From positions 4,402,001 to 4,466,000 of the forward strand of contig NZ_JARUBF010000001.1 of the NCBI RefSeq assembly GCF_029626025.1: a stretch of 64,000 bases of DNA, given 5' to 3'. Below the pieces are notes generated by a model. That model did not search any database and had not been told where the DNA came from. It saw only the letters and a list, made by a program, of their open reading frames with translations. The DNA is from Solwaraspora sp. WMMD406. GTDB taxonomy: Bacteria; Actinomycetota; Actinomycetes; Mycobacteriales; Micromonosporaceae. Shown here piece after piece: positions 1-64,000 of this stretch; positions within the stretch are counted from its first letter, which is position 1; every line of letters starts with the position of its first letter. Made by a program: the position numbers and the translations under genes.

Positions 1-914
1 AACTCCACGACCCGCTTGGCGGTCTGGTCGCCGCCCCGGCGCTCGACGAACTCGGTCGCCCTGGCCAGGTATTCCTGCTGGATCTCCAGCGCGCTGACCT
101 CCTTGTTGGAGGCGAGTCGGATCTTGCGGCGGCCGGTGATGTCGTGCGACACCTCACGGATCGCCCGGATCGGGTTCTCCAGCGACAGGTCCCGCATCAC
201 CACGCCCGCCTCGATCATCCGCAGCACGATGTCCGCGCTGCCGACCTTGAGCAACGTGGTGACCTCGTTCATGTTGGAGTCGCCGACGATCACGTGCAGC
301 CGGCGGTACCGTTCGGCGTCGGCGTGCGGCTCGTCACGGGTGTTGATGATCGGCCGGGACCGGGTGGTGGCCGACGAGACCCCCTCCCAGATGTGTTCGG
401 CCCGTTGCGACAGGCAGTAGACCGCCCCGCGGGGCGTCTGGAGGACCTTACCGGCACCGCAGATCAGCTGCCGGGTGACCAGGAACGGGATCAGCACGTC
501 AGCCAGCCGGCCGAACTCCCCGTGCCGGGAGACCAGGTAGTTCTCGTGGCAGCCGTACGAGTTGCCCGCCGAATCGGTGTTGTTCTTGAACAGGTAGATC
601 TCGCCGGCGATCCCCTCGTCGTGCAGCCGCTTCTCGGCGTCGACCAGCAACCCCTCCAGGATCCGTTCCCCCGCCCGGTCGTGCGCGACCAGGTCGGTCA
701 CCGAGTCGCACTCCGGGGTCGCGTACTCCGGGTGGGAACCGACGTCAAGGTAGAGCCGGGCACCGTTGCGCAGGAAGACGTTGCTGGACCGCCCCCAGGA
801 GACCACCCGGCGGAACAGGTAACGCGCCACCTCGTCCGGGGACAGCCGCCGCTGGCCGCGGTAGGTGCAGGTGACACCGTACTCGGTTTCGAGCCCGAAA
901 ATTCGCCGTTCCAT
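1..914 (-). CDS. pafA: Pup-protein ligase PafA (3' end cut by the window)
   Basis: PafA uses ATP to join the C-terminal glutamate of Pup to lysines of target proteins, marking them for the proteasome. The first ~304 residues are visible and begin [14 protein letters not shown]. Family signatures are [17 protein letters not shown] (catalytic Asp in LYLD), [18 protein letters not shown] and [12 protein letters not shown], all typical of the glutamine-synthetase-like PafA/Dop fold. The ETEYG start, without the Dop-type insertion before LYLD, separates it from the dop gene in this window. The remaining C-terminus lies beyond base 1. The ATG has no clear Shine-Dalgarno but a TAATGT hexamer six bases upstream, so it is probably leaderless. 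It is separated from the other proteasome genes by the rml cluster. Confidence 0.96.
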
Positions 915-920
915 GACCAG

Positions 921-926
921 ACATTA
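921..926 (-). promoter_or_regulatory. Probable leaderless -10 element of pafA
   Basis: TAATGT on the minus strand fits the actinobacterial TANNNT -10 pattern. It lies exactly 6 bases before the ATG, which would place the transcript start at or next to the start codon. Confidence 0.5.
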
Positions 927-1004
927 GCTGCCCGGGGCGGTCTGTGGTCAGTCTCTTCCCCCGCGAGCTCGGCGACACCGGCCGGCGAGGTCCGGCCGGT
1001 GCGC

Positions 1005-1628
1005 TCAGCGCAGCGGCGGGTACGGCGACTCGCCGCTGTCCAGCCGGGCGACGAACTCCTGGCAGCGGCCGTAGTCCGGCAGCGTCCCGTCCGACAGGGC
1101 CTGCGCCAGGGTCGGGGCAGCGTCGTCGCGGGCGGACAGCTGCGGCGAGTCCACCGGCCAGTCGATCGCGAGATCGGGGTCGAGCGGATGGATGCCGTGT
1201 TCGCCGCGCGGGTTGTACGTGGTGGAGCAGAGATAGGCCAACGTGGCGTCGTCGGTCATCGAACAGAACCCGTGGCCAAGCCCTTCGCTCAGATAGACGG
1301 CCCGACGGTCCACGTCGTCGAGTCGCACCGCGGTCCACCGGCCGAAGGTCGGCGATCCGGTCCGCAGGTCCACGATCACGTCCACCACGGCACCCCGTAC
1401 GCAGCTGACGTACTTGGCCTGACCCGGCGGCACATCGGCGAAGTGGATGCCGCGCACCACCCCCTGCGCGGAGACGGACAGGTTGCCCTGGGCCAGCCGC
1501 AGCGGATGGCCCACCGCCTCGGCCAGCTGATCGAAGCGGTACCACTCCATGAACAACCCGCGTGGATCGCCGTGCTGCTGCCCGGTGATCTCCCACGCCC
1601 CGGCGATGTCCAGTTCACGAATCTTCAT
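1005..1628 (-). CDS. rmlC: dTDP-4-dehydrorhamnose 3,5-epimerase
   Basis: A 207-residue cupin-fold epimerase that converts dTDP-4-keto-6-deoxyglucose to the L-rhamno form, step 3 of dTDP-rhamnose synthesis. The catalytic His lies in [16 protein letters not shown] and the conserved Tyr region is [16 protein letters not shown]. The [12 protein letters not shown] variant is common in actinomycete deoxysugar epimerases. The ATG overlaps the rmlA stop (ATGA), with an AGGAGG-type site inside the end of rmlA, so the two are translationally coupled. The neighbours rmlA, rmlB and rmlD favour the rhamnose role over a secondary-metabolite sugar. Confidence 0.93.
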
Positions 1629-2536
1629 CGGTCCTCCTCACCACGGGTGGCGCCGGCCAGCCGGTGATCCTGCCGCTCCGCCAGCAGACTCAGCAGATAG
1701 TCGCCGTAGCCGCTCTTGGTCAACGGCTCGGCGAGCGCCCGCAGCCGCGCGTCGTCGATCAGCCCCGCCCGCCAGGCGACCTCCTCGACACAGCCGATCT
1801 TCATCCCCTGACGCTCCTCGATCACCCGGACGAACTCGGCCGCCTGCATCATCGAGGTGAAGGTGCCGGTGTCCAGCCAGGCCGTACCCCGGTCCAGGAC
1901 GGTCACCGACAGCTGACCCGCCGTCCGGTACGCCTCGTTGACCGCCGTGATCTCCAACTCGCCCCGGGCGCTCGGGGTCAGACCCGCCGCGATCTCGACC
2001 ACCCGGTTGTCGTAGAAGTACAGGCCCGGCACGGCGTACCGGGACCGGGGCCGCAGCGGCTTCTCCTCGATGGACAGCACCCGACCGGACGCGTCGAAGT
2101 CGACGACGCCGTACTCCTGCGGGTTCGCCACCGGATAGGCGAAGATCAGTCCGCCGACCAGCTCGCCGTGGTCGGACAACTGCCGACCGAGACCGACGCC
2201 GTGGAAGATGTTGTCGCCGAGGATCAACGCCACCGACTCGTCACCGATGAAGTCGGCACCGAGCACGAACGCCTGGGCGATCCCCTCCGGTCGCGGCTGC
2301 GCCCGGTAGGTCAACCGTAGTCCGAACTGGGATCCGTCGCCGAGCAACCGCTGGAACTGCGGCTGGTCGTCCGGCGTGGTGATGACCAGGATCTCCTGGA
2401 CCCCGGACATAATCAGGGTGGAGAGCGGATAGTAGATCATCGGTTTGTCGAAGACCGGCATCAACTGCTTCGACACCGCCCGGGTGATCGGCCAGAGCCG
2501 GGAACCGGTGCCACCGGCGAGTAGGATTCCACGCAC
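1625..2536 (-). CDS. rmlA: Glucose-1-phosphate thymidylyltransferase
   Basis: A 303-residue nucleotidyltransferase making dTDP-glucose from dTTP and glucose-1-phosphate, step 1 of dTDP-rhamnose synthesis. The N-terminal [11 protein letters not shown] nucleotide-binding loop, [16 protein letters not shown] and the metal-site GDNIFHG are present at standard positions, and the length is normal. The GTG start is preceded six bases upstream by TAGGCT, so transcription is probably leaderless. It is divergent from the methyltransferase gene across 65 bases and heads a two-gene rmlA-rmlC operon. Confidence 0.95.
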
Positions 2537-2542
2537 GCCGGG

Positions 2543-2548
2543 AGCCTA
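2543..2548 (-). promoter_or_regulatory. Probable leaderless -10 element of rmlA
   Basis: TAGGCT on the minus strand, six bases before the GTG start of rmlA, with no ribosome binding site in between. Confidence 0.5.
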
Positions 2549-2601
2549 CCGGGCGACGCCCTGGTCCCGATCGCCGACGGGGCATCGCAGAGGGGAAGCC
2601 C

Positions 2602-3288
2602 GTGGGCATCGGCACCATCATCCGACACCGCCTGGGCCGGTTGGAGATCCCGGCCGCCGAACTGTACCGCGCCTGCTTCATCGATCTCGACCATCTGGGC
2701 CGACGGATCGCCGCGCTCGGCGAGCCCAAACGCATCCTGGAGATCGGCTGCGGGGACGGCGCGCTCGCCCAACGGCTGACCACGGTCCTGCCGGCCGCCG
2801 ACTACCTCGGCATCGACCCGGCGCCGAGCGCCGGGCGGCTCTACCGCGGCGACCCGGACCGGGCCGAGTTCCGCAGTCAGGACACCGCCACACTGGTGAC
2901 CCAGGACCCGGACCCGTTCGACCTGGTGCTGATCGTCGACGTGCTGCACCACATTCCGGCACCCCGCAGACCGGCCGTCGTACGTGACGCCGCCGCGCTC
3001 ACCGCCGTCGACGGGCAACTGCTGGTCAAGGAGTGGGCCCGCGACCGGCCGGTGATCGGACGCCTGGCGTACTGGGCCGACCGGTACGTGACCGGGGACC
3101 GGGACGTGGACTTCATGACCGCGGCACAGCTGCGCGCGCTGCTGGCCGACTCGCTACCGGAGTTCGCGCTGACCGACCACTCCCCGATCCCGCCGTGGCG
3201 GGAGAACGTGCTCGTGACGGCCCGGCGGACCGGGACCTCGCGGCGGACACCCGACAGTCCGGCGGCCAACAGCCAGCCAGTCGCGTAG
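2602..3288 (+). CDS. Class I SAM-dependent methyltransferase
   Basis: A 228-residue protein with the SAM-binding motif I RILEIGCGDGALAQRL (residues ~44-59), an acidic loop (YLGIDPAPS) and DLVLIVDVLHHIP, typical of class I methyltransferases. The substrate is not evident. Its position between rmlA and rmlB, and ahead of a glycosyltransferase, suggests a lipid, sugar or glycan acceptor made with the rhamnose pathway. The start is GTG with GAGGGGA about 6-10 bases upstream. Its TAG stop is the first half of the putative rmlB -10 hexamer. Confidence 0.8.
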   Translation: MGIGTIIRHRLGRLEIPAAELYRACFIDLDHLGRRIAALGEPKRILEIGCGDGALAQRLTTVLPAADYLGIDPAPSAGRLYRGDPDRAEFRSQDTATLVTQDPDPFDLVLIVDVLHHIPAPRRPAVVRDAAALTAVDGQLLVKEWARDRPVIGRLAYWADRYVTGDRDVDFMTAAQLRALLADSLPEFALTDHSPIPPWRENVLVTARRTGTSRRTPDSPAANSQPVA

Positions 3289-3291
3289 ACT
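3286..3291 (+). promoter_or_regulatory. Probable -10 element of rmlB, overlapping a stop codon
   Basis: TAGACT lies nine bases before the rmlB GTG. Its first three bases are the stop codon of the upstream methyltransferase gene. No Shine-Dalgarno precedes rmlB. Confidence 0.4.
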
Positions 3292-3300
3292 CCGGGACCC

Positions 3301-4287
3301 GTGAGGATCCTCGTCACCGGCGGCGCCGGCTTCATCGGTTCGGAATACGTCCGCATGCTGCTCGCCAGCCCGGGCACGCTACCCACGCCACCCACCGCGG
3401 TGACCGTGCTGGACAAGCTGACCTACTCCGGCAACCTGGCCAACCTCGACCCGGTCCGCGACGATCCACGGCTGATCTTCGTCCAGGGCGACATCTGCGA
3501 CGCCGCCGTCGTCGACCAGGTCGTCGGCGGTCAGGACATGGTGGTACACTTCGCCGCCGAGTCGCACGTCGACCGTTCGATCACCGGGGCGTCCGAGTTC
3601 GTCACGACCAACGTGCTCGGCACCCAGACCCTGCTCGACGCGGCCCTACGACACGGCACCGGCCGATTCGTGCACGTCTCCACCGACGAGGTGTACGGAT
3701 CCATCGACGAAGGTTCATGGACCGAGGACTGGCCGCTGTCACCCAACTCGCCGTACTCGGCCTCCAAGGCCGGCTCCGACCTGCTCGCGCTGGCATATCA
3801 CCGCACCCACGGCATGGACGTGGTGGTGACCCGCTGCTCCAACAACTACGGCCCGTACCAGTTCCCGGAAAAAGTCATCCCGCTGTTCGTGACGAACCTG
3901 CTCGATGGCGGCACCGTGCCGCTCTACGGCGACGGTGGCAACATCCGGGACTGGCTGCACGTGCACGACCACTGCGTCGGCATCGAACTGGTGGCGCGGG
4001 GCGGACGCCCCGGCGAGGTCTACCACATCGGCGGCGGCACCGAGCTGACCAACAAGGAGCTCACCGGCCGGCTGCTGGACGCCTGCGGAGTGGGCTGGGA
4101 CCGGGTGGTCCCGGTGGCCGACCGCAAGGGCCACGACCGCCGATACTCGCTGGACATCGGCAAGATCTCCCGGGAACTGGGGTACGCGCCGAGCGTGACC
4201 CTGGAGGACGGACTGGCCGAGACCGTCCGCTGGTACCGCGAGAACCGTGGTTGGTGGGAACCGCTCAAGAAGCCCGTCGCCCGGTGA
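3301..4287 (+). CDS. rmlB: dTDP-glucose 4,6-dehydratase
   Basis: A 328-residue extended short-chain dehydrogenase that oxidises and dehydrates dTDP-glucose to dTDP-4-keto-6-deoxyglucose. It has the NAD-binding TGGAGFIGS, the catalytic HVSTDEVYG segment (Thr-Asp-Glu), the YSASK Tyr/Lys pair and a full-length C-terminal sugar-binding half (NNYGPYQFPEKVIP, RDWLHVHDH). The GTG start gives the conserved MRILVTGG-like beginning. It overlaps rmlD by GTGA, so B and D are coupled. Confidence 0.96.
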   Translation: MRILVTGGAGFIGSEYVRMLLASPGTLPTPPTAVTVLDKLTYSGNLANLDPVRDDPRLIFVQGDICDAAVVDQVVGGQDMVVHFAAESHVDRSITGASEFVTTNVLGTQTLLDAALRHGTGRFVHVSTDEVYGSIDEGSWTEDWPLSPNSPYSASKAGSDLLALAYHRTHGMDVVVTRCSNNYGPYQFPEKVIPLFVTNLLDGGTVPLYGDGGNIRDWLHVHDHCVGIELVARGGRPGEVYHIGGGTELTNKELTGRLLDACGVGWDRVVPVADRKGHDRRYSLDIGKISRELGYAPSVTLEDGLAETVRWYRENRGWWEPLKKPVAR

Positions 4288-5174
4288 GCGGCATCCAGCG
4301 GTGGCTGGTCACCGGTGCCGGCGGGATGCTCGGCACCGACCTGCTCGCCGTACTCGACGCGCAGCGGCCCGACGTGGACGTCACCGCACTGACCCGGGCA
4401 GAGCTGGACGTCACCGACGCCTCGGCGGTGGCCGAGGCGGTCGACGGCCACCAGGTAGTGCTCAACGCCGCCGCCTGGACCGACGTGGACGCGGCGGAGA
4501 CCGCCGAGGAGGCGGCCACGGCGGTCAACGGCACCGGGGTGGCCCACCTGGCACGCGCCTGCGCCGACCGGGGCACCGTGTTGATCCACGTCTCCACCGA
4601 CTACGTCTTCGCCGGTGACGGGCACGAGCCATATCCGGAGGACGCCCCCACCGCCCCGATCAACGCGTACGGCCGCAGCAAGCTCGTCGGCGAGCGGGCC
4701 ATCGCCGAGCTGTTGCCGCACCACGGCTACGTGGTGCGCACCGCCTGGCTGTACGGGGCGCACGGACCCAACTTCGTCGCCACCATGCTCCGGCTGGCCG
4801 GCCAACGGGAGCACCTCGACGTCGTCGACGACCAGCGGGGGCAACCGACCTGGTCGTACGCGCTCGCCGAGCGGCTGGCCGCGTTGGCGCGCGCCGCCCT
4901 GACCGAGACCGCCCCGGCGGGGGTCTACCACGGCACCGCCAGCGGACAGACGACCTGGTGCGGCCTGGCCCAGGAAGTCTTCGCTCAACGCGGGCTCGAC
5001 CCGCGGCGGGTCCGCCCGACGACCAGTGACCGTTTCCCCCGGCCCGCCGCCCGGCCGGCGTACTCGGTGCTCGGACATCGCCGTTGGGCCCTCGCCGGGC
5101 TGCCGGCCATGCCAGACTGGCGGAGCATGCTCTCCACCGCACTACACGATCCGGCCATGGCCAGCACCAGCTGA
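4284..5174 (+). CDS. rmlD: dTDP-4-dehydrorhamnose reductase
   Basis: A 296-residue NAD(P)H-dependent reductase for the final step to dTDP-L-rhamnose. It shows VTGAGGMLGTDL at the N-terminus, HVSTDYVFAGDG, YGRSKLVGE (catalytic Tyr/Lys) and RTAWLYG. I place the start at the GTG that overlaps the rmlB stop because the protein then begins directly before the nucleotide-binding strand. An upstream in-frame extension would only read through rmlB in another frame. Confidence 0.93.
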   Translation: MSGIQRWLVTGAGGMLGTDLLAVLDAQRPDVDVTALTRAELDVTDASAVAEAVDGHQVVLNAAAWTDVDAAETAEEAATAVNGTGVAHLARACADRGTVLIHVSTDYVFAGDGHEPYPEDAPTAPINAYGRSKLVGERAIAELLPHHGYVVRTAWLYGAHGPNFVATMLRLAGQREHLDVVDDQRGQPTWSYALAERLAALARAALTETAPAGVYHGTASGQTTWCGLAQEVFAQRGLDPRRVRPTTSDRFPRPAARPAYSVLGHRRWALAGLPAMPDWRSMLSTALHDPAMASTS

Positions 5175-5247
5175 GCCGACACCGGCCTGCCTGATCCTCG
5201 GTTGTCCGGTCGTGCGTCCGGCCGCCCGTACCGCAGGAGAGACGCAG

Positions 5248-6288
5248 ATGGCAGATGTCACCGGCCAGGGCAGCTCCGCGCCCGCACGAGTCAGCGCGGT
5301 GGTCCTGGCCTGGGGGGAAGAACCGCTGCTGCGGACCTCGGTCGAGGCGTTGCTCGCCTCCGTCAAGGTCGACGTCGACGTGGTCCTGGTCGACAACGGA
5401 TGCACCACCGACGACGTCCGCGTCCTACGGGACCTACCGGGGGTGCTCGTCGTCGGCGACGGCGAGAACCTCGGCTTCTCCGCCGGCTGCAATCTGGGAG
5501 TCGCCGCGTCCCGGGGCGAGTACGTGGCCCTGATCAACGGGGACGCGGTGGTGGAACCGACCACCCTGGCCCGGCTGGTGGATGAACTGTCCGATCCGGG
5601 GGTCGGCATCGCCGCCGGCGCCGTACGGCTGGCCGACGAACCCGACCTGCTCAACTCGAGTGGCAACGAGATCCACGTCCTCGGGCTCAGCTGGGTCGGC
5701 GGGTTCCGGCAGCGGGAGACGCGGACCGCCGCGACCCAGACCGCCGGTGCCATGGGCGCGTGTCTGGTGACCCGGCGGTCCCATTGGGACCGGCTCGGCG
5801 GGTTCGACCCGCACTACTTCGCGTACCACGAGGACGCCGACCTGTCGATCCGGACCTGGCGGCTCGGGTTGCGGGTGGTGAACGTCCCGGACGCGGTCGC
5901 CCTGCACCGCTATGAGTTCAGCCGCAACGGTTTCAAGTTCTACCTGGTGGAACGGAACCGGCTGATGTTCGTCGCCACGCTGTGGGGGCGACGATCGCTG
6001 GTCCTGCTCGGACCACCGCTACTGGTGTTGGAGGCCGCCATGCTGCTGCTGGCGGCGCGGCAGGGCTGGCTGGGCGACAAGGTTCGCGGCTACCGGTGGC
6101 TGTGGAGCCACCGGCGGCACCTGCGGCGGCGTCGTGCGATGCTGCGGGCCGAGCGGGTAGTGCCGGACCGGGTATGGATGCGGGTGCTCACCGACCGGCT
6201 CGACACCCCGTTGATCGACCCACCGGGGACGGCGCTGCTGAACACCGCGATGGCCGGCTACTGGCGGGTCGTCCGCCGGTGGGTGTGA
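5248..6288 (+). CDS. Family 2 glycosyltransferase, probable rhamnosyltransferase
   Basis: A 346-residue GT-A enzyme: VVLVDNGCTTDD, ENLGFSAGCNLGV, LINGDAVVEP (metal/sugar-nucleotide loop) and YFAYHEDADLSIRTW are characteristic of WbbL-like GT2 proteins. A hydrophobic stretch near residues 255-280 (SLVLLGPPLLVLEAAMLLLA) suggests membrane association. The ATG has AGGAGA upstream. Sitting 73 bases after rmlD, it most likely uses dTDP-rhamnose for a cell-surface polymer; the acceptor is unknown. Confidence 0.85.
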   Translation: MADVTGQGSSAPARVSAVVLAWGEEPLLRTSVEALLASVKVDVDVVLVDNGCTTDDVRVLRDLPGVLVVGDGENLGFSAGCNLGVAASRGEYVALINGDAVVEPTTLARLVDELSDPGVGIAAGAVRLADEPDLLNSSGNEIHVLGLSWVGGFRQRETRTAATQTAGAMGACLVTRRSHWDRLGGFDPHYFAYHEDADLSIRTWRLGLRVVNVPDAVALHRYEFSRNGFKFYLVERNRLMFVATLWGRRSLVLLGPPLLVLEAAMLLLAARQGWLGDKVRGYRWLWSHRRHLRRRRAMLRAERVVPDRVWMRVLTDRLDTPLIDPPGTALLNTAMAGYWRVVRRWV

Positions 6289-6299
6289 CCGACTGACGG

Positions 6300-7151
6300 T
6301 CAGTCCTGATCGTCCGCCGAGGCACCGGCGGTGTCCTCCAGGTCGGCCGACCCCGCCGACGACGTCGGCTTGTCCGCCGGGGAATCCGGGATGCGGGGGC
6401 CAGCGGCCCGATCGTCGTCCGCCGCCGGATCGTCGGCGTCGGCGACGGGCGTGCCGGGCTCCAGCAACGCGGTCAGCGCCGCGCCGGTGATGCGGCGGAA
6501 GGTACGGCCCTTACGTCGCCGGTCCAGCACGGCGACCTCGAGCTGGTTGGCGGCGAGGCTGCGGGGGGAACCGTTTTCCCCGCCGACGGCCACCAAGGCT
6601 CGCACCGCCAGCTGGACCGCCTCGTCCAGTGGCATGTCCGCGCGGTGATCGGCGCGCAGCGTACCGGCGATCGTCTCGGCGTGGCCGCCCATCGCCATGC
6701 AGCCGGGTTCGTCGTTGACCGATCCGTCGTAGGTCAGCCGGTAGATCTCGTCGGCCGCCGGGTCGAGACCGACCTCGGCGACGCAGATCTCCACCTCGAA
6801 CGGCTTGGACTGCTCGGTGAAGATCGCACCGAGGGTCTGCGCGAAGGCGTTGGCGAGGGCTCGTCCGGTCACGTCACGGCGGTCGTAGCTCAGCCCGTTG
6901 AGGTCGGCCATCCGTACCCCGGCGCGGCGCAGGTTCTCGAACTCGTTGTAGCGGCCGACCGCGGCGAAACCGATCCGGTCGTAGATCTCACTCACCTTGT
7001 GCAACGCGCTGGAGAGGTTCTCCGCGACGAAGAGGACACCGCCCTCGTAGCTGAGCACCAGTGCGCTACGGCCCCGGGCGATGCCTTTACGGGCAAGCTC
7101 GGAACGGTCCCGCATGATCTGCTCGGGCGAGGCGTAGAACTGCATTGCCAC
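6300..7151 (-). CDS. prcA: 20S proteasome alpha subunit
   Basis: A 283-residue structural/gating subunit of the 20S core. It has the alpha-type N-terminus [22 protein letters not shown], then GRSALVLSY and [32 protein letters not shown], and lacks an N-terminal catalytic threonine. The C-terminal ~55 residues are a disordered acidic tail ([15 protein letters not shown], ending DDQD). The start could be the first or the third codon; both are ATG. It lies 91 bases after prcB on the same strand. Confidence 0.96.
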
Positions 7152-7242
7152 GGCGGCGGCTCTCCTTCGGCCAGATGAATCGACAACAGCGAACGGGGCG
7201 GTTGGACGGACACCGGTGAGCGGACCTCACCGGTTACGGGGT

Positions 7243-8082
7243 TCAGCCACCCGGGTTCTCGGTCCGCGCGGCGACGACCGCCTCGGCGATCTCACCCGAT
7301 TCCGCGTCGGTGAGCCGGTGAGTGCCGGCGGCGGTCGCGGTCATCACGACCGGGAAGATCCGCCGGGTCAGGTCGGGCCCACCGGTGGCGGTGTCGTCGT
7401 CGGCGGCGTCGTAGAGGGCCTCGACCGCGAGGCGGACCGCCTCGTCGCTGCTCAGTCCGGCACGGTACCGCTTCTTGAGAGCGGCTTTGGCGAACAACGA
7501 ACCGGAACCGATCGCGTCGTACCCGGTGGTCTCGTACGGGCCGCCGGTGACGTCGAAGCTGAAGATCCGGCCGGCCTTGGCCGGGTCGGTGGCGGCAAGA
7601 TCGAAGCCGGCGAACAGCGGCACCACGGCCAGACCCTGCATGGCCGCACCCAGGTTGTTGCGGATCATCGAGGCGAGCCGGTTGGCCTTTCCGTCGAGGG
7701 AGAGAACCGCGCCTTCCATCTTCTCGTAGTGCTCCAGCTCCACCTGGAACAGCCGCATCAGCTCGATGCCGATCCCGGCGGTCCCGGCGATGCCGATCAG
7801 CGAGTACGCGTCGGCCGGGTGCACCTTTTCGATGTCGCGGTTGGCGATCAGGTGTCCCATCGTCGCGCGCCGGTCACCCGCCATCACCACGCCGTCGGCG
7901 GTGACCAGGGTCACGATCGTCGTCGCGTGCGGGACGAGGTCCGCCGACAGTCCCGGCGGCAGCGGGCGGCGGCCGGGCAGCAGGTCCGGTGCGGCCATGG
8001 TCAGGAACTGGGTGAACGAGGACGTCCCCGCGTTGGTGAACACATCGGGAAGGCGTCCGGATGGATCGAAGCCCGCTGCCAC
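7243..8082 (-). CDS. prcB: 20S proteasome beta subunit
   Basis: The 279-residue catalytic subunit, an N-terminal threonine hydrolase. Cleavage of a ~53-residue propeptide at PHA|TTIVTL exposes Thr54 as the nucleophile. The conserved [11 protein letters not shown] segment and the GSGSLFAK motif near the S1/active-site region are present, followed by [16 protein letters not shown]. Length and order (pup, prcB, prcA) match the standard actinobacterial arrangement. Confidence 0.97.
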
Positions 8083-8221
8083 GTGGTCCCTCTCTGCAGT
8101 ACGTGATCGCCCCGACCGGCTGGACGCGAATCCGCGAAGCCGGCCAAGGCGATCCGGTGTGGTTGAAGCAGATTAGCGCGCACACCCGCCGAACGCGATG
8201 ATCGTCGGCGTGGTGCGGCGG

Positions 8222-8437
8222 CTACTCGCCGCCCTTCTGGACGTAGCCGCGGACGAACTCCTCGGCGTTTTCCTCCAGCACCGAATCGATCTCGTCGAGC
8301 AGGTCGTCGACGTCCTCGGTGATCTCCGCGTGCCGCTCAGCGACCTCGGGATTCGCCTCGGTCGCGGCCTCGTCGACCTCCTCGGCCCGGCGGTTCTTGC
8401 CGGTCTGGGACTGACCGCCGCTGTCACGGGTAGCCAT
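8222..8437 (-). CDS. pup: Prokaryotic ubiquitin-like protein Pup
   Basis: A 71-residue, largely disordered acidic tag with a central helical Mpa-binding segment ([22 protein letters not shown]). The C-terminus is QKGGE: the final codon is GAG, so glutamate is encoded directly and Dop deamidation of a terminal glutamine is not needed before PafA ligation. A strong GGAGGAGG site precedes the ATG. It is flanked by dop (118 bases upstream) and prcB. Confidence 0.97.
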
Positions 8438-8555
8438 CAGGTGCCTCCTCCACGATCGCCTGGGTGAAACTTACCTCGCGGCGGGGACAGAACTCACGAT
8501 CGCCGGTCACGTTCGCGCCAAGCGAACCCCGGCCACCGCCAGCCGGTAGCGCCGA

Positions 8556-10073
8556 TCACCCGGCGGTGATCGCCTCCAGCAGGTCCTTCGCGCTGGCACA
8601 CCGATCGAACAGCGCCCCGACGTGTTTGCGGGTACCCCGCTCGGGTTCCATCATCGGCACCCGAACCAGCGACTCGCGGCCGACGTCGAAGATCACCGAG
8701 TCCCAGCTGGCGGCGACCACTTCCGAGGCGTACTGCGCCAGGCACCGGCCCCGGAAATAGGCCCTGGTGTCCTCGGGCGGCTCGACCATCGCGGCCCGGG
8801 TCGCGGCGTCGTCGAGCAGGGTCCGCATCGCACCGCGCGCCACCAGGCGGTGGTACAGGCCCTTCTCCGGGCGTACGTCGGCGTACTGCAGGTCGACCAG
8901 GTGCAGCTTCGGCGACGCCCAGGTCAGCGCCTCCCGTTCCCGATAGCCTTCCAGCAGCCGGAGCTTGGCCACCCAGTCGAGTTCCTGCGCGCAGGACATC
9001 ACGTCGCGGCCCAACCGGTCAAGCACGCTCTCCCATCGGTCGAGCACGTCCGCGGTGATGTCGTCGACGTCGGCGCCGTACCGGTCGGCGACGAAGGCGT
9101 GGACCCGTTCGAAGAACGCCCACTGGACGTCGAGCGCGGTGAGCCGGCGGCCGTCGCGCAGCCGCATCAGGTGCGACAACGTCGGGTCGTGGCTGACGGC
9201 CTTGAGCTCGGCGACCGGGTCGGCGATCCCGAGATCCGCGCCGAGCGCCTTCTCCTCGATCATCGTTAGGATCAGCGCGGTGGTACCCGTCTTGAGATAG
9301 GTGGAGATCTCCGACAGGTTGGCGTCGCCGATGATGACGTGCAGCCGGCGGTACTTGTCCGCGTCGGCGTGCGGCTCGTCGCGGGTGTTGATGATCGGTC
9401 GCTTGAGCGTCGTCTCCAGACCGACCTCGACTTCGAAGAAGTCGGCCCGCTGGGAGATCTGGAACCCGGCCTGGGAACCGTCCTGCCCGATCCCGACGCG
9501 TCCCGCCCCGCAGACGATCTGCCGGGTCACGAAGAACGGGGTCAGATAGGCCACGATGTCGGCGAACGGCGTCTGCCGGCGCATCAGGTAGTTCTCGTGG
9601 GCACCGTAGCTGGCACCCTTGTTGTCGGTGTTGTTCTTGTAGAGCTGGATCCGGTGGGCACCGGGAATCGTGGCGGCCCGCCGGGCCGCTTCGGCCATCA
9701 CCCGCTCCCCCGCCTTGTCCCACAGCACCACATCGCGAGGATTGGTCACCTCGGGTGTGGAGTACTCCGGGTGGGCGTGGTCGACGTAGAGCCGGGCACC
9801 GTTGGTCAGGATCACGTTGGCCAGGCCGAGGTCTTCGTCGGCGAGTGCCTCGGCCGGGTCGTAGGCGGCCCCGGTGTAGGTGAACCCGCGCGCGTCGCGC
9901 AGCGGCGACTCCTCCTCGTAGTCCCACCTGGCCCGCCCGCCGCGGTTCAACTCGGGCCGGGCACCGTAGGCGTTGACCACCTGGGATGACGTCACCATCG
10001 GGTTGGCTCCGGGCTGGCCGGGCACGGAGATGCCGTACTCCACCTCGGTGCCCATGATCCGCCGCACACTCAT
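8556..10073 (-). CDS. dop: Pup deamidase/depupylase Dop
   Basis: A 505-residue paralogue of PafA that hydrolyses the Pup-lysine isopeptide bond (and, where Pup ends in Gln, deamidates it). It begins [16 protein letters not shown] and has the Dop-specific insertion at about residues 40-85 before [16 protein letters not shown] (conserved Asp98). [19 protein letters not shown] and [18 protein letters not shown] are typical of the family. Because the encoded Pup already ends in Glu, its main role here is probably depupylation. GTGAGGTAA precedes the ATG. Confidence 0.97.
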
Positions 10074-10090
10074 GCCGTTACCTCACCGCT

Positions 10091-10128
10091 TCCGTCGCGC
10101 CCGTCATGTTCCGTCGCGCCCGTCATGT
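10091..10128. repeat. Tandem 19-bp repeat upstream of dop
   Basis: Two perfect copies of TCCGTCGCGCCCGTCATGT lie head to tail, ending about 20 bases before the dop start. No role is known; a regulator site or a simple slippage duplication are both possible. Confidence 0.85.
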
Positions 10129-10290
10129 CGAGCGTAGTCGCCGACCCGGCGGATCCGCCGCGCGGCGTGCCTGTCCGGCGACACCGTGGCACATTCCGCA
10201 CCAGCCGCGTTTCCTCCTGAACGGGGACGTATCACGGGAGACCGGATCGCCCCGGGTGGGCGGCGCCGCGCGGTGGCGTGAAACGCGACC

Positions 10291-10324
10291 GGGCGGCGGC
10301 GTTCCCGTCGGAACGCCGCCGCCC
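10291..10324 (-). terminator. Terminator hairpin after mpa
   Basis: A perfect 15-bp inverted repeat (10291-10305 and 10310-10324) with a CGTC loop, ten bases beyond the mpa stop. There is no U-tract, which is usual for high-GC actinomycete terminators. It separates mpa from dop. Confidence 0.75.
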
Positions 10325-10333
10325 GGACCACCG

Positions 10334-12115
10334 TCAGAGGTATTGACCGGTGTTGCTGGCCGTTTCGATCGACCTGCCGGCTTCGGCCCCCTTGCCGCCG
10401 GAGACGAGGGTACGGATGTAGACGATCCGCTCCCCCTTCTTGCCGGAGATCCGCGCCCAGTCGTCGGGGTTGGTGGTGTTCGGCAGGTCCTCGTTCTCCC
10501 GGAACTCGTCGACGCAGGCGTCCAGCAGGTGCTGCAGGCGCAGCCCCTTGCGTCCCGAGGTGAGGAACTCCTTGATCGCCATCTTCTTGCCCCGGTCGAC
10601 GATGTTCTGGATCATCGCGCCGGAGTTGAAGTCCTTGAAGTACAGGACCTCCTTGTCGCCGTTGGCGTAGGTGACCTCGAGGAACCGGTTCTCGTCGGTC
10701 TCCGAGTACATCCGCAGCACCACGGCGTCGATCATCGCCGACACGGTGGCCTGCGGGTCGTTGCCGTGCTCGGCCAGGTCGTCCGCGTGCAGCGGCAGCC
10801 CGGTCAGGATGTACTTGGAGAAGATGTCCTTGGCCGCCTCGGCGTCCGGACGCTCGATCTTGATCTTCACGTCCAGCCGCCCGGGCCGCAGGATCGCGGG
10901 ATCGATCATGTCCTCCCGGTTGGAGGCCCCGATCACGATCACGTTCTCCAGGCCCTCGACCCCGTCGATCTCGCTGAGCAGCTGCGGGACGATGGTGTTC
11001 TCCACGTCCGAGGAGACGCCGGAGCCCCGGGTCCGGAAGACCGAGTCCATCTCGTCGAAGAACACGATCACCGGTGTGCCCTCGCCGGCCTTCTCCCGGG
11101 CTCGCTGGAAGATCAGCCGGATGTGCCGCTCGGTCTCGCCGACGTACTTGTTGAGCAGCTCCGGACCCTTGATGTTGAGGAAGAAGCTGGTGTGCTTCTC
11201 CTCACCTCGCCGCTCGGCGATCTTCTTGGCCAACGAGTTGGCCACCGCCTTGGCGATCAGGGTCTTGCCGCAGCCCGGCGGCCCGTAGAGCAGGATGCCC
11301 TTCGGCGGGCGCAGTTGATGCTCGCGGAAGAGCTCCGCGTGCAGGAACGGCAGTTCGACAGCGTCACGAATCTGCTCGATCTGGGCGTGCAGGCCGCCGA
11401 TGTCGGTGTAGTCGACGTCCGGCACCTCCTCCAGCACCAGCTCCTCGACCTCGCTCTTCGGGATCCGCTCGTACGCGTACGCCGAGCGTGGCTCGATCAT
11501 CAGCGAGTCGCCGGCGCGCAACGCGGACCCCACCAGCGTCTCCGCCAGGTGGACCACCCGCTCCTCGTCGGCGTGCGAGATGACCAGGGCCCGGTCGCTC
11601 GGCTCACCCGTCGGATTGTCGAGAAGTTCCTTGAGCATCACCACCTCGCCGACCCGCTCGTAGCCGAACGCGTCGACCACGTTGAGCGCGTCGTTGAGCA
11701 GGACCTCCTGCCCGCGCTGGAGCTCCTCGGCGTCCAACGACGGCGAGAGGGCAACCCGAAGCTTGCGGCCACCGGTGAAGACGTCCACCGTGCCATCGGC
11801 GTGTCGGGCCAGGAAGACGCCGTACCCGCTGGGCGGTTGCGCCAGCCGGTCGATCTCCTCCTTGAGCGTGACGATCTGGGCTCGGGCCTCCTTGAGGGTG
11901 GCCACGAGCCGGTCGTTGTTCTCGGTCAGTCGGGCCAGCTGCGCCTGCGTCGCCGCGAGCCGTTCCTCGAGCTGTCGTACGTGTCGGGGGCTTTCCGTCA
12001 ACTTGCGCCGCACCAGAGCGAGTTCCTCTTGAAGAAACGCGACCTGGGTGGAGAGATCGTGGGCCTCCTTCTCCCACCGTGCGGCGCGCGAATCCGCGTC
12101 GTCGCTGCGTGCCAC
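10334..12115 (-). CDS. mpa: Proteasomal AAA+ ATPase Mpa/ARC
   Basis: A 593-residue hexameric unfoldase that captures pupylated proteins and feeds them into the 20S core. An N-terminal coiled coil (~residues 15-92) binds Pup. Tandem OB domains follow (~95-215), then an AAA module with Walker A GPPGCGKT (278-285) and Walker [11 protein letters not shown]. It ends TGQYL, the penultimate-Tyr tail that docks into the alpha ring. The start is a GTG preceded by GGGGAGGTGG. It ends just before a strong hairpin. Confidence 0.97.
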
Positions 12116-12416
12116 GTCCCACCTCCCCGGGGGCTAAAACGTTCTGCCCTAACACTAGCCGTTTGCCGGACGATTCGAACCCACGCAACACAGTCGTCCC
12201 ACAACGTTGATCGTCCTGTCGTGCCCCGGGCGAGGCGTCGACGGCTCCTCACCGCCCTCGTCACCGTGCCGTCGGGTACCGTCGGGTGTGCCTCGGTCGT
12301 GGCTCGCCGGTGACGGATCTCGCGCCTCGGGCCGAGTCCGGGTCACCACACGCCCGGGGCAGAACGCGCCCGGGACGAAACGCGCCCGAGTCAGAACGAG
12401 CCTGGGGAGGTGCGTC
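12116..12416. other. Divergent promoter region between mpa and the ferredoxin gene
   Basis: About 300 bases without a convincing gene. On the minus strand a TAGTGT hexamer about 40 bases before mpa is a candidate -10. The plus-strand half has short repeated blocks (two CCGTCGGGT copies, then three AACG-rich blocks) and ends in GGGGAGG, the ribosome binding site of the ferredoxin gene. Confidence 0.6.
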
Positions 12417-12749
12417 ATGACGATCCAGACCGGGACCCGACCCGTCGACGGACCCGACGACGTGGCGTCCGACGACGCCGAGCTGCAGGTCTGGGTGGAC
12501 CAGGACCTCTGCACCGGAGACGGGCTGTGTGTGCAGTACGCCCCCGCCGTGTTCGAGTTCGACATCGACGGCCTCGCCTACGTCAAGGGCGACGACGGCG
12601 AACTGCGGGTGGCACCGGGCAGCCGGGCTCCGGTTCCGGCGCGTCTGCGGCTGGACGTCATCGACGCGGCGAAGGACTGCCCCGGCGAGTGCATCCACGT
12701 GGTGCGCGCCGCCGACCAAGCCGAGGTCGCCGGACCCGCAGCCGAGTGA
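12417..12749 (+). CDS. Ferredoxin with CxxDxxC-type cluster motif
   Basis: A 110-residue acidic electron carrier. Cluster ligands lie in CTGDGLC (C-x2-D-x2-C) and the distal CPGEC; this spacing supports a single [4Fe-4S] or [3Fe-4S] cluster, with Asp possibly replacing the usual second cysteine ligand. The core VDQDLCTGDGLCVQYAP and VFEFDIDGLAYV are typical of actinomycete ferredoxins. I use the ATG with GGGGAGG upstream rather than longer extensions. The redox partner is unknown. Its stop codon falls inside a 13-bp tandem repeat. Confidence 0.88.
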   Translation: MTIQTGTRPVDGPDDVASDDAELQVWVDQDLCTGDGLCVQYAPAVFEFDIDGLAYVKGDDGELRVAPGSRAPVPARLRLDVIDAAKDCPGECIHVVRAADQAEVAGPAAE

Positions 12750-12807
12750 CCGGACCGAGTGACCGGGCCGAGTGACCGGGCCGAGTGATCGGGCCGAGTG
12801 ATCGGCC
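12746..12807. repeat. 13-bp tandem repeat, nearly five copies
   Basis: Units of GTGACCGGGCCGA, with one- or two-base variants, repeat four times with a ten-base fifth copy. The first unit contains the ferredoxin stop codon. The array lies between convergent genes and could act in termination or be a neutral minisatellite. Confidence 0.9.
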
Positions 12808-12836
12808 GGGCCCTCTCGGTCGAGACGTTATCTAGA

Positions 12837-15609
<2,773 letters not shown>

Positions 15610-15713
15610 CGGGTTGATGCTACGGAACCCACCGCCCCGGGCCGCGCACGGTTTCCCGCCCCGGGCCGCGCACGTTGCCCGCGCCACCCGCCGGGCACGT
15701 CGGACCCGTGCCA

Positions 15714-15719
15714 TACCCT
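15714..15719 (+). promoter_or_regulatory. Probable leaderless -10 element of the RecB-like gene
   Basis: TACCCT, seven bases before the ATG, with no ribosome binding site between. Confidence 0.4.
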
Positions 15720-15726
15720 GCCTGGC

Positions 15727-16728
15727 ATGACGGCGGAAACGGCACAGCGGACGACGATCGGGGCAGATGGCGAAAGCGAGGCGGAGTTCCCCCGGCACGC
15801 CACACTGTCCCCGTCCCGCGCCGCCGACTTCAAGACCTGCCCGCTGCTCTACCGGTTCCGCAGCATCGACCGGCTCCCCGAGCAGCCCACCGCGGACCAG
15901 GCCCGGGGCACCCTGGTGCACGCCGTGTTGGAGCGGCTGTTCGACCTGCCGGCCGAGCAACGGACCCCGGCAGCGGCAGCTGCCCTGGTCACCCCGGTCT
16001 GGCAACGCCTGCTCGCCGCCGAACCGGCGCTGGCCGACGTCCTGGCGGTCACACCGGCACCGGACGGACCCCCGTCGGACGCCGACGCCCCGAACGCCGA
16101 CGCCCCGGACGCCGGCGCGGCGACGACCGACGGTCCCGTCCTGGTCGGCAGAGCGGCGCCCCAACCAGAGCTGGCCGATTTCCTCGGCGCCGCCCGGACC
16201 CTGCTGGACGGCTACTTCACGGTCGAAGATCCGCGCCGGCTCGAACCGGCCGAACGGGAAACCCTGGTCAGCACGGTCGTCGACGGACAACTGCTGATCC
16301 GGGGATACATCGACCGGTTGGACGTCTCACCCGCCGGCGAACTCCGGGTGGTCGACTACAAGACCGGTGGCGCCCCCCGGGAGGCGTTCGAGTCGCGCGC
16401 CCTGTTCCAGCTCAAGTTCTACGCCCTGGTCCTGTGGCGTACCCGGGGCGTGGTGCCCCGGGTGTTGCGGCTGCTCTACCTCAAGGACGCCGAGGTCTGC
16501 GACTACACCCCCGAGGCGGAGGAACTGGCGCGCTTCGAACGGACCGTGCTGGCACTGTGGCGGGCGATCACCCGGGCCACCGAGCTGCGCGACTTCCGGC
16601 CCAAGCCGAGTCGGCTCTGCGACTGGTGCAGCTACCAGGCCTACTGCCCGGTCTACGGCGGCACGCCGCCGCCGTTCCCCGGCCCGGCGGAGGAGCCGGT
16701 CTCCTCCTCAGGAAGGAGTCCGGGTTAG
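15727..16728 (+). CDS. RecB/AddB-like PD-(D/E)XK nuclease with Fe-S cysteines
   Basis: A 333-residue stand-alone nuclease domain. TLSPSRAADFKTCPLLYRFR is the AddB/Cas4-type start with the first cluster Cys. The active site runs through RGTLVHAVLERLF, IRGYIDRLDV and VVDYKTGG (D...DYK). The last three cysteines are in CDWCSYQAYC, completing a probable [4Fe-4S] clamp. Residues ~115-145 are a low-complexity ADAPNADAPDAG linker. Divergent from the trmI unit, as is Rv2119 in M. tuberculosis. Likely acts in DNA repair. Confidence 0.9.
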   Translation: MTAETAQRTTIGADGESEAEFPRHATLSPSRAADFKTCPLLYRFRSIDRLPEQPTADQARGTLVHAVLERLFDLPAEQRTPAAAAALVTPVWQRLLAAEPALADVLAVTPAPDGPPSDADAPNADAPDAGAATTDGPVLVGRAAPQPELADFLGAARTLLDGYFTVEDPRRLEPAERETLVSTVVDGQLLIRGYIDRLDVSPAGELRVVDYKTGGAPREAFESRALFQLKFYALVLWRTRGVVPRVLRLLYLKDAEVCDYTPEAEELARFERTVLALWRAITRATELRDFRPKPSRLCDWCSYQAYCPVYGGTPPPFPGPAEEPVSSSGRSPG

Positions 16729-16764
16729 GGCCACGGAGGGCGGATAGGCACCCTCGGCAGCGGC

Positions 16765-16770
16765 TACGGT
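16765..16770 (+). promoter_or_regulatory. Probable leaderless -10 element of the sensor kinase gene
   Basis: TACGGT, six bases before the ATG. Confidence 0.4.
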
Positions 16771-16776
16771 CACGGG

Positions 16777-18048
16777 ATGGAAGCCGTGGCGCGGACTCGC
16801 GCGTCCGCCGAGCCGCGCCGCCGGTGGTGGTCGACCTGCCGCGACGCCACGCCACCGGCCACGTGGCTGAGCTGGCTGAGGCAGGACACACTGCTCGCCG
16901 GCGCCGCCGTGGTCGCGGATCTCGCCCTCACCGCCGCCGCACCCACCCAGCTCGACAGCGGCGCCACCTGGCCCGTGGTGCTCGGATGGAGCCTGGTCGC
17001 CGCGATCCCGATCGCCGTCCGCCGGATCCTGCTCTGGCCGGCGGTGCTGCTCACCGTCGGCACCGTCGGCATTCCCCTCGCCGCCGGCCATCAGCCGCTG
17101 ACCATGGCGCTGGCCATCGTCGCGCTCACCTACACCGCCGCCGCGTGCTCGCGGCTGCGGGCAGCGGTGATCGCCACGACGGTCCTGTGGCTGCCGGTGC
17201 TGGTGTCCAACGCGGTGCTGCCGGCACCGGACTTCCCCGAGCTCTCCCGACCGTACGTGCTGCTCGTGAACGGGTTGACCGCACTGACCTGCTTCTTCGT
17301 CGGCCGGACCGTACACGCCCGCCGCTCGTCGACCCGGGCGCTCGTCGAACGGGCCCGGGTGGCCGAGGAGAGCCAGCGGGCCGCGGCCGAGCAGGCGGTC
17401 GCCGACGAGCGGCGGCGCATCGCCCGCGAGCTGCACGACGTCGTCGCCCACCACGTCAGCGTGATGGGGGTGTTGGCCACCGGCGCGCGGCGGGTTCTCC
17501 ACCGCGACCCCGACGCGGCGGACGAAGCGTTGGGCACCATCGCCGAGACCAGCCGCACCACGTTGCGGGAGATGCGGCGGCTGCTGGACGTCCTGCGTAC
17601 CGACGCGGAGCCGGCCGGCGCGGACCTGACCCCGCAGCCCGGGCTGGCCGGCATCGAAACCCTGGTGGAGCAGGTACGCGAGGCGGGTCTGCCGGTCACG
17701 ATGCGGGTCGACGGCGTACCCGGCGCGCTCGATCCGGGCGTCGCGCTGACCATCTTCCGGATCGTGCAGGAGGCGTTGACCAACGCGATCAAGCACGCTG
17801 GTGACGCCACCGCAGAGGTCCGCCTCAGCTTCGGTGTCTACTGGTTGATCGTCGAGGTGTTCGACACCGGCCGTGGCCCGGCCCTCGGGGGCAAGCAGCT
17901 CGGGCACGGGCTGGTGGGCATGCGCGAGCGGGTGGCGCTGTACGGCGGCACGCTGCGGACCGGACCTCGACCGGGCGGCGGGTTCCGGATCTACGCCAAA
18001 CTACCGATGGAGCAATTGGGTGGCACCGCACGTGAAGGAGTCCCGTGA
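16777..18048 (+). CDS. NarL-family sensor histidine kinase
   Basis: A 423-residue membrane kinase. Five or so hydrophobic segments occupy residues ~40-175, followed by a short coiled linker. The HisKA_3 phosphoacceptor is the His in RRRIARELHDVVAHHVSV, and the ATPase domain has IVQEALTNAIKHAG (N box) and GHGLVGMRERV (G box). There is no large extracellular domain, so it probably senses the membrane or cell envelope, as is common for kinases paired with FtsX-type ABC genes. Its stop overlaps the regulator start (GTGA). Confidence 0.94.
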   Translation: MEAVARTRASAEPRRRWWSTCRDATPPATWLSWLRQDTLLAGAAVVADLALTAAAPTQLDSGATWPVVLGWSLVAAIPIAVRRILLWPAVLLTVGTVGIPLAAGHQPLTMALAIVALTYTAAACSRLRAAVIATTVLWLPVLVSNAVLPAPDFPELSRPYVLLVNGLTALTCFFVGRTVHARRSSTRALVERARVAEESQRAAAEQAVADERRRIARELHDVVAHHVSVMGVLATGARRVLHRDPDAADEALGTIAETSRTTLREMRRLLDVLRTDAEPAGADLTPQPGLAGIETLVEQVREAGLPVTMRVDGVPGALDPGVALTIFRIVQEALTNAIKHAGDATAEVRLSFGVYWLIVEVFDTGRGPALGGKQLGHGLVGMRERVALYGGTLRTGPRPGGGFRIYAKLPMEQLGGTAREGVP

Positions 18049-18743
18049 ACGAGACCGCGACCGGCACCGGACCGGCTGGGCGACCGGTGCGGATCCTGCT
18101 CGCCGACGACCAGCCGCTGCTGCGGACCGGCTTCCGGATGGTCCTCGGCGCCGAGGACGACCTGGACATCGTCGGTGAGGCCGGCGACGGCACCGAGGCG
18201 GTGGACCTGGCCCGCCGGCTGCTGCCGGACGTGGTGCTGATGGACATCAGGATGCCCCGGCTGGACGGAGTCGCCGCGACCAAGGCGATCGTCGACGCCC
18301 GGCTGCCCGTTCGGGTCCTCATCCTGACCACCTTCGACCTGGACGAATACGTGGTGGGCGCGTTGCGGGCCGGGGCCAGCGGCTTCCTCGCCAAGGACGT
18401 ACCGGCGGAGGATCTGGTGACGGCGATCCGGACGGTCGCGGTCGGCGAAGCGGTCGTCGCCCCCCGGATCCTGCGCCGGCTGCTGGACAAGTTCGCCGTC
18501 ACGCTGCCGGATCCGGACGCGGCCCCGCCGAAGACGCTCGACGTACTGACCGAGCGCGAACGGGAGGTGCTCACCCAGATGGCCCGGGGGCTGTCCAACG
18601 CGGAGATCGCCGCCGCCCTGTCGGTCAGTGAGACCACCATCAAGACCCACGTCGGACATGTGCTGACCAAGCTCGGCCTGCGGGACCGAGTCCAGGCGGT
18701 GGTGCTCGCCTACGAATCCGGGCTGGTACGGCCGAAGGGTTGA
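18045..18743 (+). CDS. NarL/LuxR-family response regulator
   Basis: A 232-residue regulator, partner of the kinase just upstream. The receiver domain has the acidic pair DD (21-22), phosphoacceptor Asp67 in DVVLMDIRMP, the Thr in ILTTFD and Lys in FLAKDV. The LuxR helix-turn-helix begins at LTEREREVLTQMARG and includes NAEIAAALSVSETTIKTHV. The GTG start overlaps the kinase stop. Inverted repeats ahead of both downstream ABC operons are candidate targets. Confidence 0.95.
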   Translation: MNETATGTGPAGRPVRILLADDQPLLRTGFRMVLGAEDDLDIVGEAGDGTEAVDLARRLLPDVVLMDIRMPRLDGVAATKAIVDARLPVRVLILTTFDLDEYVVGALRAGASGFLAKDVPAEDLVTAIRTVAVGEAVVAPRILRRLLDKFAVTLPDPDAAPPKTLDVLTEREREVLTQMARGLSNAEIAAALSVSETTIKTHVGHVLTKLGLRDRVQAVVLAYESGLVRPKG

Positions 18744-18797
18744 GGTGGGCGTGGTGGCACGCGGCCACCCGGATCGCCCCACCGGGTGAGCCGGGCG

Positions 18798-18817
18798 ACC
18801 TGAGATCCTTCTCAGGT
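18798..18817. promoter_or_regulatory. Inverted repeat upstream of the first ABC operon
   Basis: ACCTGAGA-tcct-TCTCAGGT is a perfect 8-bp dyad with a 4-base centre, about 110 bases before the ABC ATPase gene. Size and symmetry suit a dimeric LuxR-type regulator. A related CTCAGGG/CCCTGA dyad precedes the second cassette. Confidence 0.55.
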
Positions 18818-18888
18818 TGGAGGGACCGCCCCACCGGGACGGAGCGCCGAACCGTTCCCCGGCACGATGATCACGCCGAATCGGACCC

Positions 18889-18918
18889 CTACCGTTGTCC
18901 CGGAGACCACAACGGTAG
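18889..18918 (+). promoter_or_regulatory. Inverted repeat overlapping the ribosome binding site of the first ABC gene
   Basis: Perfect 10-bp arms CTACCGTTGT and ACAACGGTAG flank a 10-base spacer. The right arm runs into the AGGAG ribosome binding site (18917-18921). It may be a protein operator, or an RNA hairpin that hides the ribosome binding site. Confidence 0.6.
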
Positions 18919-18926
18919 GAGTGAAC

Positions 18927-19718
18927 GTGACAGTGACGACGACGTCGGGTACGGGCACGGAGATCGCGGCCCGGGCAGTCGACGTGTGGAAGGTGTACGG
19001 CACGGGTGAGGCGCAGGTGATCGCCCTGCACGGCGTGAACGTCGACCTCGAACGCGCCCGCTTCACCGCCATCATGGGACCGTCCGGCTCCGGCAAATCC
19101 ACCCTCATGCACTGCCTCGCCGGCCTCGACACCGTCACCCGCGGCACCATCACCATCGGCGACACCACCGTCACCGGCCTGCGCGACAAAGGACTCACCA
19201 CCCTACGCCGCGACAAGATCGGCTTCATCTTCCAACAGTTCAACCTCCTACCCACCCTCACCGCCGAAGAGAACATCCTCCTCCCCCTGTCCATCGCCGG
19301 CCGCAAACCCGACAAAACCTGGTACGACACCGTCATCGACACCGTCGGCCTGCGCGACCGACTCCACCACCGCCCCACCCAACTCTCCGGCGGCCAACAA
19401 CAACGCGTCGCCTGCGCCCGCGCCCTCGTCGCCCGACCCGAGGTCATCTTCGCCGACGAACCCACCGGCAACCTCGACTCCCACGCCAGCGCCGACGTCC
19501 TCGGCTTCCTGCGCAATTCGGTGCGCGACCACCAGCAGACCATCGTCATGGTCACCCACGACCCCGTCGCCGCCTCCTACGCCGACCGCGTCATCTTCCT
19601 CGCCGACGGACACATCGTCACCGAACTCACCGACCCCACCGCCGAGACGGTCCTCGACACGTTGAAGGACCTCGACGTCACCGGTGCCGGTGCCGGCGCA
19701 GCGGATCGGGAGGTCTGA
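18927..19718 (+). CDS. ABC transporter ATP-binding protein, cassette 1
   Basis: A 263-residue MacB/LolD-type ATPase that powers the FtsX-like permease next to it. It has Walker A GPSGSGKST, Q-loop FQQFNLLP, signature LSGGQQQR, Walker B VIFADEPTGNLDS and the H-loop VTHD. I choose GTG at 18927: AGGAG lies five bases upstream and the resulting N-terminus parallels cassette 2. From codon 13 onward 668 bases match cassette 2 except for two substitutions (one amino acid change, N for D). The tract favours CAA, AAA and GAA codons, unlike neighbours. Confidence 0.93.
   Translation: MTVTTTSGTGTEIAARAVDVWKVYGTGEAQVIALHGVNVDLERARFTAIMGPSGSGKSTLMHCLAGLDTVTRGTITIGDTTVTGLRDKGLTTLRRDKIGFIFQQFNLLPTLTAEENILLPLSIAGRKPDKTWYDTVIDTVGLRDRLHHRPTQLSGGQQQRVACARALVARPEVIFADEPTGNLDSHASADVLGFLRNSVRDHQQTIVMVTHDPVAASYADRVIFLADGHIVTELTDPTAETVLDTLKDLDVTGAGAGAADREV
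18965..19632 (+). repeat. Copy 1 of a 668-bp near-identical repeat
   Basis: Matches 22599-23266 at a fixed offset of 3634 bases with two visible substitutions (AATTCG here, GACTCG in copy 2). Identity begins and ends sharply inside the ATPase genes, while flanking permease genes have diverged. Recent gene conversion or recent duplication explains this. Confidence 0.93.
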
Positions 19719-22267
19719 TGTTCCGCGCCACCCTCAAGAGCCTGCTGTCGCGCAAACTGCGACTGGTCCTGTCCGGGTTCGCGATCATCCTCGGCGTGCT
19801 GTTCGTGTCGAGCGCCATGGTGCTCACCGACAGCCTCGGCAACCGGTTCGAGCGGTTGTTCCAGACGGTCAACGCCGACGTGGCGGTGCAGGTCCAGGCC
19901 ACCGACTCCGCCGCCGGCCAGGCCGAACCGCCGCTGCTCACCGACGCCGACATCGATCGACTGGCCGCGATCGACGCGGTGGCCCAGGTCACCGGCGAGG
20001 CCAGCGCCACCGGCGTCATCCCGTTCCGCGACGGTGACGGCAAGGCCGTACCGAGCCAGGCACCGCAGTTGGGGATCGGTCTGCGCGCCAGCGGCGGCGA
20101 CAGCGACGCGCTGCTGCGGGTGGCCGACGGTCGGGCACCGGCGGCGGACGACGAGGTGGCCCTCACCCGGTTGACCGCCGAGCAGGCCGGCGTCGACGTC
20201 GGTGACCGCCTGCGGGTGTACGTGTCCAGCGCCTACGAGACCACCGAGTACGAGGTCGTCGGGGTGTTGGAGTACAGCGGCGGGCGATCGACGCTCGGCG
20301 GCGAGACCCTTGTCGCGTTCACGGTGCCCCAGGCCCAGCGGTTGTTCTACGGCCGCACCGGCGTGTTCGGCACGGCGCAGTTGCGGGCCGAGGCGGGGGT
20401 CAGCGACGAGGAACTCAAGGAAACGGTCACCGGCGCCCTGCCCGCCGGCTTCGAGGCGCTCACCGGCGAGGAGATCGCCGACGAACAGGCGTCGCAGTTC
20501 ACCCAGCTGCTGACCTTCGTCAACTGGTTCTTCCTCGGCTTCGCGCTGATCGCCCTCCTGGTCGGGATGTTCCTGATCTTCAACACGTTCAGCATCCTGG
20601 TCGCCCAACGGTCCCGGGAGCTGGCCCTGTTCCGGGCGCTGGGTGCCAGCTGGGCACAGGTCACCGGCACCGTGCTGGTCGAGGCCCTGGTGGTCGGTCT
20701 GCTCGCCTCGACGCTGGGCCTGCTGGCCGGCATCGGCGCCGCCGCCGCGCTTCAGGCGGCGGCGGTGGCCACCCTGTCACTGCCCGCCGGCGGCCTGATC
20801 GTGTCACCCCTGGTGATCATCGTGTCGTACCTGGTCGGGGTGTTGATGACGGTGATCGCCGCCCTGGTGCCCGCGATCCGTGCCTCCTCGGTGCCGCCGA
20901 TCGCCGCGATGCGCGACGTCCTGCGGCCGGACAAGTCGCTTACCGCGCTGACGGTCGTCGGCGGCGTGGCCACCACGCTCGGTGTGCTTCTCGTCGGGGT
21001 CGGGCTGGCCGGCGTGGCCGGACTCACCGCCATCGCCCTCGGCGGCGGCGTGCTGGCGTCGATCATCGGAGTGGCGCTGCTCTCGCCGGCGTTGACCCGC
21101 CCGGTCGCCGGCACCGTCGGCCGGCTGGTCAGCTGGGGAACGGCGACCGGGCTCGGCCGGCGCAACGCGCTGCGCAACCCGCGCCGGACGGCGGTGACCG
21201 CCGCCGCGCTGATGATCGGGGTGACCCTGGTCAGCACGATCGCGGTGATCGGGGCGTCGCTGAAGGCCACCACCACCGACCTGGTGGAGAACAGCCTCGG
21301 CGCCGAGGTCATGATCCTCACCAACGGCCAGCAGTTGCCGACCGGGCGGGAGGGATTCGACCCGCAGCGCCTCGACGAGGTCGCCCGGATCGACGGAGTG
21401 ACCGGCACGGTCGCGTACCACTTCGCGATCATGACCGCCGACGGCCGACCCAACCAGTTGATCTCCGCGACGGACCTGGCCGAGGCCGAGTCGATGTTTG
21501 CCCTGGAGACCGAGCAGGGGCGGCTCGATGCCGGCGACGACGAAGCCGTGGTCGACGTCAACACCGCCGAGTCCAACGGCTGGTCGGTCGGCGACGAGGT
21601 GTCGGTCGCGACGCCGCGCGGCGGCGATCGGACGTATGAGATCGTCGGCGTCTACCGTACCGCGCTGACCGCCGGCCTGATCCTGCCCGAGTCCCAGGTG
21701 GAGTACTTCGCCGGACCGTTGGCGTACCAGGGGTTCGTCAGCGTCGCCCCCGACGCCGACGTGTCCCGGATCGTCGCCGAGGTGGAGGCGGTGATGGCCG
21801 ACTACCCGCTGGTCGTGGTCGGCGACCGCAGCAGCTTCGTCGCGCAGCAGAACGCACTGGTCGACACCCTGCTCGGCATCTTCTACGTCCTGCTCGCCCT
21901 GGCCGTGCTGGTGGCCTTCCTCGGCATCGCCAACACCCTGGTGCTGAGCATCTACGAGCGCACCCGCGAGCTGGGACTGCTGCGCGCGGTCGGGATGAGC
22001 CGACGGCAGATCCGCCGGATGGTACGGGTGGAGTCGCTGCTGATGGCGGTCTTCGGCTGCCTGCTGGGGGTCGGGGTGGGAGTCGCGCTCGGGCTGGCTG
22101 CCTCGTTCGCCCTGCGCGGCCAGGACATCCTGTCGGTGGTGAGCGTGCCGTACGGGCAGTTGATCGGCTTCGTCGTCGCGGCGGCGCTGGCCGGTGTGCT
22201 GGCCGCCTGGATTCCGGCGTGGCGGGCCTCGCGACTCAACGTGCTGCAGGCCATCGCCTACGAGTGA
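19718..22267 (+). CDS. FtsX-like ABC permease, cassette 1
   Basis: An 849-residue permease with an N-terminal membrane anchor (LVLSGFAIILGVLFVSSAMVL), a large extracytoplasmic MacB-PCD-like domain, two FtsX domains each with three or four helices (near residues 260-400 and 720-845), and additional central helices (~410-520). RELALFRALGAS and RELGLLRAVGMS are the duplicated cytoplasmic coupling motifs. The ATG overlaps the ATPase stop (TGATG). Likely exports lipids or peptides, or takes part in envelope stress resistance; the substrate is unknown. Confidence 0.92.
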   Translation: MFRATLKSLLSRKLRLVLSGFAIILGVLFVSSAMVLTDSLGNRFERLFQTVNADVAVQVQATDSAAGQAEPPLLTDADIDRLAAIDAVAQVTGEASATGVIPFRDGDGKAVPSQAPQLGIGLRASGGDSDALLRVADGRAPAADDEVALTRLTAEQAGVDVGDRLRVYVSSAYETTEYEVVGVLEYSGGRSTLGGETLVAFTVPQAQRLFYGRTGVFGTAQLRAEAGVSDEELKETVTGALPAGFEALTGEEIADEQASQFTQLLTFVNWFFLGFALIALLVGMFLIFNTFSILVAQRSRELALFRALGASWAQVTGTVLVEALVVGLLASTLGLLAGIGAAAALQAAAVATLSLPAGGLIVSPLVIIVSYLVGVLMTVIAALVPAIRASSVPPIAAMRDVLRPDKSLTALTVVGGVATTLGVLLVGVGLAGVAGLTAIALGGGVLASIIGVALLSPALTRPVAGTVGRLVSWGTATGLGRRNALRNPRRTAVTAAALMIGVTLVSTIAVIGASLKATTTDLVENSLGAEVMILTNGQQLPTGREGFDPQRLDEVARIDGVTGTVAYHFAIMTADGRPNQLISATDLAEAESMFALETEQGRLDAGDDEAVVDVNTAESNGWSVGDEVSVATPRGGDRTYEIVGVYRTALTAGLILPESQVEYFAGPLAYQGFVSVAPDADVSRIVAEVEAVMADYPLVVVGDRSSFVAQQNALVDTLLGIFYVLLALAVLVAFLGIANTLVLSIYERTRELGLLRAVGMSRRQIRRMVRVESLLMAVFGCLLGVGVGVALGLAASFALRGQDILSVVSVPYGQLIGFVVAAALAGVLAAWIPAWRASRLNVLQAIAYE

Positions 22268-22308
22268 CCAGGCGGGACGTCCGGCGCGGCGCCACGCGGT
22301 ACGGGGGC

Positions 22309-22346
22309 GGGTACGCGGGTGATCGGAACCGGTCGCCCGCGTACCC
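22309..22346 (+). terminator. Strong terminator hairpin after ABC cassette 1
   Basis: Arms of 18 bases (22309-22326 and 22329-22346), of which the outer 11 pair perfectly and the inner part includes two G-U pairs. It is followed by GTTTGTCTGTT, so it resembles a classical intrinsic terminator. It lies about 40 bases after the permease stop. Confidence 0.8.
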
Positions 22347-22359
22347 GTTTGTCTGTTGT

Positions 22360-22382
22360 GGCCGGTGCGTCCCGCACCGGCC
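22360..22382 (+). terminator. Second hairpin of a tandem terminator
   Basis: Perfect 10-bp arms GGCCGGTGCG / CGCACCGGCC around a three-base loop, 13 bases downstream of the first hairpin. Confidence 0.65.
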
Positions 22383-22405
22383 GAACCCGCGCCGGTCCCC
22401 GCCTC

Positions 22406-22421
22406 TCAGGGACAACCCTGA
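22406..22421. promoter_or_regulatory. Dyad upstream of ABC cassette 2
   Basis: TCAGGG-acaa-CCCTGA, a perfect 6-bp dyad, about 145 bases before the second ATPase gene. It shares the CTCAGG core with the dyad ahead of cassette 1, so both may be read by the local response regulator. Confidence 0.45.
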
Positions 22422-22566
22422 CCCGGCATCCGGAGCCACCCGCAGCGAAAGATCCGCGCCCGAGTCGTGCTGCGGGCCGATGGCCGACGGCCGTCGGGCA
22501 CCGAGGATGGGGACACGGCCGTTCCACGGGGGCGGCCGCTGTCAGCCCTGATCCCAAGGAGGACCA

Positions 22567-23337
22567 GTGACCGCGACGGTAGCTGGGCACAATCGGGCCG
22601 CGGCCCGGGCAGTCGACGTGTGGAAGGTGTACGGCACGGGTGAGGCGCAGGTGATCGCCCTGCACGGCGTGAACGTCGACCTCGAACGCGCCCGCTTCAC
22701 CGCCATCATGGGACCGTCCGGCTCCGGCAAATCCACCCTCATGCACTGCCTCGCCGGCCTCGACACCGTCACCCGCGGCACCATCACCATCGGCGACACC
22801 ACCGTCACCGGCCTGCGCGACAAAGGACTCACCACCCTACGCCGCGACAAGATCGGCTTCATCTTCCAACAGTTCAACCTCCTACCCACCCTCACCGCCG
22901 AAGAGAACATCCTCCTCCCCCTGTCCATCGCCGGCCGCAAACCCGACAAAACCTGGTACGACACCGTCATCGACACCGTCGGCCTGCGCGACCGACTCCA
23001 CCACCGCCCCACCCAACTCTCCGGCGGCCAACAACAACGCGTCGCCTGCGCCCGCGCCCTCGTCGCCCGACCCGAGGTCATCTTCGCCGACGAACCCACC
23101 GGCAACCTCGACTCCCACGCCAGCGCCGACGTCCTCGGCTTCCTGCGCGACTCGGTGCGCGACCACCAGCAGACCATCGTCATGGTCACCCACGACCCCG
23201 TCGCCGCCTCCTACGCCGACCGCGTCATCTTCCTCGCCGACGGACACATCGTCACCGAACTCACCGGACCGACCCCGGAGACGGTGCTGGACACCATGAA
23301 GAAGCTGGACACCCCGGCCGTCGAGGCGGTCGTCTGA
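22567..23337 (+). CDS. ABC transporter ATP-binding protein, cassette 2
   Basis: A 256-residue ATPase, in its core almost identical to cassette 1 (same Walker A, Q-loop, signature, Walker B and H-loop). Only the first ~12 and last ~24 residues differ. The start is GTG with AAGGAGGACCA upstream. It overlaps the next permease by TGATG. Its near-identity to cassette 1 contrasts with the clearly diverged permeases, suggesting that the two ATPases are homogenised or interchangeable. Confidence 0.94.
   Translation: MTATVAGHNRAAARAVDVWKVYGTGEAQVIALHGVNVDLERARFTAIMGPSGSGKSTLMHCLAGLDTVTRGTITIGDTTVTGLRDKGLTTLRRDKIGFIFQQFNLLPTLTAEENILLPLSIAGRKPDKTWYDTVIDTVGLRDRLHHRPTQLSGGQQQRVACARALVARPEVIFADEPTGNLDSHASADVLGFLRDSVRDHQQTIVMVTHDPVAASYADRVIFLADGHIVTELTGPTPETVLDTMKKLDTPAVEAVV
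22599..23266 (+). repeat. Copy 2 of the 668-bp near-identical repeat
   Basis: Partner of 18965-19632 in direct orientation; recombination between the copies would remove about 3.6 kb including one whole permease gene. Confidence 0.93.
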
Positions 23338-25886
23338 TGCTGCGCGCCACCCTCAAGAGCCTGCTGTCGCGCAAACTGCGGCTGGTCCTGTCCGGTCTGG
23401 CGGTCGTGCTCGGCGTCATGTTCGTCTCCGGATCCCTGATCCTCACCGACACCCTGGGCCGCACCTTCGACGCGGTGTTCAGCGACGCCTACGCCACCAC
23501 CGACGTCTCGGTCAGCGCCGTACCCAACATCGAGATGACCGAATTCGAAGGCGAACAGGTCGCCGTACCGCTACCGGCCGACCTCGTCGACCAGGTCGCC
23601 ACGGTGCCCGGGGTGGCCGAGGCCGTCGGGGTGACCATCGCCGACGGCGCCCGGGTGATCGGCGACAACGGCAAGGCCCTCACCTCGTTCGGCCCCCCGC
23701 AGCTGGGCGGCAACTGGCTCGGCGAGGACGAGCTGATCCAGCTCCGCGAGGGCCGTGGGCCCACCGCCGACGACGAGATCGCCGTCAACGCCACCGTCGC
23801 CGAGGCCGCCGGGCTGGCGGTCGGCGACCGGGTCGGGGTACTCACCCGCGAACCGAGGCAGGACTTCACCCTGGTCGGCGTCTACGGATACAGCGCAGGA
23901 CGGGACAGCATCGGCGGCGTACAGGAGGTCGCCTTCACCGACGCCACCGCCGCCCGGCTGATGCTCGGCCGCGACGACGTGTACACGAACGTCGTGGTCC
24001 GGGCCGCCGAGGAAACCACCCCCGAAGCGCTCCGCGACGACATCGCCGCCGCACTCGGCACCGGCTATCAGGTCAAGACCGGCGGCGAGCTGGCCGCGGA
24101 AGCGTCCGCCGGCCTCAAGGAAGGCCTCGCCTTCTTCAACAACATCCTGCTCGGCTTCGCCGGGGTGGCCCTGTTCGTCGGCACGTTCCTGATCCTCAAC
24201 ACCTTCTCGATCATCGTCGCGCAGCGCACCCGGGAGCTGGCCCTGGTCCGGGCGATCGGCGGCAGCCGCCGGCAGATGATCGGCGCGGTGCTGCTCGAGG
24301 CGGTCGTCATCGGCCTGGTCGCCTCCGTACTCGGACTGGTCGCCGGCCTCGGCGTCGGCGCGCTGTTGGCATATCTGTTCGGACAGTTCGGCGGCGGCCT
24401 GGACCTGGCGACGATCGGGCTGCCCGCCAGCGCCGTGATCTCCGCGTTCGTCGTCGGCCTGCTGGTCACCGTCGTCGCCGCGGTCCTTCCGGCGGTACGG
24501 GCCTCGCGCATCCCGCCGATCGCCGCGATGCAGGACATCGCCACCCCGGACCGGCCGCTCACCCGGATCACCATCGCCGGCGCGGTGGTCAGCGCCACCG
24601 GCGCCGCCCTGCTGACGTACGGGCTGACCGGTGACGCCGGCGCCAACACCCTGTGGACCATCCTGGCCGGCGTGCTGATCGCGTTCGTCGGCATCGCGCT
24701 GCTCACCCCGTTGATCAGCAAACCGGTCGTCGCCACGATCGGACGGATCTTCTCCTGGTCGGTGCCGGGCAAGCTGGGCAGGCTGAACTCCGGGCGCAAC
24801 CCCCGCCGCACCGCGATCACCGCCGCCGCGCTGATGGTCGGCGTCGCCCTGGTCACCGGCGTCACCGTCATCCTCGACTCGACCAAACAGAGCATCACCA
24901 CGCTGGCCGAGGAGACCATCGCCGCCGACCTGGTCATCTCCGGACCACAGACCGGCCCGAGGATGCCGACCTTCGACCCCGCCGTGCTCGACGCCGCCGC
25001 CGACATCGACGGAGTCGCGCTGGTCGCCGGCACCTACGGCGACACCGCGCGGATCGACGACGAGCGACACTGGGTGACCGCGACCAGCGACATCGCCGCC
25101 CTCACCCGGATCTACCAGGCCGAAACCTCCGCCGGCGTCATCGACACGCTGCCCGACGACGGACTGATCGTCGACTCGGGCACCGCCGCCGACCTCGGAC
25201 TGGGCGTCGGCGACCCGGTCGAGGTGCGCTACTCCCGAGGCGAACCCGTCACCTATACCCTGACCGGCGTCTACGCCGAGTCCGACCTGTTCGGCGGATT
25301 CGTCGTCCCGGTCGACGCCGCCGTCGACTTCGCCATGCCGCAGCCCAGCCAGGGGTACCTGCAGCTGACCCCGGGCACCCCGGTCGAACGGGTGCTCAGC
25401 CAGGTCGAATCCCTCCTGGCCGACTCACCCGAGGTGTCGGTCGCCGACCGGGCCGCCTTCATCGACCAGCAGACCAGCCAGATCGACACCCTCCTGACCA
25501 TGATCCAGATCCTGCTCGCGCTGGCCATCCTGATCGCCGTACTCGGAATCGTGAACACCCTCGCCCTGTCGGTGCTGGAACGTACCCGGGAGCTCGGCCT
25601 GCTGCGGGCGATCGGGCTCAGCCGGGCGCAGACCATGCGGATGGTCACGGTGGAGGCGGTGGTCATCTCGGTCTTCGGCGCGTTGCTCGGCGTCACGGTC
25701 GGCACCGGGCTCGGGGCGGCCGTGGTACGGGCGCTGCGCGACCAGGGCATCACCAGCCTGGTGCTGCCCTGGGACCAGATCGCGGTGCTGCTCGCGCTGG
25801 CCGCCGTGGTCGGTGTCGTCGCCGCTGTGCTGCCGTCGATCCGGGCCGCCCGGCTCGACCTACTCGCCGCGATCGCACACGAGTAG
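23337..25886 (+). CDS. FtsX-like ABC permease, cassette 2
   Basis: An 849-residue permease, the same length as its cassette 1 counterpart and sharing the first ~20 codons closely (RATLKSLLSRKLRLVLSG), but much diverged afterwards. It has an N-terminal anchor, a large extracytoplasmic domain, and two FtsX domains with coupling motifs RELALVRAIGGS and RELGLLRAIGLS. The ATG overlaps the ATPase stop. Probably a paralogue with different substrate range, under the same two-component pair. Confidence 0.92.
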   Translation: MLRATLKSLLSRKLRLVLSGLAVVLGVMFVSGSLILTDTLGRTFDAVFSDAYATTDVSVSAVPNIEMTEFEGEQVAVPLPADLVDQVATVPGVAEAVGVTIADGARVIGDNGKALTSFGPPQLGGNWLGEDELIQLREGRGPTADDEIAVNATVAEAAGLAVGDRVGVLTREPRQDFTLVGVYGYSAGRDSIGGVQEVAFTDATAARLMLGRDDVYTNVVVRAAEETTPEALRDDIAAALGTGYQVKTGGELAAEASAGLKEGLAFFNNILLGFAGVALFVGTFLILNTFSIIVAQRTRELALVRAIGGSRRQMIGAVLLEAVVIGLVASVLGLVAGLGVGALLAYLFGQFGGGLDLATIGLPASAVISAFVVGLLVTVVAAVLPAVRASRIPPIAAMQDIATPDRPLTRITIAGAVVSATGAALLTYGLTGDAGANTLWTILAGVLIAFVGIALLTPLISKPVVATIGRIFSWSVPGKLGRLNSGRNPRRTAITAAALMVGVALVTGVTVILDSTKQSITTLAEETIAADLVISGPQTGPRMPTFDPAVLDAAADIDGVALVAGTYGDTARIDDERHWVTATSDIAALTRIYQAETSAGVIDTLPDDGLIVDSGTAADLGLGVGDPVEVRYSRGEPVTYTLTGVYAESDLFGGFVVPVDAAVDFAMPQPSQGYLQLTPGTPVERVLSQVESLLADSPEVSVADRAAFIDQQTSQIDTLLTMIQILLALAILIAVLGIVNTLALSVLERTRELGLLRAIGLSRAQTMRMVTVEAVVISVFGALLGVTVGTGLGAAVVRALRDQGITSLVLPWDQIAVLLALAAVVGVVAAVLPSIRAARLDLLAAIAHE

Positions 25887-25910
25887 TCCATCGCCGGTGC
25901 CGGCGTCCAG

Positions 25911-25926
25911 CCGGTCCCGGGACCGG
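25911..25926. terminator. Palindrome between convergent genes
   Basis: CCGGTCCCGGGACCGG is a perfect 16-bp palindrome in a wider CCGG-rich stretch between the permease and the HAD gene. It is a plausible bidirectional terminator, though a hairpin from it would have little loop. Confidence 0.45.
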
Positions 25927-25994
25927 TGCCAGGTCGGTCCCGGTGCCGGGTCAGGGCCGGCGAGGGGTCGGCCGTAGGTCCGCGAACCCGTGGC

Positions 25995-26732
25995 CTACGG
26001 CCGGCCGGCGACCAACCGCTGGTCCGGGTGCGCCACGGCCGACCGTTGACCGAGGTGTCCGGCGGACAGCGCCTCCCGGTGCACGGCGACCAAGGTCGCC
26101 GTGGTCACCCCGACGAGAGAGTCCCGTACGTGCACACCGGGCGGCACCGTCAGCGCCACCTCGGCCGGTACGGCGAGCACCGCGACCCGCGCCGCGTAGG
26201 CGCTGGCCACCCCGGCCGGCGAGTCCTCGACCGCCACGCACTCCCGGGGCGCGACGCCGAGGGCGGCGGTGGCGCTCAGGTACGGCGCCGGATCGGGCTT
26301 GGTGGCGCTGACCTCGTCGCCGCAGACCACCACGTCGAAGTTGTGCCGGCCCAACGACCGTAGGGCGATGTCCACCAACGGACGCTCGGTCGAGGTCACC
26401 AGGGCCGTCCGGAACCCGTCCGACCGCACCGCACGCAGTAGGTCCTCGGCGCCGGGTCGCCACGGCAGGCCGGCACCGAACAACTGGGCGACCCGCCGGG
26501 TCACCCAGTCGGCGCCGGTCCGTGGGTCCCGCCACGGCTGGTCAAGGTCGTCGTGCAACAGACGCATCGTGGTGGCCAGGTCCGATCCGACCATCGCCAA
26601 CCGAGCGGTGGCCGACAACCGGCCGCCGTAACGCTCCGCCAACTCGCGCAGCGCCACATCCCAGAGCTTTTCGCTGTCGATCAAGGTGCCGTCCATGTCG
26701 AACAGCACCGCGGCCGGACCGGTGGTGGTCAG
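25995..26732 (-). CDS. HAD-superfamily phosphatase/phosphoglucomutase-like hydrolase
   Basis: About 245 residues. Motif I is LFDMDGTLIDSE (nucleophile and acid/base Asp), motif II LVTST, motif III Lys in KPDPAPYL, motif IV VAVEDSPAGVASA. The cap domain is the small helical beta-phosphoglucomutase type. Substrate probably a sugar phosphate or similar, not determinable. Start: a CTG at 26732 has GGGAGG five bases upstream, whereas the GTG at 26708 has no ribosome binding site and would leave motif I almost at the N-terminus. I favour the CTG. Confidence 0.85.
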   Translation of the reverse strand: MTTTGPAAVLFDMDGTLIDSEKLWDVALRELAERYGGRLSATARLAMVGSDLATTMRLLHDDLDQPWRDPRTGADWVTRRVAQLFGAGLPWRPGAEDLLRAVRSDGFRTALVTSTERPLVDIALRSLGRHNFDVVVCGDEVSATKPDPAPYLSATAALGVAPRECVAVEDSPAGVASAYAARVAVLAVPAEVALTVPPGVHVRDSLVGVTTATLVAVHREALSAGHLGQRSAVAHPDQRLVAGRP

Positions 26733-26870
26733 TGGAACCTCCCGAGGCGGTGCCGATACGTACCGCCTCGATCCTGCCCGACCAGCGCCGACGGGGCCAA
26801 CCCCGCGCGGACGTGGCCGGCCACACAGGGCCCGCCGGACGGCCGGGCGCCGGGCGCCGGAGCGGCGGGA

Positions 26871-27794
26871 TCAGTTGTACGGCATCGTCGGGAACCAGCC
26901 GACCCCGAAGATCGCCGGAACCCGCACCACCCAGTAGACGACGGTGAACACCCCCAACGCCACCAGCAACGAGCCGGTGATCGCCATAGTGCGCAGCGGA
27001 TCACCGCTGAGCCAGCGCAGGAAACCACCCCGGCTGACCATGATCAGCACCGCGAACAGCGCGGTCACGATCACGATGTTGCCCAGTGACTGGAGGACGA
27101 ACGCCGCCGACCCGTACAACGGGTTACCGGTGTCGACCGCCCAGTGGAACAGCTTGTTGAACAACGGGTACGGCCGGCCGATCAGGAACCCGCCGATCAG
27201 CGCGCCGAGCGTGACCACCCGGGCGACGGGACGTTCGGCGAACGGATCCGGCAGCACCCGCAGCGCGGCCAGACCAAGGTACGTCAGGGCCAGACCGATC
27301 ACCCCGAAGACCACGGACGACTGGATGATCCGTACCGGCATGCCGCCGACCGTGTCGGTGGACAGCTGCGGCAACGCGTCACCGATCAGGACCCCGACGA
27401 AGCCGTACACCGCCGAGACCGACACCATGCCGAGGGTCAGCCAGCCGACCGGACGCACCAGCATCCGCAGCGTGGAGTGCTGCCGACCGCCGGCCTGACT
27501 CATCGGCCCGACCGACGCGGCCATCGCGATGTTGCAGGCCGTGAACGTGCCGGCCAGACCGGAGACGAAGGCGAACAGCAGACCGGCGGCGGTACCAGCG
27601 ATCGCCGTGTCGCGGGCGTCCCGGCCAAGCAGCGCGTTGGCGACGTTGTCCCCGATCACCGCGTCGACGAAGTGGTACGACCACAGGATGGACAACAGCA
27701 CACCGGCGGCCACGCTCCAACCGATGATCCGTCCGGTTCGGGGCGGCCGTACCGGCACCGATAGACGCGGCTCCGCTGTCCGTAGTTCGCTCAT
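26871..27794 (-). CDS. Polytopic membrane protein of unknown function
   Basis: A 307-residue protein with about seven hydrophobic helices (for example IIGWSVAAGVLLSILWSYHF, GTAAGLLFAFVSGLAGTF, FGVIGLALTYLGLAAL, IVIVTALFAVLIMV). A single Cys sits in GLAGTFTACNIAMAASVGP. The glycine-rich loop and overall plan recall DsbD/CcdA-type membrane proteins, but the paired cysteines of that family are not seen, so I do not assign it. AGGTGA precedes the ATG. Gene order with the zinc peptidase upstream gives no clear role. Confidence 0.75.
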   Translation of the reverse strand: MSELRTAEPRLSVPVRPPRTGRIIGWSVAAGVLLSILWSYHFVDAVIGDNVANALLGRDARDTAIAGTAAGLLFAFVSGLAGTFTACNIAMAASVGPMSQAGGRQHSTLRMLVRPVGWLTLGMVSVSAVYGFVGVLIGDALPQLSTDTVGGMPVRIIQSSVVFGVIGLALTYLGLAALRVLPDPFAERPVARVVTLGALIGGFLIGRPYPLFNKLFHWAVDTGNPLYGSAAFVLQSLGNIVIVTALFAVLIMVSRGGFLRWLSGDPLRTMAITGSLLVALGVFTVVYWVVRVPAIFGVGWFPTMPYN

Positions 27795-27965
27795 GACCGT
27801 TCACCTCGCGAATCCATCGCACGCCGTCGATAGGCAGTGTCACACGGACACCCACGGGATCGTTCTTCGACGATGCCGGAAGGGTTCTTCGTACGTGCGG
27901 GATCGGCGACGAGCAGCGGTCACGACCGGGCACGATCCATCGCGATCGGACCCGAGCCGGACCCG

Positions 27966-28727
27966 TCAGCTCAGGTCACAGCCGGCCAGGGAACCGTCGT
28001 AGCCCCGGAAGAAGGCGGCGATCCGCTGGTCGGCGGTGCCGTGCGAGCCTTCCTCGAACCACGGCTGGTTCGGATCGTCCGCGACCGCTTCGAGACCGAG
28101 TCGGAACTCCTCCAGATCGCCGTCGTCGAGCCGCAGCGCGCCGTCGCGCACCGAGTCACCCAGGTAAGCGCCGGCCAGGCAGTCGGCGGCCAGTTCACGC
28201 TGGATGCTGAAGGAGTAGTCCAGCTCCAACCGGACTTGGATGCCGTGCGCGTACTCGTGCCCGATCAGGTAGAACAGGAAGGAATCCCCCACCGCCTGGA
28301 AAACGGTGAAGGCCCAGTTGGCGTCGTAGGCGATGAACTCGGTGCCCCCCGCGAGGCAATAGACGGCATTGTTGCGGGGGATCAACTGGTCGCCGCAACT
28401 GACCTCTCCGTCGCGGTAGTAGGGAATGGTCCGGCCGATCGGCTGGAACTCGGCGCCGAACCCGGCGAACCGCTGTGACCAGTACTGATCCGCCAGCCTC
28501 TCGGCACCTTCGATGTCCTGCTCGAACTCCTCCACCGTGTCGGTGCCCTCCAGCAGGTCCTCGCCGTCGGCCCGGGTGGGCTCCGCGCCCGGCGCCGCCG
28601 GCTGGTTCGGCTCCCCCTGCTCCCCACCGGGCAGTGGCGCGACCGCGCACGCACCGGCGGCGACCACGGCGACGCAGAGTGCCGCCAGTCGGGCCGGACT
28701 CCAGCGGCGGTCACCGGGCTGGTCCAT
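27966..28727 (-). CDS. YpfJ-like putative neutral zinc metallopeptidase
   Basis: A 253-residue exported protein. The N-terminus ARLAALCVAVVAAGACAVAP is a signal peptide with a possible lipobox (AGAC). The zinc site is GHEYAHGIQ (HExxH), with a downstream ELAADCLAG carrying the likely third ligand. NAVYCLAGGTEFIAYD and DGDLEEFR also fit the family. The ATG at 28727 has GAGGAGG upstream; the longer reading adds only a 16-residue shadow. The function of this family is poorly defined. Confidence 0.85.
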   Translation of the reverse strand: MDQPGDRRWSPARLAALCVAVVAAGACAVAPLPGGEQGEPNQPAAPGAEPTRADGEDLLEGTDTVEEFEQDIEGAERLADQYWSQRFAGFGAEFQPIGRTIPYYRDGEVSCGDQLIPRNNAVYCLAGGTEFIAYDANWAFTVFQAVGDSFLFYLIGHEYAHGIQVRLELDYSFSIQRELAADCLAGAYLGDSVRDGALRLDDGDLEEFRLGLEAVADDPNQPWFEEGSHGTADQRIAAFFRGYDGSLAGCDLS

Positions 28728-29029
28728 GCCATCCTCCTCGGACAACGGTGGGGACGTCACACGCGAGCGCCCCACGCGTGTCCGTGCCAGACATGCTGCC
28801 TCAGTCGCGCAACACGCATCCCGGCGGCCAGCGGATCATCGCCGCTGGGGAGCGCGGCGGAAAGGCGGACGTCGTCGTGACCGGGAACGCGGCGCGGCCA
28901 CCGGGCCGAGTCGCGCCACGGCACGTAGGCTGACAGAGTGAGGCACGACAACCAGCACGCTACCGGACATCGCCCACCTGTCGGCACCACTCGGTGTGGA
29001 CGACCGAGCATGCCGGGCGAGGAGACGCT
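28728..29029. other. Divergent intergenic region
   Basis: About 300 bases between the zinc peptidase and the PAC2 gene. It contains a 7-bp dyad ACACGCG-(9)-CGCGTGT near the peptidase start and a plus-strand TAGGCT hexamer at 28926-28931 that could be a -10 for the PAC2 gene with a ~90-base leader. No gene is seen. Confidence 0.5.
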
Positions 29030-29899
29030 GTGACCGAGTTCGACGGTCTGCCGGTGCTGCGCTCGCCGGTGGCCATCGCCGCTTTCGAGGGCTGGAACGA
29101 CGCCGCGGACGCCTCGACCGCCGCGGTGGAACATCTGGAGGAGGTCTGGCAGGCCCGGGAGGTCGCCGCCCTGGACCCCGAGGAGTTCTATGACTTCCAG
29201 GTGAGCCGCCCGACGGTGACGATGGCCGGCGGGGAGACCCGCCGGATCGAGTGGCCGGGCACCCGCTTCATGGTCGCCAGCCCGGACGGCACCGACCGCG
29301 ACGTCGTCCTGATCCGGGGAATCGAGCCGAGCATGCGCTGGCGCACCTTCTGCGAGCAGGTGCTGGAGCTCTGCCACAGCCTGGAGGTCAACCGGGTGGT
29401 GCTGCTCGGTGCCCTGCTGGCCGATGTGCCCTACACCCGGCCGTTGCCGATCAGCGGCACCGCGTCGGACAAGGAGGCGGCCGAGCGCTTCCAACTCGTC
29501 CCCACCCGCTACGACGGGCCGACCGGCATCGTCGGAGTGCTCCAGGACGCCTGCACCAAGGCCGAGGTGGATGCCGTGTCGTTCTGGGTCCATGTGCCGC
29601 ACTACGCCAACAACCCGCCGTGCCCGAAAGCCACCCTGGCGCTGCTGCACCGGGTGGAGGAGGTGCTGGACCTGCCGGTACCGATGGCGGACATGGCCGA
29701 AGAGGCGGCCAAGTGGGAGGCCCGGGTTCGTACCGCCGCCGAGCAGGACGCCGAACTCGGCGAGTACGTCCGGGAGTTGGAGGAGCGTGTCGGTGACGCC
29801 GGCATCCAGCCGTTGACCGGAGACGAGATCGCCCAGGAATTCGAGAAGTATCTGCGACGGCGCGGTGGATCCGCAGGTCCGACGGCCGGTTCTTGGTGA
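29030..29899 (+). CDS. PAC2-family protein
   Basis: A 289-residue protein of the proteasome-assembly-chaperone 2 superfamily, similar in character to Rv2125 of M. tuberculosis, which is also near the proteasome genes. Conserved segments are AAFEGWNDAADASTAAVEHL, VVLIRGIEPSMRWRTF, VVLLGALLADVPYTRP and FWVHVPHYANNPPCPKATL. The C-terminal ~55 residues are a helical arm. GTG start with GCGAGGAGA upstream. A role in bacterial proteasome assembly has not been shown; the family name derives from eukaryotic homologues. Confidence 0.87.
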   Translation: MTEFDGLPVLRSPVAIAAFEGWNDAADASTAAVEHLEEVWQAREVAALDPEEFYDFQVSRPTVTMAGGETRRIEWPGTRFMVASPDGTDRDVVLIRGIEPSMRWRTFCEQVLELCHSLEVNRVVLLGALLADVPYTRPLPISGTASDKEAAERFQLVPTRYDGPTGIVGVLQDACTKAEVDAVSFWVHVPHYANNPPCPKATLALLHRVEEVLDLPVPMADMAEEAAKWEARVRTAAEQDAELGEYVRELEERVGDAGIQPLTGDEIAQEFEKYLRRRGGSAGPTAGSW

Positions 29900-29983
29900 G
29901 CTGCCGGACAGCCGGGCGGCATCGTTCTATCGGCTAACTGACAGCTCCGTCAGCGTCTCTCGCGGCACCAGGAAAATGTCCGG

Positions 29984-31006
29984 ATGCTAACCCCCACCCC
30001 TCTTATGCGTCTGGTGACCGGTTTCTGGAGCTTCAAGACTCTCGCGGCCGCCGTCGAGCTGGACCTGTTCACCCGGCTGGCCGGTGGCCGAACCATCACC
30101 GTCGAACAACTCTGCACCGAGTACGGACTCGCCGAGCGGCCGGCCGACACGTTGCTCGCTGCCTGCGCGTCGCTTGAGCTGTTGGTCAAGGAGCCAGGTG
30201 CGGCCGGCTACCGTAACTCCCCGATCGCCGAGGAGTTCCTGGTGGTCGGCCGGCCGTACTACTTCGGCGGGCAGGTGCGCTACTGCGACGAACGGACCTA
30301 CCTGCCGTGGCATCGCATCGGTGAGGCGCTGCGGACCGACCGGCCGCTGACCTGGAATCCGGACACTCAGGGGTCGGTGTTCTCCGACGTGGACCCGCAG
30401 ATGCTCGGGCTGTTCTGGGAAGCGATGTACGCGGCCTCGATCTTCACGGCGCGCGCACTCGGGGGAGCGTACGACTTCGGCGCGCATCAGCGGCTGCTCG
30501 ACGTCGGGGGTGGCTCGGGCGCGTATCCGATCGAACTCTGCCGGCGGTTCCCGGCCCTGCGGGCAAGCGTGTACGACCTGCCACACGTCGTGCCGATCGC
30601 GGCGGAAAAGGTCAAGGCGGCCGGACTGACCGAACGCATCGACACCATCGCCGGCGACTTCTTCACCGATGAAACCCTGCCGCTCGGCTACGACGTGATG
30701 CTGCTCAGCATGATCCTGCACGACTGGGACGAACCGACCAACCGGCGGTTGCTCGACCGCTGCCATGCCGCTCTCCCCTCCGGCGGGATCGTGGTGATCT
30801 CCGAGCTGCTGTTGAACCCGGACCGCACCGGACCGCCGGAGGCTGCGCTGATGGGCATGAACATGCTGGTGGAGACCGCTGGCGGCCGGAACTACTCGGA
30901 GACGGAATACGCCGACTGGCTGGCCGACGCCGGCTTCGGATCGATCCGTACGGTGATCTTCGACGCGCCAGGCGCGAACGGGGCGTTGATCGCGCGCAAA
31001 CGCTGA
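29984..31006 (+). CDS. SAM-dependent O-methyltransferase (acetylserotonin/hydroxyneurosporene OMT type)
   Basis: A 340-residue enzyme with an N-terminal winged-helix dimerisation domain (ELDLFTRLAGGRTITVEQL) and a C-terminal class I domain: LLDVGGGSGAYPIEL (SAM), MILHDWDEPTNRRLL with the catalytic His, and VISELLLNPDRTG. Such enzymes methylate hydroxyls of small aromatic or polyketide molecules. No biosynthetic cluster surrounds it, so the substrate is open. A GntR gene follows 190 bases later on the same strand. Confidence 0.88.
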   Translation: MLTPTPLMRLVTGFWSFKTLAAAVELDLFTRLAGGRTITVEQLCTEYGLAERPADTLLAACASLELLVKEPGAAGYRNSPIAEEFLVVGRPYYFGGQVRYCDERTYLPWHRIGEALRTDRPLTWNPDTQGSVFSDVDPQMLGLFWEAMYAASIFTARALGGAYDFGAHQRLLDVGGGSGAYPIELCRRFPALRASVYDLPHVVPIAAEKVKAAGLTERIDTIAGDFFTDETLPLGYDVMLLSMILHDWDEPTNRRLLDRCHAALPSGGIVVISELLLNPDRTGPPEAALMGMNMLVETAGGRNYSETEYADWLADAGFGSIRTVIFDAPGANGALIARKR

Positions 31007-31162
31007 TCACAGCTGACCGCTGCGCTGGTCGTCACGACGCAGCGGTTCTCATCGGTGTGGCCGGGTCAGACCCGGTGGCATGGCTTTCTGGTGCGGTTTG
31101 TCCACGGGTGGTGGGTCGAGAGAGGGTGCCCGAAGTGGGACTGGACACGACGTCTACAACGT

Positions 31163-31176
31163 CCTAGGATGCTAGG
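31163..31176. promoter_or_regulatory. Candidate GntR operator
   Basis: CCTAG-GATG-CTAGG, a perfect 5-bp dyad 20 bases ahead of the GntR start codon. It contains CCTAGG, which also occurs in the leader of the LPMO gene downstream. Confidence 0.4.
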
Positions 31177-31195
31177 TGTCATTGAAGGGGGCGGA

Positions 31196-31987
31196 ATGCA
31201 CGTCAATCCCGGCGCGGCCGAGGTGCCGCATCGACAGATCGCCGACCAGATCCGCGAACGCATCCGGCGCGGCGACTGGGGCCCGGGCGAGCGCCTGCCC
31301 TCCATCCCCGCCATCGCCCAGATGTACGGCGTCGCCAAGCAGACCGTGCAGCGTACAGTGGACCAGCTCCGGGTCGAGGGCCTGCTGATCACCAAGCCTG
31401 GCTCGGGCACCTTCGTGCGGGGCACCCGCCGCCGTCTCAACCGGCTCGCCCGCGGTCGCTACGGCCGCCACCGCGGCTACCACGCCGATCTGGCCGCCCG
31501 CTACCGCCAGCAGTTGATCGGCGTCGGCCGCGCCCCGGCCCCGGCCGAGGTGGCCGATGCCTTCGCGGTCGCGGACGGCACCGAACTCGTCGTCCGGCGA
31601 CATCTGGTACGCACAGACGACTCCCCGGTCGAGGTGGGCGCTTCCTGGCTGCTGCCGGCCGACGCCGCCGGTACCAGCCTGGAACGCCTGGAGGCGTTCG
31701 GCCGCCCGCTCTATCAGGAGGTAGAGGAGATCACCGGCCGCCGGTACGCATGGGCCCGCGACGTACTGAGCGCACGGCAACCCAGCAGGGAGGAGGCACA
31801 GACGCTGCGCATCCGGCCGGACACCCCGGTCCTGCACCTGCTGCATGTGGCCTACGACGCCGACCGGCGGCCGATCGAGGTCGCCCAGGCCACCTGGCCG
31901 GGCCCGATGACGACGCTCACCGAGGAGTACCGGATCCCCGCGCCAAGCGCCGACCCGGACCCGGATCCTGGGCTGGTGCTCGGCTGA
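31196..31987 (+). CDS. GntR/HutC-family transcriptional regulator
   Basis: A 263-residue repressor-type protein. The N-terminal winged helix spans QIADQIRERIRRGDWG through GSGTFVRGTRR (residues ~13-78), and a C-terminal UTRA-like effector domain contains VRRHLVRTDDSPVEVGASWL and VLHLLHVAYDADRRPIEV. I choose the ATG with GAAGGGGGCGG just upstream; an earlier in-frame start would add ~45 residues of unlikely sequence. It may control the LPMO gene, itself, or the OMT upstream. Confidence 0.9.
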   Translation: MHVNPGAAEVPHRQIADQIRERIRRGDWGPGERLPSIPAIAQMYGVAKQTVQRTVDQLRVEGLLITKPGSGTFVRGTRRRLNRLARGRYGRHRGYHADLAARYRQQLIGVGRAPAPAEVADAFAVADGTELVVRRHLVRTDDSPVEVGASWLLPADAAGTSLERLEAFGRPLYQEVEEITGRRYAWARDVLSARQPSREEAQTLRIRPDTPVLHLLHVAYDADRRPIEVAQATWPGPMTTLTEEYRIPAPSADPDPDPGLVLG

Positions 31988-32029
31988 CCGGGTATTTCTT
32001 TCGCCTTACTTTGTTTCCTAGGCAAACTA

Positions 32030-32035
32030 TTGACA
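32030..32035 (+). promoter_or_regulatory. Candidate -35 box ahead of the LPMO gene
   Basis: TTGACA in an unusually AT-rich stretch (31993-32060). The matching -10 is weak (TGTGAATC around 32051-32058). A CCTAGG sits just upstream at 32017-32022. Confidence 0.35.
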
Positions 32036-32194
32036 GATCTGATCGATAGGTGTGAATCTCATGCCGGGATCGCCGCGAGAGCCGCGCGGCAGCAACGAGA
32101 GCCACGGGTAGCTCCCGTCCCGCACCGACCCGGCGGCGACCGCCAGCGTCCCGGCGTCGCCGTCACCGCCGATCACCCTGATTGGGGGCACATC

Positions 32195-33331
32195 ATGTCT
32201 TCCTTTCTCGCTCACCGCACACCACTGCTCCGCACACTCACGGTCGCGGCGGCCGCCGCGATGCTCCTGACGACCGCGTTGGCCGAGGTGGCAGCCGCCC
32301 ACGGTTCGACGATCAATCCGCCGTCGCGCAACTACGGATGCTACGAACGATGGGCCAGCGACTTCCAGAATCCCCGGATGGCCACCGAGGATCCGATGTG
32401 CTGGCAGGCATGGCAGGCCGACTCCACCGCCATGTGGAACTGGAACAGCCTCTACATCGACGGGGTCAACGGCCAACACCAGGCACACATCCCGGACGGG
32501 CAACTGTGCAGCGCGGGCAACACCGGCGGCATCCGATACGCGTCGCTGGACGTGCCCGGCAACTGGCGAGCCGCGAACGTCGGCACCAACTTCACCGTCA
32601 CTTATCACGACCAGGCATTGCACGGTGCCGACTACCACCTGGTCTACGTCACCCGCCAGGGGTTCGACCCACTGACCCAACGCCTGCGCTGGAGTGACCT
32701 GGAGCTGGTACGGACCACCACCGGTGCCGCCCCCGGGGCCGGCACCCGCACCAACAACCCGAACCTCAACGGAGTGTCGGTCGACATCCCGGTCAGCGCG
32801 CCCGGCCGTACCGGTCGACACCTCGTCTACACGATCTGGAAAGCCAGCCACGCCGACCAGACCTACTACTTCTGCAGTGACGTCAACTTCGGCGGTACCG
32901 GCAGCACCCCGGCACCAACCACGCCGGCACCAGCACCAACCACGCCGGCACCAGCACCCAGCACCCCGACGCCGTCGACACCAGCACCGACCACGCCGGC
33001 ACCAGCACCCAGCACCCCGGCACCGGGTACCGGCGGCTGCCGCGCCACGTTCTCGGTCGTGGCCACCTGGCAAGGCGGCTTCCAGGCCGACGTACGAGTG
33101 ACCGCCGGCTCGTCGGCCATCACCGGCTGGACCGTCGGCTGGACCAACCCGGGCGGCCAGCAGGTGACCCAGGCCTGGAACGCGACCCTCAGCAGCAGCG
33201 GTTCCGCGGTGACGGCCCGCAACGTCGGCTACAACGGAAGCCTGGCCGCCGGGGCGAGCACCACGTTCGGTCTACTCGGATCGGTCAGCGGCACCCCGAC
33301 GGCGGCGTCGCTGACCTGCTCGGCGACCTGA
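32195..33331 (+). CDS. Secreted AA10 lytic polysaccharide monooxygenase with CBM2
   Basis: A 378-residue copper enzyme that oxidatively cleaves chitin or cellulose. A signal peptide ends at EVAAA, so the mature protein begins with His36 (HGSTINPPSRNYGC), which supplies the amino terminus and first His of the copper brace. His143 (QALHGADYH) is the second His, and Phe232 (CSDVNF) fits the axial position. Residues ~235-298 are a Pro/Thr/Ala linker. The C-terminal ~95 residues are a CBM2 (ITGWTVGWTNPGGQ, WNATL, GYNGSLAAGAS). GGGGGC precedes the ATG. The CBM2 suggests cellulose or chitin binding. Confidence 0.95.
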   Translation: MSSFLAHRTPLLRTLTVAAAAAMLLTTALAEVAAAHGSTINPPSRNYGCYERWASDFQNPRMATEDPMCWQAWQADSTAMWNWNSLYIDGVNGQHQAHIPDGQLCSAGNTGGIRYASLDVPGNWRAANVGTNFTVTYHDQALHGADYHLVYVTRQGFDPLTQRLRWSDLELVRTTTGAAPGAGTRTNNPNLNGVSVDIPVSAPGRTGRHLVYTIWKASHADQTYYFCSDVNFGGTGSTPAPTTPAPAPTTPAPAPSTPTPSTPAPTTPAPAPSTPAPGTGGCRATFSVVATWQGGFQADVRVTAGSSAITGWTVGWTNPGGQQVTQAWNATLSSSGSAVTARNVGYNGSLAAGASTTFGLLGSVSGTPTAASLTCSAT

Positions 33332-33354
33332 CCGCCGCCGAGCCGACAGGGCGC

Positions 33355-33404
33355 GGCGTGCGGGTCGGTGATCAGCGGGCCGGCTGATCACCGACCCGCA
33401 CGCC
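33355..33404. terminator. Perfect 22-bp inverted repeat, bidirectional terminator
   Basis: Arms 33355-33376 and 33383-33404 pair perfectly around GGGCCG. The structure lies 24 bases after the LPMO stop and includes the stop and last ten codons of mshC, so the mshC C-terminus is encoded within the hairpin. It serves both convergent genes. Confidence 0.8.
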
Positions 33405-34631
33405 CAACAGGGCGTCGCAGGTCGCCGCCACCAGCCGCGGAGCGTCCCGGTCCGTACTACCCTCGCCGGCGAGCGCCCGATCGGCCCACTCGTCGACCAG
33501 AGCGACCGCGCCGGGAGTGTCGAGATCGTCGGCCAACCGACCGCGCACCCCGGCCAACAGGTCGGCCCCCGAGGGGCCCGCCGCGCACCCGGCCGCCTCC
33601 CGCCACCGCTGCCACCGCTGCTGACCGGTCTTGAGCACCTCGTCGGTCCACTGTCGGTCCGCGCGATAGTGACCGGCGATCAGCGCCAGCCGCAAGGCCA
33701 TCGGATCCACCCGGTCGGCCCGCAGCCGGGAGACGAACACCAGGTTGCCCCGGGACTTGGACATCTTCTCGCCGTTGAGCCCGATCATCCCGGCATGCAC
33801 GTAGTGCGCGGCGAACGGTGCCTGACCGGACAGCCGCTCGGCATGCGCCGCCGAACACTCGTGGTGCGGAAAGATCAGATCGTTGCCGCCGCCCTGCACG
33901 TCGATCCGCGACCCGAGCAGGCGCAGTGCGATCACCGCGCACTCGATGTGCCAACCCGGCCGTCCCGGGCCCAGCGGCCCACCGTTCCACGCCGGTTCGC
34001 CGTCACGAGCGCCCCGCCACAGCAGAGGGTCGAGCGGATCGCGCTTACCGGGCCGCTGCGGGTCACCGCCGCGTTCGGCCGAGAACACCAGCATCTGCTC
34101 TCGGGAAAGGTTCGACTCGTAGCCGAAGCGCGGCGCGGCCGCCACGTCGAAGTAGACGTCCCCGGTGCCGTCGTCCAACCGGTATCCGGCACCACCGTCG
34201 AGCAGTACCCGTACCTGGTCGGCGATCGCCGGGATCGACTCCACCGCACCGACGTACCGGGTCGGCGGCAGGATCCGCAACGCCTCCATGTCCTCGCGGA
34301 ACAACGCGGTCTCGCGCATGGCCAGGACCACCCAGTCCTCACCGTCCCGCGCCGCCCGCTCCAGCAAGGGATCGTCGATGTCGGTGACGTTCTGCACGTA
34401 GTCGACCTGATGGCCGGCGTCGCGCCACATCCGCTGCACCAGGTCGAAGGTGAGCATCGTCGCGGCATGGCCGAGATGCGTGGCGTCGTACGGGGTGATG
34501 CCACAGACGTACATCGTCGCCCGGTCCGCCGGCCGGGTCGCCGCCACCATCTGGCGCGCCGAGTCGAACAACGCCAACGGCTGGCTGGTGCCCGGCAGAC
34601 GGGGCACCTCGTGGCCGGTCCAGGAGTCCAT
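33372..34631 (-). CDS. mshC: L-cysteine:GlcN-Ins ligase (mycothiol biosynthesis)
   Basis: A 419-residue ATP-dependent ligase that attaches Cys to glucosaminyl-inositol in mycothiol synthesis; it is related to cysteinyl-tRNA synthetase. Zinc/substrate Cys43 is in [17 protein letters not shown], the last part being the HIGH-type motif; GWHIECAV and [11 protein letters not shown] hold further metal ligands and [10 protein letters not shown] is the KMSKS loop. It lacks the tRNA anticodon-binding C-terminus of CysRS, and the SCO1664/DUF3090 neighbours support MshC. TAGTCT six bases before the ATG suggests a leaderless transcript. Confidence 0.96.
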
Positions 34632-34637
34632 GCCGTC

Positions 34638-34643
34638 AGACTA
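34638..34643 (-). promoter_or_regulatory. Probable leaderless -10 element of mshC
   Basis: TAGTCT on the minus strand six bases before the ATG; no ribosome binding site between. Confidence 0.5.
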
Positions 34644-34756
34644 TCCAGCCGCACCGACCACCACGCAGGGTGTCCGCTATCGCATCACCGGGTAGACTCG
34701 ATCGCACAGGCCCATCTCGATGCGCGGCCTGGCGATGATGACGCGCATCACGGCGA

Positions 34757-35572
34757 TCACACCGGCGGCCACGGAATGGCGCTGCGCTCCGCCGGGGGCG
34801 CCGGAAACCGGCCGTCGGTGACCAGCCGCTCGGTCCGGACCGTCAACGCGGCGATCTCGGCCGGCGTCAACAGCTGGGCCAACCGCTCGGCGAGCGGACC
34901 GCCCAAGGCGTCACGCAGTCGACCCAGCGCGGGCTCCGCGCCGTCCGGCAGCGGCCGGCCCGAAAAGCCCCACAGCACGGTCCGCAGCTTGTCCTCCACG
35001 TGGAAGCAGAGCCCGTGATCGACTCCGTACAGCCGGTCGCCCGACCCCACCAGCACATGGCCACCCTTGCGGTCGGCGTTGTTCACCACCACGTCGAAGA
35101 CCGCCATCCGGGCCAGCCGGGGATCGTCGGCGTGCGCCAGCGCGTACGCGGTGCCGGCCGGGTCCCGCGCGGCGGCGATCGGCAGCCAATCCGGTGGCAC
35201 CTGGTCGGCGGGGACGAAATCCACAAGCGGCGTCACCTCCGCCGGCTCGTCGATCCACAGTTGACACGCGCCGGGACCGAACGGCCCGTCGCGCAGGACG
35301 GTCGGCGGCACCATCGGCCAGTCCAGCGCCCGCGCCACCAGATAGGCCGAGACTTCCCGGCCCGCCAGGGTGCCGTCCGGGAAGTCCCACAGCGGGCGTT
35401 CACCACGGATCGGCTTGTAGACACAGCGCGCGGTCAGACCATCGGCCGCGATCACGCCGCGCAGCGTGGTGTTGGACGCGTCGACCAGCTGCCCCTCCAC
35501 CTGGACGGTGCCGGTACGCAGCAGCCGCAACGCGTCGGTGTCGTCGCCCACCGGCCGCAGATCGGAGGTCAC
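34757..35572 (-). CDS. SCO1664-family protein (PI3/4-kinase-like fold)
   Basis: A 271-residue protein of a conserved actinobacterial family found with mshC. RCVYKPIRGERPLWDFP, EVSAYLVARAL and FDVVVNNADRKGGHVLVG with YGVDHGLCFH resemble the lysine, catalytic-loop (DxxxxN-like) and DxG-like elements of lipid-kinase/HipA-like folds, but activity is unproven. I start at the GTG that lies seven bases after the DUF3090 stop with GAGGCG upstream; a longer reading would overlap DUF3090 by about 300 bases. Confidence 0.88.
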   Translation of the reverse strand: MTSDLRPVGDDTDALRLLRTGTVQVEGQLVDASNTTLRGVIAADGLTARCVYKPIRGERPLWDFPDGTLAGREVSAYLVARALDWPMVPPTVLRDGPFGPGACQLWIDEPAEVTPLVDFVPADQVPPDWLPIAAARDPAGTAYALAHADDPRLARMAVFDVVVNNADRKGGHVLVGSGDRLYGVDHGLCFHVEDKLRTVLWGFSGRPLPDGAEPALGRLRDALGGPLAERLAQLLTPAEIAALTVRTERLVTDGRFPAPPAERSAIPWPPV

Positions 35573-35579
35573 CGTCGCC

Positions 35580-36170
35580 TCAGCGGTGGTAGCCGTTGTT
35601 CCGTGGACAGAGATGCCCACGTGGATCCAGCGGCTGGCCGCAGAGCGGACACGGTGGACGACCCGCGGCGACGACCCGCCGAGCCCGGTCGATGAAGCCC
35701 CGCGCGGCCGCCGGGGTGAGCCGGACCCGGAGCCGATCGAGACTGGCGTCGACCGCCTCCGCGTCGTCGTCCACCGCCTCCGCGACGACGTCGTCGTCGT
35801 CGCCGAGCTCGGCCTCGACCTCCTGCTCACCGACGGCGATCGCCTCGATGACCACCGTCGCGGTGTCGACATCGAACGCCAACCCCAACGTGCCGACCCG
35901 GAACTCCTCGTCGACCGGGGTTTCCAGCGGATCGTTGTCCGACTGACCGATCGGGCTCTCCGGCACGTCCACGCCGAAGCGGCGTTGCGCCTCGGCCAGC
36001 AACTCCTCGAGCTTCTCGGCCAGCAGCGACACCTGGACCTTTTCCAGTGCCACGCTCACCACACGGCCGCCGCCCCGGGCCTGCAGGAAGAACGTCCGCT
36101 CCCCCGGCGGCCCCACGGTTCCCGCGACGAACCGCTCCGGCGGCTCGAAGGCATGCACCTGGTGGGTCAT
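35580..36170 (-). CDS. DUF3090-family protein
   Basis: A 196-residue protein of a conserved actinobacterial family. It begins MTHQVHAFEPPERFVAGTVG and ends with a four-cysteine zinc-ribbon-like motif CPLCGQPLDPRGHLCPRNNGY (three Cys visible: C, C and C). The middle is acidic (GDDDDVVAEAVDDD). The ATG is preceded by TAGGGT at seven bases, suggesting a leaderless start. It sits between the phosphomutase-like gene and SCO1664-family gene, the usual order. Function unknown. Confidence 0.9.
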   Translation of the reverse strand: MTHQVHAFEPPERFVAGTVGPPGERTFFLQARGGGRVVSVALEKVQVSLLAEKLEELLAEAQRRFGVDVPESPIGQSDNDPLETPVDEEFRVGTLGLAFDVDTATVVIEAIAVGEQEVEAELGDDDDVVAEAVDDDAEAVDASLDRLRVRLTPAAARGFIDRARRVVAAGRPPCPLCGQPLDPRGHLCPRNNGYHR

Positions 36171-36177
36171 GCCGTCG

Positions 36178-36183
36178 ACCCTA
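36178..36183 (-). promoter_or_regulatory. Probable leaderless -10 element of the DUF3090 gene
   Basis: TAGGGT on the minus strand seven bases before the ATG. Confidence 0.4.
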
Positions 36184-36234
36184 TCGGGCGGTCGCACCGA
36201 GCGCGTAACGCACCGACCCGATTGCGTGCCACCG

Positions 36235-36954
36235 TCACCGGAGTGCACCTTTGTCGCCACTCACGCCGGTGCCACCACCGACCGGGGCGTCGGAGTCGGT
36301 CGCGTCGGCTCGGCGGGCATGGCCCTGTTTCGCCGGGACCAGAGCGGCCAGGTCGGTACCGGTGTCGTTGAGCCGCAGCAGGAACGGCCGGGTCGGGGTG
36401 TACCGGATCACCGTGACCGAAGCGGGGTCGGCCACGATCCGCTGGAACATGTCCAGATGCAGACCGAGGGCGTCCGCGACGATGGCTTTGATCACATCAC
36501 CGTGGGTGCAGGCCAACCAGAACGCGTCGGCACCACGTTCGGCCTCGACGACACCGTCCCAGTGCCGCACCGCGGCGACCGACCGGGCGGCCACCGCAGC
36601 CATCGCCTCACCCCCCGGGAACACCACGGCGCTGGGATGCTCCTGCACCACCCGCCACAACGGTTCCTTGGCCAGTTCGCCCAGCGGCCGGCCTTCCCAC
36701 TCGCCGTACCCGCACTCGACGAGTCGCTCCTCCAACACCGGGTTCACCCCGGGCAGGGCCAACTCCACGGTCTGCCGACACCGGACCAGCGGGCTGCTGA
36801 CCACCTGCGCCCAGGGCACCCGGGACAGCCGGCTGCCGACCGTTTGAGCCTGCTCGCGGCCGGTCTCGTCGAGTTCGACCGGTCGCCGGCCGGCGAGCCC
36901 GCCCTGAGCGTTGGCCGTCGTCCGGCCGTGTCGTAGAAGCACCAATGTCGCCAC
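36235..36954 (-). CDS. Histidine phosphatase / MSMEG_4193-type phosphomutase-like protein
   Basis: A 239-residue member of the phosphoglycerate-mutase-like superfamily. LVLLRHGRTTAN contains the catalytic RHG, and the other core residues lie in SPLVRCRQT, ERLVECGYGEWEG and ACTHGDVIKA (second His). The C-terminal ~30 residues are low complexity. It heads the conserved set phosphomutase-DUF3090-SCO1664-mshC. The GTG has TAGGCT seven bases upstream. The substrate is not known; a link with mycothiol or inositol phosphate metabolism is only suggested by position. Confidence 0.88.
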   Translation of the reverse strand: MATLVLLRHGRTTANAQGGLAGRRPVELDETGREQAQTVGSRLSRVPWAQVVSSPLVRCRQTVELALPGVNPVLEERLVECGYGEWEGRPLGELAKEPLWRVVQEHPSAVVFPGGEAMAAVAARSVAAVRHWDGVVEAERGADAFWLACTHGDVIKAIVADALGLHLDMFQRIVADPASVTVIRYTPTRPFLLRLNDTGTDLAALVPAKQGHARRADATDSDAPVGGGTGVSGDKGALR

Positions 36955-36961
36955 GGCCGCC

Positions 36962-36967
36962 AGCCTA
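36962..36967 (-). promoter_or_regulatory. Probable leaderless -10 element of the phosphomutase-like gene
   Basis: TAGGCT on the minus strand seven bases before the GTG start. Confidence 0.45.
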
Positions 36968-37002
36968 CGCCGGCCGTGGCGACAGTCCGGCCGCCGCGAT
37001 GG

Positions 37003-37830
37003 TCAGGTCGCCGCGATGGTCCCCGTCATCAGCAGCGCCATCACCAGAGCGCCGAGTGCGACCCGATAGAGCACGAAGGCGTACAGGGTGTGGTGCGCCA
37101 CGAACCGCAGCAGCCAGGCGATCGCCGCGTATCCGACAGCGAACGCGATGACCGTGGCCACCACCATCTGCGCGACGGTCGGTGCCCGGCCCTGCGGATC
37201 GAACACGTCCGGCAGGCTGAACACTCCGGACATCACCACCGCCGGAATGGCCAGCAGGAAGGAGAACCGGGCCGCCGCCTCCCGGGTGAGGTTCAGGAAC
37301 AGGCCCGCGGTGAGGGTCCCGCCCGAGCGGGAGACGCCCGGTATCAGCGCCATCGCCTGCGCGAAGCCCATCACCACGCTGTCCCGGGCGGTCAGCCGCT
37401 GCAGGGTGCGGGTCTGCCGCCCCCAGTACTCGGCGACGGCCAGGATCAGCCCGAACACGATAAGCACCGTCGCCGTGATCCACAGGTTCCGCAGCCCGGT
37501 GCGGATCTGATCCTTGAACAGCAGACCCAGCACGCCGATCGGAATCGAGCCGATGATGACGTACCAGCCCATGCGGTAGTCGGGGTCCGACCGTACCGAG
37601 GAATCCCAGATCCCCACGATCCAGGTCTTCGAGATCCGCCAGATGTCCTTGGCGAAGTAGAGCAGCACCGCCGCCTCGGTGCCCAACTGGGTGACAGCGG
37701 TGAACGAAGCGCCCGCGTCGGCCTCGAAGAACAGCGCCGACGTGATGCGCAGATGCGCCGAGGAACTGATCGGCAGGAACTCGGTGAGCCCCTGCACGAC
37801 GCCGAGCACGATGACCTCGATCCAGCTCAT
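37003..37830 (-). CDS. uppP: Undecaprenyl-diphosphatase
   Basis: A 275-residue integral membrane enzyme (BacA family) that recycles undecaprenyl pyrophosphate for cell-wall synthesis and can give bacitracin tolerance. The two signature regions are [14 protein letters not shown] near the N-terminus and [12 protein letters not shown] (catalytic Glu/Ser/His/Arg set). About eight hydrophobic helices are visible. I start at [10 protein letters not shown], which is the family-typical N-terminus, rather than 13 residues earlier. Confidence 0.94.
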
Positions 37831-37894
37831 CGCCGTACCCCCGATCGGCGCGACCGACCCCGACCCCACCGTGCCGGCCGTGACCCGGACTGAT

Positions 37895-38947
37895 TCACGC
37901 GCCCACCCCGGCGGCGTCGAGCGCCTGCGCGACGGTCCGCAGGGTCGCGACTCCCGCGTCGGCGTCCGGGGTGAACAGACTGACCGACAGGGTGGTCACC
38001 CCGGACGCCGCGTACTGGCCGATCCGGTCGGCGATCCGCCCCGGCGGACCGAGCAACGAGGTCCGGTCGATGAACTCCAGCGGTACGGCCGCCGCCGCCT
38101 CACGGTAGCGGCCCGCCAGGTAGTGCTCCTGGACCAGGTCGGCCGCTTGCCCGTAGCCCATCCGGGTGGCCAACTGGTGATAGAAATTCTGTGTCCGGCT
38201 GCCCATCCCGCCGACGTAGAGCGCCGCGTAGCCACGGACCAGATCGGCGCAGGCGGCCACGTCGTCACCGACCACCACCGGTACGGTCGGCACCACGTCG
38301 AACCCGGCCAGCTCCCGGCCGGCCCGGGCCCGGCCGGTGGTGAGCACCGCCAGCTGCTCGGCGGCGGTTTCCGGCGCGTAGAAGATGGCCAGCCAGCCGT
38401 CGGCGATCTCACCGGCCAGCTCCAGGTTACGCGGGCCCACCGCCGCCAGGTAGACCGGGATGTCCGGCCGGGGTGGGCGGAAGTTGAGCTTCAGCGTCTT
38501 GCCGGGACCGTCGGGCAGGGGCAGGGTGTAGTGCTCGCCGGAGTACTCGACCCGCTGCCGGCCGACCGCCATCCGGACGACGTCGACGTACTCCCGGGTC
38601 CGGGCCAGCGGACGGCCGAACCGGACCCCGTGCCAACCCTCGGACACCTGCGGGCCGGAGACACCCAGGCCGAGCCGGAACCGGCCGCCGGACAACGCGT
38701 CGATGGTGGCCGCAGTCATCGCGGTGGCCGCCGGGGTGCGGGCCGGGATCTGCATCACCGCGGCACCCAGGTCGATCCGGGCGGTCTGGCCAGCCAACCA
38801 GGCGAGTACGCTCGGCGAGTCGGATCCGTAGGCCTCGGCCGCCCAGACGACCGCGTAGCCGAGCCGGTCGGCTTCCTTGGCCAGGGCCAGGTGAACCGCC
38901 GGGCTACTGGCAGTCGTCAGGTAGCCCAGGCTGAGTCCGAGTCGCAC
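37895..38947 (-). CDS. LLM-class, probably F420-dependent oxidoreductase
   Basis: A 350-residue TIM-barrel oxidoreductase of the luciferase-like family: [75 protein letters not shown] and [22 protein letters not shown]. The pattern matches actinobacterial F420-dependent members rather than FMN luciferases. I choose the GTG at 38947 because GGAGG lies nine bases upstream; the GTG at 38956 directly abuts that ribosome binding site. The substrate is unknown. Confidence 0.88.
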
Positions 38948-39136
38948 TCCACTCACCCTCCATCCCCGTGTGCGGGAGTCGACGACGCCGTCGGCGTCGG
39001 TCGTGTCTCAAGCCGCATCAGGGTACGCAATCGCCCGCCGTCATCGGACGACGGCTCGAACGACTCGCCGGGTGGGGGTCCGGGTAGGCCGAGGGAGTCG
39101 ACGGGAGTGAGGATATCCGTACGGCCGGGTTCTGCA

Positions 39137-39142
39137 TAAGGT
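39137..39142 (+). promoter_or_regulatory. Probable leaderless -10 element of the aldo/keto reductase gene
   Basis: TAAGGT, six bases before the ATG. Confidence 0.45.
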
Positions 39143-39148
39143 GCATCC

Positions 39149-40120
39149 ATGCAGCAGCGACCGCTCGGCCGAAGCGGGCTGGCGGTTTCCCGGCTCGCGC
39201 TCGGCACGATGACGTGGGGCCGGGACACCGACGCGGACGACGCGGCGGCACAACTGAAAAGCTATCTCGACGCCGGTGGCAACCTGGTAGACACCGCCGA
39301 CGTGTACGGAGACGGTGACGCCGAAGCGGTCATCGGCTCCCTGCTGGACAGTCTGGTCCCCCGCGACGAGCTGCTGATCGCCACCAAAGCGGGGCTGCGG
39401 CCGGGTACGGCACGCCGCCGGGACACCTCCCGTGGCCACCTGTTGCGCACGCTCGACGCGTCGCTACGCCGGCTCGGCACCGACTACGTCGATCTGTGGC
39501 AGGTGCACGGGCACGACCCGCAGACGCCGCTGGAGGAGACGCTCAGCACGCTGGACCACGCGGTGGCCAGCGGTCGGGTCCGCTACGTCGGGGTCTCCAA
39601 CTTTGCCGGCTGGCAGACCGCCCAGGCCTCGGCCTGGCAGGCGGCGGTGCCGGGCCGGGCTCCGGTGGTCGCCGCCCAGATGGAGTACTCCCTGCTGGAA
39701 CGGGGCATCGAACGGGAGTTGCTGCCGGCGTGCGCGGCGCTGGGACTGGGGGTGCTGCCCTGGTCCCCGCTGGGTCGCGGGGTACTCACCGGGAAGTACC
39801 GACACGGCCGACCCGGTGACTCACGGGCCGCGTCGACACACTTCGAGCGGTTCGTCGCCGGTTATCTGGAACCCCGCTGCTCCAGCATCGTCGAGGCGGT
39901 CGCGACCGCGGCCACCGGACTCGGCGTGGCACCGCTGGAGGTCGCCCTGGCCTGGGTGCGGGACCGCCCCGGGGTCACCGCGCCGATCCTCGGCGCGCGC
40001 ACCGCCGGGCAGTTGGTCGGGGCACTACAGGTGGAGCGGATGACGCTGCCCGTCGAGATCGCTCATGCGCTCGACGACGTCTCGGCGCCGCCGGTCGGGT
40101 ACCCGGAGCGCGACGGGTGA
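39149..40120 (+). CDS. Aldo/keto reductase
   Basis: A 323-residue NADPH-dependent (beta/alpha)8 oxidoreductase. LGTMTWGRDTD, the catalytic NLVDTADVYGDG (Asp and Tyr), ATKAG (Lys) and YVDLWQVHGHD (His) form the usual tetrad; WSPLGRGVLTGKY and GARTAGQL are cofactor-binding segments. It is a general YajO/Tas-like member with unknown carbonyl substrate. Divergent from the LLM oxidoreductase across ~200 bases. Confidence 0.92.
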   Translation: MQQRPLGRSGLAVSRLALGTMTWGRDTDADDAAAQLKSYLDAGGNLVDTADVYGDGDAEAVIGSLLDSLVPRDELLIATKAGLRPGTARRRDTSRGHLLRTLDASLRRLGTDYVDLWQVHGHDPQTPLEETLSTLDHAVASGRVRYVGVSNFAGWQTAQASAWQAAVPGRAPVVAAQMEYSLLERGIERELLPACAALGLGVLPWSPLGRGVLTGKYRHGRPGDSRAASTHFERFVAGYLEPRCSSIVEAVATAATGLGVAPLEVALAWVRDRPGVTAPILGARTAGQLVGALQVERMTLPVEIAHALDDVSAPPVGYPERDG

Positions 40121-40153
40121 CATCCCCGCGGATCATTGGGCAGGATGGATCAC

Positions 40154-40345
40154 ATGGACTACGAATACACGCCGCTGCGGTTACCACCGAACGTCGACCG
40201 GGTGACCGCGGCCGCGCAACTGGCGATCCAGGCCGAATTCGCGGGGTGGGAACTGGCCCGGGTCCGGCTGTTCCGGGACGGGACCCGGCAGGTGATGCTC
40301 CGCCGCAAGCTGGTCGCCCAGCGGCAGCCGGGCCTGTCGGTGTGA
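40154..40345 (+). CDS. Small conserved protein (DUF5703-like)
   Basis: A 63-residue protein beginning MDYEYTPLRLPPNVDR and containing FAGWELARVRLFRDGTRQVMLRRK, which matches my memory of the small actinobacterial DUF5703 family (assignment moderately sure). Start chosen at 40154, with AGGATGG upstream; an ATG nine bases earlier is an alternative. It lies 33 bases after the reductase gene and probably shares its transcript. Function unknown. Confidence 0.78.
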   Translation: MDYEYTPLRLPPNVDRVTAAAQLAIQAEFAGWELARVRLFRDGTRQVMLRRKLVAQRQPGLSV

Positions 40346-40394
40346 CGGCGACGCGGGCCGGCGAATCGGACAGCGGCCCACGTCGCCGATAGGT

Positions 40395-41075
40395 TCAGCG
40401 GATCGACGGAACGTCCGGTTCGTCGACTGCCCCGTCGTCTGGCAGATAGGCGTGTTCGTCCAGCCGGCCGACGATCTGATCACCGGCGGCGGACCGGAAC
40501 GGTCCGTCGACGTCGCCGTCTTCGAAGGCGTCCGGGTCCAACGGGGTGTCCACCTCGTGCACCATGACCACGCCGTCGAGCGGTTCCAGTTCCGGGATGT
40601 CCAACGCGCCGAGGGACCCGTCACCGGCCTGGAGCAGCTCCAGCACCGCCTCCCCCACCCCGTCCACCGGCTCCACGGCCTCCCCCGACGGCGAGCCCTG
40701 TCGACGCGCGGCGTCGGCGATCCGGACCAGCGCGGCGACTGAGGGGACCCGGTAGTCGCGCCGCTGGCGGACACTGACCACCTGGGGGTGCGGGTCGTCC
40801 GGCTCCGCGCCGTCGACCCCACCGGCGCCCACCCCGAACCGTTCGTCCGCCTCCTGGGGGTCGATGGATTCGACATCCCAGGGAGTCACCTCGCCGAACG
40901 CGTCGAGCAGCAGTTCGTCGTAGGCGTACGAAGCGTTGTTCAACGCGACGTACGCCTGCCAGACGTCGTCGTCGTCGATGCGACCCTGCGCGGCCTTGAC
41001 CGTGGCCAGGTGGGCCCGGGCGGCCTGGAACACCTGCTCCAACGCGGCGTCGAGGGCGTTGTGCTCGTCGGACAT
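40395..41075 (-). CDS. Acidic conserved hypothetical protein
   Basis: A 226-residue acidic soluble protein. The N-terminal ~60 residues are helical (ALDAALEQVFQAARAHLATV; AYVALNNASYAYDELLLDAF) and the middle is YRVPSVAALVRIADAARRQG. No catalytic motif or membrane segment is visible. AAGGGA precedes the ATG. It is convergent with the DUF5703-like gene and downstream of the M20 peptidase on the same strand, with a ~95-base gap. Confidence 0.75.
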   Translation of the reverse strand: MSDEHNALDAALEQVFQAARAHLATVKAAQGRIDDDDVWQAYVALNNASYAYDELLLDAFGEVTPWDVESIDPQEADERFGVGAGGVDGAEPDDPHPQVVSVRQRRDYRVPSVAALVRIADAARRQGSPSGEAVEPVDGVGEAVLELLQAGDGSLGALDIPELEPLDGVVMVHEVDTPLDPDAFEDGDVDGPFRSAAGDQIVGRLDEHAYLPDDGAVDEPDVPSIR

Positions 41076-41170
41076 TCGGTGGGGTTCCCTTCACCGTCGA
41101 TACGGTCGGCGCTGCCCGGCGGCAGCGCCGACCGGTGGATGCCGTGGGTCGGCTGTGGTGTCTCGTCTGG

Positions 41171-42493
41171 TCAGCTCTGGCGCAGGAAGCGGTCGAGCAC
41201 TCGCACGCCGAACTGTAGCCCCTCCACCGGAACCCGCTCGTCGATGCCATGGAACAACGCGGAGAAATTCAGGTCGGCGGGCAGCCGTAGCGGGGTGAAG
41301 CCGAAGCAGCGGATCCCGAGTTGTTGGAACGCCTTGGCGTCGGTGCCGCCGGAAAGCATGTACGGCACCACGCGAGCGCCCGGATCCACGTACCGCAACG
41401 CGGCGGCCATCGCGTCGACCAACGGGCCGTCGAAGCTGGTCTCGATCGGCGGCTGCCGCTCCACGTGCTCGATCTCCACGTCCGGCCCGATCAGTTCCCG
41501 CAGCTGTTCCAGGAACTGCTGGTCCTGGCCGGGCAGGATACGGCAGTCGAGGGTGGCGCTGGCCCGGCTCGGAATGACGTTCTCCTTGTAGCCGGCGGCG
41601 AGCCTGGTCGGGTTGGCGGTGTTGCGGATCGTCGCGCCGATCATGTTCGCGACCGGCCCCAGCTTGGCGATGGTCAGCTCCGGGTCGTCCGGATCGAAGG
41701 TGATGCCGAGCAGTTCGGAGACCTCGGTCAGGAAGTCCCGTACGGTCGGGGTGACCACGACCGGGAACTGGTGTCGCCCGACCCGGGCGACCGCCTCGGA
41801 CAACGCGGTGATCGCGTTGTCGTCGTGCACCATGGATCCGTGTCCGGGCCGGCCCCTGGTGTGCAGGCGCAGCCAGTTGATGCCCTTTTCGGCGGTCTCG
41901 ATCAGGTACAACCGCAGATCGTCGCTGACGGTGTAGGAGAAGCCGCCGACCTCTCCGATGGCCTCGGTGCAGCCGTCGAACAGATCCCGGTGCCGGTCGA
42001 CCAGGTGGTGCGCGCCGTACCGGCCGCCGGCCTCCTCGTCGGCGGTGAAGGCGAGCACGATGTCCCGGGGCGGCCGGATCCCGGTGCGCTGCCAGTCGCG
42101 GACCACCGCCAGCACCATCGCGTCGAAGTCCTTCATGTCGATCGCCCCGCGACCCCAGAGGTAGCCGTCGTGTAGCTCACCGGCGAACGGGGGGAACGTC
42201 CACTCGGCGGCGTCGGCGGGCACCACGTCGAGGTGTCCGTGGACGAGCAGGGCACCGCGTCCGGGGTCGGTGCCGGGGATCCGGGCCACCAGGCTGGCCC
42301 GGCCGGGTGCCGACTCCACGATCTGGCTGTCGACCCCGACTTCGGCGAGTCGACCGGCGACGTACTCCGCGGCGAGGCGTTCCCCGGCGCTGGTGAGCGG
42401 GTCTCCGGTGTTGGTGGTGTCGATCCGCAACAGGTCACGGCAGATGGTGACGACCTCGTCCGTCGGTACGGGCGGCGCGGCGGGTGTGCTCAT
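41171..42493 (-). CDS. M20-family metallopeptidase/deacylase
   Basis: A 440-residue two-zinc amidohydrolase. The metal and catalytic residues lie in LLVHGHLDVVPA (H and D), GRGAIDMKDF (bridging Asp), AFTADEEAGG (Glu pair, general base) and MLSGGTDAKAF; a lid domain begins about GRPGHGSMVHDDNAIT. It resembles carboxypeptidase/dipeptidase members of the M20 group. Start: ATG at 42493 (MSTPAAPP) follows GAAGAA; an ATG four codons earlier is possible. The substrate is unknown. Confidence 0.9.
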   Translation of the reverse strand: MSTPAAPPVPTDEVVTICRDLLRIDTTNTGDPLTSAGERLAAEYVAGRLAEVGVDSQIVESAPGRASLVARIPGTDPGRGALLVHGHLDVVPADAAEWTFPPFAGELHDGYLWGRGAIDMKDFDAMVLAVVRDWQRTGIRPPRDIVLAFTADEEAGGRYGAHHLVDRHRDLFDGCTEAIGEVGGFSYTVSDDLRLYLIETAEKGINWLRLHTRGRPGHGSMVHDDNAITALSEAVARVGRHQFPVVVTPTVRDFLTEVSELLGITFDPDDPELTIAKLGPVANMIGATIRNTANPTRLAAGYKENVIPSRASATLDCRILPGQDQQFLEQLRELIGPDVEIEHVERQPPIETSFDGPLVDAMAAALRYVDPGARVVPYMLSGGTDAKAFQQLGIRCFGFTPLRLPADLNFSALFHGIDERVPVEGLQFGVRVLDRFLRQS

Positions 42494-42707
42494 GCGGTTC
42501 TTCATACCAGTACGGCCGGCCGTACCCCAGCCCCGCGTCGAGCCGGGCGGTGACTCGGGGGCACGCCGAACCGGGGCGGTGTCGCCGGATCGTCTGGTTT
42601 GACGAGTGCGTCCATCGGGTACCGCCCCACCGCCGGAGACGTCGGCGCGAACGCGCCGAGCGACGGCCGCGCCGGAGGCATCCGGCCACGCTGGTGAGGA
42701 GGCGGTC

Positions 42708-43481
42708 ATGTCGGTAGGGCTCCCCCCGATTCCGTCGCTGGGCGACGACCTGGACCCACGACACGACCCCGGCGGGCGCGACCTGATCGATCTGCTGACC
42801 GAGGAGCATCGCGCGATCGACCAGCTGTGCGCCGAGCTCACCGACGTCACCGACCCGCCCCGCCGGCGGGAGTTGTCCGAGGTGCTGGTGGCGACGGTCT
42901 CCCGGCATCTGTCGGGCGCGCAGCAGTACCTCTACCCGGCGGTCGAGGCCGCGCTCGCCGACGGTGCCGGTCTGGTGGCGGCGGCGATCGCCACCGACCG
43001 CGCGCTACGGTCGGCGATCGCCACACTGGACCAGGAAGGACCGGAGCACCCGACGGAAGCCGGTCCCGAGCCGGTGGACGCGGTCAGGGTCGAGCCGGGC
43101 GCGCCGTCTGCTCCCGGCGCGCCGGCGCCGGCGACCACGGCGGTGATCGAGGCGTGGCACCGGCATCGGCAGCTGGTCGCGACCCGGTTGCTGCCGTCGT
43201 TGCGCGAGGCCGCCACGCCGGAGGAGTTGATCCGGCTGGGCAACCGGGTGGAAATAGCCGAGGAGGCGGCACCGACCCGGCCACACCTGCACGCCCCGCT
43301 CAGCCCACCGTGGAACCGGGTGGTGGAGCCGGCGCTCGGAGTCGTGGACAAGGTGCGCGACGTGCTGGCCCGACGGACCACCTACGCGCAGGACCTGACC
43401 CCTCCCCGGGGTGCGTCGCCCACGGCTCCCGGTGGCACCGCGATCCGCGGACCGCAGCGAGGTCCTGCCGCCGAGGAGTGA
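42708..43481 (+). CDS. Hemerythrin-like HHE domain protein
   Basis: A 257-residue protein with an HHE-type helical bundle: LLTEEHRAIDQLCAEL, TVSRHLSGAQQYLYPAVEAA, then after a Pro/Ala linker VIEAWHRHRQLVATRLLPSL. These give spaced histidines suitable for a di-iron or haem site, although the canonical HxxxE second motif is replaced by HxxxAQ. The C-terminus is a disordered tail. GAGGAGG precedes the ATG. Possible roles are oxygen, nitric oxide or iron sensing. Confidence 0.8.
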   Translation: MSVGLPPIPSLGDDLDPRHDPGGRDLIDLLTEEHRAIDQLCAELTDVTDPPRRRELSEVLVATVSRHLSGAQQYLYPAVEAALADGAGLVAAAIATDRALRSAIATLDQEGPEHPTEAGPEPVDAVRVEPGAPSAPGAPAPATTAVIEAWHRHRQLVATRLLPSLREAATPEELIRLGNRVEIAEEAAPTRPHLHAPLSPPWNRVVEPALGVVDKVRDVLARRTTYAQDLTPPRGASPTAPGGTAIRGPQRGPAAEE

Positions 43482-43633
43482 GGGGACCGAGGCCGGTCAA
43501 TGCGAAACGATCACCGAAGGTTCGTTGCCGACGGCGGCGAGTAAGGTCGGCCTGTCCGTTCAGTTCCGTTTCATAATGATGTCGGAGAACGTTTCCCACA
43601 TCGAAGGTCTTCCCGTCGATCCCGTTCTGGTCC

Positions 43634-43639
43634 TACCGT
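43634..43639 (+). promoter_or_regulatory. Probable leaderless -10 element of the LysR gene
   Basis: TACCGT, six bases before the ATG; the region upstream (43560-43600) is locally AT-rich. Confidence 0.4.
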
Positions 43640-43645
43640 CACGTT

Positions 43646-44632
43646 ATGAACCTGGAGCTGCGGCACCTGCGGGTGGTCTGCGCCATCGCCGAGACGGGTA
43701 GCGTCACCAAGGCGGCCTCCATGTTAGGCCTCGCACAACCAGCACTCACCGCCCAGCTGCAGCGCATCGAGCGGACGTTGGGCGGCCCACTGTTCGAACG
43801 CGACCGCCGGGGTGCCCGTCCGACGGCCCTGGGTGAGCTGGTCCTGGCCAGGGCCAGGGTGCTGTTGCCGGCGATGAAGGGCCTGCAGGACGAAGCGGCC
43901 CGGCTCGCCGGCACGGGCAGCGTGATGAGCCGGTTCCGGCTCGGCGGGGTGAACAGCCCCATCCTCGGGGGTCTGGTGCACCGGCTCGCCGCCGACCAAC
44001 CACAGGCACAAATCAGCACCTACGCCTCCTGGTACGTCGACGAACTCGCCCAGATGGTGCTCGGCGGCCGGCTCGACTACGCGCTCACCGGCGTCTGCGG
44101 TGACGCGACGCCGTCAGCGGAGTTCGGACTCGCCTGGCGGCCGGTGGCGGTCGACGCGATCTTCGTCCTGTTGCCGGAGGGGCATCCGATGGCGCAGCAC
44201 CGCGAGGTGGAACTCGGCATGCTCGCCGACGAACAGTGGGTCGCCGCGCCCGGGGACGGCTGCTTCGGCGACTGCTTCGCCGCCGCCTGCGCCCGATCAG
44301 GCTTCACTCCCCGCAAGATGTACGAAACCGACATCCGCGGGTGCGTCGACCTGGTCGAGTCCGGGGAGGCGGTCGCCCTGTGCCAAGCTACCTTCCGCCC
44401 GATCAGCGGGTTGGTGACCCGCCCCTTGGCCGGCGCGCCACTGCGGTGGCGGCTGTTGCTCGGTTGGCATCCCGACGCACCGGCGGCCACCCTCGCCGAC
44501 CGGGTGTTCGACCACGCCGCCGCCGCCTACACCGACTCACTGGCCCGCAATCCGCAGTACCTGGGGTGGCTGGATCACAACCCCGGCTTCGGCGCGCAGA
44601 CCAGGACCAGGACCGACATCACGCCCACCTGA
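43646..44632 (+). CDS. LysR-family transcriptional regulator
   Basis: A 328-residue regulator. The N-terminal winged helix runs from LELRHLRVVCAIAETGSVTKAASMLG through ALTAQLQRIERTLGGPLFERDRRG, and the C-terminal two-lobe effector domain contains RFRLGGVNSPILGGLV and the Cys-containing GCFGDCFAAACARSG. The target is not divergent as is usual for LysR genes; the secreted protease follows on the same strand, 244 bases away, and is one possible target. Confidence 0.92.
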   Translation: MNLELRHLRVVCAIAETGSVTKAASMLGLAQPALTAQLQRIERTLGGPLFERDRRGARPTALGELVLARARVLLPAMKGLQDEAARLAGTGSVMSRFRLGGVNSPILGGLVHRLAADQPQAQISTYASWYVDELAQMVLGGRLDYALTGVCGDATPSAEFGLAWRPVAVDAIFVLLPEGHPMAQHREVELGMLADEQWVAAPGDGCFGDCFAAACARSGFTPRKMYETDIRGCVDLVESGEAVALCQATFRPISGLVTRPLAGAPLRWRLLLGWHPDAPAATLADRVFDHAAAAYTDSLARNPQYLGWLDHNPGFGAQTRTRTDITPT

Positions 44633-44654
44633 GTCTGTCGATGTGACGGTATGA

Positions 44655-46370
<1,716 letters not shown>

Positions 46371-46384
46371 CGGCACCAGCGGAT

Positions 46385-46420
46385 GCCGCCGGTGGTGCCC
46401 GGTCGGGTACCACCGGCGGC
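46385..46420. terminator. Terminator between convergent protease and DUF3140 genes
   Basis: Perfect 12-bp arms (46385-46396 and 46409-46420), with the loop itself able to form a further CCCG/CGGG pairing. It lies 15 bases after the protease stop. Confidence 0.7.
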
Positions 46421-46485
46421 GGCGTCGGGCGGCGGCGGCGTCGTCGGGCCGGCCGCACGGCGGGCACGAGGCCGTACCACCGCGG

Positions 46486-46863
46486 TCACCCGGCGGTGTC
46501 GACCCCGCTGTCCCGCAGTGGATCGTGGCCCAGGTCCAGCAGCGCGTGCCGCCACTGGTCGTCGCTGGCGCCGCGCGCCGGCCGTCGCCGGCGCAGGGTC
46601 CGGATCTGGTCGACGACCTCGGCCATGATCCGTCGATCGGCGTCGGTCAGGTCGACCCGGCGCTTGCCCAGCACGGCGAGCACCGCGCCGCCGGGCTGCG
46701 GCAGCTCGACCCCGACGCCCTCGCCGGTGCCGGCGTAGGCGACCTCACCCGACGCCTCGGTCAGCAGCCAGTCGCGCAGCTGTTCGGACGTCATGTTGAC
46801 GCAGGAGTGGAAGTCGTTCCACAACGTGTCGACGTCGGTGTCCGTCCGCCGGTGTGCGGCCAT
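46486..46863 (-). CDS. DUF3140-family protein
   Basis: A 125-residue protein with WNDFHSCVNMTSEQLRDWLL near the start, LGKRRVDLTDADRRIMAEVV in the middle and WRHALLDLGHDPLR at the end, which fit the DUF3140 family. It is probably DNA- or nucleotide-associated, but no function is known. GAGAGGA precedes the ATG. It lies 36 bases after the ClpC-like gene on the same strand and so may be co-transcribed. Confidence 0.85.
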   Translation of the reverse strand: MAAHRRTDTDVDTLWNDFHSCVNMTSEQLRDWLLTEASGEVAYAGTGEGVGVELPQPGGAVLAVLGKRRVDLTDADRRIMAEVVDQIRTLRRRRPARGASDDQWRHALLDLGHDPLRDSGVDTAG

Positions 46864-46899
46864 GGCGCAGTCCTCTCCAGATCGTCCAACGGGCGCGGG

Positions 46900-49449
46900 T
46901 CATCGTCCGGCCGTGGCGGCGGCCGGGCTGCGGTCGGCGGCACGGCCGCCGCTCACGTCGAAGTGCAGTCCCCCGTCCCGTACGTCGATGACGACCTGCT
47001 GTCCGCCGCGCAGACCGCCGTCCAGCAACATCCGTGACAGCTGGTTGTCGACCTCGCGGGCGATGGTGCGTCGCATCGGTCGCGCGCCGAACTCCGGCTG
47101 GTAGCCGACTTCGGCGATCCAGTCCGCCGCCGCATCGGTGATCTCGATGGTGATGTCCTGGGCATGCAACCGACGGCGGGTCTCCTCCAGGAGCAGGTCG
47201 GTGATCTGCCGCAACTGGGCGGCGGCCAGCTGCCGGAAGATGATGATCTCGTCGATCCGGTTGAGAAACTCCGGCCGGAAGTCGTCCTGCAGCCGGCGCA
47301 ACAGCCGCTGGCGCAGGTCGTCGTCGGCGCTGTCCGCACCGCCGGCGCCGAACCCGACGCTGCGCCCACCACCGGTGATCAGCTCCGATCCCAGGTTGCT
47401 CGTCATGATCAGGACGATGTTGCGGAAGTTGACCACCCGACCCTGACTGTCGGTGAGTCGACCTTCGTCGATGAGCTGCAACAGGATGTTGAACACGTCC
47501 GGATGGGCTTTCTCGATCTCGTCGAGCAACACCACCGCGTACGGACGCCGGCGGACCGCCTCGGTCAGCTGCCCGGCCTCCTCGTAGCCGACGTAGCCCG
47601 GCGGGGCGCCGACCAGCCGGCTGACCGTGTGCCGCTCCTGGAACTCGCTCATGTCCAGCCGGATCATCCGATCGGCGTCGCCGAACAGCGCGGCGGCCAG
47701 CGCCCGCGCCAGCTCGGTCTTGCCCACCCCGGTGGGTCCCAGGAACAGGAAGCTGCCGACCGGACGGTCCGGGTCACCGAGACCGGCCCGGGAGCGGCGG
47801 ACCGCCTCGGCGACCGCGGTCACCGCGTCGTCCTGGCCGACCACCCGCTGGTGCAGCTCCCCTTCGAGCCGCAACAGGCGTTCCCGTTCCTCCTCGGTGA
47901 GCTGACTGACCGGGATCCCGGTGGCCCGGGACACCACCTCGGCGATCTCCTCGACGCTGACCTGCGGTACCGACGAACCGTCCGGGCTGCGGGCCGCGTC
48001 GATCCGCCCCTGCACCTCGGCCAGCTCGTCACGGAGCTGACAGGCCCGCTCGTACCGCTCGTCGGCGACCGCCTGGGCCTTGTCCCGGTGCAGTTGCTCC
48101 AGCTGGCGCTCCAGCTCCCGTACGTCCGCGGCCGGGGTACGGGTCCGCAGCCGGACCCGGGCGCCCGCCTGATCGATCAGGTCGATCGCCTTGTCCGGCA
48201 GGAACCGGTCGCTGACGTACCGGTCGGCCAGCTCGGCCGCCGCCACCAGCGCGTCGTCGGTGAACCGCACCTGGTGGTGCGCCTCGTAGCGGTCCCGAAG
48301 GCCCCGCAGGATCGCTACGGTGTCCTCGACGGTGGGTTCGGGAACCAGCACCGGTTGGAACCGACGGGCCAACGCGGCGTCCTTCTCGATGTTGCGCCGA
48401 TACTCGTCCAGTGTGGTGGCACCGACCACGCGCAGTTGGCCACGGGCCAGTGCCGGTTTCACCATGTTGCTGGCGTCCATCGATCCCTCGCTGCCCCCAC
48501 CACCCGCCCCGACCAGGGTGTGCAGTTCGTCGAGGAACACCACCAGATCGTCGCCGTGGTTACGGATCTCGTCGATGACCTTCTTGAGCCGCTCCTCGAA
48601 GTCGCCCCGGTAGCGGGTCCCGGCGACCAGACCGGCGAGGTCGAGCTGCACTACCCGCTTTCCGGCCAGGGTCTGTGGCACGTCTCCGTCGACGATCCGC
48701 TGGGCCAGCCCTTCGACGATCGCGGTCTTGCCGACGCCGGCCTCGCCGATCAGCACCGGGTTGTTCTTGGTCCGCCGGGACAGGATCTCCACGGCCTGTT
48801 CGATCTCCTCGCCCCGTCCGACGACCGGATCGATGGCTCCTTCCCGGGCCAACTCGGTCAGATCAAGACCGTACTGGTCCAAAGTGGGCGTGCCGTGGTC
48901 CGGACGCGGCTGCGGCGCACCGCCCCGTTCGGCACTGGCGTTCTGCAGGGACCGAGGTTCGACGTGGCCGGCCGCCAGCATCCGACCCGCCGCCGACTCC
49001 GGGTTGACCGCCAACGCCATCAACACGTGCTCGGGACCGATGTAGGTGGCCCCGGTGGCACGGGACAGCTGGTGGGCGTCCAACAGCGCACGCTTGGCTG
49101 CCGGGGTCAACGACAGATTGGGCGGCACCTCGCCACGGCTGGCGGCGGGTCCGCCCAACTCGGCGAGCAGACCGTCCGGGTCGGCACCGGCCCGCCGGAC
49201 CAACTCGCGCAGCGGCTGGCGTTGCAGCGCCGCCCAGAGCAGATGGTCGGTGTCCAGATCACTGGTGCCGGACTGGGCGGCACGCCGCGCCGCCGCGGTG
49301 AGCAGGTCCCGCGCGTCCGCGCTCATCAACCGGGTGATGTCGACCCGGTGCACAGGCATTCGTGGTTCCCCGCCGGAGAGGAACCGGGCCAGCAGGTCCT
49401 CCCAGGGGTCGGTACCCAGCCCACCCGGCCCGTACGGTCCGTCGCTCAT
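46900..49449 (-). CDS. ClpC-like AAA+ chaperone
   Basis: An 849-residue Clp/Hsp100 protein. The N-domain is divergent and preceded by a Gly-rich extension ([20 protein letters not shown]). Two AAA modules have Walker A GEAGVGKT (235-242) and GPTGVGKT, with [14 protein letters not shown] and [14 protein letters not shown] as Walker B. The middle region is short with a UVR-like [18 protein letters not shown], so it is ClpC-type, not Clp[11 protein letters not shown] in the second module is placed where ClpC proteins carry the hydrophobic ClpP-docking loop. Likely a second, stress-type ClpC paralogue. Confidence 0.92.
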
Positions 49450-49600
49450 GGTTGTGCCCCTTCGCCCGGGCCGCCCACCGGTGACCCGGCCGGTGGCTAC
49501 CCGGGCGGACCCGACACAAACGTGCCGGCGGACGGCGGGTCCGGTACGGCACGCTTGCCGTTACCGATCAGTGCGCGGACGTGAGCGCACGATCAGCAGT

Positions 49601-50273
49601 TCACCGTTGCCGATCAACAGTCCTCGTCTGACCCGCGTGAGCGGCGCGAGGTTGACGCTTCACAGCCAGCAGCCCCGCAAGCGGGGTCTCACAGTCGGCT
49701 CCACGTCCGTTTAGAGTCTCCGGGCCACTCCCGGCGACCACCAGTTCGGCGAGGTTCCGTGCGGCGTTCTCATCCCGGTCGAGGGCCATGCCGCACGTCT
49801 CGCAGGCGTAGATCCGGACTCGCAGCGGCAGCTTGGCTTTCACCGCGCCGCAGCCCGAACAGGTTTTCGATGACGGGTACCAGCGGTCGGCCGTGACCAG
49901 CCGGCCACCGTTCCAGGTGGTTTTGTAGGTGAACTGGCGGCGGATCTCCCCGAAACCGGCGTCGCTGACCGCGCGGGCCAAGCTCCGGTTGCGGACCATA
50001 CCGGCCACGTTCAGATCCTCCACCACGACGGTGCCGTACTCGCGGGTCAGCCGGTTGGTCAGTTTGTGGATGCCGTCCCGGCGCAGGTTGGTGACCCGGT
50101 GATGCGTCCTGCCACGCGCCCGGTTGGCTCGCTCCCACCGTTTCGACGCCCGCTGACCGGTGCGTCGGTCCGGGCCAGCCTTGCGCGACGCCCGCGCGGG
50201 AGAGTCGCCGTAGCTTCCGTAACGCCGCCGCGAGGTGACGCGGGTTGTCGACCACCTCACCGGTGGACAACAC
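49601..50273 (-). pseudogene. TnpB remnant lacking its N-terminal half
   Basis: The remnant begins VLSTGEVVDNPRHLAAALRKL in frame with the recombinase, then shifts frame near 50191-50200 (an extra G in a CCCGCGCGGG run) and continues ASRKAGPDRRTGQRASKRWE to the end. RuvC-II Glu (VVVEDLNVAGMVRN), the zinc finger (TCSGCGAVK...CETCGMA) and RuvC-III Asp (DRDENAARNLA) remain. Missing are the N-terminal guide-binding region and the RuvC-I Asp normally just before LAVLSTGE. It cannot be an active nuclease. The final ~30 codons overlap the usual site of the guide RNA scaffold. Confidence 0.88.
49673..49686 (-). ncRNA. Possible remnant of the TnpB-associated omega RNA hairpin
   Basis: CCCCGC-AA-GCGGGG forms a perfect 6-bp hairpin inside the last codons of the TnpB remnant, the region from which omega/reRNA scaffolds of such elements are transcribed. 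Assignment rests on position only. Confidence 0.35.
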
Positions 50274-50807
50274 CCGGTCGGCCGCGGCACGCCGGCCATA
50301 CAGGCGGGCACACAGACTGGTCAGGATCTCCGTCATGTCGCGCACCAGATCGTCGTCGACCTCGCCCGGGTCGGCTACGGGCAGCCGGCGGCCATGGGCG
50401 GCCAGCGACGCTTCGACATACTCGGCACCGAAGCGCGCAAACCGGTCTCGGTGCTCGACCACGATCGTTGTGACAGCCGGGTCAGCGAGCAACGCCAGGA
50501 ACTTCTTTCGTTTCCCGTTCAGCGCGGACCCGACCTCGGTGACGACGCGGCCGACGGAAAGACCCTGCCTGGTCGCCCATTCTGTAACCCGTGCGACTTG
50601 CCGGTCCAGGTCGGCGCGCTGGTCGGCCGACGAGACGCGGGCGTACACCACGATGGACCCGGCCGGGCCGGCGGACGCGGCGGTGTCGACCATGATCGTG
50701 CCGGATGGCAGCTTGCGGACGGGTACTGGCATGGTCCCCTCACGGACCCACCGGTACGCGGTCTGCGGGTGCACGCCGTTGCGGCGCGCCCATTCGGCAA
50801 GCTTCAC
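50274..50807 (-). pseudogene. IS607-type serine recombinase (TnpA) fused to TnpB
   Basis: About 178 residues. A MerR-like helix-turn-helix (MKLAEWARRNGVHPQTAYRW) is followed by the serine-recombinase domain with nucleophile Ser in VVYARVSSADQRADLDRQ and the EHRDRFARFGAEYVE segment. It keeps the catalytic core to LTSLCARLYGRRAAADR but then runs in frame into TnpB, losing its own last residues and stop. GTG start. The catalytic half looks intact, so residual strand-exchange activity cannot be excluded. Confidence 0.82.
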
Positions 50808-50823
50808 AACTCGATGCTAGAAC

Positions 50824-50848
50824 TCACGTTCGCTCACGTTCGCTCACG
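50824..50848. repeat. Tandem TCACGTTCGC repeat at the IS boundary
   Basis: Two perfect 10-bp copies followed by TCACG, between the recombinase start and the NYN gene start. Probably a recombinase-binding site at the element end. Confidence 0.6.
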
Positions 50849-50872
50849 AAACCAGCTACAGATCGGAACCCC

Positions 50873-51262
50873 ATGCGGACCCTGGTGATCGTGGATGGCG
50901 CGAACGTGGTCGGTTCGCGGCCGGACGGGTGGTGGCGCGACCGCCACGGCGCCGCCGTTCGGCTGCGCGACCAACTGGTGGCGGTGGCCCTGCGAGGGCT
51001 GCCGGACGTCCCGCCACCGGTCGAGGTGGTGCTGGTCGTGGAGGGAGCGGCTCGGGGGGTGCCGTCGGTGCCGGAGGTCCGGGTCGCCGCCGCGCCCGCC
51101 TCGGGTGACGACCTGATCGTCCGGCTTGTGACCGAGCAGCAGACCGCCGACCCGGAGACCTTCGACGCCGTGGTGGTGGTGACGGCGGATCGGCAGCTGC
51201 GCGAGCGGGTACGCCGGTGGGGAGCACAGGTACGTGGCCCGCGCTGGCTGACCCAGCCCTGA
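50873..51262 (+). CDS. NYN/YacP-like RNase domain protein
   Basis: A 129-residue single-domain protein of the NYN (PIN-like) nuclease fold: LVIVDGANVVGSRPDGWWRDR at the N-terminus carries the first acidic residues, GDDLIVRLV the central Asp pair, and FDAVVVVTADRQLRERV the last. These acidic residues would bind metal for RNA cleavage. There is no good ribosome binding site before the ATG. The IS element ends ~40-65 bases upstream, so its native promoter may have been replaced. Confidence 0.87.
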   Translation: MRTLVIVDGANVVGSRPDGWWRDRHGAAVRLRDQLVAVALRGLPDVPPPVEVVLVVEGAARGVPSVPEVRVAAAPASGDDLIVRLVTEQQTADPETFDAVVVVTADRQLRERVRRWGAQVRGPRWLTQP

Positions 51263-51468
51263 TGCCCGACGAGCTGTCGGACATCTGACCGGTATTCAGA
51301 CTGAAGACCTGATTCGCGGTACGCCGTTGCGCAGCTCACGTTGCCACCGGTCGCTATGGTGGCGGCACCGAACCGCCGGCCCGTCCGCGACAACAGACAG
51401 CCGGGCAGCAATCGCCCACCGGCGGTAAGCTCTAATAGAGCCTTCATCCCCTCGAGGAGGTTTCACCC
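51263..51468. promoter_or_regulatory. Promoter region of the FtsK-like operon
   Basis: About 200 bases with no gene. GCCACC-(9)-GGTGGC is a 6-bp dyad near 51343-51363, and CTCTAATAGAG (51430-51440) contains a TAATAG that may be the -10. GAGGAGG at 51454-51460 is the ribosome binding site of the first gene. Confidence 0.4.
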
Positions 51469-51729
51469 GTGGCGAGTGTCGCCGAGGTCAAGTCCGCCAT
51501 CGAGGCCGCGATCATGCAGGTGTCCGAGAGCCAGGCCGCCGTACAGGCCGCCAGCGAGAAGCTGGCCGAAGCACAGCAGAGTCTGGCGGCGGCGTTCGAA
51601 GGCAGCGGTCACGAAGCGGTCGGGGCCGCGCAGGCGGCGCTCTTCCAGGCCAGCAGCGAGCTGGAGGAATGCCTGGCGGCCACGCTCGCCGCCGTGGAGC
51701 AGGCACAGACATACAGCGCGACGCTGTAG
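51469..51729 (+). CDS. Small Ala-rich helical-hairpin protein, first gene of the FtsK-like operon
   Basis: An 86-residue protein that I cannot name. Two long amphipathic helices, AEVKSAIEAAIMQVSESQAA...LAAAFEG and HEAVGAAQAALFQASSELEECLAATLAAVEQA, are joined by a short EGSGHE turn. Size and shape recall WXG100-type secreted helical hairpins, but there is no WXG and no YxxxD/E tail. One Cys (Cys68) could allow disulphide or metal contacts. GTG start with GAGGAGG upstream. It is seven bases ahead of the next gene. Confidence 0.82.
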   Translation: MASVAEVKSAIEAAIMQVSESQAAVQAASEKLAEAQQSLAAAFEGSGHEAVGAAQAALFQASSELEECLAATLAAVEQAQTYSATL

Positions 51730-51736
51730 CCACGCG

Positions 51737-52675
51737 ATGTCCCTCGTCCACGACCTCGCCGCACGCGTCCGGGCGACCGCCGACGACCTGCCCGTCGGAC
51801 ACGTCGCGCTGGCTGTCGAGCGACTCCGGGCGGCCACCGAGTTGCTGATCTGGGTCCGCCAGGAGTCGAGCGATCCGATGGCGGTACCCCAGCTGACCAA
51901 CGCGACCGAACACGCCGAACAGGCCGGGCACGCCATCCGGGTGGCGCAACAGTCCGTCACCGACTACCTGGGGGCTATCGGAATGGGCGCGGCCGCCCCG
52001 GCCGGACCGGACGACACCTGGCGTACCGCGCTCCGTCCCGCCGAGCGCTCAGACCCCGCCGACCCCGCCCGGACCGGCGCGCCGGAGCTCGGCAACTGGT
52101 GGGCGGCCCGAGTGGCGGAACTGACCGACCGACCCGCCGGTCCACCCACCTCACCGGCGGCCGGTCCGCCCGAGTCACCGGCCGCCACCGACACGACGGA
52201 ACTCCTGCGACAGGTCGCCCACGCGGTCCGCGCGCAGGACCGGGCCACCTTGCACCGCGACCTCGCCGCGGCGGCGACCCCGACCGGCCTCAACCTCGCC
52301 GCGGTGACCCCGCCGGTGCTGCACCGGCTCGCCGGTGACCTCCTCGACCACGAACCCCGCCCCGAAGATCTCCGGCGGTTGGCCACGGCGGCCGGACGGC
52401 CGGTCCGCGAGCTGCTGCCCGGGATGCCGGAATCGGTGTTGGACACGCTGCTCGCCCGGATCTGTCGGGTGCCGCCCGAGCACCGCCGCGACCGGGACAC
52501 CGCGCAGGCGGGCCACGACCGACGCACCGACCCCGACGAGGACGTCCCACCGCATCCGGCCGACGCCGCCGTCGCCGGCGCCGTCCTCACCGGAGTGCTG
52601 CTGCGGCTCCTCGACCGTGAGCCGCAGACCCTCCGTGCCGACCAGCCGCAACCGGTCCGGGGCCGGGATGCCTGA
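51737..52675 (+). CDS. Helical protein of the FtsK-like operon
   Basis: A 312-residue protein with no family I recognise. The first ~85 residues form a helical hairpin (LVHDLAARVRATADDLPVGH; TNATEHAEQAGHAIRVAQQS), like that of the preceding small protein. A Pro/Ala-rich linker follows (~90-150) and then a mostly helical C-terminal part (TELLRQVAHAVRAQDRATL, VAGAVLTGVLLRLLDREP). No membrane segment or catalytic motif. It overlaps the ATPase gene by eight bases, so translation is coupled. It may be an adaptor or substrate of the ATPase. Confidence 0.8.
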   Translation: MSLVHDLAARVRATADDLPVGHVALAVERLRAATELLIWVRQESSDPMAVPQLTNATEHAEQAGHAIRVAQQSVTDYLGAIGMGAAAPAGPDDTWRTALRPAERSDPADPARTGAPELGNWWAARVAELTDRPAGPPTSPAAGPPESPAATDTTELLRQVAHAVRAQDRATLHRDLAAAATPTGLNLAAVTPPVLHRLAGDLLDHEPRPEDLRRLATAAGRPVRELLPGMPESVLDTLLARICRVPPEHRRDRDTAQAGHDRRTDPDEDVPPHPADAAVAGAVLTGVLLRLLDREPQTLRADQPQPVRGRDA

Positions 52676-55349
52676 CGCGCGGACCGAGTTGGTGCTCGCC
52701 GTACGCCGGGCCCTCGGGCACGCCCGAGCCGCCGCACAGCACCGGCTCGAGACCATCGAGGAAGAACTGGCCGCCGCCGAGCAGCATCTGAAACGGGTTC
52801 GCCGGGCCGCCGAGCAGGTACCGCAGCGGGCCGGCGCGCACCGCGACCAGCGGCTCGCCACCCTCACCGAGCGGTACCAGCAACGGATCGCGCAGGTCGC
52901 CGGAGAGGCGGGCGCGGCAGCGACCGCCGTGGCACCCGGCGCCGCCATGGCCGGCTGGCCAGACTGGCGACCGACCCCGGCCGGGCGGACCGAAGCCCCG
53001 GGAATGGCCCGGATCGGTTGCACCGGAGTGACCGGGTCACCCACCGTCCCCGCGTTGGTGCCGCTGCTCGACGACGGCCACGTCGCGCTCGACGGCGACG
53101 ACCGGATCGGCTGCGACGCCGTCGTCGCCACCCTGCTGCTGCGGGCCCTCGGCCGCGCCGTGCCAGGGGCGGTGCGGCTGACCGGTTACGACCCGGAGCA
53201 ACTCGGCGGCGGACTCGCCGGCTTCGCCCCGCTGGCCGGCCCGCGGCTGCTGACCTTCGTCGGGCCGGGAGGCCTCGGCCGACACCTCGACGACCTGGTC
53301 GACGACATCCGCCGGATCAACGAGACGGTACTCGCCGGCGAGTACCGTTCGCTGCGGGAACTGGCGGCCAGCACCGGCCGTCGTCCGGAACCGTGGCGGA
53401 TCGCCGTACTGCTGGGTAGCCCCGGGGAGGAACTGTCCCGGCACGAACGCGCCCAACTCGACCGGATCACCCGGGCCGGCGCGGCGTGCGGCGTACACCT
53501 GGTCGTGCGCGGTGTCGAGCTGCGGGCAGGACCGACGGTGACCACCGTGTCGGTCTCCGCCGGCACCGCACGGGTCAGCGGATATCCCGCACTGCCGGTA
53601 CGGCTGGACCCGCCGCCTCCGGCGGAGCTGATCACCCGTACCTGCCGGGACATCGCCGGCACCATCTCGGCCGGACCGGTTCCGGCCGTCTTCGGCGACC
53701 TGCTGCCGCAGCGGGAGTGGACCGAGGACGCCACCGGCGGGCTCACCGCTCCGGTCGGCGACAGCCCGCAGGGCCGGCCGGTCGCGGTGACCCTGAGCGA
53801 CTACCCGCCGCACGCCCTCATCGGCGGCCCGTCCGGTACCGGCAAGACCAACCTGATCTACGCCTGGATCGGCGCGCTCGCCGCCCGCTACTCCCCCACC
53901 GAGCTGGAGTTCTATCTGCTGGACTTCAAGGAGGGCGTGTCGTTCGCCCGGTTCGCCCCCGGTCGACGGGACCCGAGCTTCCTGCCGCATGTCCGGCTGG
54001 TCGGCGTCAACGTCAACACCGACCGGGAGTTCGGACTGGCGCTCCTGCACTTCCTCGGGGCCGAACTACGGCGCCGCGCCGACGCCGCAAAGCGTCACGA
54101 AGTGACCAAGCTCGCCGAACTCCGCGCGGAGGATCCACAGGGCCGCTGGCCACGGATCGTCGCGGTGATCGACGAGTTCCAGGTCCTGCTCGCCGGAAAC
54201 GACGCTCTCGCCAGCGAAGCCGCCACCCTGCTGGAGGACCTGGCCCGACGCGGACGATCCCAGGGCATCCATCTGATCCTCGCCTCACAGGACGTCTCCG
54301 GCATCCAGGCGTTGTGGGGCCGCACCGCCCTGATCGCGCAGTTCGCGCTGCGGATCGCGCTGCCCAAGGCACGCCGGATCCTGCCGGAGACCAACAACGC
54401 GGCCGACGGACTGCCCCGCCACCACGCCGTGGTCAACGCCGAATCCGGCGCGATCGAAGCCAACCGGGTGGTCCGGATCCCGGCCGCCAGCGACCGCGAC
54501 ACCTGGCACGAGCTGCAGCACCGACTCTGGCGACGACGTCCGGAAGGGCTCTCCCCGCCCCGGCTGTTCGACGGTGACGCCGTACCACGGCTCACCGAAG
54601 CCCCCGACTACCTGGCGCTGGCCGGCACCGACGGCGGACCGCGCGAGCCGGTCGCGCTGCTCGGCGAGACGATCGACGTACGGGCGGGATCGGCCCGGCT
54701 CGCCCTGTCCCGGTCGCCCGGACGCAACCTGGCGGTGCTCGGCACCCGGGCCGACGAGGCCTGCGCCCTGCTCGACTCGGCCGCCCGTTCACTGGTCCGG
54801 CAGTACCCGGCCGGCACCGCCCGATTCGATCTGGCCTGCCTGGATCGTGACGCCGAGGCGGCCGCCCGGGACCTGCACGCGGCCCTGCCCGCCGGGACCG
54901 GTCTGTACGACCTCGACACCCTGCCCGGACTGTTGGCCGACACCGGGGACCGGCTCGCTGCGGACGACCCGGGCAGGCCGGCACGCCCGCACTTCCTGGT
55001 GCTATACGCGGTGGACGCGGCGGCGACCCGGCTCACGGCGAAGTTCGACGGACGCAGCGGGCTGGACCGGCTGCGTCGGATCCTGCACATCGGCCCGGAA
55101 CGGCACACGCACGTGCTCGGCTGGTGGCGCGGCGTCGCCCGGATGCGCGACGACCTCGGCGGGGTGGGTTCCCGCACCGACCAGATCGGCGCCTGGGTGG
55201 CGTTGGATGTCCAAGGCACCGAGCTCGGTCCGCCGCTGTACCCCCGGGCCGGCGGCCCCGCCTGGTATCCCCGGCCATGGCGCGCGTTGTTCTTCGACCG
55301 GACCGTGCACCGCAACGCGGAAGTCATCATCCCCTACGGACCGTCCTGA
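52668..55349 (+). CDS. FtsK/SpoIIIE (HerA)-family ATPase, EccC-like plan
   Basis: An 893-residue protein. A coiled coil (~10-95) is followed by what looks like three ATPase-type modules: a degenerate first (ALDGDDRIGCDAVVATLLL, ~130-330), an intact middle module with Walker A GGPSGTGKTN (Lys393) and Walker B IVAVIDEFQV (Asp502-Glu503) plus SQDVSGIQALWGRTALIAQF, and a degenerate third (RNLAVLGTRADEACALLDSA, ~680-890). No transmembrane helix is seen, unlike FtsK. Three modules with one active resembles EccC of type VII secretion, but EccB, EccD and MycP are absent nearby. DNA or protein translocation are both possible. Confidence 0.88.
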   Translation: MPDARTELVLAVRRALGHARAAAQHRLETIEEELAAAEQHLKRVRRAAEQVPQRAGAHRDQRLATLTERYQQRIAQVAGEAGAAATAVAPGAAMAGWPDWRPTPAGRTEAPGMARIGCTGVTGSPTVPALVPLLDDGHVALDGDDRIGCDAVVATLLLRALGRAVPGAVRLTGYDPEQLGGGLAGFAPLAGPRLLTFVGPGGLGRHLDDLVDDIRRINETVLAGEYRSLRELAASTGRRPEPWRIAVLLGSPGEELSRHERAQLDRITRAGAACGVHLVVRGVELRAGPTVTTVSVSAGTARVSGYPALPVRLDPPPPAELITRTCRDIAGTISAGPVPAVFGDLLPQREWTEDATGGLTAPVGDSPQGRPVAVTLSDYPPHALIGGPSGTGKTNLIYAWIGALAARYSPTELEFYLLDFKEGVSFARFAPGRRDPSFLPHVRLVGVNVNTDREFGLALLHFLGAELRRRADAAKRHEVTKLAELRAEDPQGRWPRIVAVIDEFQVLLAGNDALASEAATLLEDLARRGRSQGIHLILASQDVSGIQALWGRTALIAQFALRIALPKARRILPETNNAADGLPRHHAVVNAESGAIEANRVVRIPAASDRDTWHELQHRLWRRRPEGLSPPRLFDGDAVPRLTEAPDYLALAGTDGGPREPVALLGETIDVRAGSARLALSRSPGRNLAVLGTRADEACALLDSAARSLVRQYPAGTARFDLACLDRDAEAAARDLHAALPAGTGLYDLDTLPGLLADTGDRLAADDPGRPARPHFLVLYAVDAAATRLTAKFDGRSGLDRLRRILHIGPERHTHVLGWWRGVARMRDDLGGVGSRTDQIGAWVALDVQGTELGPPLYPRAGGPAWYPRPWRALFFDRTVHRNAEVIIPYGPS

Positions 55350-56008
55350 TGTCGGGGTCCTATCCGGCGTTGATGCGCCGCTTGGCGGAGCTCGCGGCGG
55401 GCCTGCAGGCCCGCCGCGACGAGGCGCAACAGTGGTACGCCGACCGGTTCGCCGCCGCTGAGGCGGCGGTGGCCGAGGTGGAGGCGGAGCTGGCCACGCT
55501 GCGGCGGCTCCACGCGGCGGCGAGCAAGGAAGCCGAGGACGTGGATCGGGAGGCGGCCGCGATCTGGGCCGAGGCGAGTCACCGGTTCGGTTCGGCGGCC
55601 AGCCGGTTCGTCGGCCCGCCGGTGCCGCCGCCCGGCTCCGGTGTACCGGACCACGAGCCGGAGCACTGGCTCACCGCCGCCCGGCAGGTGTTGGGTCGTA
55701 CGGCCGAAGCCGGCCCGCTGTCCTCGTCCGGCTACCCGGTACTGGCGTTGTTCGGCGTCCTCGGCGCGGCCGCCGCGTGGGGCCTGGCCACCGCCGGCCG
55801 GATGGCCGGAGAACGGTACGGCGGCGACCTCGCGGTCGGGATGCCGGTGATCGCGCTGGTGGTCACCCTGCTCGGCCCGTTCGTCGGGCTGGGGCCGGCC
55901 AAGTTGCTGGCCGACCGCCGCCACGCCGTACTCGACGCGCGCACCGGCGCGATCGTCGTGGCGGCCGGCCTGCTCACCACCACGATCCTGCTGGTCCTGC
56001 TGCGGTGA
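55349..56008 (+). CDS. Coiled-coil membrane protein, last gene of the FtsK-like operon
   Basis: A 219-residue protein with an N-terminal coiled coil (~20-90, for example AEAAVAEVEAELATLRRLHA) and three hydrophobic helices towards the C-terminus (YPVLALFGVLGAAAAWGLA, MPVIALVVTLLGPFVGLG, IVVAAGLLTTTILLVLL). The ATG overlaps the ATPase stop (TGATG). It is the only membrane protein of the unit and probably anchors the soluble ATPase to the membrane through coiled-coil contact. No named family recognised. Confidence 0.83.
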   Translation: MSGSYPALMRRLAELAAGLQARRDEAQQWYADRFAAAEAAVAEVEAELATLRRLHAAASKEAEDVDREAAAIWAEASHRFGSAASRFVGPPVPPPGSGVPDHEPEHWLTAARQVLGRTAEAGPLSSSGYPVLALFGVLGAAAAWGLATAGRMAGERYGGDLAVGMPVIALVVTLLGPFVGLGPAKLLADRRHAVLDARTGAIVVAAGLLTTTILLVLLR

Positions 56009-56086
56009 GCCCCGGGTGGTCGGCACGCCACGACGGTCGGCGAACCGGCGGTCGGCGACGACCGGGGCACTCGCACACCACGATCG

Positions 56087-57397
56087 TCACCCGACGTCGG
56101 GGACCACGACCGCCTCTCGGAGCAGCCGCCGGGCGAGGACCAGCCGATCGTCGTCGGTGTCCAGGCCGGGCAGATCGCCGACGCGGATCCGGTCCGTTTC
56201 GAGCGCCGCGCGCAGGGCCAGCGCGCACTGGCCGGGGAAGCTGACCGTCCGGTCGAAGATCCGCAGTGCCACCCGGCCGTCCGGCTCGGGTACGAGTCGC
56301 CATCGCAGGCCGTCCCGCCGGCGGAGCGTGTCGTCGACGGTCAGGACGGCGATCCGCTCGGCCTGGGCGAGTGGCCGAAGCGGTGCGGGACGCGTCGCCG
56401 CCCAGCTCCGCTGCCGCAACCGGTCGGCGACCTCGGCTGGACTGACCGTCGTCAACCAGTCCCGCAGTGCGTCGACGGCCTCGGTCAGTTCGGGCTCCAG
56501 TTGACCGGTGTCGGCGACGTCCAGGCCCAGTGGCAGCGTCGCCCGCAGCCGGCGGTCGTCGACCGCCAGGTCCAGGAGCGTCTCCACCACCGAATAGCGG
56601 GTCAGCGCCCGTACGCCGACGGTCAGGTGGATGGAACTCTCCTGCTGGGCGGCGGCGCTGTGCAGCCAGCCTCGGGGCAGGTACAGCGCGTCGCCGGGTT
56701 CCAGCACCACGTCCACCGCCGGCTCGCCGTCGGCCCGGCAGGCGACCTCGTCGGCCCGCCCCGACCAGGTGTGCCGGGGCAGCGGATCGACCAGCACCGG
56801 TTCGTGAATTCGCCAGTGCTTGCGGCCGGCGACCTGGAGGACGAACACGTCGTGGGTGTCGTAGTGGGTCGCGAAGCCCTGGTTGCCGGCCGGGGTCAGG
56901 TAGGCGTTGACCTGCAGCGGCTGGCCGAGCATGCCGCCCAGTTCCCCGGCGAAGTCGATGATCGGCGGCCAGATCCGGTGCAGACCCTGCAGCACCAGAG
57001 TGGCGCCGTCGGCGTACTGCGCCAGCAACCGCTCATCGAGAACCTGGTCGGCGATCTCCGCGCCGGCGCCACCGCTGCCGGTGTACGCCGACTCCGGTAC
57101 GAGCGTCCCCTCCCGCGCCACCCGCAGGAAGGGGACGCGGAGCCCACGTCGGCTGAGTAGCTCGTCGGCGGCGTCGGAGTCCAGCAGGTCGGTGAAGCCC
57201 GCCGGACCGTCGAGGTCGGCTGCGCGCGACACCAGCGGTGCCCGTCCCCAGTAGGCGGTGGCGAACTTCGCGGGCTCGATTCCGACGCACCTCGCCAGCG
57301 CCGGACGGTTCCGCCCGCCCGGCGCCGGGGTGGTCACCGTCGATGGCGGTGCGGTCATGTCCGTCGACGTGGTGCCCGTCGCCGTCGCGGCTGTCAA
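56087..57397 (-). CDS. ROX-type JmjC/cupin 2-oxoglutarate oxygenase
   Basis: A 436-residue Fe(II)/2-oxoglutarate-dependent enzyme of the ribosomal-oxygenase type (YcfD/MINA53/NO66 group). Iron ligands are His178 and Asp180 (FATHYDTHDVFVLQVAG) and the distal His246 (LYLPRGWLHSA), with Lys193 of GRKHWRIHEP positioned for 2-oxoglutarate; a helical dimerisation and winged-helix-like C-terminus follow. It overlaps the repeat-peptide gene by TTGA, implying coupling. The TTG at 57397 is assumed; ATG at 57358 is an alternative and neither has a ribosome binding site. The likely target is the repeat peptide. Confidence 0.88.
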   Translation of the reverse strand: MTAATATGTTSTDMTAPPSTVTTPAPGGRNRPALARCVGIEPAKFATAYWGRAPLVSRAADLDGPAGFTDLLDSDAADELLSRRGLRVPFLRVAREGTLVPESAYTGSGGAGAEIADQVLDERLLAQYADGATLVLQGLHRIWPPIIDFAGELGGMLGQPLQVNAYLTPAGNQGFATHYDTHDVFVLQVAGRKHWRIHEPVLVDPLPRHTWSGRADEVACRADGEPAVDVVLEPGDALYLPRGWLHSAAAQQESSIHLTVGVRALTRYSVVETLLDLAVDDRRLRATLPLGLDVADTGQLEPELTEAVDALRDWLTTVSPAEVADRLRQRSWAATRPAPLRPLAQAERIAVLTVDDTLRRRDGLRWRLVPEPDGRVALRIFDRTVSFPGQCALALRAALETDRIRVGDLPGLDTDDDRLVLARRLLREAVVVPDVG

Positions 57398-57672
57398 CGC
57401 TTGTTGGCGCCGCCGTCGGCACCACCGTCGCGGCCCGCCGGGTTGGCCCCACCATCGGCCGGACCCTCCTGGGACTTCGGACCCGCGCCGCCGTCGGCAC
57501 CACCGTCGCGGCCCGCCGGGTTGGCCCCACCATCGGCCGGACCCTCCTGGGACTTCGGACCCGCGCCGCCGTCGGCACCACCGTCATGGCCCGCCGGGTT
57601 GGCCCCACCATCGGCCGGACCATGGCCGGCGGCGGTACCGGTGCTGCGGATGTCGTCGTCGTCGAGTTTCAT
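57394..57672 (-). CDS. Tandem-repeat peptide, candidate RiPP precursor
   Basis: A 92-residue peptide: a leader of ~17 residues (MKLDDDDIRSTGTAAGH) and three tandem repeats of a 26-residue Gly/Asp/Ala-rich unit, the last shortened to end ANKR. The only internal variation is at the residue after NPAG, which is His in the first repeat and Arg in the other two. AGGGGGC precedes the ATG. The gene is co-directional with and overlaps the JmjC oxygenase gene. The repeats, an acidic leader and an adjacent modifying enzyme are the usual marks of a multi-core ribosomal peptide. No named family recognised. Confidence 0.75.
   Translation of the reverse strand: MKLDDDDIRSTGTAAGHGPADGGANPAGHDGGADGGAGPKSQEGPADGGANPAGRDGGADGGAGPKSQEGPADGGANPAGRDGGADGGANKR
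57411..57621 (-). repeat. 78-bp coding tandem repeat, 2.7 copies
   Basis: Copies begin at 57411, 57489 and 57567; the spacing of 78 is a multiple of three. The copies are identical except for two adjacent-codon bases that change Arg to His in the copy nearest the leader. Expansion is therefore recent or under conversion. Confidence 0.95.
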
Positions 57673-57919
57673 GCTGCCCCCTGCGGTTGTTCGACGCCCG
57701 TCGTACGCGACGGGGCGATCGTGCCCGCAGTTCCTACCCGGGCCGGCCGGCCACTAACCTCGCGGACGTCACGAACCAACGGGATGCCGGAGCATCCGGA
57801 TATCGCCCGCACCGGGTTATGGCGCCCGCCGCAGGTAACGGCTACCCCGTGGCTACGAGACCGGTACGGACCGGGTGCGTACCGGTCGAGCGGAGGCGCG
57901 GTCCGCTGCGGAGAACGGC

Positions 57920-58942
57920 TCACCGGTCCCGGTACGGGGCGCAGCTGTCGCGGACCACGAGCTCGGTCGCCAGTTCGACCCGTGGGGTGTCCAACGGCTC
58001 GCCCTGGGCCAGCCGCAACACGGTACGCGCGGCCAGCAGGCCCATCTCGGCGAGTGGTTGGCGGACCGTGGTCAACGGCGGCGAGGACCACCGTACCTCG
58101 GGTAGGTCGTCGAACCCCACCACGCTCACGTCGTCGGGAACCCGCAGCCCGCGCTGGCGCAACGCCTCGTACGCGCCGAGGGCCATCTGATCGCTGGAGG
58201 CGAAGATCGCGCTGGGCCGTTCGTCGAGGTCGAGCAGGGCGTTGGCCCCCTCGAAGCCGGATTCGTGGTAGAAGTCGCCGGGCACGATGTAGTCCGGACG
58301 CAACGGGATGTCGGCGGCCTCCAGCGCCGCGCGGTAGCCGTCGAGCCGGGCCCGGCTGCACAGCAGTCGCGGCGGGCCGGCGATGAACCCGATCCGGCGA
58401 TGCCCCAGCGAGATGAGATGCTCGGTGGCGCGCAGCCCGCCGGCCCAGTTTGTCGCTCCGATGGTCGGGATGTCCAGGCTGGGTACGCCGGCCGGGTCGA
58501 CCAGCACCATCGGTACGTTGAGTCGTCGCAACTCGGTGTGCAGCGGCGGGGCCAGTTCGCTGGTCACCAGGATGACGCCGTCGGTGGCCCGGGTACGCAG
58601 GTTCTGCAGCCACTGCCGGGTCGAGGTGGAACGGCGGTGGATGGCCGAGACCACGGTGCCGACGCCCGCCGCGTGGGCGACGTCCTCCACCCCACGGATG
58701 ATCTCCACGGCCCACGGGCTGTCGAGGTCGTTGAAGACCAGGTCGATCAGGCTGGCTCCGGATCGTGATCGGGTCGCCCGTCGACGGTAGCCGTGCCGTC
58801 GGAGCAGTTCCTCGACCCGTTCTCGGGTCTGCGGCGCGACGTCGTTGCGACCGTTGAGTACGCGTGAGACCGTCGGTACGGAGACGCCCGCCTCCTGGGC
58901 GATCGCGGTGATCGTGATCCTGCGTCCTTCGTCGACCGTCAC
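57920..58942 (-). CDS. LacI-family transcriptional regulator
   Basis: A 340-residue repressor-type regulator: the helix-turn-helix ITAIAQEAGVSVPTVSRVLNG at residues ~10-31, then a periplasmic-binding-protein-like sugar domain (VDPAGVPSLDIPTIGATNWAG, SDQMALGAYEALRQRG, DVSVVGFDDLPEVRWSSPPLTTV). GTG start. It is divergent from the GH3 gene across 459 bases, and also sits upstream of the repeat peptide on the same strand (247-base gap). The most likely target is the GH3 gene, with an oligosaccharide or xyloside as inducer. Confidence 0.93.
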   Translation of the reverse strand: MTVDEGRRITITAIAQEAGVSVPTVSRVLNGRNDVAPQTRERVEELLRRHGYRRRATRSRSGASLIDLVFNDLDSPWAVEIIRGVEDVAHAAGVGTVVSAIHRRSTSTRQWLQNLRTRATDGVILVTSELAPPLHTELRRLNVPMVLVDPAGVPSLDIPTIGATNWAGGLRATEHLISLGHRRIGFIAGPPRLLCSRARLDGYRAALEAADIPLRPDYIVPGDFYHESGFEGANALLDLDERPSAIFASSDQMALGAYEALRQRGLRVPDDVSVVGFDDLPEVRWSSPPLTTVRQPLAEMGLLAARTVLRLAQGEPLDTPRVELATELVVRDSCAPYRDR

Positions 58943-58962
58943 GGCAGCTCCTTCGTCGAGGC

Positions 58963-59006
58963 TCCAGCGTAAGACCGGGACAGGTCCAGCCTGAGACCGG
59001 GACCTG
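58963..59006. repeat. Imperfect 22-bp tandem repeat beside the LacI start
   Basis: Two units of the form TCCAGCsTrAGACCGGGACm(k)G follow each other, with a partial third TCCAGCCTG at 59028. It starts ~20 bases upstream of the LacI start codon, where a regulator could bind. Confidence 0.6.
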
Positions 59007-59106
59007 CCGGGCCCGGAAACCGACAGTTCCAGCCTGGGGCCCGAATTTTCCGGAGCCGATCTGGCCGGACGCGCGGGAGCCCACCTGCCATCTTGCCTGA
59101 TCCGAA

Positions 59107-59114
59107 AAGCGCTT
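59107..59114. promoter_or_regulatory. Candidate LacI-type operator
   Basis: AAGCGCTT, an 8-bp palindrome within CGAAAAGCGCTTGGCG. LacI-family regulators commonly bind even dyads centred on GCGC or CG, so it is the best operator candidate in this region. Confidence 0.5.
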
Positions 59115-59401
59115 GGCGGCCCGGCGGGTCGGTGTCACCACCGAGGGGTGGACCTGGACCGACCCGGCGTGTCGCTGACGTGTTTCGGAATCACCTGGTC
59201 GCCGGCGGGCCGGCAGCCGCTGAATCGTCGCGGCGTCACGGGGTCGTCGCCCGGCGCAGGTCGGGACGAATCCCGGCAAGTTGTAGGGCGGCACGACTCG
59301 ACGAGACCGCAAACTTCCGGAAACATGTCGGAATACACGGCCGTTCCGGCCCGCAGGTGTGCGATCTGGCCGGGGGTGGCTCCGATCGACAGGAGACTCG
59401 G

Positions 59402-61927
59402 GTGAGCAGCAAGGATGACGCCGTGGACGGCAGCCGAACCAGCACGGATCCGGCCGAGCACCCGGATGGTCACGCCGCCGCGACAGCGACGAGCAACGGC
59501 TCGGCGTACGCCGGCACCGGCGAACCGGTACCGGTCTGGCGAGACCGCACCATGCCGGTCGAAGAACGGGTCTTCGACCTCCTCGGCCAGATGTCGCTGA
59601 CCGAAAAGGTCGCCCAGCTGTACAGCTTCTGGATGGGGGCCAACGCGAGCGTCGACGACATGGCACCCCATCAGCACGATCTGGTCGACGACTCGGTCGA
59701 CTGGAGCGACCTGCTGCACACCGGACTCGGCCAGTTGACCCGGCCGTTCGGCACCGCGGCCGTGACACCGATCGAGGGCGCCCGGGCGCTGGCCCGGCTA
59801 CAGACCGAGATCGCCGCCGGCAACCGCTTCGGCATTCCGGCCCTGATCCACGAGGAATGCCTCACCGGGTTCATGACGTGGGGCGCCACCGTGTACCCCA
59901 CACCGCTGGCCTGGGGAGCGACCTTCGATCCGGAACTGGTCGAACGGATGGCCAACCGGATCGGTGCCGACATGCGGTCGGTCGGGGTGCACCAAGGGCT
60001 GGCCCCGGTGCTCGACGTCGCCCGCGACCCCCGCTGGGGCCGTACCGAGGAGACGATCGGCGAGGATCCGTACCTGGTCGCGACGATCGGTACGGCGTAC
60101 GTGCGCGGGCTGGAGTCCGCCGGCATCGTCGCGACCCTCAAACACTTCGCTGGATACTCGGCGTCGCGCGCCGGCCGCAACTTCGGCCCGGTCGCGGTCG
60201 GCCCGCGCGAGTTCGCCGACGTCCTGCTCCCGCCGTTCGAGATGGCGGTACGCGAGGGCGGCGCCCGTTCGGTGATGCACTCCTACGCCGAGATCGACGG
60301 GGTCCCGTCGGCGGCCGACGGCGGTCTGCTGACCGATCTGCTTCGTGGCCGGTGGGGGTTCACCGGCACCGTGGTCGCCGACTACTTCGGCGTGTCGTTC
60401 CTGGAGCTGCTGCACCGGGTGGCGGACGGCCCGAGCGAAGCGGCGGCTCTGGCCCTGACCGCGGGGGTCGACGTGGAACTGCCGGCGGTCCGGTGTTTCG
60501 GCACCCCGCTCGTCGCGGCGGTACGCAAGGGCACCGTGCCGGAATCGGTGGTCGACCGAGCCGTGACCCGGGTACTGCGGCAGAAGTGCGAACTCGGGCT
60601 GCTCGACCCTGACTGGGATCCCACGCCACCGATCCTGGCGTCACCGGCCCAGACGTCGGCGGACCGACCCGTCGACCGGACGGCGCTCGACGGTCCTGAC
60701 AATCGGAAGCTGGCGCGCCGGCTGGCGGAGGAATCGGTGGTCCTGCTGGCCAACGACGGGACTCTTCCGCTGCCCCCGGAGGCCCGCCTCGCGGTCGTCG
60801 GTCCGCTGGCCGACGACGTCACCGGGATGCTCGGTTGCTACACCTTCCCCAGCCACGTCGGGACCACGCCCGCCGGTGTGGATGACGACCTGGGCATCGG
60901 TACGGTCCTGGCCGGGCTCCGAGTCGAGTTGCCGCAGGCCGTGATCGAGCATGTCGCCACCGGCGGTGTCGATCTGCAGGACACCCCGAGCATCGTGGTG
61001 GCCGCCGACGCGGCGGCCCGGGCCGGTATCTGCGTCGCGGTCGTCGGCGACCGCGCCGGCCTGTTCGGCAACGGCACCTCGGGAGAAGGGTCCGACGCGG
61101 TCGACCTGGAGCTGCCCGGTCGCCAGGGGGAGCTGATCGAGGCGCTCGTCGCCACCGGCACCCCGGTGGTGCTGGTGTTGCTGACCGGGCGACCGTACGC
61201 GCTCGGCCGGTACGCCGACCGGCTCGCCGCGGTGGTCCAGGCGTTCTTTCCCGGCGCCGAAGGCGGCCGGGCCGTCGCCGGCGTCCTCGGCGGCCGGGTC
61301 TGCCCGTCCGGTCACCTGCCGATCGGGGTGCCTCGGACCGCCGGCGGACAACCGGCCGGCTACCTCAGCCCGCCGCTGGGACACCGTACCGAGGTCAGCA
61401 ACATCGATCCGACTCCGTTGTATCCGTTCGGGCACGGCCTGTCGTACACCACGTTCGAGTGGTCCGCGCCGCAGATCGACGGAATCGACGTGCCCGACCC
61501 GGATTCCGGCGGGGCGGATCACCCGGCGTCGTGGCTCGACACCCGGCCGACCGAAATCGGCACCGACGGCGCGGTCGACGTGTCCATCCGCGTCCGCAAC
61601 ACCGGCACGCGGGCCGGGACCGAGGTCGTACAGCTGTATCTGCACGACCCGGTGGCCCAGGTGACCCGGCCGGTCGCCCGACTGATCGGGTACGCGCGGG
61701 TGCCCCTGGAGCCGGGCCAGGAGCGCCGGGTCGACTTCACCGTTCCCGCCGACCTGGCCGCCTTCACCGGCCGGGAGGGCCGCCTCGTAGTGGAACCCGG
61801 AGACCTGCACCTACGGCTGGCCGCGTCCAGCGAACGGACCGTCCGCCAGGTGTCGATCCGACTGGTCGGCCCGTATCGGCAGGTTGATCACCGTCGACGC
61901 CTCACCTCACAGGTGACGGTACGGTGA
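59402..61927 (+). CDS. Glycoside hydrolase family 3 (beta-glucosidase/xylosidase type)
   Basis: An 841-residue cytoplasmic glycosidase. After a ~45-residue variable start, the GH3 N-domain contains LIHEECLTGF, GLAPVLDVARDPRWGRTEETIGEDPYLV, TLKHFAGYSA and the nucleophile Asp327 in GTVVADYFGVSF. The C-domain (~420-660) carries SVVLLANDGTLPLP and the Gly-rich GLFGNGTSGEGSD with the likely acid/base region, and a fibronectin III-like domain ends the protein (GTRAGTEVVQLYLHDP). No signal peptide, so it acts on imported oligosaccharides. GTG start with AGGAG upstream. Divergent LacI probably controls it. Confidence 0.94.
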   Translation: MSSKDDAVDGSRTSTDPAEHPDGHAAATATSNGSAYAGTGEPVPVWRDRTMPVEERVFDLLGQMSLTEKVAQLYSFWMGANASVDDMAPHQHDLVDDSVDWSDLLHTGLGQLTRPFGTAAVTPIEGARALARLQTEIAAGNRFGIPALIHEECLTGFMTWGATVYPTPLAWGATFDPELVERMANRIGADMRSVGVHQGLAPVLDVARDPRWGRTEETIGEDPYLVATIGTAYVRGLESAGIVATLKHFAGYSASRAGRNFGPVAVGPREFADVLLPPFEMAVREGGARSVMHSYAEIDGVPSAADGGLLTDLLRGRWGFTGTVVADYFGVSFLELLHRVADGPSEAAALALTAGVDVELPAVRCFGTPLVAAVRKGTVPESVVDRAVTRVLRQKCELGLLDPDWDPTPPILASPAQTSADRPVDRTALDGPDNRKLARRLAEESVVLLANDGTLPLPPEARLAVVGPLADDVTGMLGCYTFPSHVGTTPAGVDDDLGIGTVLAGLRVELPQAVIEHVATGGVDLQDTPSIVVAADAAARAGICVAVVGDRAGLFGNGTSGEGSDAVDLELPGRQGELIEALVATGTPVVLVLLTGRPYALGRYADRLAAVVQAFFPGAEGGRAVAGVLGGRVCPSGHLPIGVPRTAGGQPAGYLSPPLGHRTEVSNIDPTPLYPFGHGLSYTTFEWSAPQIDGIDVPDPDSGGADHPASWLDTRPTEIGTDGAVDVSIRVRNTGTRAGTEVVQLYLHDPVAQVTRPVARLIGYARVPLEPGQERRVDFTVPADLAAFTGREGRLVVEPGDLHLRLAASSERTVRQVSIRLVGPYRQVDHRRRLTSQVTVR

Positions 61928-61998
61928 CCGTGGTGCGCGGCCGCGGCCCGTACCGGTCGGGGCGGACGCCCCACCGGACGGCGACGGCTGCCGATTCG

Positions 61999-62430
61999 TC
62001 ATCCGGCCAGCAGGCCCCGCAGGTCCGCCGGCAGGTTGCTGTGCACGTCGTCCCATTCACCCGCGCTGACGTGCCGGCGCAACACCTGGGTCACCGCTTC
62101 GATGACCCGTACCGCTCCGCCGTCGACGTCGAAGCGGACGTCACGCCGTACCCGGGCGACGAAGGCGTCGCGGTCCAGCTTGACCGGGACCGACGCCGGC
62201 TCCCACCCTTCGTAGTACAACCCCCGCACGAGCAGCGGCAGCTGGGCGCCCAACTGCACCGCCTCGGTCACCGGAAGTCGGTCACGCAGCGCGTGCAGGA
62301 CCGCGGTCAGCGCGGCGTACGACTGGTGTCGTCGCTGGGCCGGCCACCCGAGAAGCTGGTCGATCTCACCGAGCATCCGGTTGGTCTTGTCCACCGTCGC
62401 GTCGACGGTGGATAGCTGAGCGGTGGCCAT
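61999..62430 (-). CDS. DUF2267 domain protein
   Basis: A 143-residue helical protein with the DUF2267 pattern: RHQSYAALTAVLHALRDRLPVTEAVQLGAQLPLLVRGLYYEGW and a C-terminal VTQVLRRHVSAGEWDDVHSNLPADLRGLLA. These proteins are common in actinomycetes and Proteobacteria near stress genes, with unknown function. The ATG follows GGGGGAG. Convergent with the GH3 gene. Confidence 0.88.
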   Translation of the reverse strand: MATAQLSTVDATVDKTNRMLGEIDQLLGWPAQRRHQSYAALTAVLHALRDRLPVTEAVQLGAQLPLLVRGLYYEGWEPASVPVKLDRDAFVARVRRDVRFDVDGGAVRVIEAVTQVLRRHVSAGEWDDVHSNLPADLRGLLAG

Positions 62431-62570
62431 GGTGGCTCCCCCTGTTCGCGGGTCGGTCGGGTCCTGGGGGGCAGGCATATCGTGGCAGCACCGTGGATGA
62501 GCGGCGGTCGCCCGTACCGGGTGACCGCCGCTGCGGGTCGGCGGACATCGCCCGGCCGGGATGGCCGCCG

Positions 62571-63014
62571 TCAGGCGACCCGACGCTCGCGCGACTGTTT
62601 GCAGGCGACGCAGGTCGTGGCCGATGGATAGATCTCCAGCCGCTCCACCGGGATGGGTTGGGCGCACCCTTCGCACCGGCCGTAGTCACCGGCGGCCAGT
62701 CGGGCCAGGGCATGCTCGAACTGGGTCCGACGTTCCGCGATGGTGCGGATCAACGACTGGGCGGCGTCACGCTCGGCGGTCTTCGTCCCGCTGTCCGCCT
62801 GATCGTCGCCGGCGGTGTCGCCGCCTTCGATGAGCCGTAGTACCTGGCTCTGCGCCACCGCCTGCTCGTATTCCGCGCTCAGCTCCTGGTAGCGGTGGTG
62901 CAACGCGGTCCGAATCCGGCGACTGTCAACAGCGGCCGGCTCCGGTTCGGCCGTGGCCAGCACCGCCGTCTGGACGGGGGTGTCCACCTGTTTCCCCGCA
63001 TCGTGCGTCAGCAT
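62571..63014 (-). CDS. DksA/TraR-type zinc-finger protein
   Basis: A 147-residue protein with a helical coiled region (RRIRTALHHRYQELSAEYEQAV; RTIAERRTQFEHALARLAAGDYG) and a C-terminal four-cysteine zinc finger, CEGCAQPIPVERL...CVACKQSRE. DksA/TraR proteins bind the RNA polymerase secondary channel; whether this member does so is not known. The acidic tip residues typical of E. coli DksA are not obvious. ATG with AAGGGGGA upstream. It lies between the DUF2267 gene and the orphan winged-helix gene, all on one strand. Confidence 0.88.
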   Translation of the reverse strand: MLTHDAGKQVDTPVQTAVLATAEPEPAAVDSRRIRTALHHRYQELSAEYEQAVAQSQVLRLIEGGDTAGDDQADSGTKTAERDAAQSLIRTIAERRTQFEHALARLAAGDYGRCEGCAQPIPVERLEIYPSATTCVACKQSRERRVA

Positions 63015-63138
63015 GCGCCCATCCCCCTTCGATCGAGTACGGCGGCCCGCCGACGCTTCTGCCAGCCAGCGGTCCGCCGCGAAGATCGGCCTCATACCCC
63101 GGGCGTCGGGGCGGCAAACCCGGCGGTGGGCGACGACT

Positions 63139-63780
63139 TCAGCCCGCCCGGTCGATGGTGATGCGCACGTCGTCGGCGAGCCGGTAGCCGACACCGTAGA
63201 CGGTGGTGATCAGTGGCGTCTCGCCGACCTTGACCCGGAGCCGACGGATGTGCACGTCGACGGTACGGACCCCGGTGTGCTCGTAGCCCCACACCGCGGC
63301 GAGCAGCTGCAGCCGGGTGAAGACCCGGCGTGGATTCTCGACCAGGTGCAGCAGCAGGTCGAACTCGAGCCGGGTCAGCGGCAAGGGCTCGCCGTCCAGT
63401 AGCACGGTCCGGGAGGCGACCATCACATGCAGCGCGGTGGCGGTCGTGGTGGCCCCGCGTCGGGGGTGGTCGGTACCCGAGGTGACGCGGCCGGCCCCCC
63501 GCTCGGCTTCCACCGCGACCGTGTCCGGCCAGGGGTGGTCGGTGCCCGGCACGGTGACGGTCGCCTCGCCGCGTTCGACCAGTTCGCGGGCGGCGTCGAG
63601 CAGTCGGCGGGCGGTCGGGGTGAGTGCGTCCTCGCCAGCGGCGATCGGGATCGACACGGTCACGGTGACCATCGCCACCGCTGGGCCGCTCCCCCGCCGT
63701 GGTGCGCCGGGAGGACGAGAGGCACCAGACGGCGGTAAACCGGACCACCCGGCACGTGGCGAGGCAGGACTGACCGACAT
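63139..63780 (-). CDS. Orphan OmpR/PhoB-type winged-helix regulator
   Basis: A 213-residue protein whose C-terminal ~100 residues are a transcriptional-regulatory winged helix (LDGEPLPLTRLEFDLLLHLVENP, QLLAAVWGYEHTGVRTVDVHIRRLRVKVG, ITTVYGVGYRL). There is no receiver domain and no phosphoacceptor Asp; the N-terminal half is a Pro/Gly-rich start plus a ~50-residue unknown segment (LTPTARRLLDAARELVERGEA). I use the ATG with AAGGAGG seven bases upstream. It is first in a group with the DksA-like and DUF2267 genes and may respond to a ligand or partner rather than phosphorylation. Confidence 0.88.
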   Translation of the reverse strand: MSVSPASPRAGWSGLPPSGASRPPGAPRRGSGPAVAMVTVTVSIPIAAGEDALTPTARRLLDAARELVERGEATVTVPGTDHPWPDTVAVEAERGAGRVTSGTDHPRRGATTTATALHVMVASRTVLLDGEPLPLTRLEFDLLLHLVENPRRVFTRLQLLAAVWGYEHTGVRTVDVHIRRLRVKVGETPLITTVYGVGYRLADDVRITIDRAG

Positions 63781-64000
63781 GGTCCTCCTTGGCAGGTCCG
63801 GCCGGGACATCTCCCGCCGTCAGGTACCCGTGGGAGCGACTCCCCGGTGGGACACGGCGACCAGCACCGGACACAACAGACAGGTGTGCACCGAACGGCC
63901 CCGTACGCACCGATGTTCCCGGCCGACGGGTCTGCGGTCAATAGCAGACGGTGTTGCGGGAATGTGATGATTGACAAACGCAACGTAATCGATTGCTCGC
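63781..64000. other. Intergenic region at the right end
   Basis: No gene seen. The last ~50 bases are AT-rich for this genome, with TTGACA at 63971-63976 and the palindrome AATCGATT at 63987-63994. These may form a promoter for a gene beyond the window or for the winged-helix gene. Confidence 0.4.

Follow-up and report, generated by a model that had tools for sequence, protein, structure and literature searches.

In the 64,000 nucleotides of Solwaraspora sp. WMMD406 analysed here (the window; the host genome has 7.16 Mb in 3 contigs), a small gene for an Asp-rich repeat peptide adjoins the gene of a ROX-type JmjC oxygenase, and comparison with relatives indicates that both genes are conserved and coupled. 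We propose that they form a RiPP-like cassette in which the oxygenase hydroxylates C3 of several Asp residues of the peptide core to give a poly-(3-hydroxyaspartyl) product, a reading to which we assign a probability of a little under 60%. The cassette would comprise a short acidic leader, a repetitive and very hydrophilic Asp-rich core and a ROX-type JmjC 2OG/Fe(II) oxygenase dedicated to this peptide. Binding of the precursor would probably involve the leader and a winged-helix-like region at the C-terminus of the enzyme, and the enzyme would then hydroxylate the beta carbon of several core Asp residues; the resulting peptide could be a metal ligand, perhaps for Ca2+ or Fe3+. In the ancestral operon a Suc_Fer-like protein would also have taken part, probably as redox partner or in a later step, and would have been largely lost in the family of the window's host (Micromonosporaceae, hereafter the window's family).

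The features of the cassette are collected in Table 1. The initial annotation had described a peptide of 92 residues with an acidic leader and three tandem units of 26 residues, which is correct except for the last unit: the units start at residues 18, 44 and 70, with a spacing of 26 residues, and the third extends over only 23 residues up to the C-terminus. Over the 20-residue unit core the single difference is the residue ahead of DGGADGGA (H, R and R in units 1-3), so that His/Arg is indeed the sole variable residue as first noticed, and in the DNA of the unit core the differences are confined to this codon and the last base. The stop codon TGA overlaps the TTG start of the JmjC gene as TTGA. 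This overlap, also pointed out earlier, holds in the window and is not general, because the distance between peptide stop and aligned JmjC start differs among relatives.

Table 1. Features of the peptide-oxygenase cassette, in positions of the window.
Feature	Position	Strand	Basis
Asp-rich repeat peptide, 92 aa, putative precursor	57394..57672, stop codon included	-	ATG start; dN/dS; co-occurrence with JmjC
Leader motif MKLDDDDI	57649..57672	-	leader-type pattern in 168/183 relatives
Repeat unit 1, 26 aa, His before DGGAD	57544..57621	-	
Repeat unit 2, 26 aa, Arg before DGGAD	57466..57543	-	
Repeat unit 3, 23 aa to C-terminus, Arg before DGGAD	57397..57465	-	
Purine-rich AGGGGG ahead of peptide ATG, possible ribosome-binding site	57677..57682	-	by eye from start context
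JmjC_2 (PF08007) ROX-like 2OG/Fe(II) oxygenase, 436 aa from TTG start	56087..57397	-	PF08007 2.6e-30
Promoter-like element GGTTAG-N14-GGGTA (window reads GGGTAG), SigB/SigF-family type	57735..57759	-	block conserved in window's family

The window peptide is under purifying selection, with dN/dS values of 0.027-0.157 in 21 pairs from 7 genomes of the same genus. These values, the co-occurrence with JmjC and the control with other ORFs of the same loci (both below) rule out a chance or non-coding frame, and the peptide is real, as had been supposed. A known peptide family was also ruled out among the sequences scanned, since the window peptide has no match in Pfam or NCBIfam, and neither have the peptides of relatives (four scanned against Pfam, five against NCBIfam). 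On the opposite strand (57401-57757, +) a Pro/Ser-rich open frame of 118 residues runs antisense to the peptide gene and is regarded as a side effect of the GC-rich repeats.

The coupling of the two genes was followed in 151 genomes, namely that of the window and those of 150 relatives. At a threshold of E <= 1e-20 the JmjC gene was found in 77 of them and was missing in 74. A search with the window peptide matched 47 genomes, every one of which also has JmjC (47/47), and none of the 74 JmjC-negative genomes. The 30 JmjC genomes without a peptide match are not plain counter-examples, because many of the loci inspected there have diverged Asp-rich peptides that escape a query with the window sequence. 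Eighty relatives belong to Micromonospora, Plantactinospora, Actinoplanes and similar genera; some are labelled Micromonosporaceae in the source records and the remainder we assigned to this family by genus.

Altogether 200 distinct JmjC loci were gathered, of which 193 have readable upstream DNA; at the other seven (L058, L065, L092, L101, L106, L216 and L233) it is cut off or consists of N. Ten distant paralogs (L147-L153, L220, L229 and L232) were set aside and 183 loci kept as the JmjC family. As upstream criterion we used an Asp-rich ORF ending between -500 and +300 bases from the aligned JmjC start with a score of at least 12, and such an ORF was present at 183/183 family loci against 13/314 control ORFs (other ORFs of the same loci), a count that is partly circular because the paralogs were removed after scores and identities had been inspected. 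With the paralogs included the figure is 184/193. Nine paralogs score below 12 and L148 scores 12.9. In identity (29-37%) and bit score (96-186) the ten overlap with the most distant loci kept in the family (32%, 141 bits), and in the tree all lie to the same side of a branch supported at only 66. Among the 183 loci the top ORF is doubtful in L184 and L221, and the frame is broken in L163. A conserved peptide frame beside homologous JmjC genes, whose absence had been named in advance as fatal to the proposal, is present at 183/193 readable loci.

The search of genomes for JmjC genes beside leader-bearing repeat ORFs, which had also been suggested, yielded multi-unit cores and an acidic leader pattern of the MxLxDDDI type in 168/183 family peptides; at least five precursors (L136, L137, L143, L183 and L185) are without an acidic leader. 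The arrangement that defines a RiPP locus, a small gene of leader and core beside a modification enzyme, is thus seen here, with the leader in 168/183 and the Asp-rich core in 183/193. On the tree two main clades are separated, one of 151 rows (support 97) with mostly DGGADGGA-type cores and one of 36 rows (support 90) with mostly DGTDGD- or DADAADADA-type cores. The enzyme occurs in 51/396 genomes drawn from the phylum (E <= 1e-30) and in 217/397 drawn from the order (E <= 1e-60). It is also found in 38 plasmid records, 36 of them from Streptomyces, with identities of 29-33% among the 20 listed.

Some loci depart from the common type. The paralog L147 (G063) has a small upstream ORF that ends 57 bases past the aligned JmjC start and has many His, Asp and Cys residues close to the C-terminus (HYDHDPSDPAHIGHDTDPTDCCDH), and it may represent a different type of peptide for a related enzyme. 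In L150 (G141), another paralog set aside, a Suc_Fer-like gene follows the JmjC gene and a small ORF ends in AADNDGNDG; this locus may belong to the JmjC family after all. In the upstream ORF of L042 the ordinary units are interrupted by a long stretch of inserted DRGADRGVERGADAGAD-type repeats, and several Micromonospora precursors have a short version of this insert.

The composition of the cores bears directly on the residue that is modified. It was counted in 180 cores (172 from automatic parsing and 8 delimited by hand, without L163, L184 and L221), of which at least ten still contain leader residues, so that the presence of His and Arg can only be inflated. Asp is absent from none of the 180, His from 54, Arg from 61, Asn from 95 and Pro from 9, and 12 cores have neither His nor Arg. 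The usual target of known JmjC hydroxylases is C3 of Asn, Asp, His or Arg (FIH on Asn/Asp, the ROX enzymes on His/Arg), and Asp is the parsimonious target because it is the only one of these four present in all cores. Presence alone does not single out Asp, since Gly and Ala, found in all 172 automatically parsed cores, are as universal. The cores are acidic, with a median net charge of -15 without His, and nearly devoid of hydrophobic, aromatic or Cys residues (median fraction 0.017). Asp residues follow one another most commonly at steps of 4, 9, 3, 2 or 8 residues, and the cores of the distant clade (DGTDGDATDGTDGD or DADAADADA, for example) have Asp, small residues and close spacing in common. 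We therefore favour C3 of Asp as the likely position of hydroxylation, several times per chain.

It counts against Asp as target that the solved structures closest to the enzyme belong to His or Arg hydroxylases, and the initial annotation had proposed hydroxylation of Arg or His, one per repeat. According to this alternative the JmjC enzyme would modify the His or Arg before DGGAD once in each unit. The residue at this site was read in 417 units from 129 loci, a count that is uninformative on Asp conservation because the unit pattern requires Asp, and is H in 217, Q in 110, R in 58, S in 11 and E in 9 units, and more rarely V (4), A (3), T (3), M (1) or N (1). His or Arg thus occupies 275/417 units, every unit at 57/129 loci and all three units of the window, as the alternative would have it, but Q takes its place in 110 units, 22/129 loci have neither residue at the site in any unit, and the 12/180 cores without both were found even though leader remnants inflate their presence. 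We regard this alternative as distinctly unlikely, and as a general target His/Arg is ruled out by the variable site and the cores without both. A similar picture emerges when 108 peptides from the window's family are aligned over their C-terminal 34 residues with no requirement for Asp: each of the three Asp of the last unit is kept in 108/108, as are the G, G and A of DGGAD, and the residue preceding DGGAD is H in 41, Q in 37, R in 20 and another in 10.

ROX-type JmjC oxygenases (NO66, MINA53, YcfD) act on ribosomal proteins, and the window enzyme is similar to them in its PF08007 domain, the HxD...H ligands, the GRK lysine and a NO66 profile match over nearly the whole length. A profile of 45 homologs with 403 positions, searched against solved structures, matched NO66 best (4.6e-42; profile positions 13-400, residues 38-446 of the 454 of the NO66 chain), followed by MINA53 (8.2e-33) and a cupin 4 family protein (4csw, 1.8e-19), and the L16 arginine hydroxylase YcfD was matched at 2.3e-14. 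The best solved relatives by sequence are therefore NO66, MINA53 and YcfD-type proteins, which agrees with the ROX-type assignment made at the outset. H178, D180 and H246, the Fe ligands of the HxD...H type, and K193 in GRK, which we take to be the 2OG-binding Lys, are invariant in the 45 aligned sequences, so that the iron ligands and, as far as an alignment can tell, the catalytic residues are intact, in keeping with the earlier description. An in-frame ATG at residue 14 offers an alternative start, and the frame matched no NCBIfam model. At the threshold applied, no natural fusion of peptide and JmjC was found among the 200 loci. In L142 (G062) the JmjC gene was matched as three overlapping pieces in different frames, which indicates a broken gene or an assembly error there.

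The resemblance to ROX enzymes also suggests another explanation, in which JmjC is an oxygenase of a ribosomal or other protein and the peptide, instead of being its substrate, is a partner that for instance buffers a metal or cofactor or regulates the enzyme. The window JmjC is the only PF08007 match in the host genome and is ROX-like, as expected of such an oxygenase, and Asp-rich strings could bind metal unmodified. The enzyme is nevertheless missing in 74/151 relatives (E <= 1e-20), which is odd for a ribosomal modification, if a weak argument, and the cores vary widely in length, unit number and sequence with the enzyme link steady, a behaviour more like that of a substrate than of a regulator. 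We find this explanation very unlikely, and the peptide is, judging from these patterns, in all probability the substrate of the JmjC enzyme.

ROX structures have a C-terminal winged-helix region, and the reach of the profile match into the C-terminal region suggests that it is kept in the JmjC family. RRE-like folds fused to PF08007 have been described in fish and algae, with closest bacterial homologs (about 30% identity) in RiPP-like contexts, in the available part of the report of Bregman et al. 2025 (PMC12710340). That report and the winged-helix region of the ROX enzymes together make it plausible that the C-terminal region of JmjC binds the precursor, and the five or more leaderless precursors weaken leader recognition as a rule. 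The fusions share the Pfam family of the window JmjC, and the section on them is silent on precursor family, operon, taxa and target residue (PMC12710340); the peptide-JmjC pair would give its remark on PF08007 and RRE a concrete bacterial context.

Outside the window's family a third gene lies directly 3' of the JmjC gene and encodes a Suc_Fer-like protein (PF06999; 3e-20 for the protein of L118), and among 22 loci measured, 7 have a 4-base overlap of the two frames. In a tblastn count over distinct loci with at least 700 bases downstream, the gene is present at 29/31 loci from other families of the order and 34/40 from other orders or classes (63/71 combined), against 2/110 loci of the window's family (L132 and L133, from one genus); it accompanies 1/10 paralogs (L150), and the window's genome has no PF06999 match. 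From this contrast the ancestral unit probably consisted of three genes, for a peptide, a hydroxylase and a redox protein, and the window probably represents a reduced form, the Suc_Fer-like gene having been largely lost in its family. In 66 aligned Suc_Fer-like proteins the motifs C..G.HD.CCA and WE.SH.GG.RFA are kept in at least 90%, and in our view they are reminiscent of the Cys/His Fe-S site in Apd1-type proteins from yeast. The search for a solved relative gave one match with an E value of 0.34, which was taken as none.

According to the initial annotation no protease, transporter or second modification gene adjoins the pair. This applies to the window, whereas a redox-type gene is usual outside its family. 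The annotated recurring neighbours are Suc_Fer-like, DUF72, DUF2267, zf-dskA_traR, PIG-L, Aminotran_4, LacI and FtsK-like genes; a protease or exporter is not among them, in an annotation that covers cluster representatives rather than all clusters and left one representative unmatched. That no such gene recurs beside the pair, unlike in many RiPP clusters, counts against the RiPP-like reading. An ATP-grasp ligase or PIMT-like methyltransferase was found neither in the six window genes (Pfam) nor among the annotated representatives of recurring clusters elsewhere, and the cassette is in this respect without the gene beside the precursor that marks graspetides, pamtides or imiditides.

The other genes around the cassette are of different character. 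An FtsK/EccC-like ATPase gene (FtsK_SpoIIIE 1.9e-20, below the EccC cut-offs) and, after it, the gene of a protein without confident family match lie in 52335-56008 (+) and converge on the JmjC gene, and the ATPase cluster lies downstream of JmjC in 73/133 loci. The FtsK/EccC-like and coiled-coil genes downstream were rejected as members of the system because they are convergent with JmjC. On the other side a LacI-type regulator (57920-58942, -) adjoins the peptide gene and is divergent to the gene of a GH3 protein (59402-61927, +) that scores above the NCBIfam cut-off for beta-xylosidase/alpha-L-arabinosidase, and these two look like an ordinary sugar-use pair.

Gly follows Asp in 1697/2562 cases, and Asp-Gly is prone to form aspartimide. 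The hydroxylation could thus be only the first step of a rearrangement to aspartimide, aminomalonate or a different residue, and the Suc_Fer-like protein, where present, would act later. Such a sequence of steps would be in line with the Suc_Fer-like gene adjoining JmjC in 63/71 loci outside the window's family, and with SmaO/SmaX, which turn Asp into aminomalonate in a graspetide cluster (as cited in the available text of PMC13097080). Against it, the residue after Asp is often Ala, Ser or Thr in the distant clade, the annotated recurring neighbours (not all clusters) include no PIMT-like methyltransferase or ATP-grasp ligase, and PF06999 is absent from the window's genome, so that the second step would have to be optional. 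We consider a rearrangement unlikely, and 3-hydroxyaspartate remains the residue that we expect in the product.

Hydroxylation of Asp in ribosomal peptides has precedents: PesHI, an MNIO enzyme, converts Asp to 3-hydroxyaspartate in a RiPP (PMC13060819), and so does SmaO (cited in PMC13097080), and in the available parts of these sources no Asp-rich repeat core is described for either. A JmjC-type hydroxylase with a ribosomal precursor peptide, whose role as substrate is putative in our case, is likewise known from the biphenomycin-type RiPP clusters, where the JmjC or cupin-like hydroxylases BipG, BpmG and PbsQ act on ornithine (PMC12707348, PMC12257519). As far as the accessible text of those reports goes, these clusters have a single core and MNIO, radical SAM, arginase and protease partners, whereas the core here is Asp-rich and of several units and none of those partner genes is adjacent in the window. 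From the known ROX oxygenases the present enzyme differs in being coupled to a repeat peptide gene (183/193 readable loci). An Asp-rich repeat precursor with a JmjC enzyme was not recognised in the literature searched, which comprised titles and the starts of abstracts and left subscription papers and supplements outside its scope. Overall, the comparison points to RiPP-like modification by a ROX-family enzyme and to a modified peptide of an uncharacterised type. Should the peptide prove to be the substrate, this would be a very common peptide-modification system without a name, with the enzyme in 217/397 genomes of the order, and one that is easy to assay because each precursor has many similar sites. 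If our reading is correct, ROX-type JmjC chemistry would be extended to a dedicated Asp-rich polymer and the ROX family tied to substrate recognition of the RiPP type.

The DxDG-type strings seen in the distant clade are reminiscent of calcium-binding loops, and siderophores use hydroxyaspartate to bind ferric iron. By analogy the hydroxylated product may bind a metal, a suggestion that we put forward tentatively. One may speculate further, with more doubt than confidence, that a phylum-wide operon of Actinomycetota for a precursor, a JmjC enzyme and a Suc_Fer-like Fe-S redox protein makes poly-3-hydroxyaspartyl metal-binding polymers with a role in stress or stationary phase, rather than antibiotics, and that the window's family has lost the redox gene and has the pair downstream of a SigB/SigF-type promoter.

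Ahead of the peptide start in the window's family stands a block GGTTAG...GGGTACC, about 60-90 bases away in most of the printed examples. The pattern GTT-N14-19-GGGTA occurs in 92/108 upstream regions of this family against 11/534 of other ORFs, 3/168 on the reverse strand and a mean of 1.3/168 in Markov resamplings, counts that are descriptive only because the pattern was formed after the block had been inspected and the loci are related. In the other groups it was found in 3/28 and 1/32 regions, and a relaxed pattern in 2/27 and 2/32 (reverse strand 0 and 1), and the block was rejected as a general feature. In the available text of the respective reports, the SigF consensus of Mycobacterium smegmatis is GTTT-N(14-19)-GGGTA (PMC4694148), to which the block is similar with GTTA replacing GTTT, and it also resembles SigB-family promoters of Streptomyces coelicolor such as SCO5555p, GTTAGA-N13-GGGTAC (PMC8346170). 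This likeness hints at expression of the cassette under stress or in stationary phase in the window's family.
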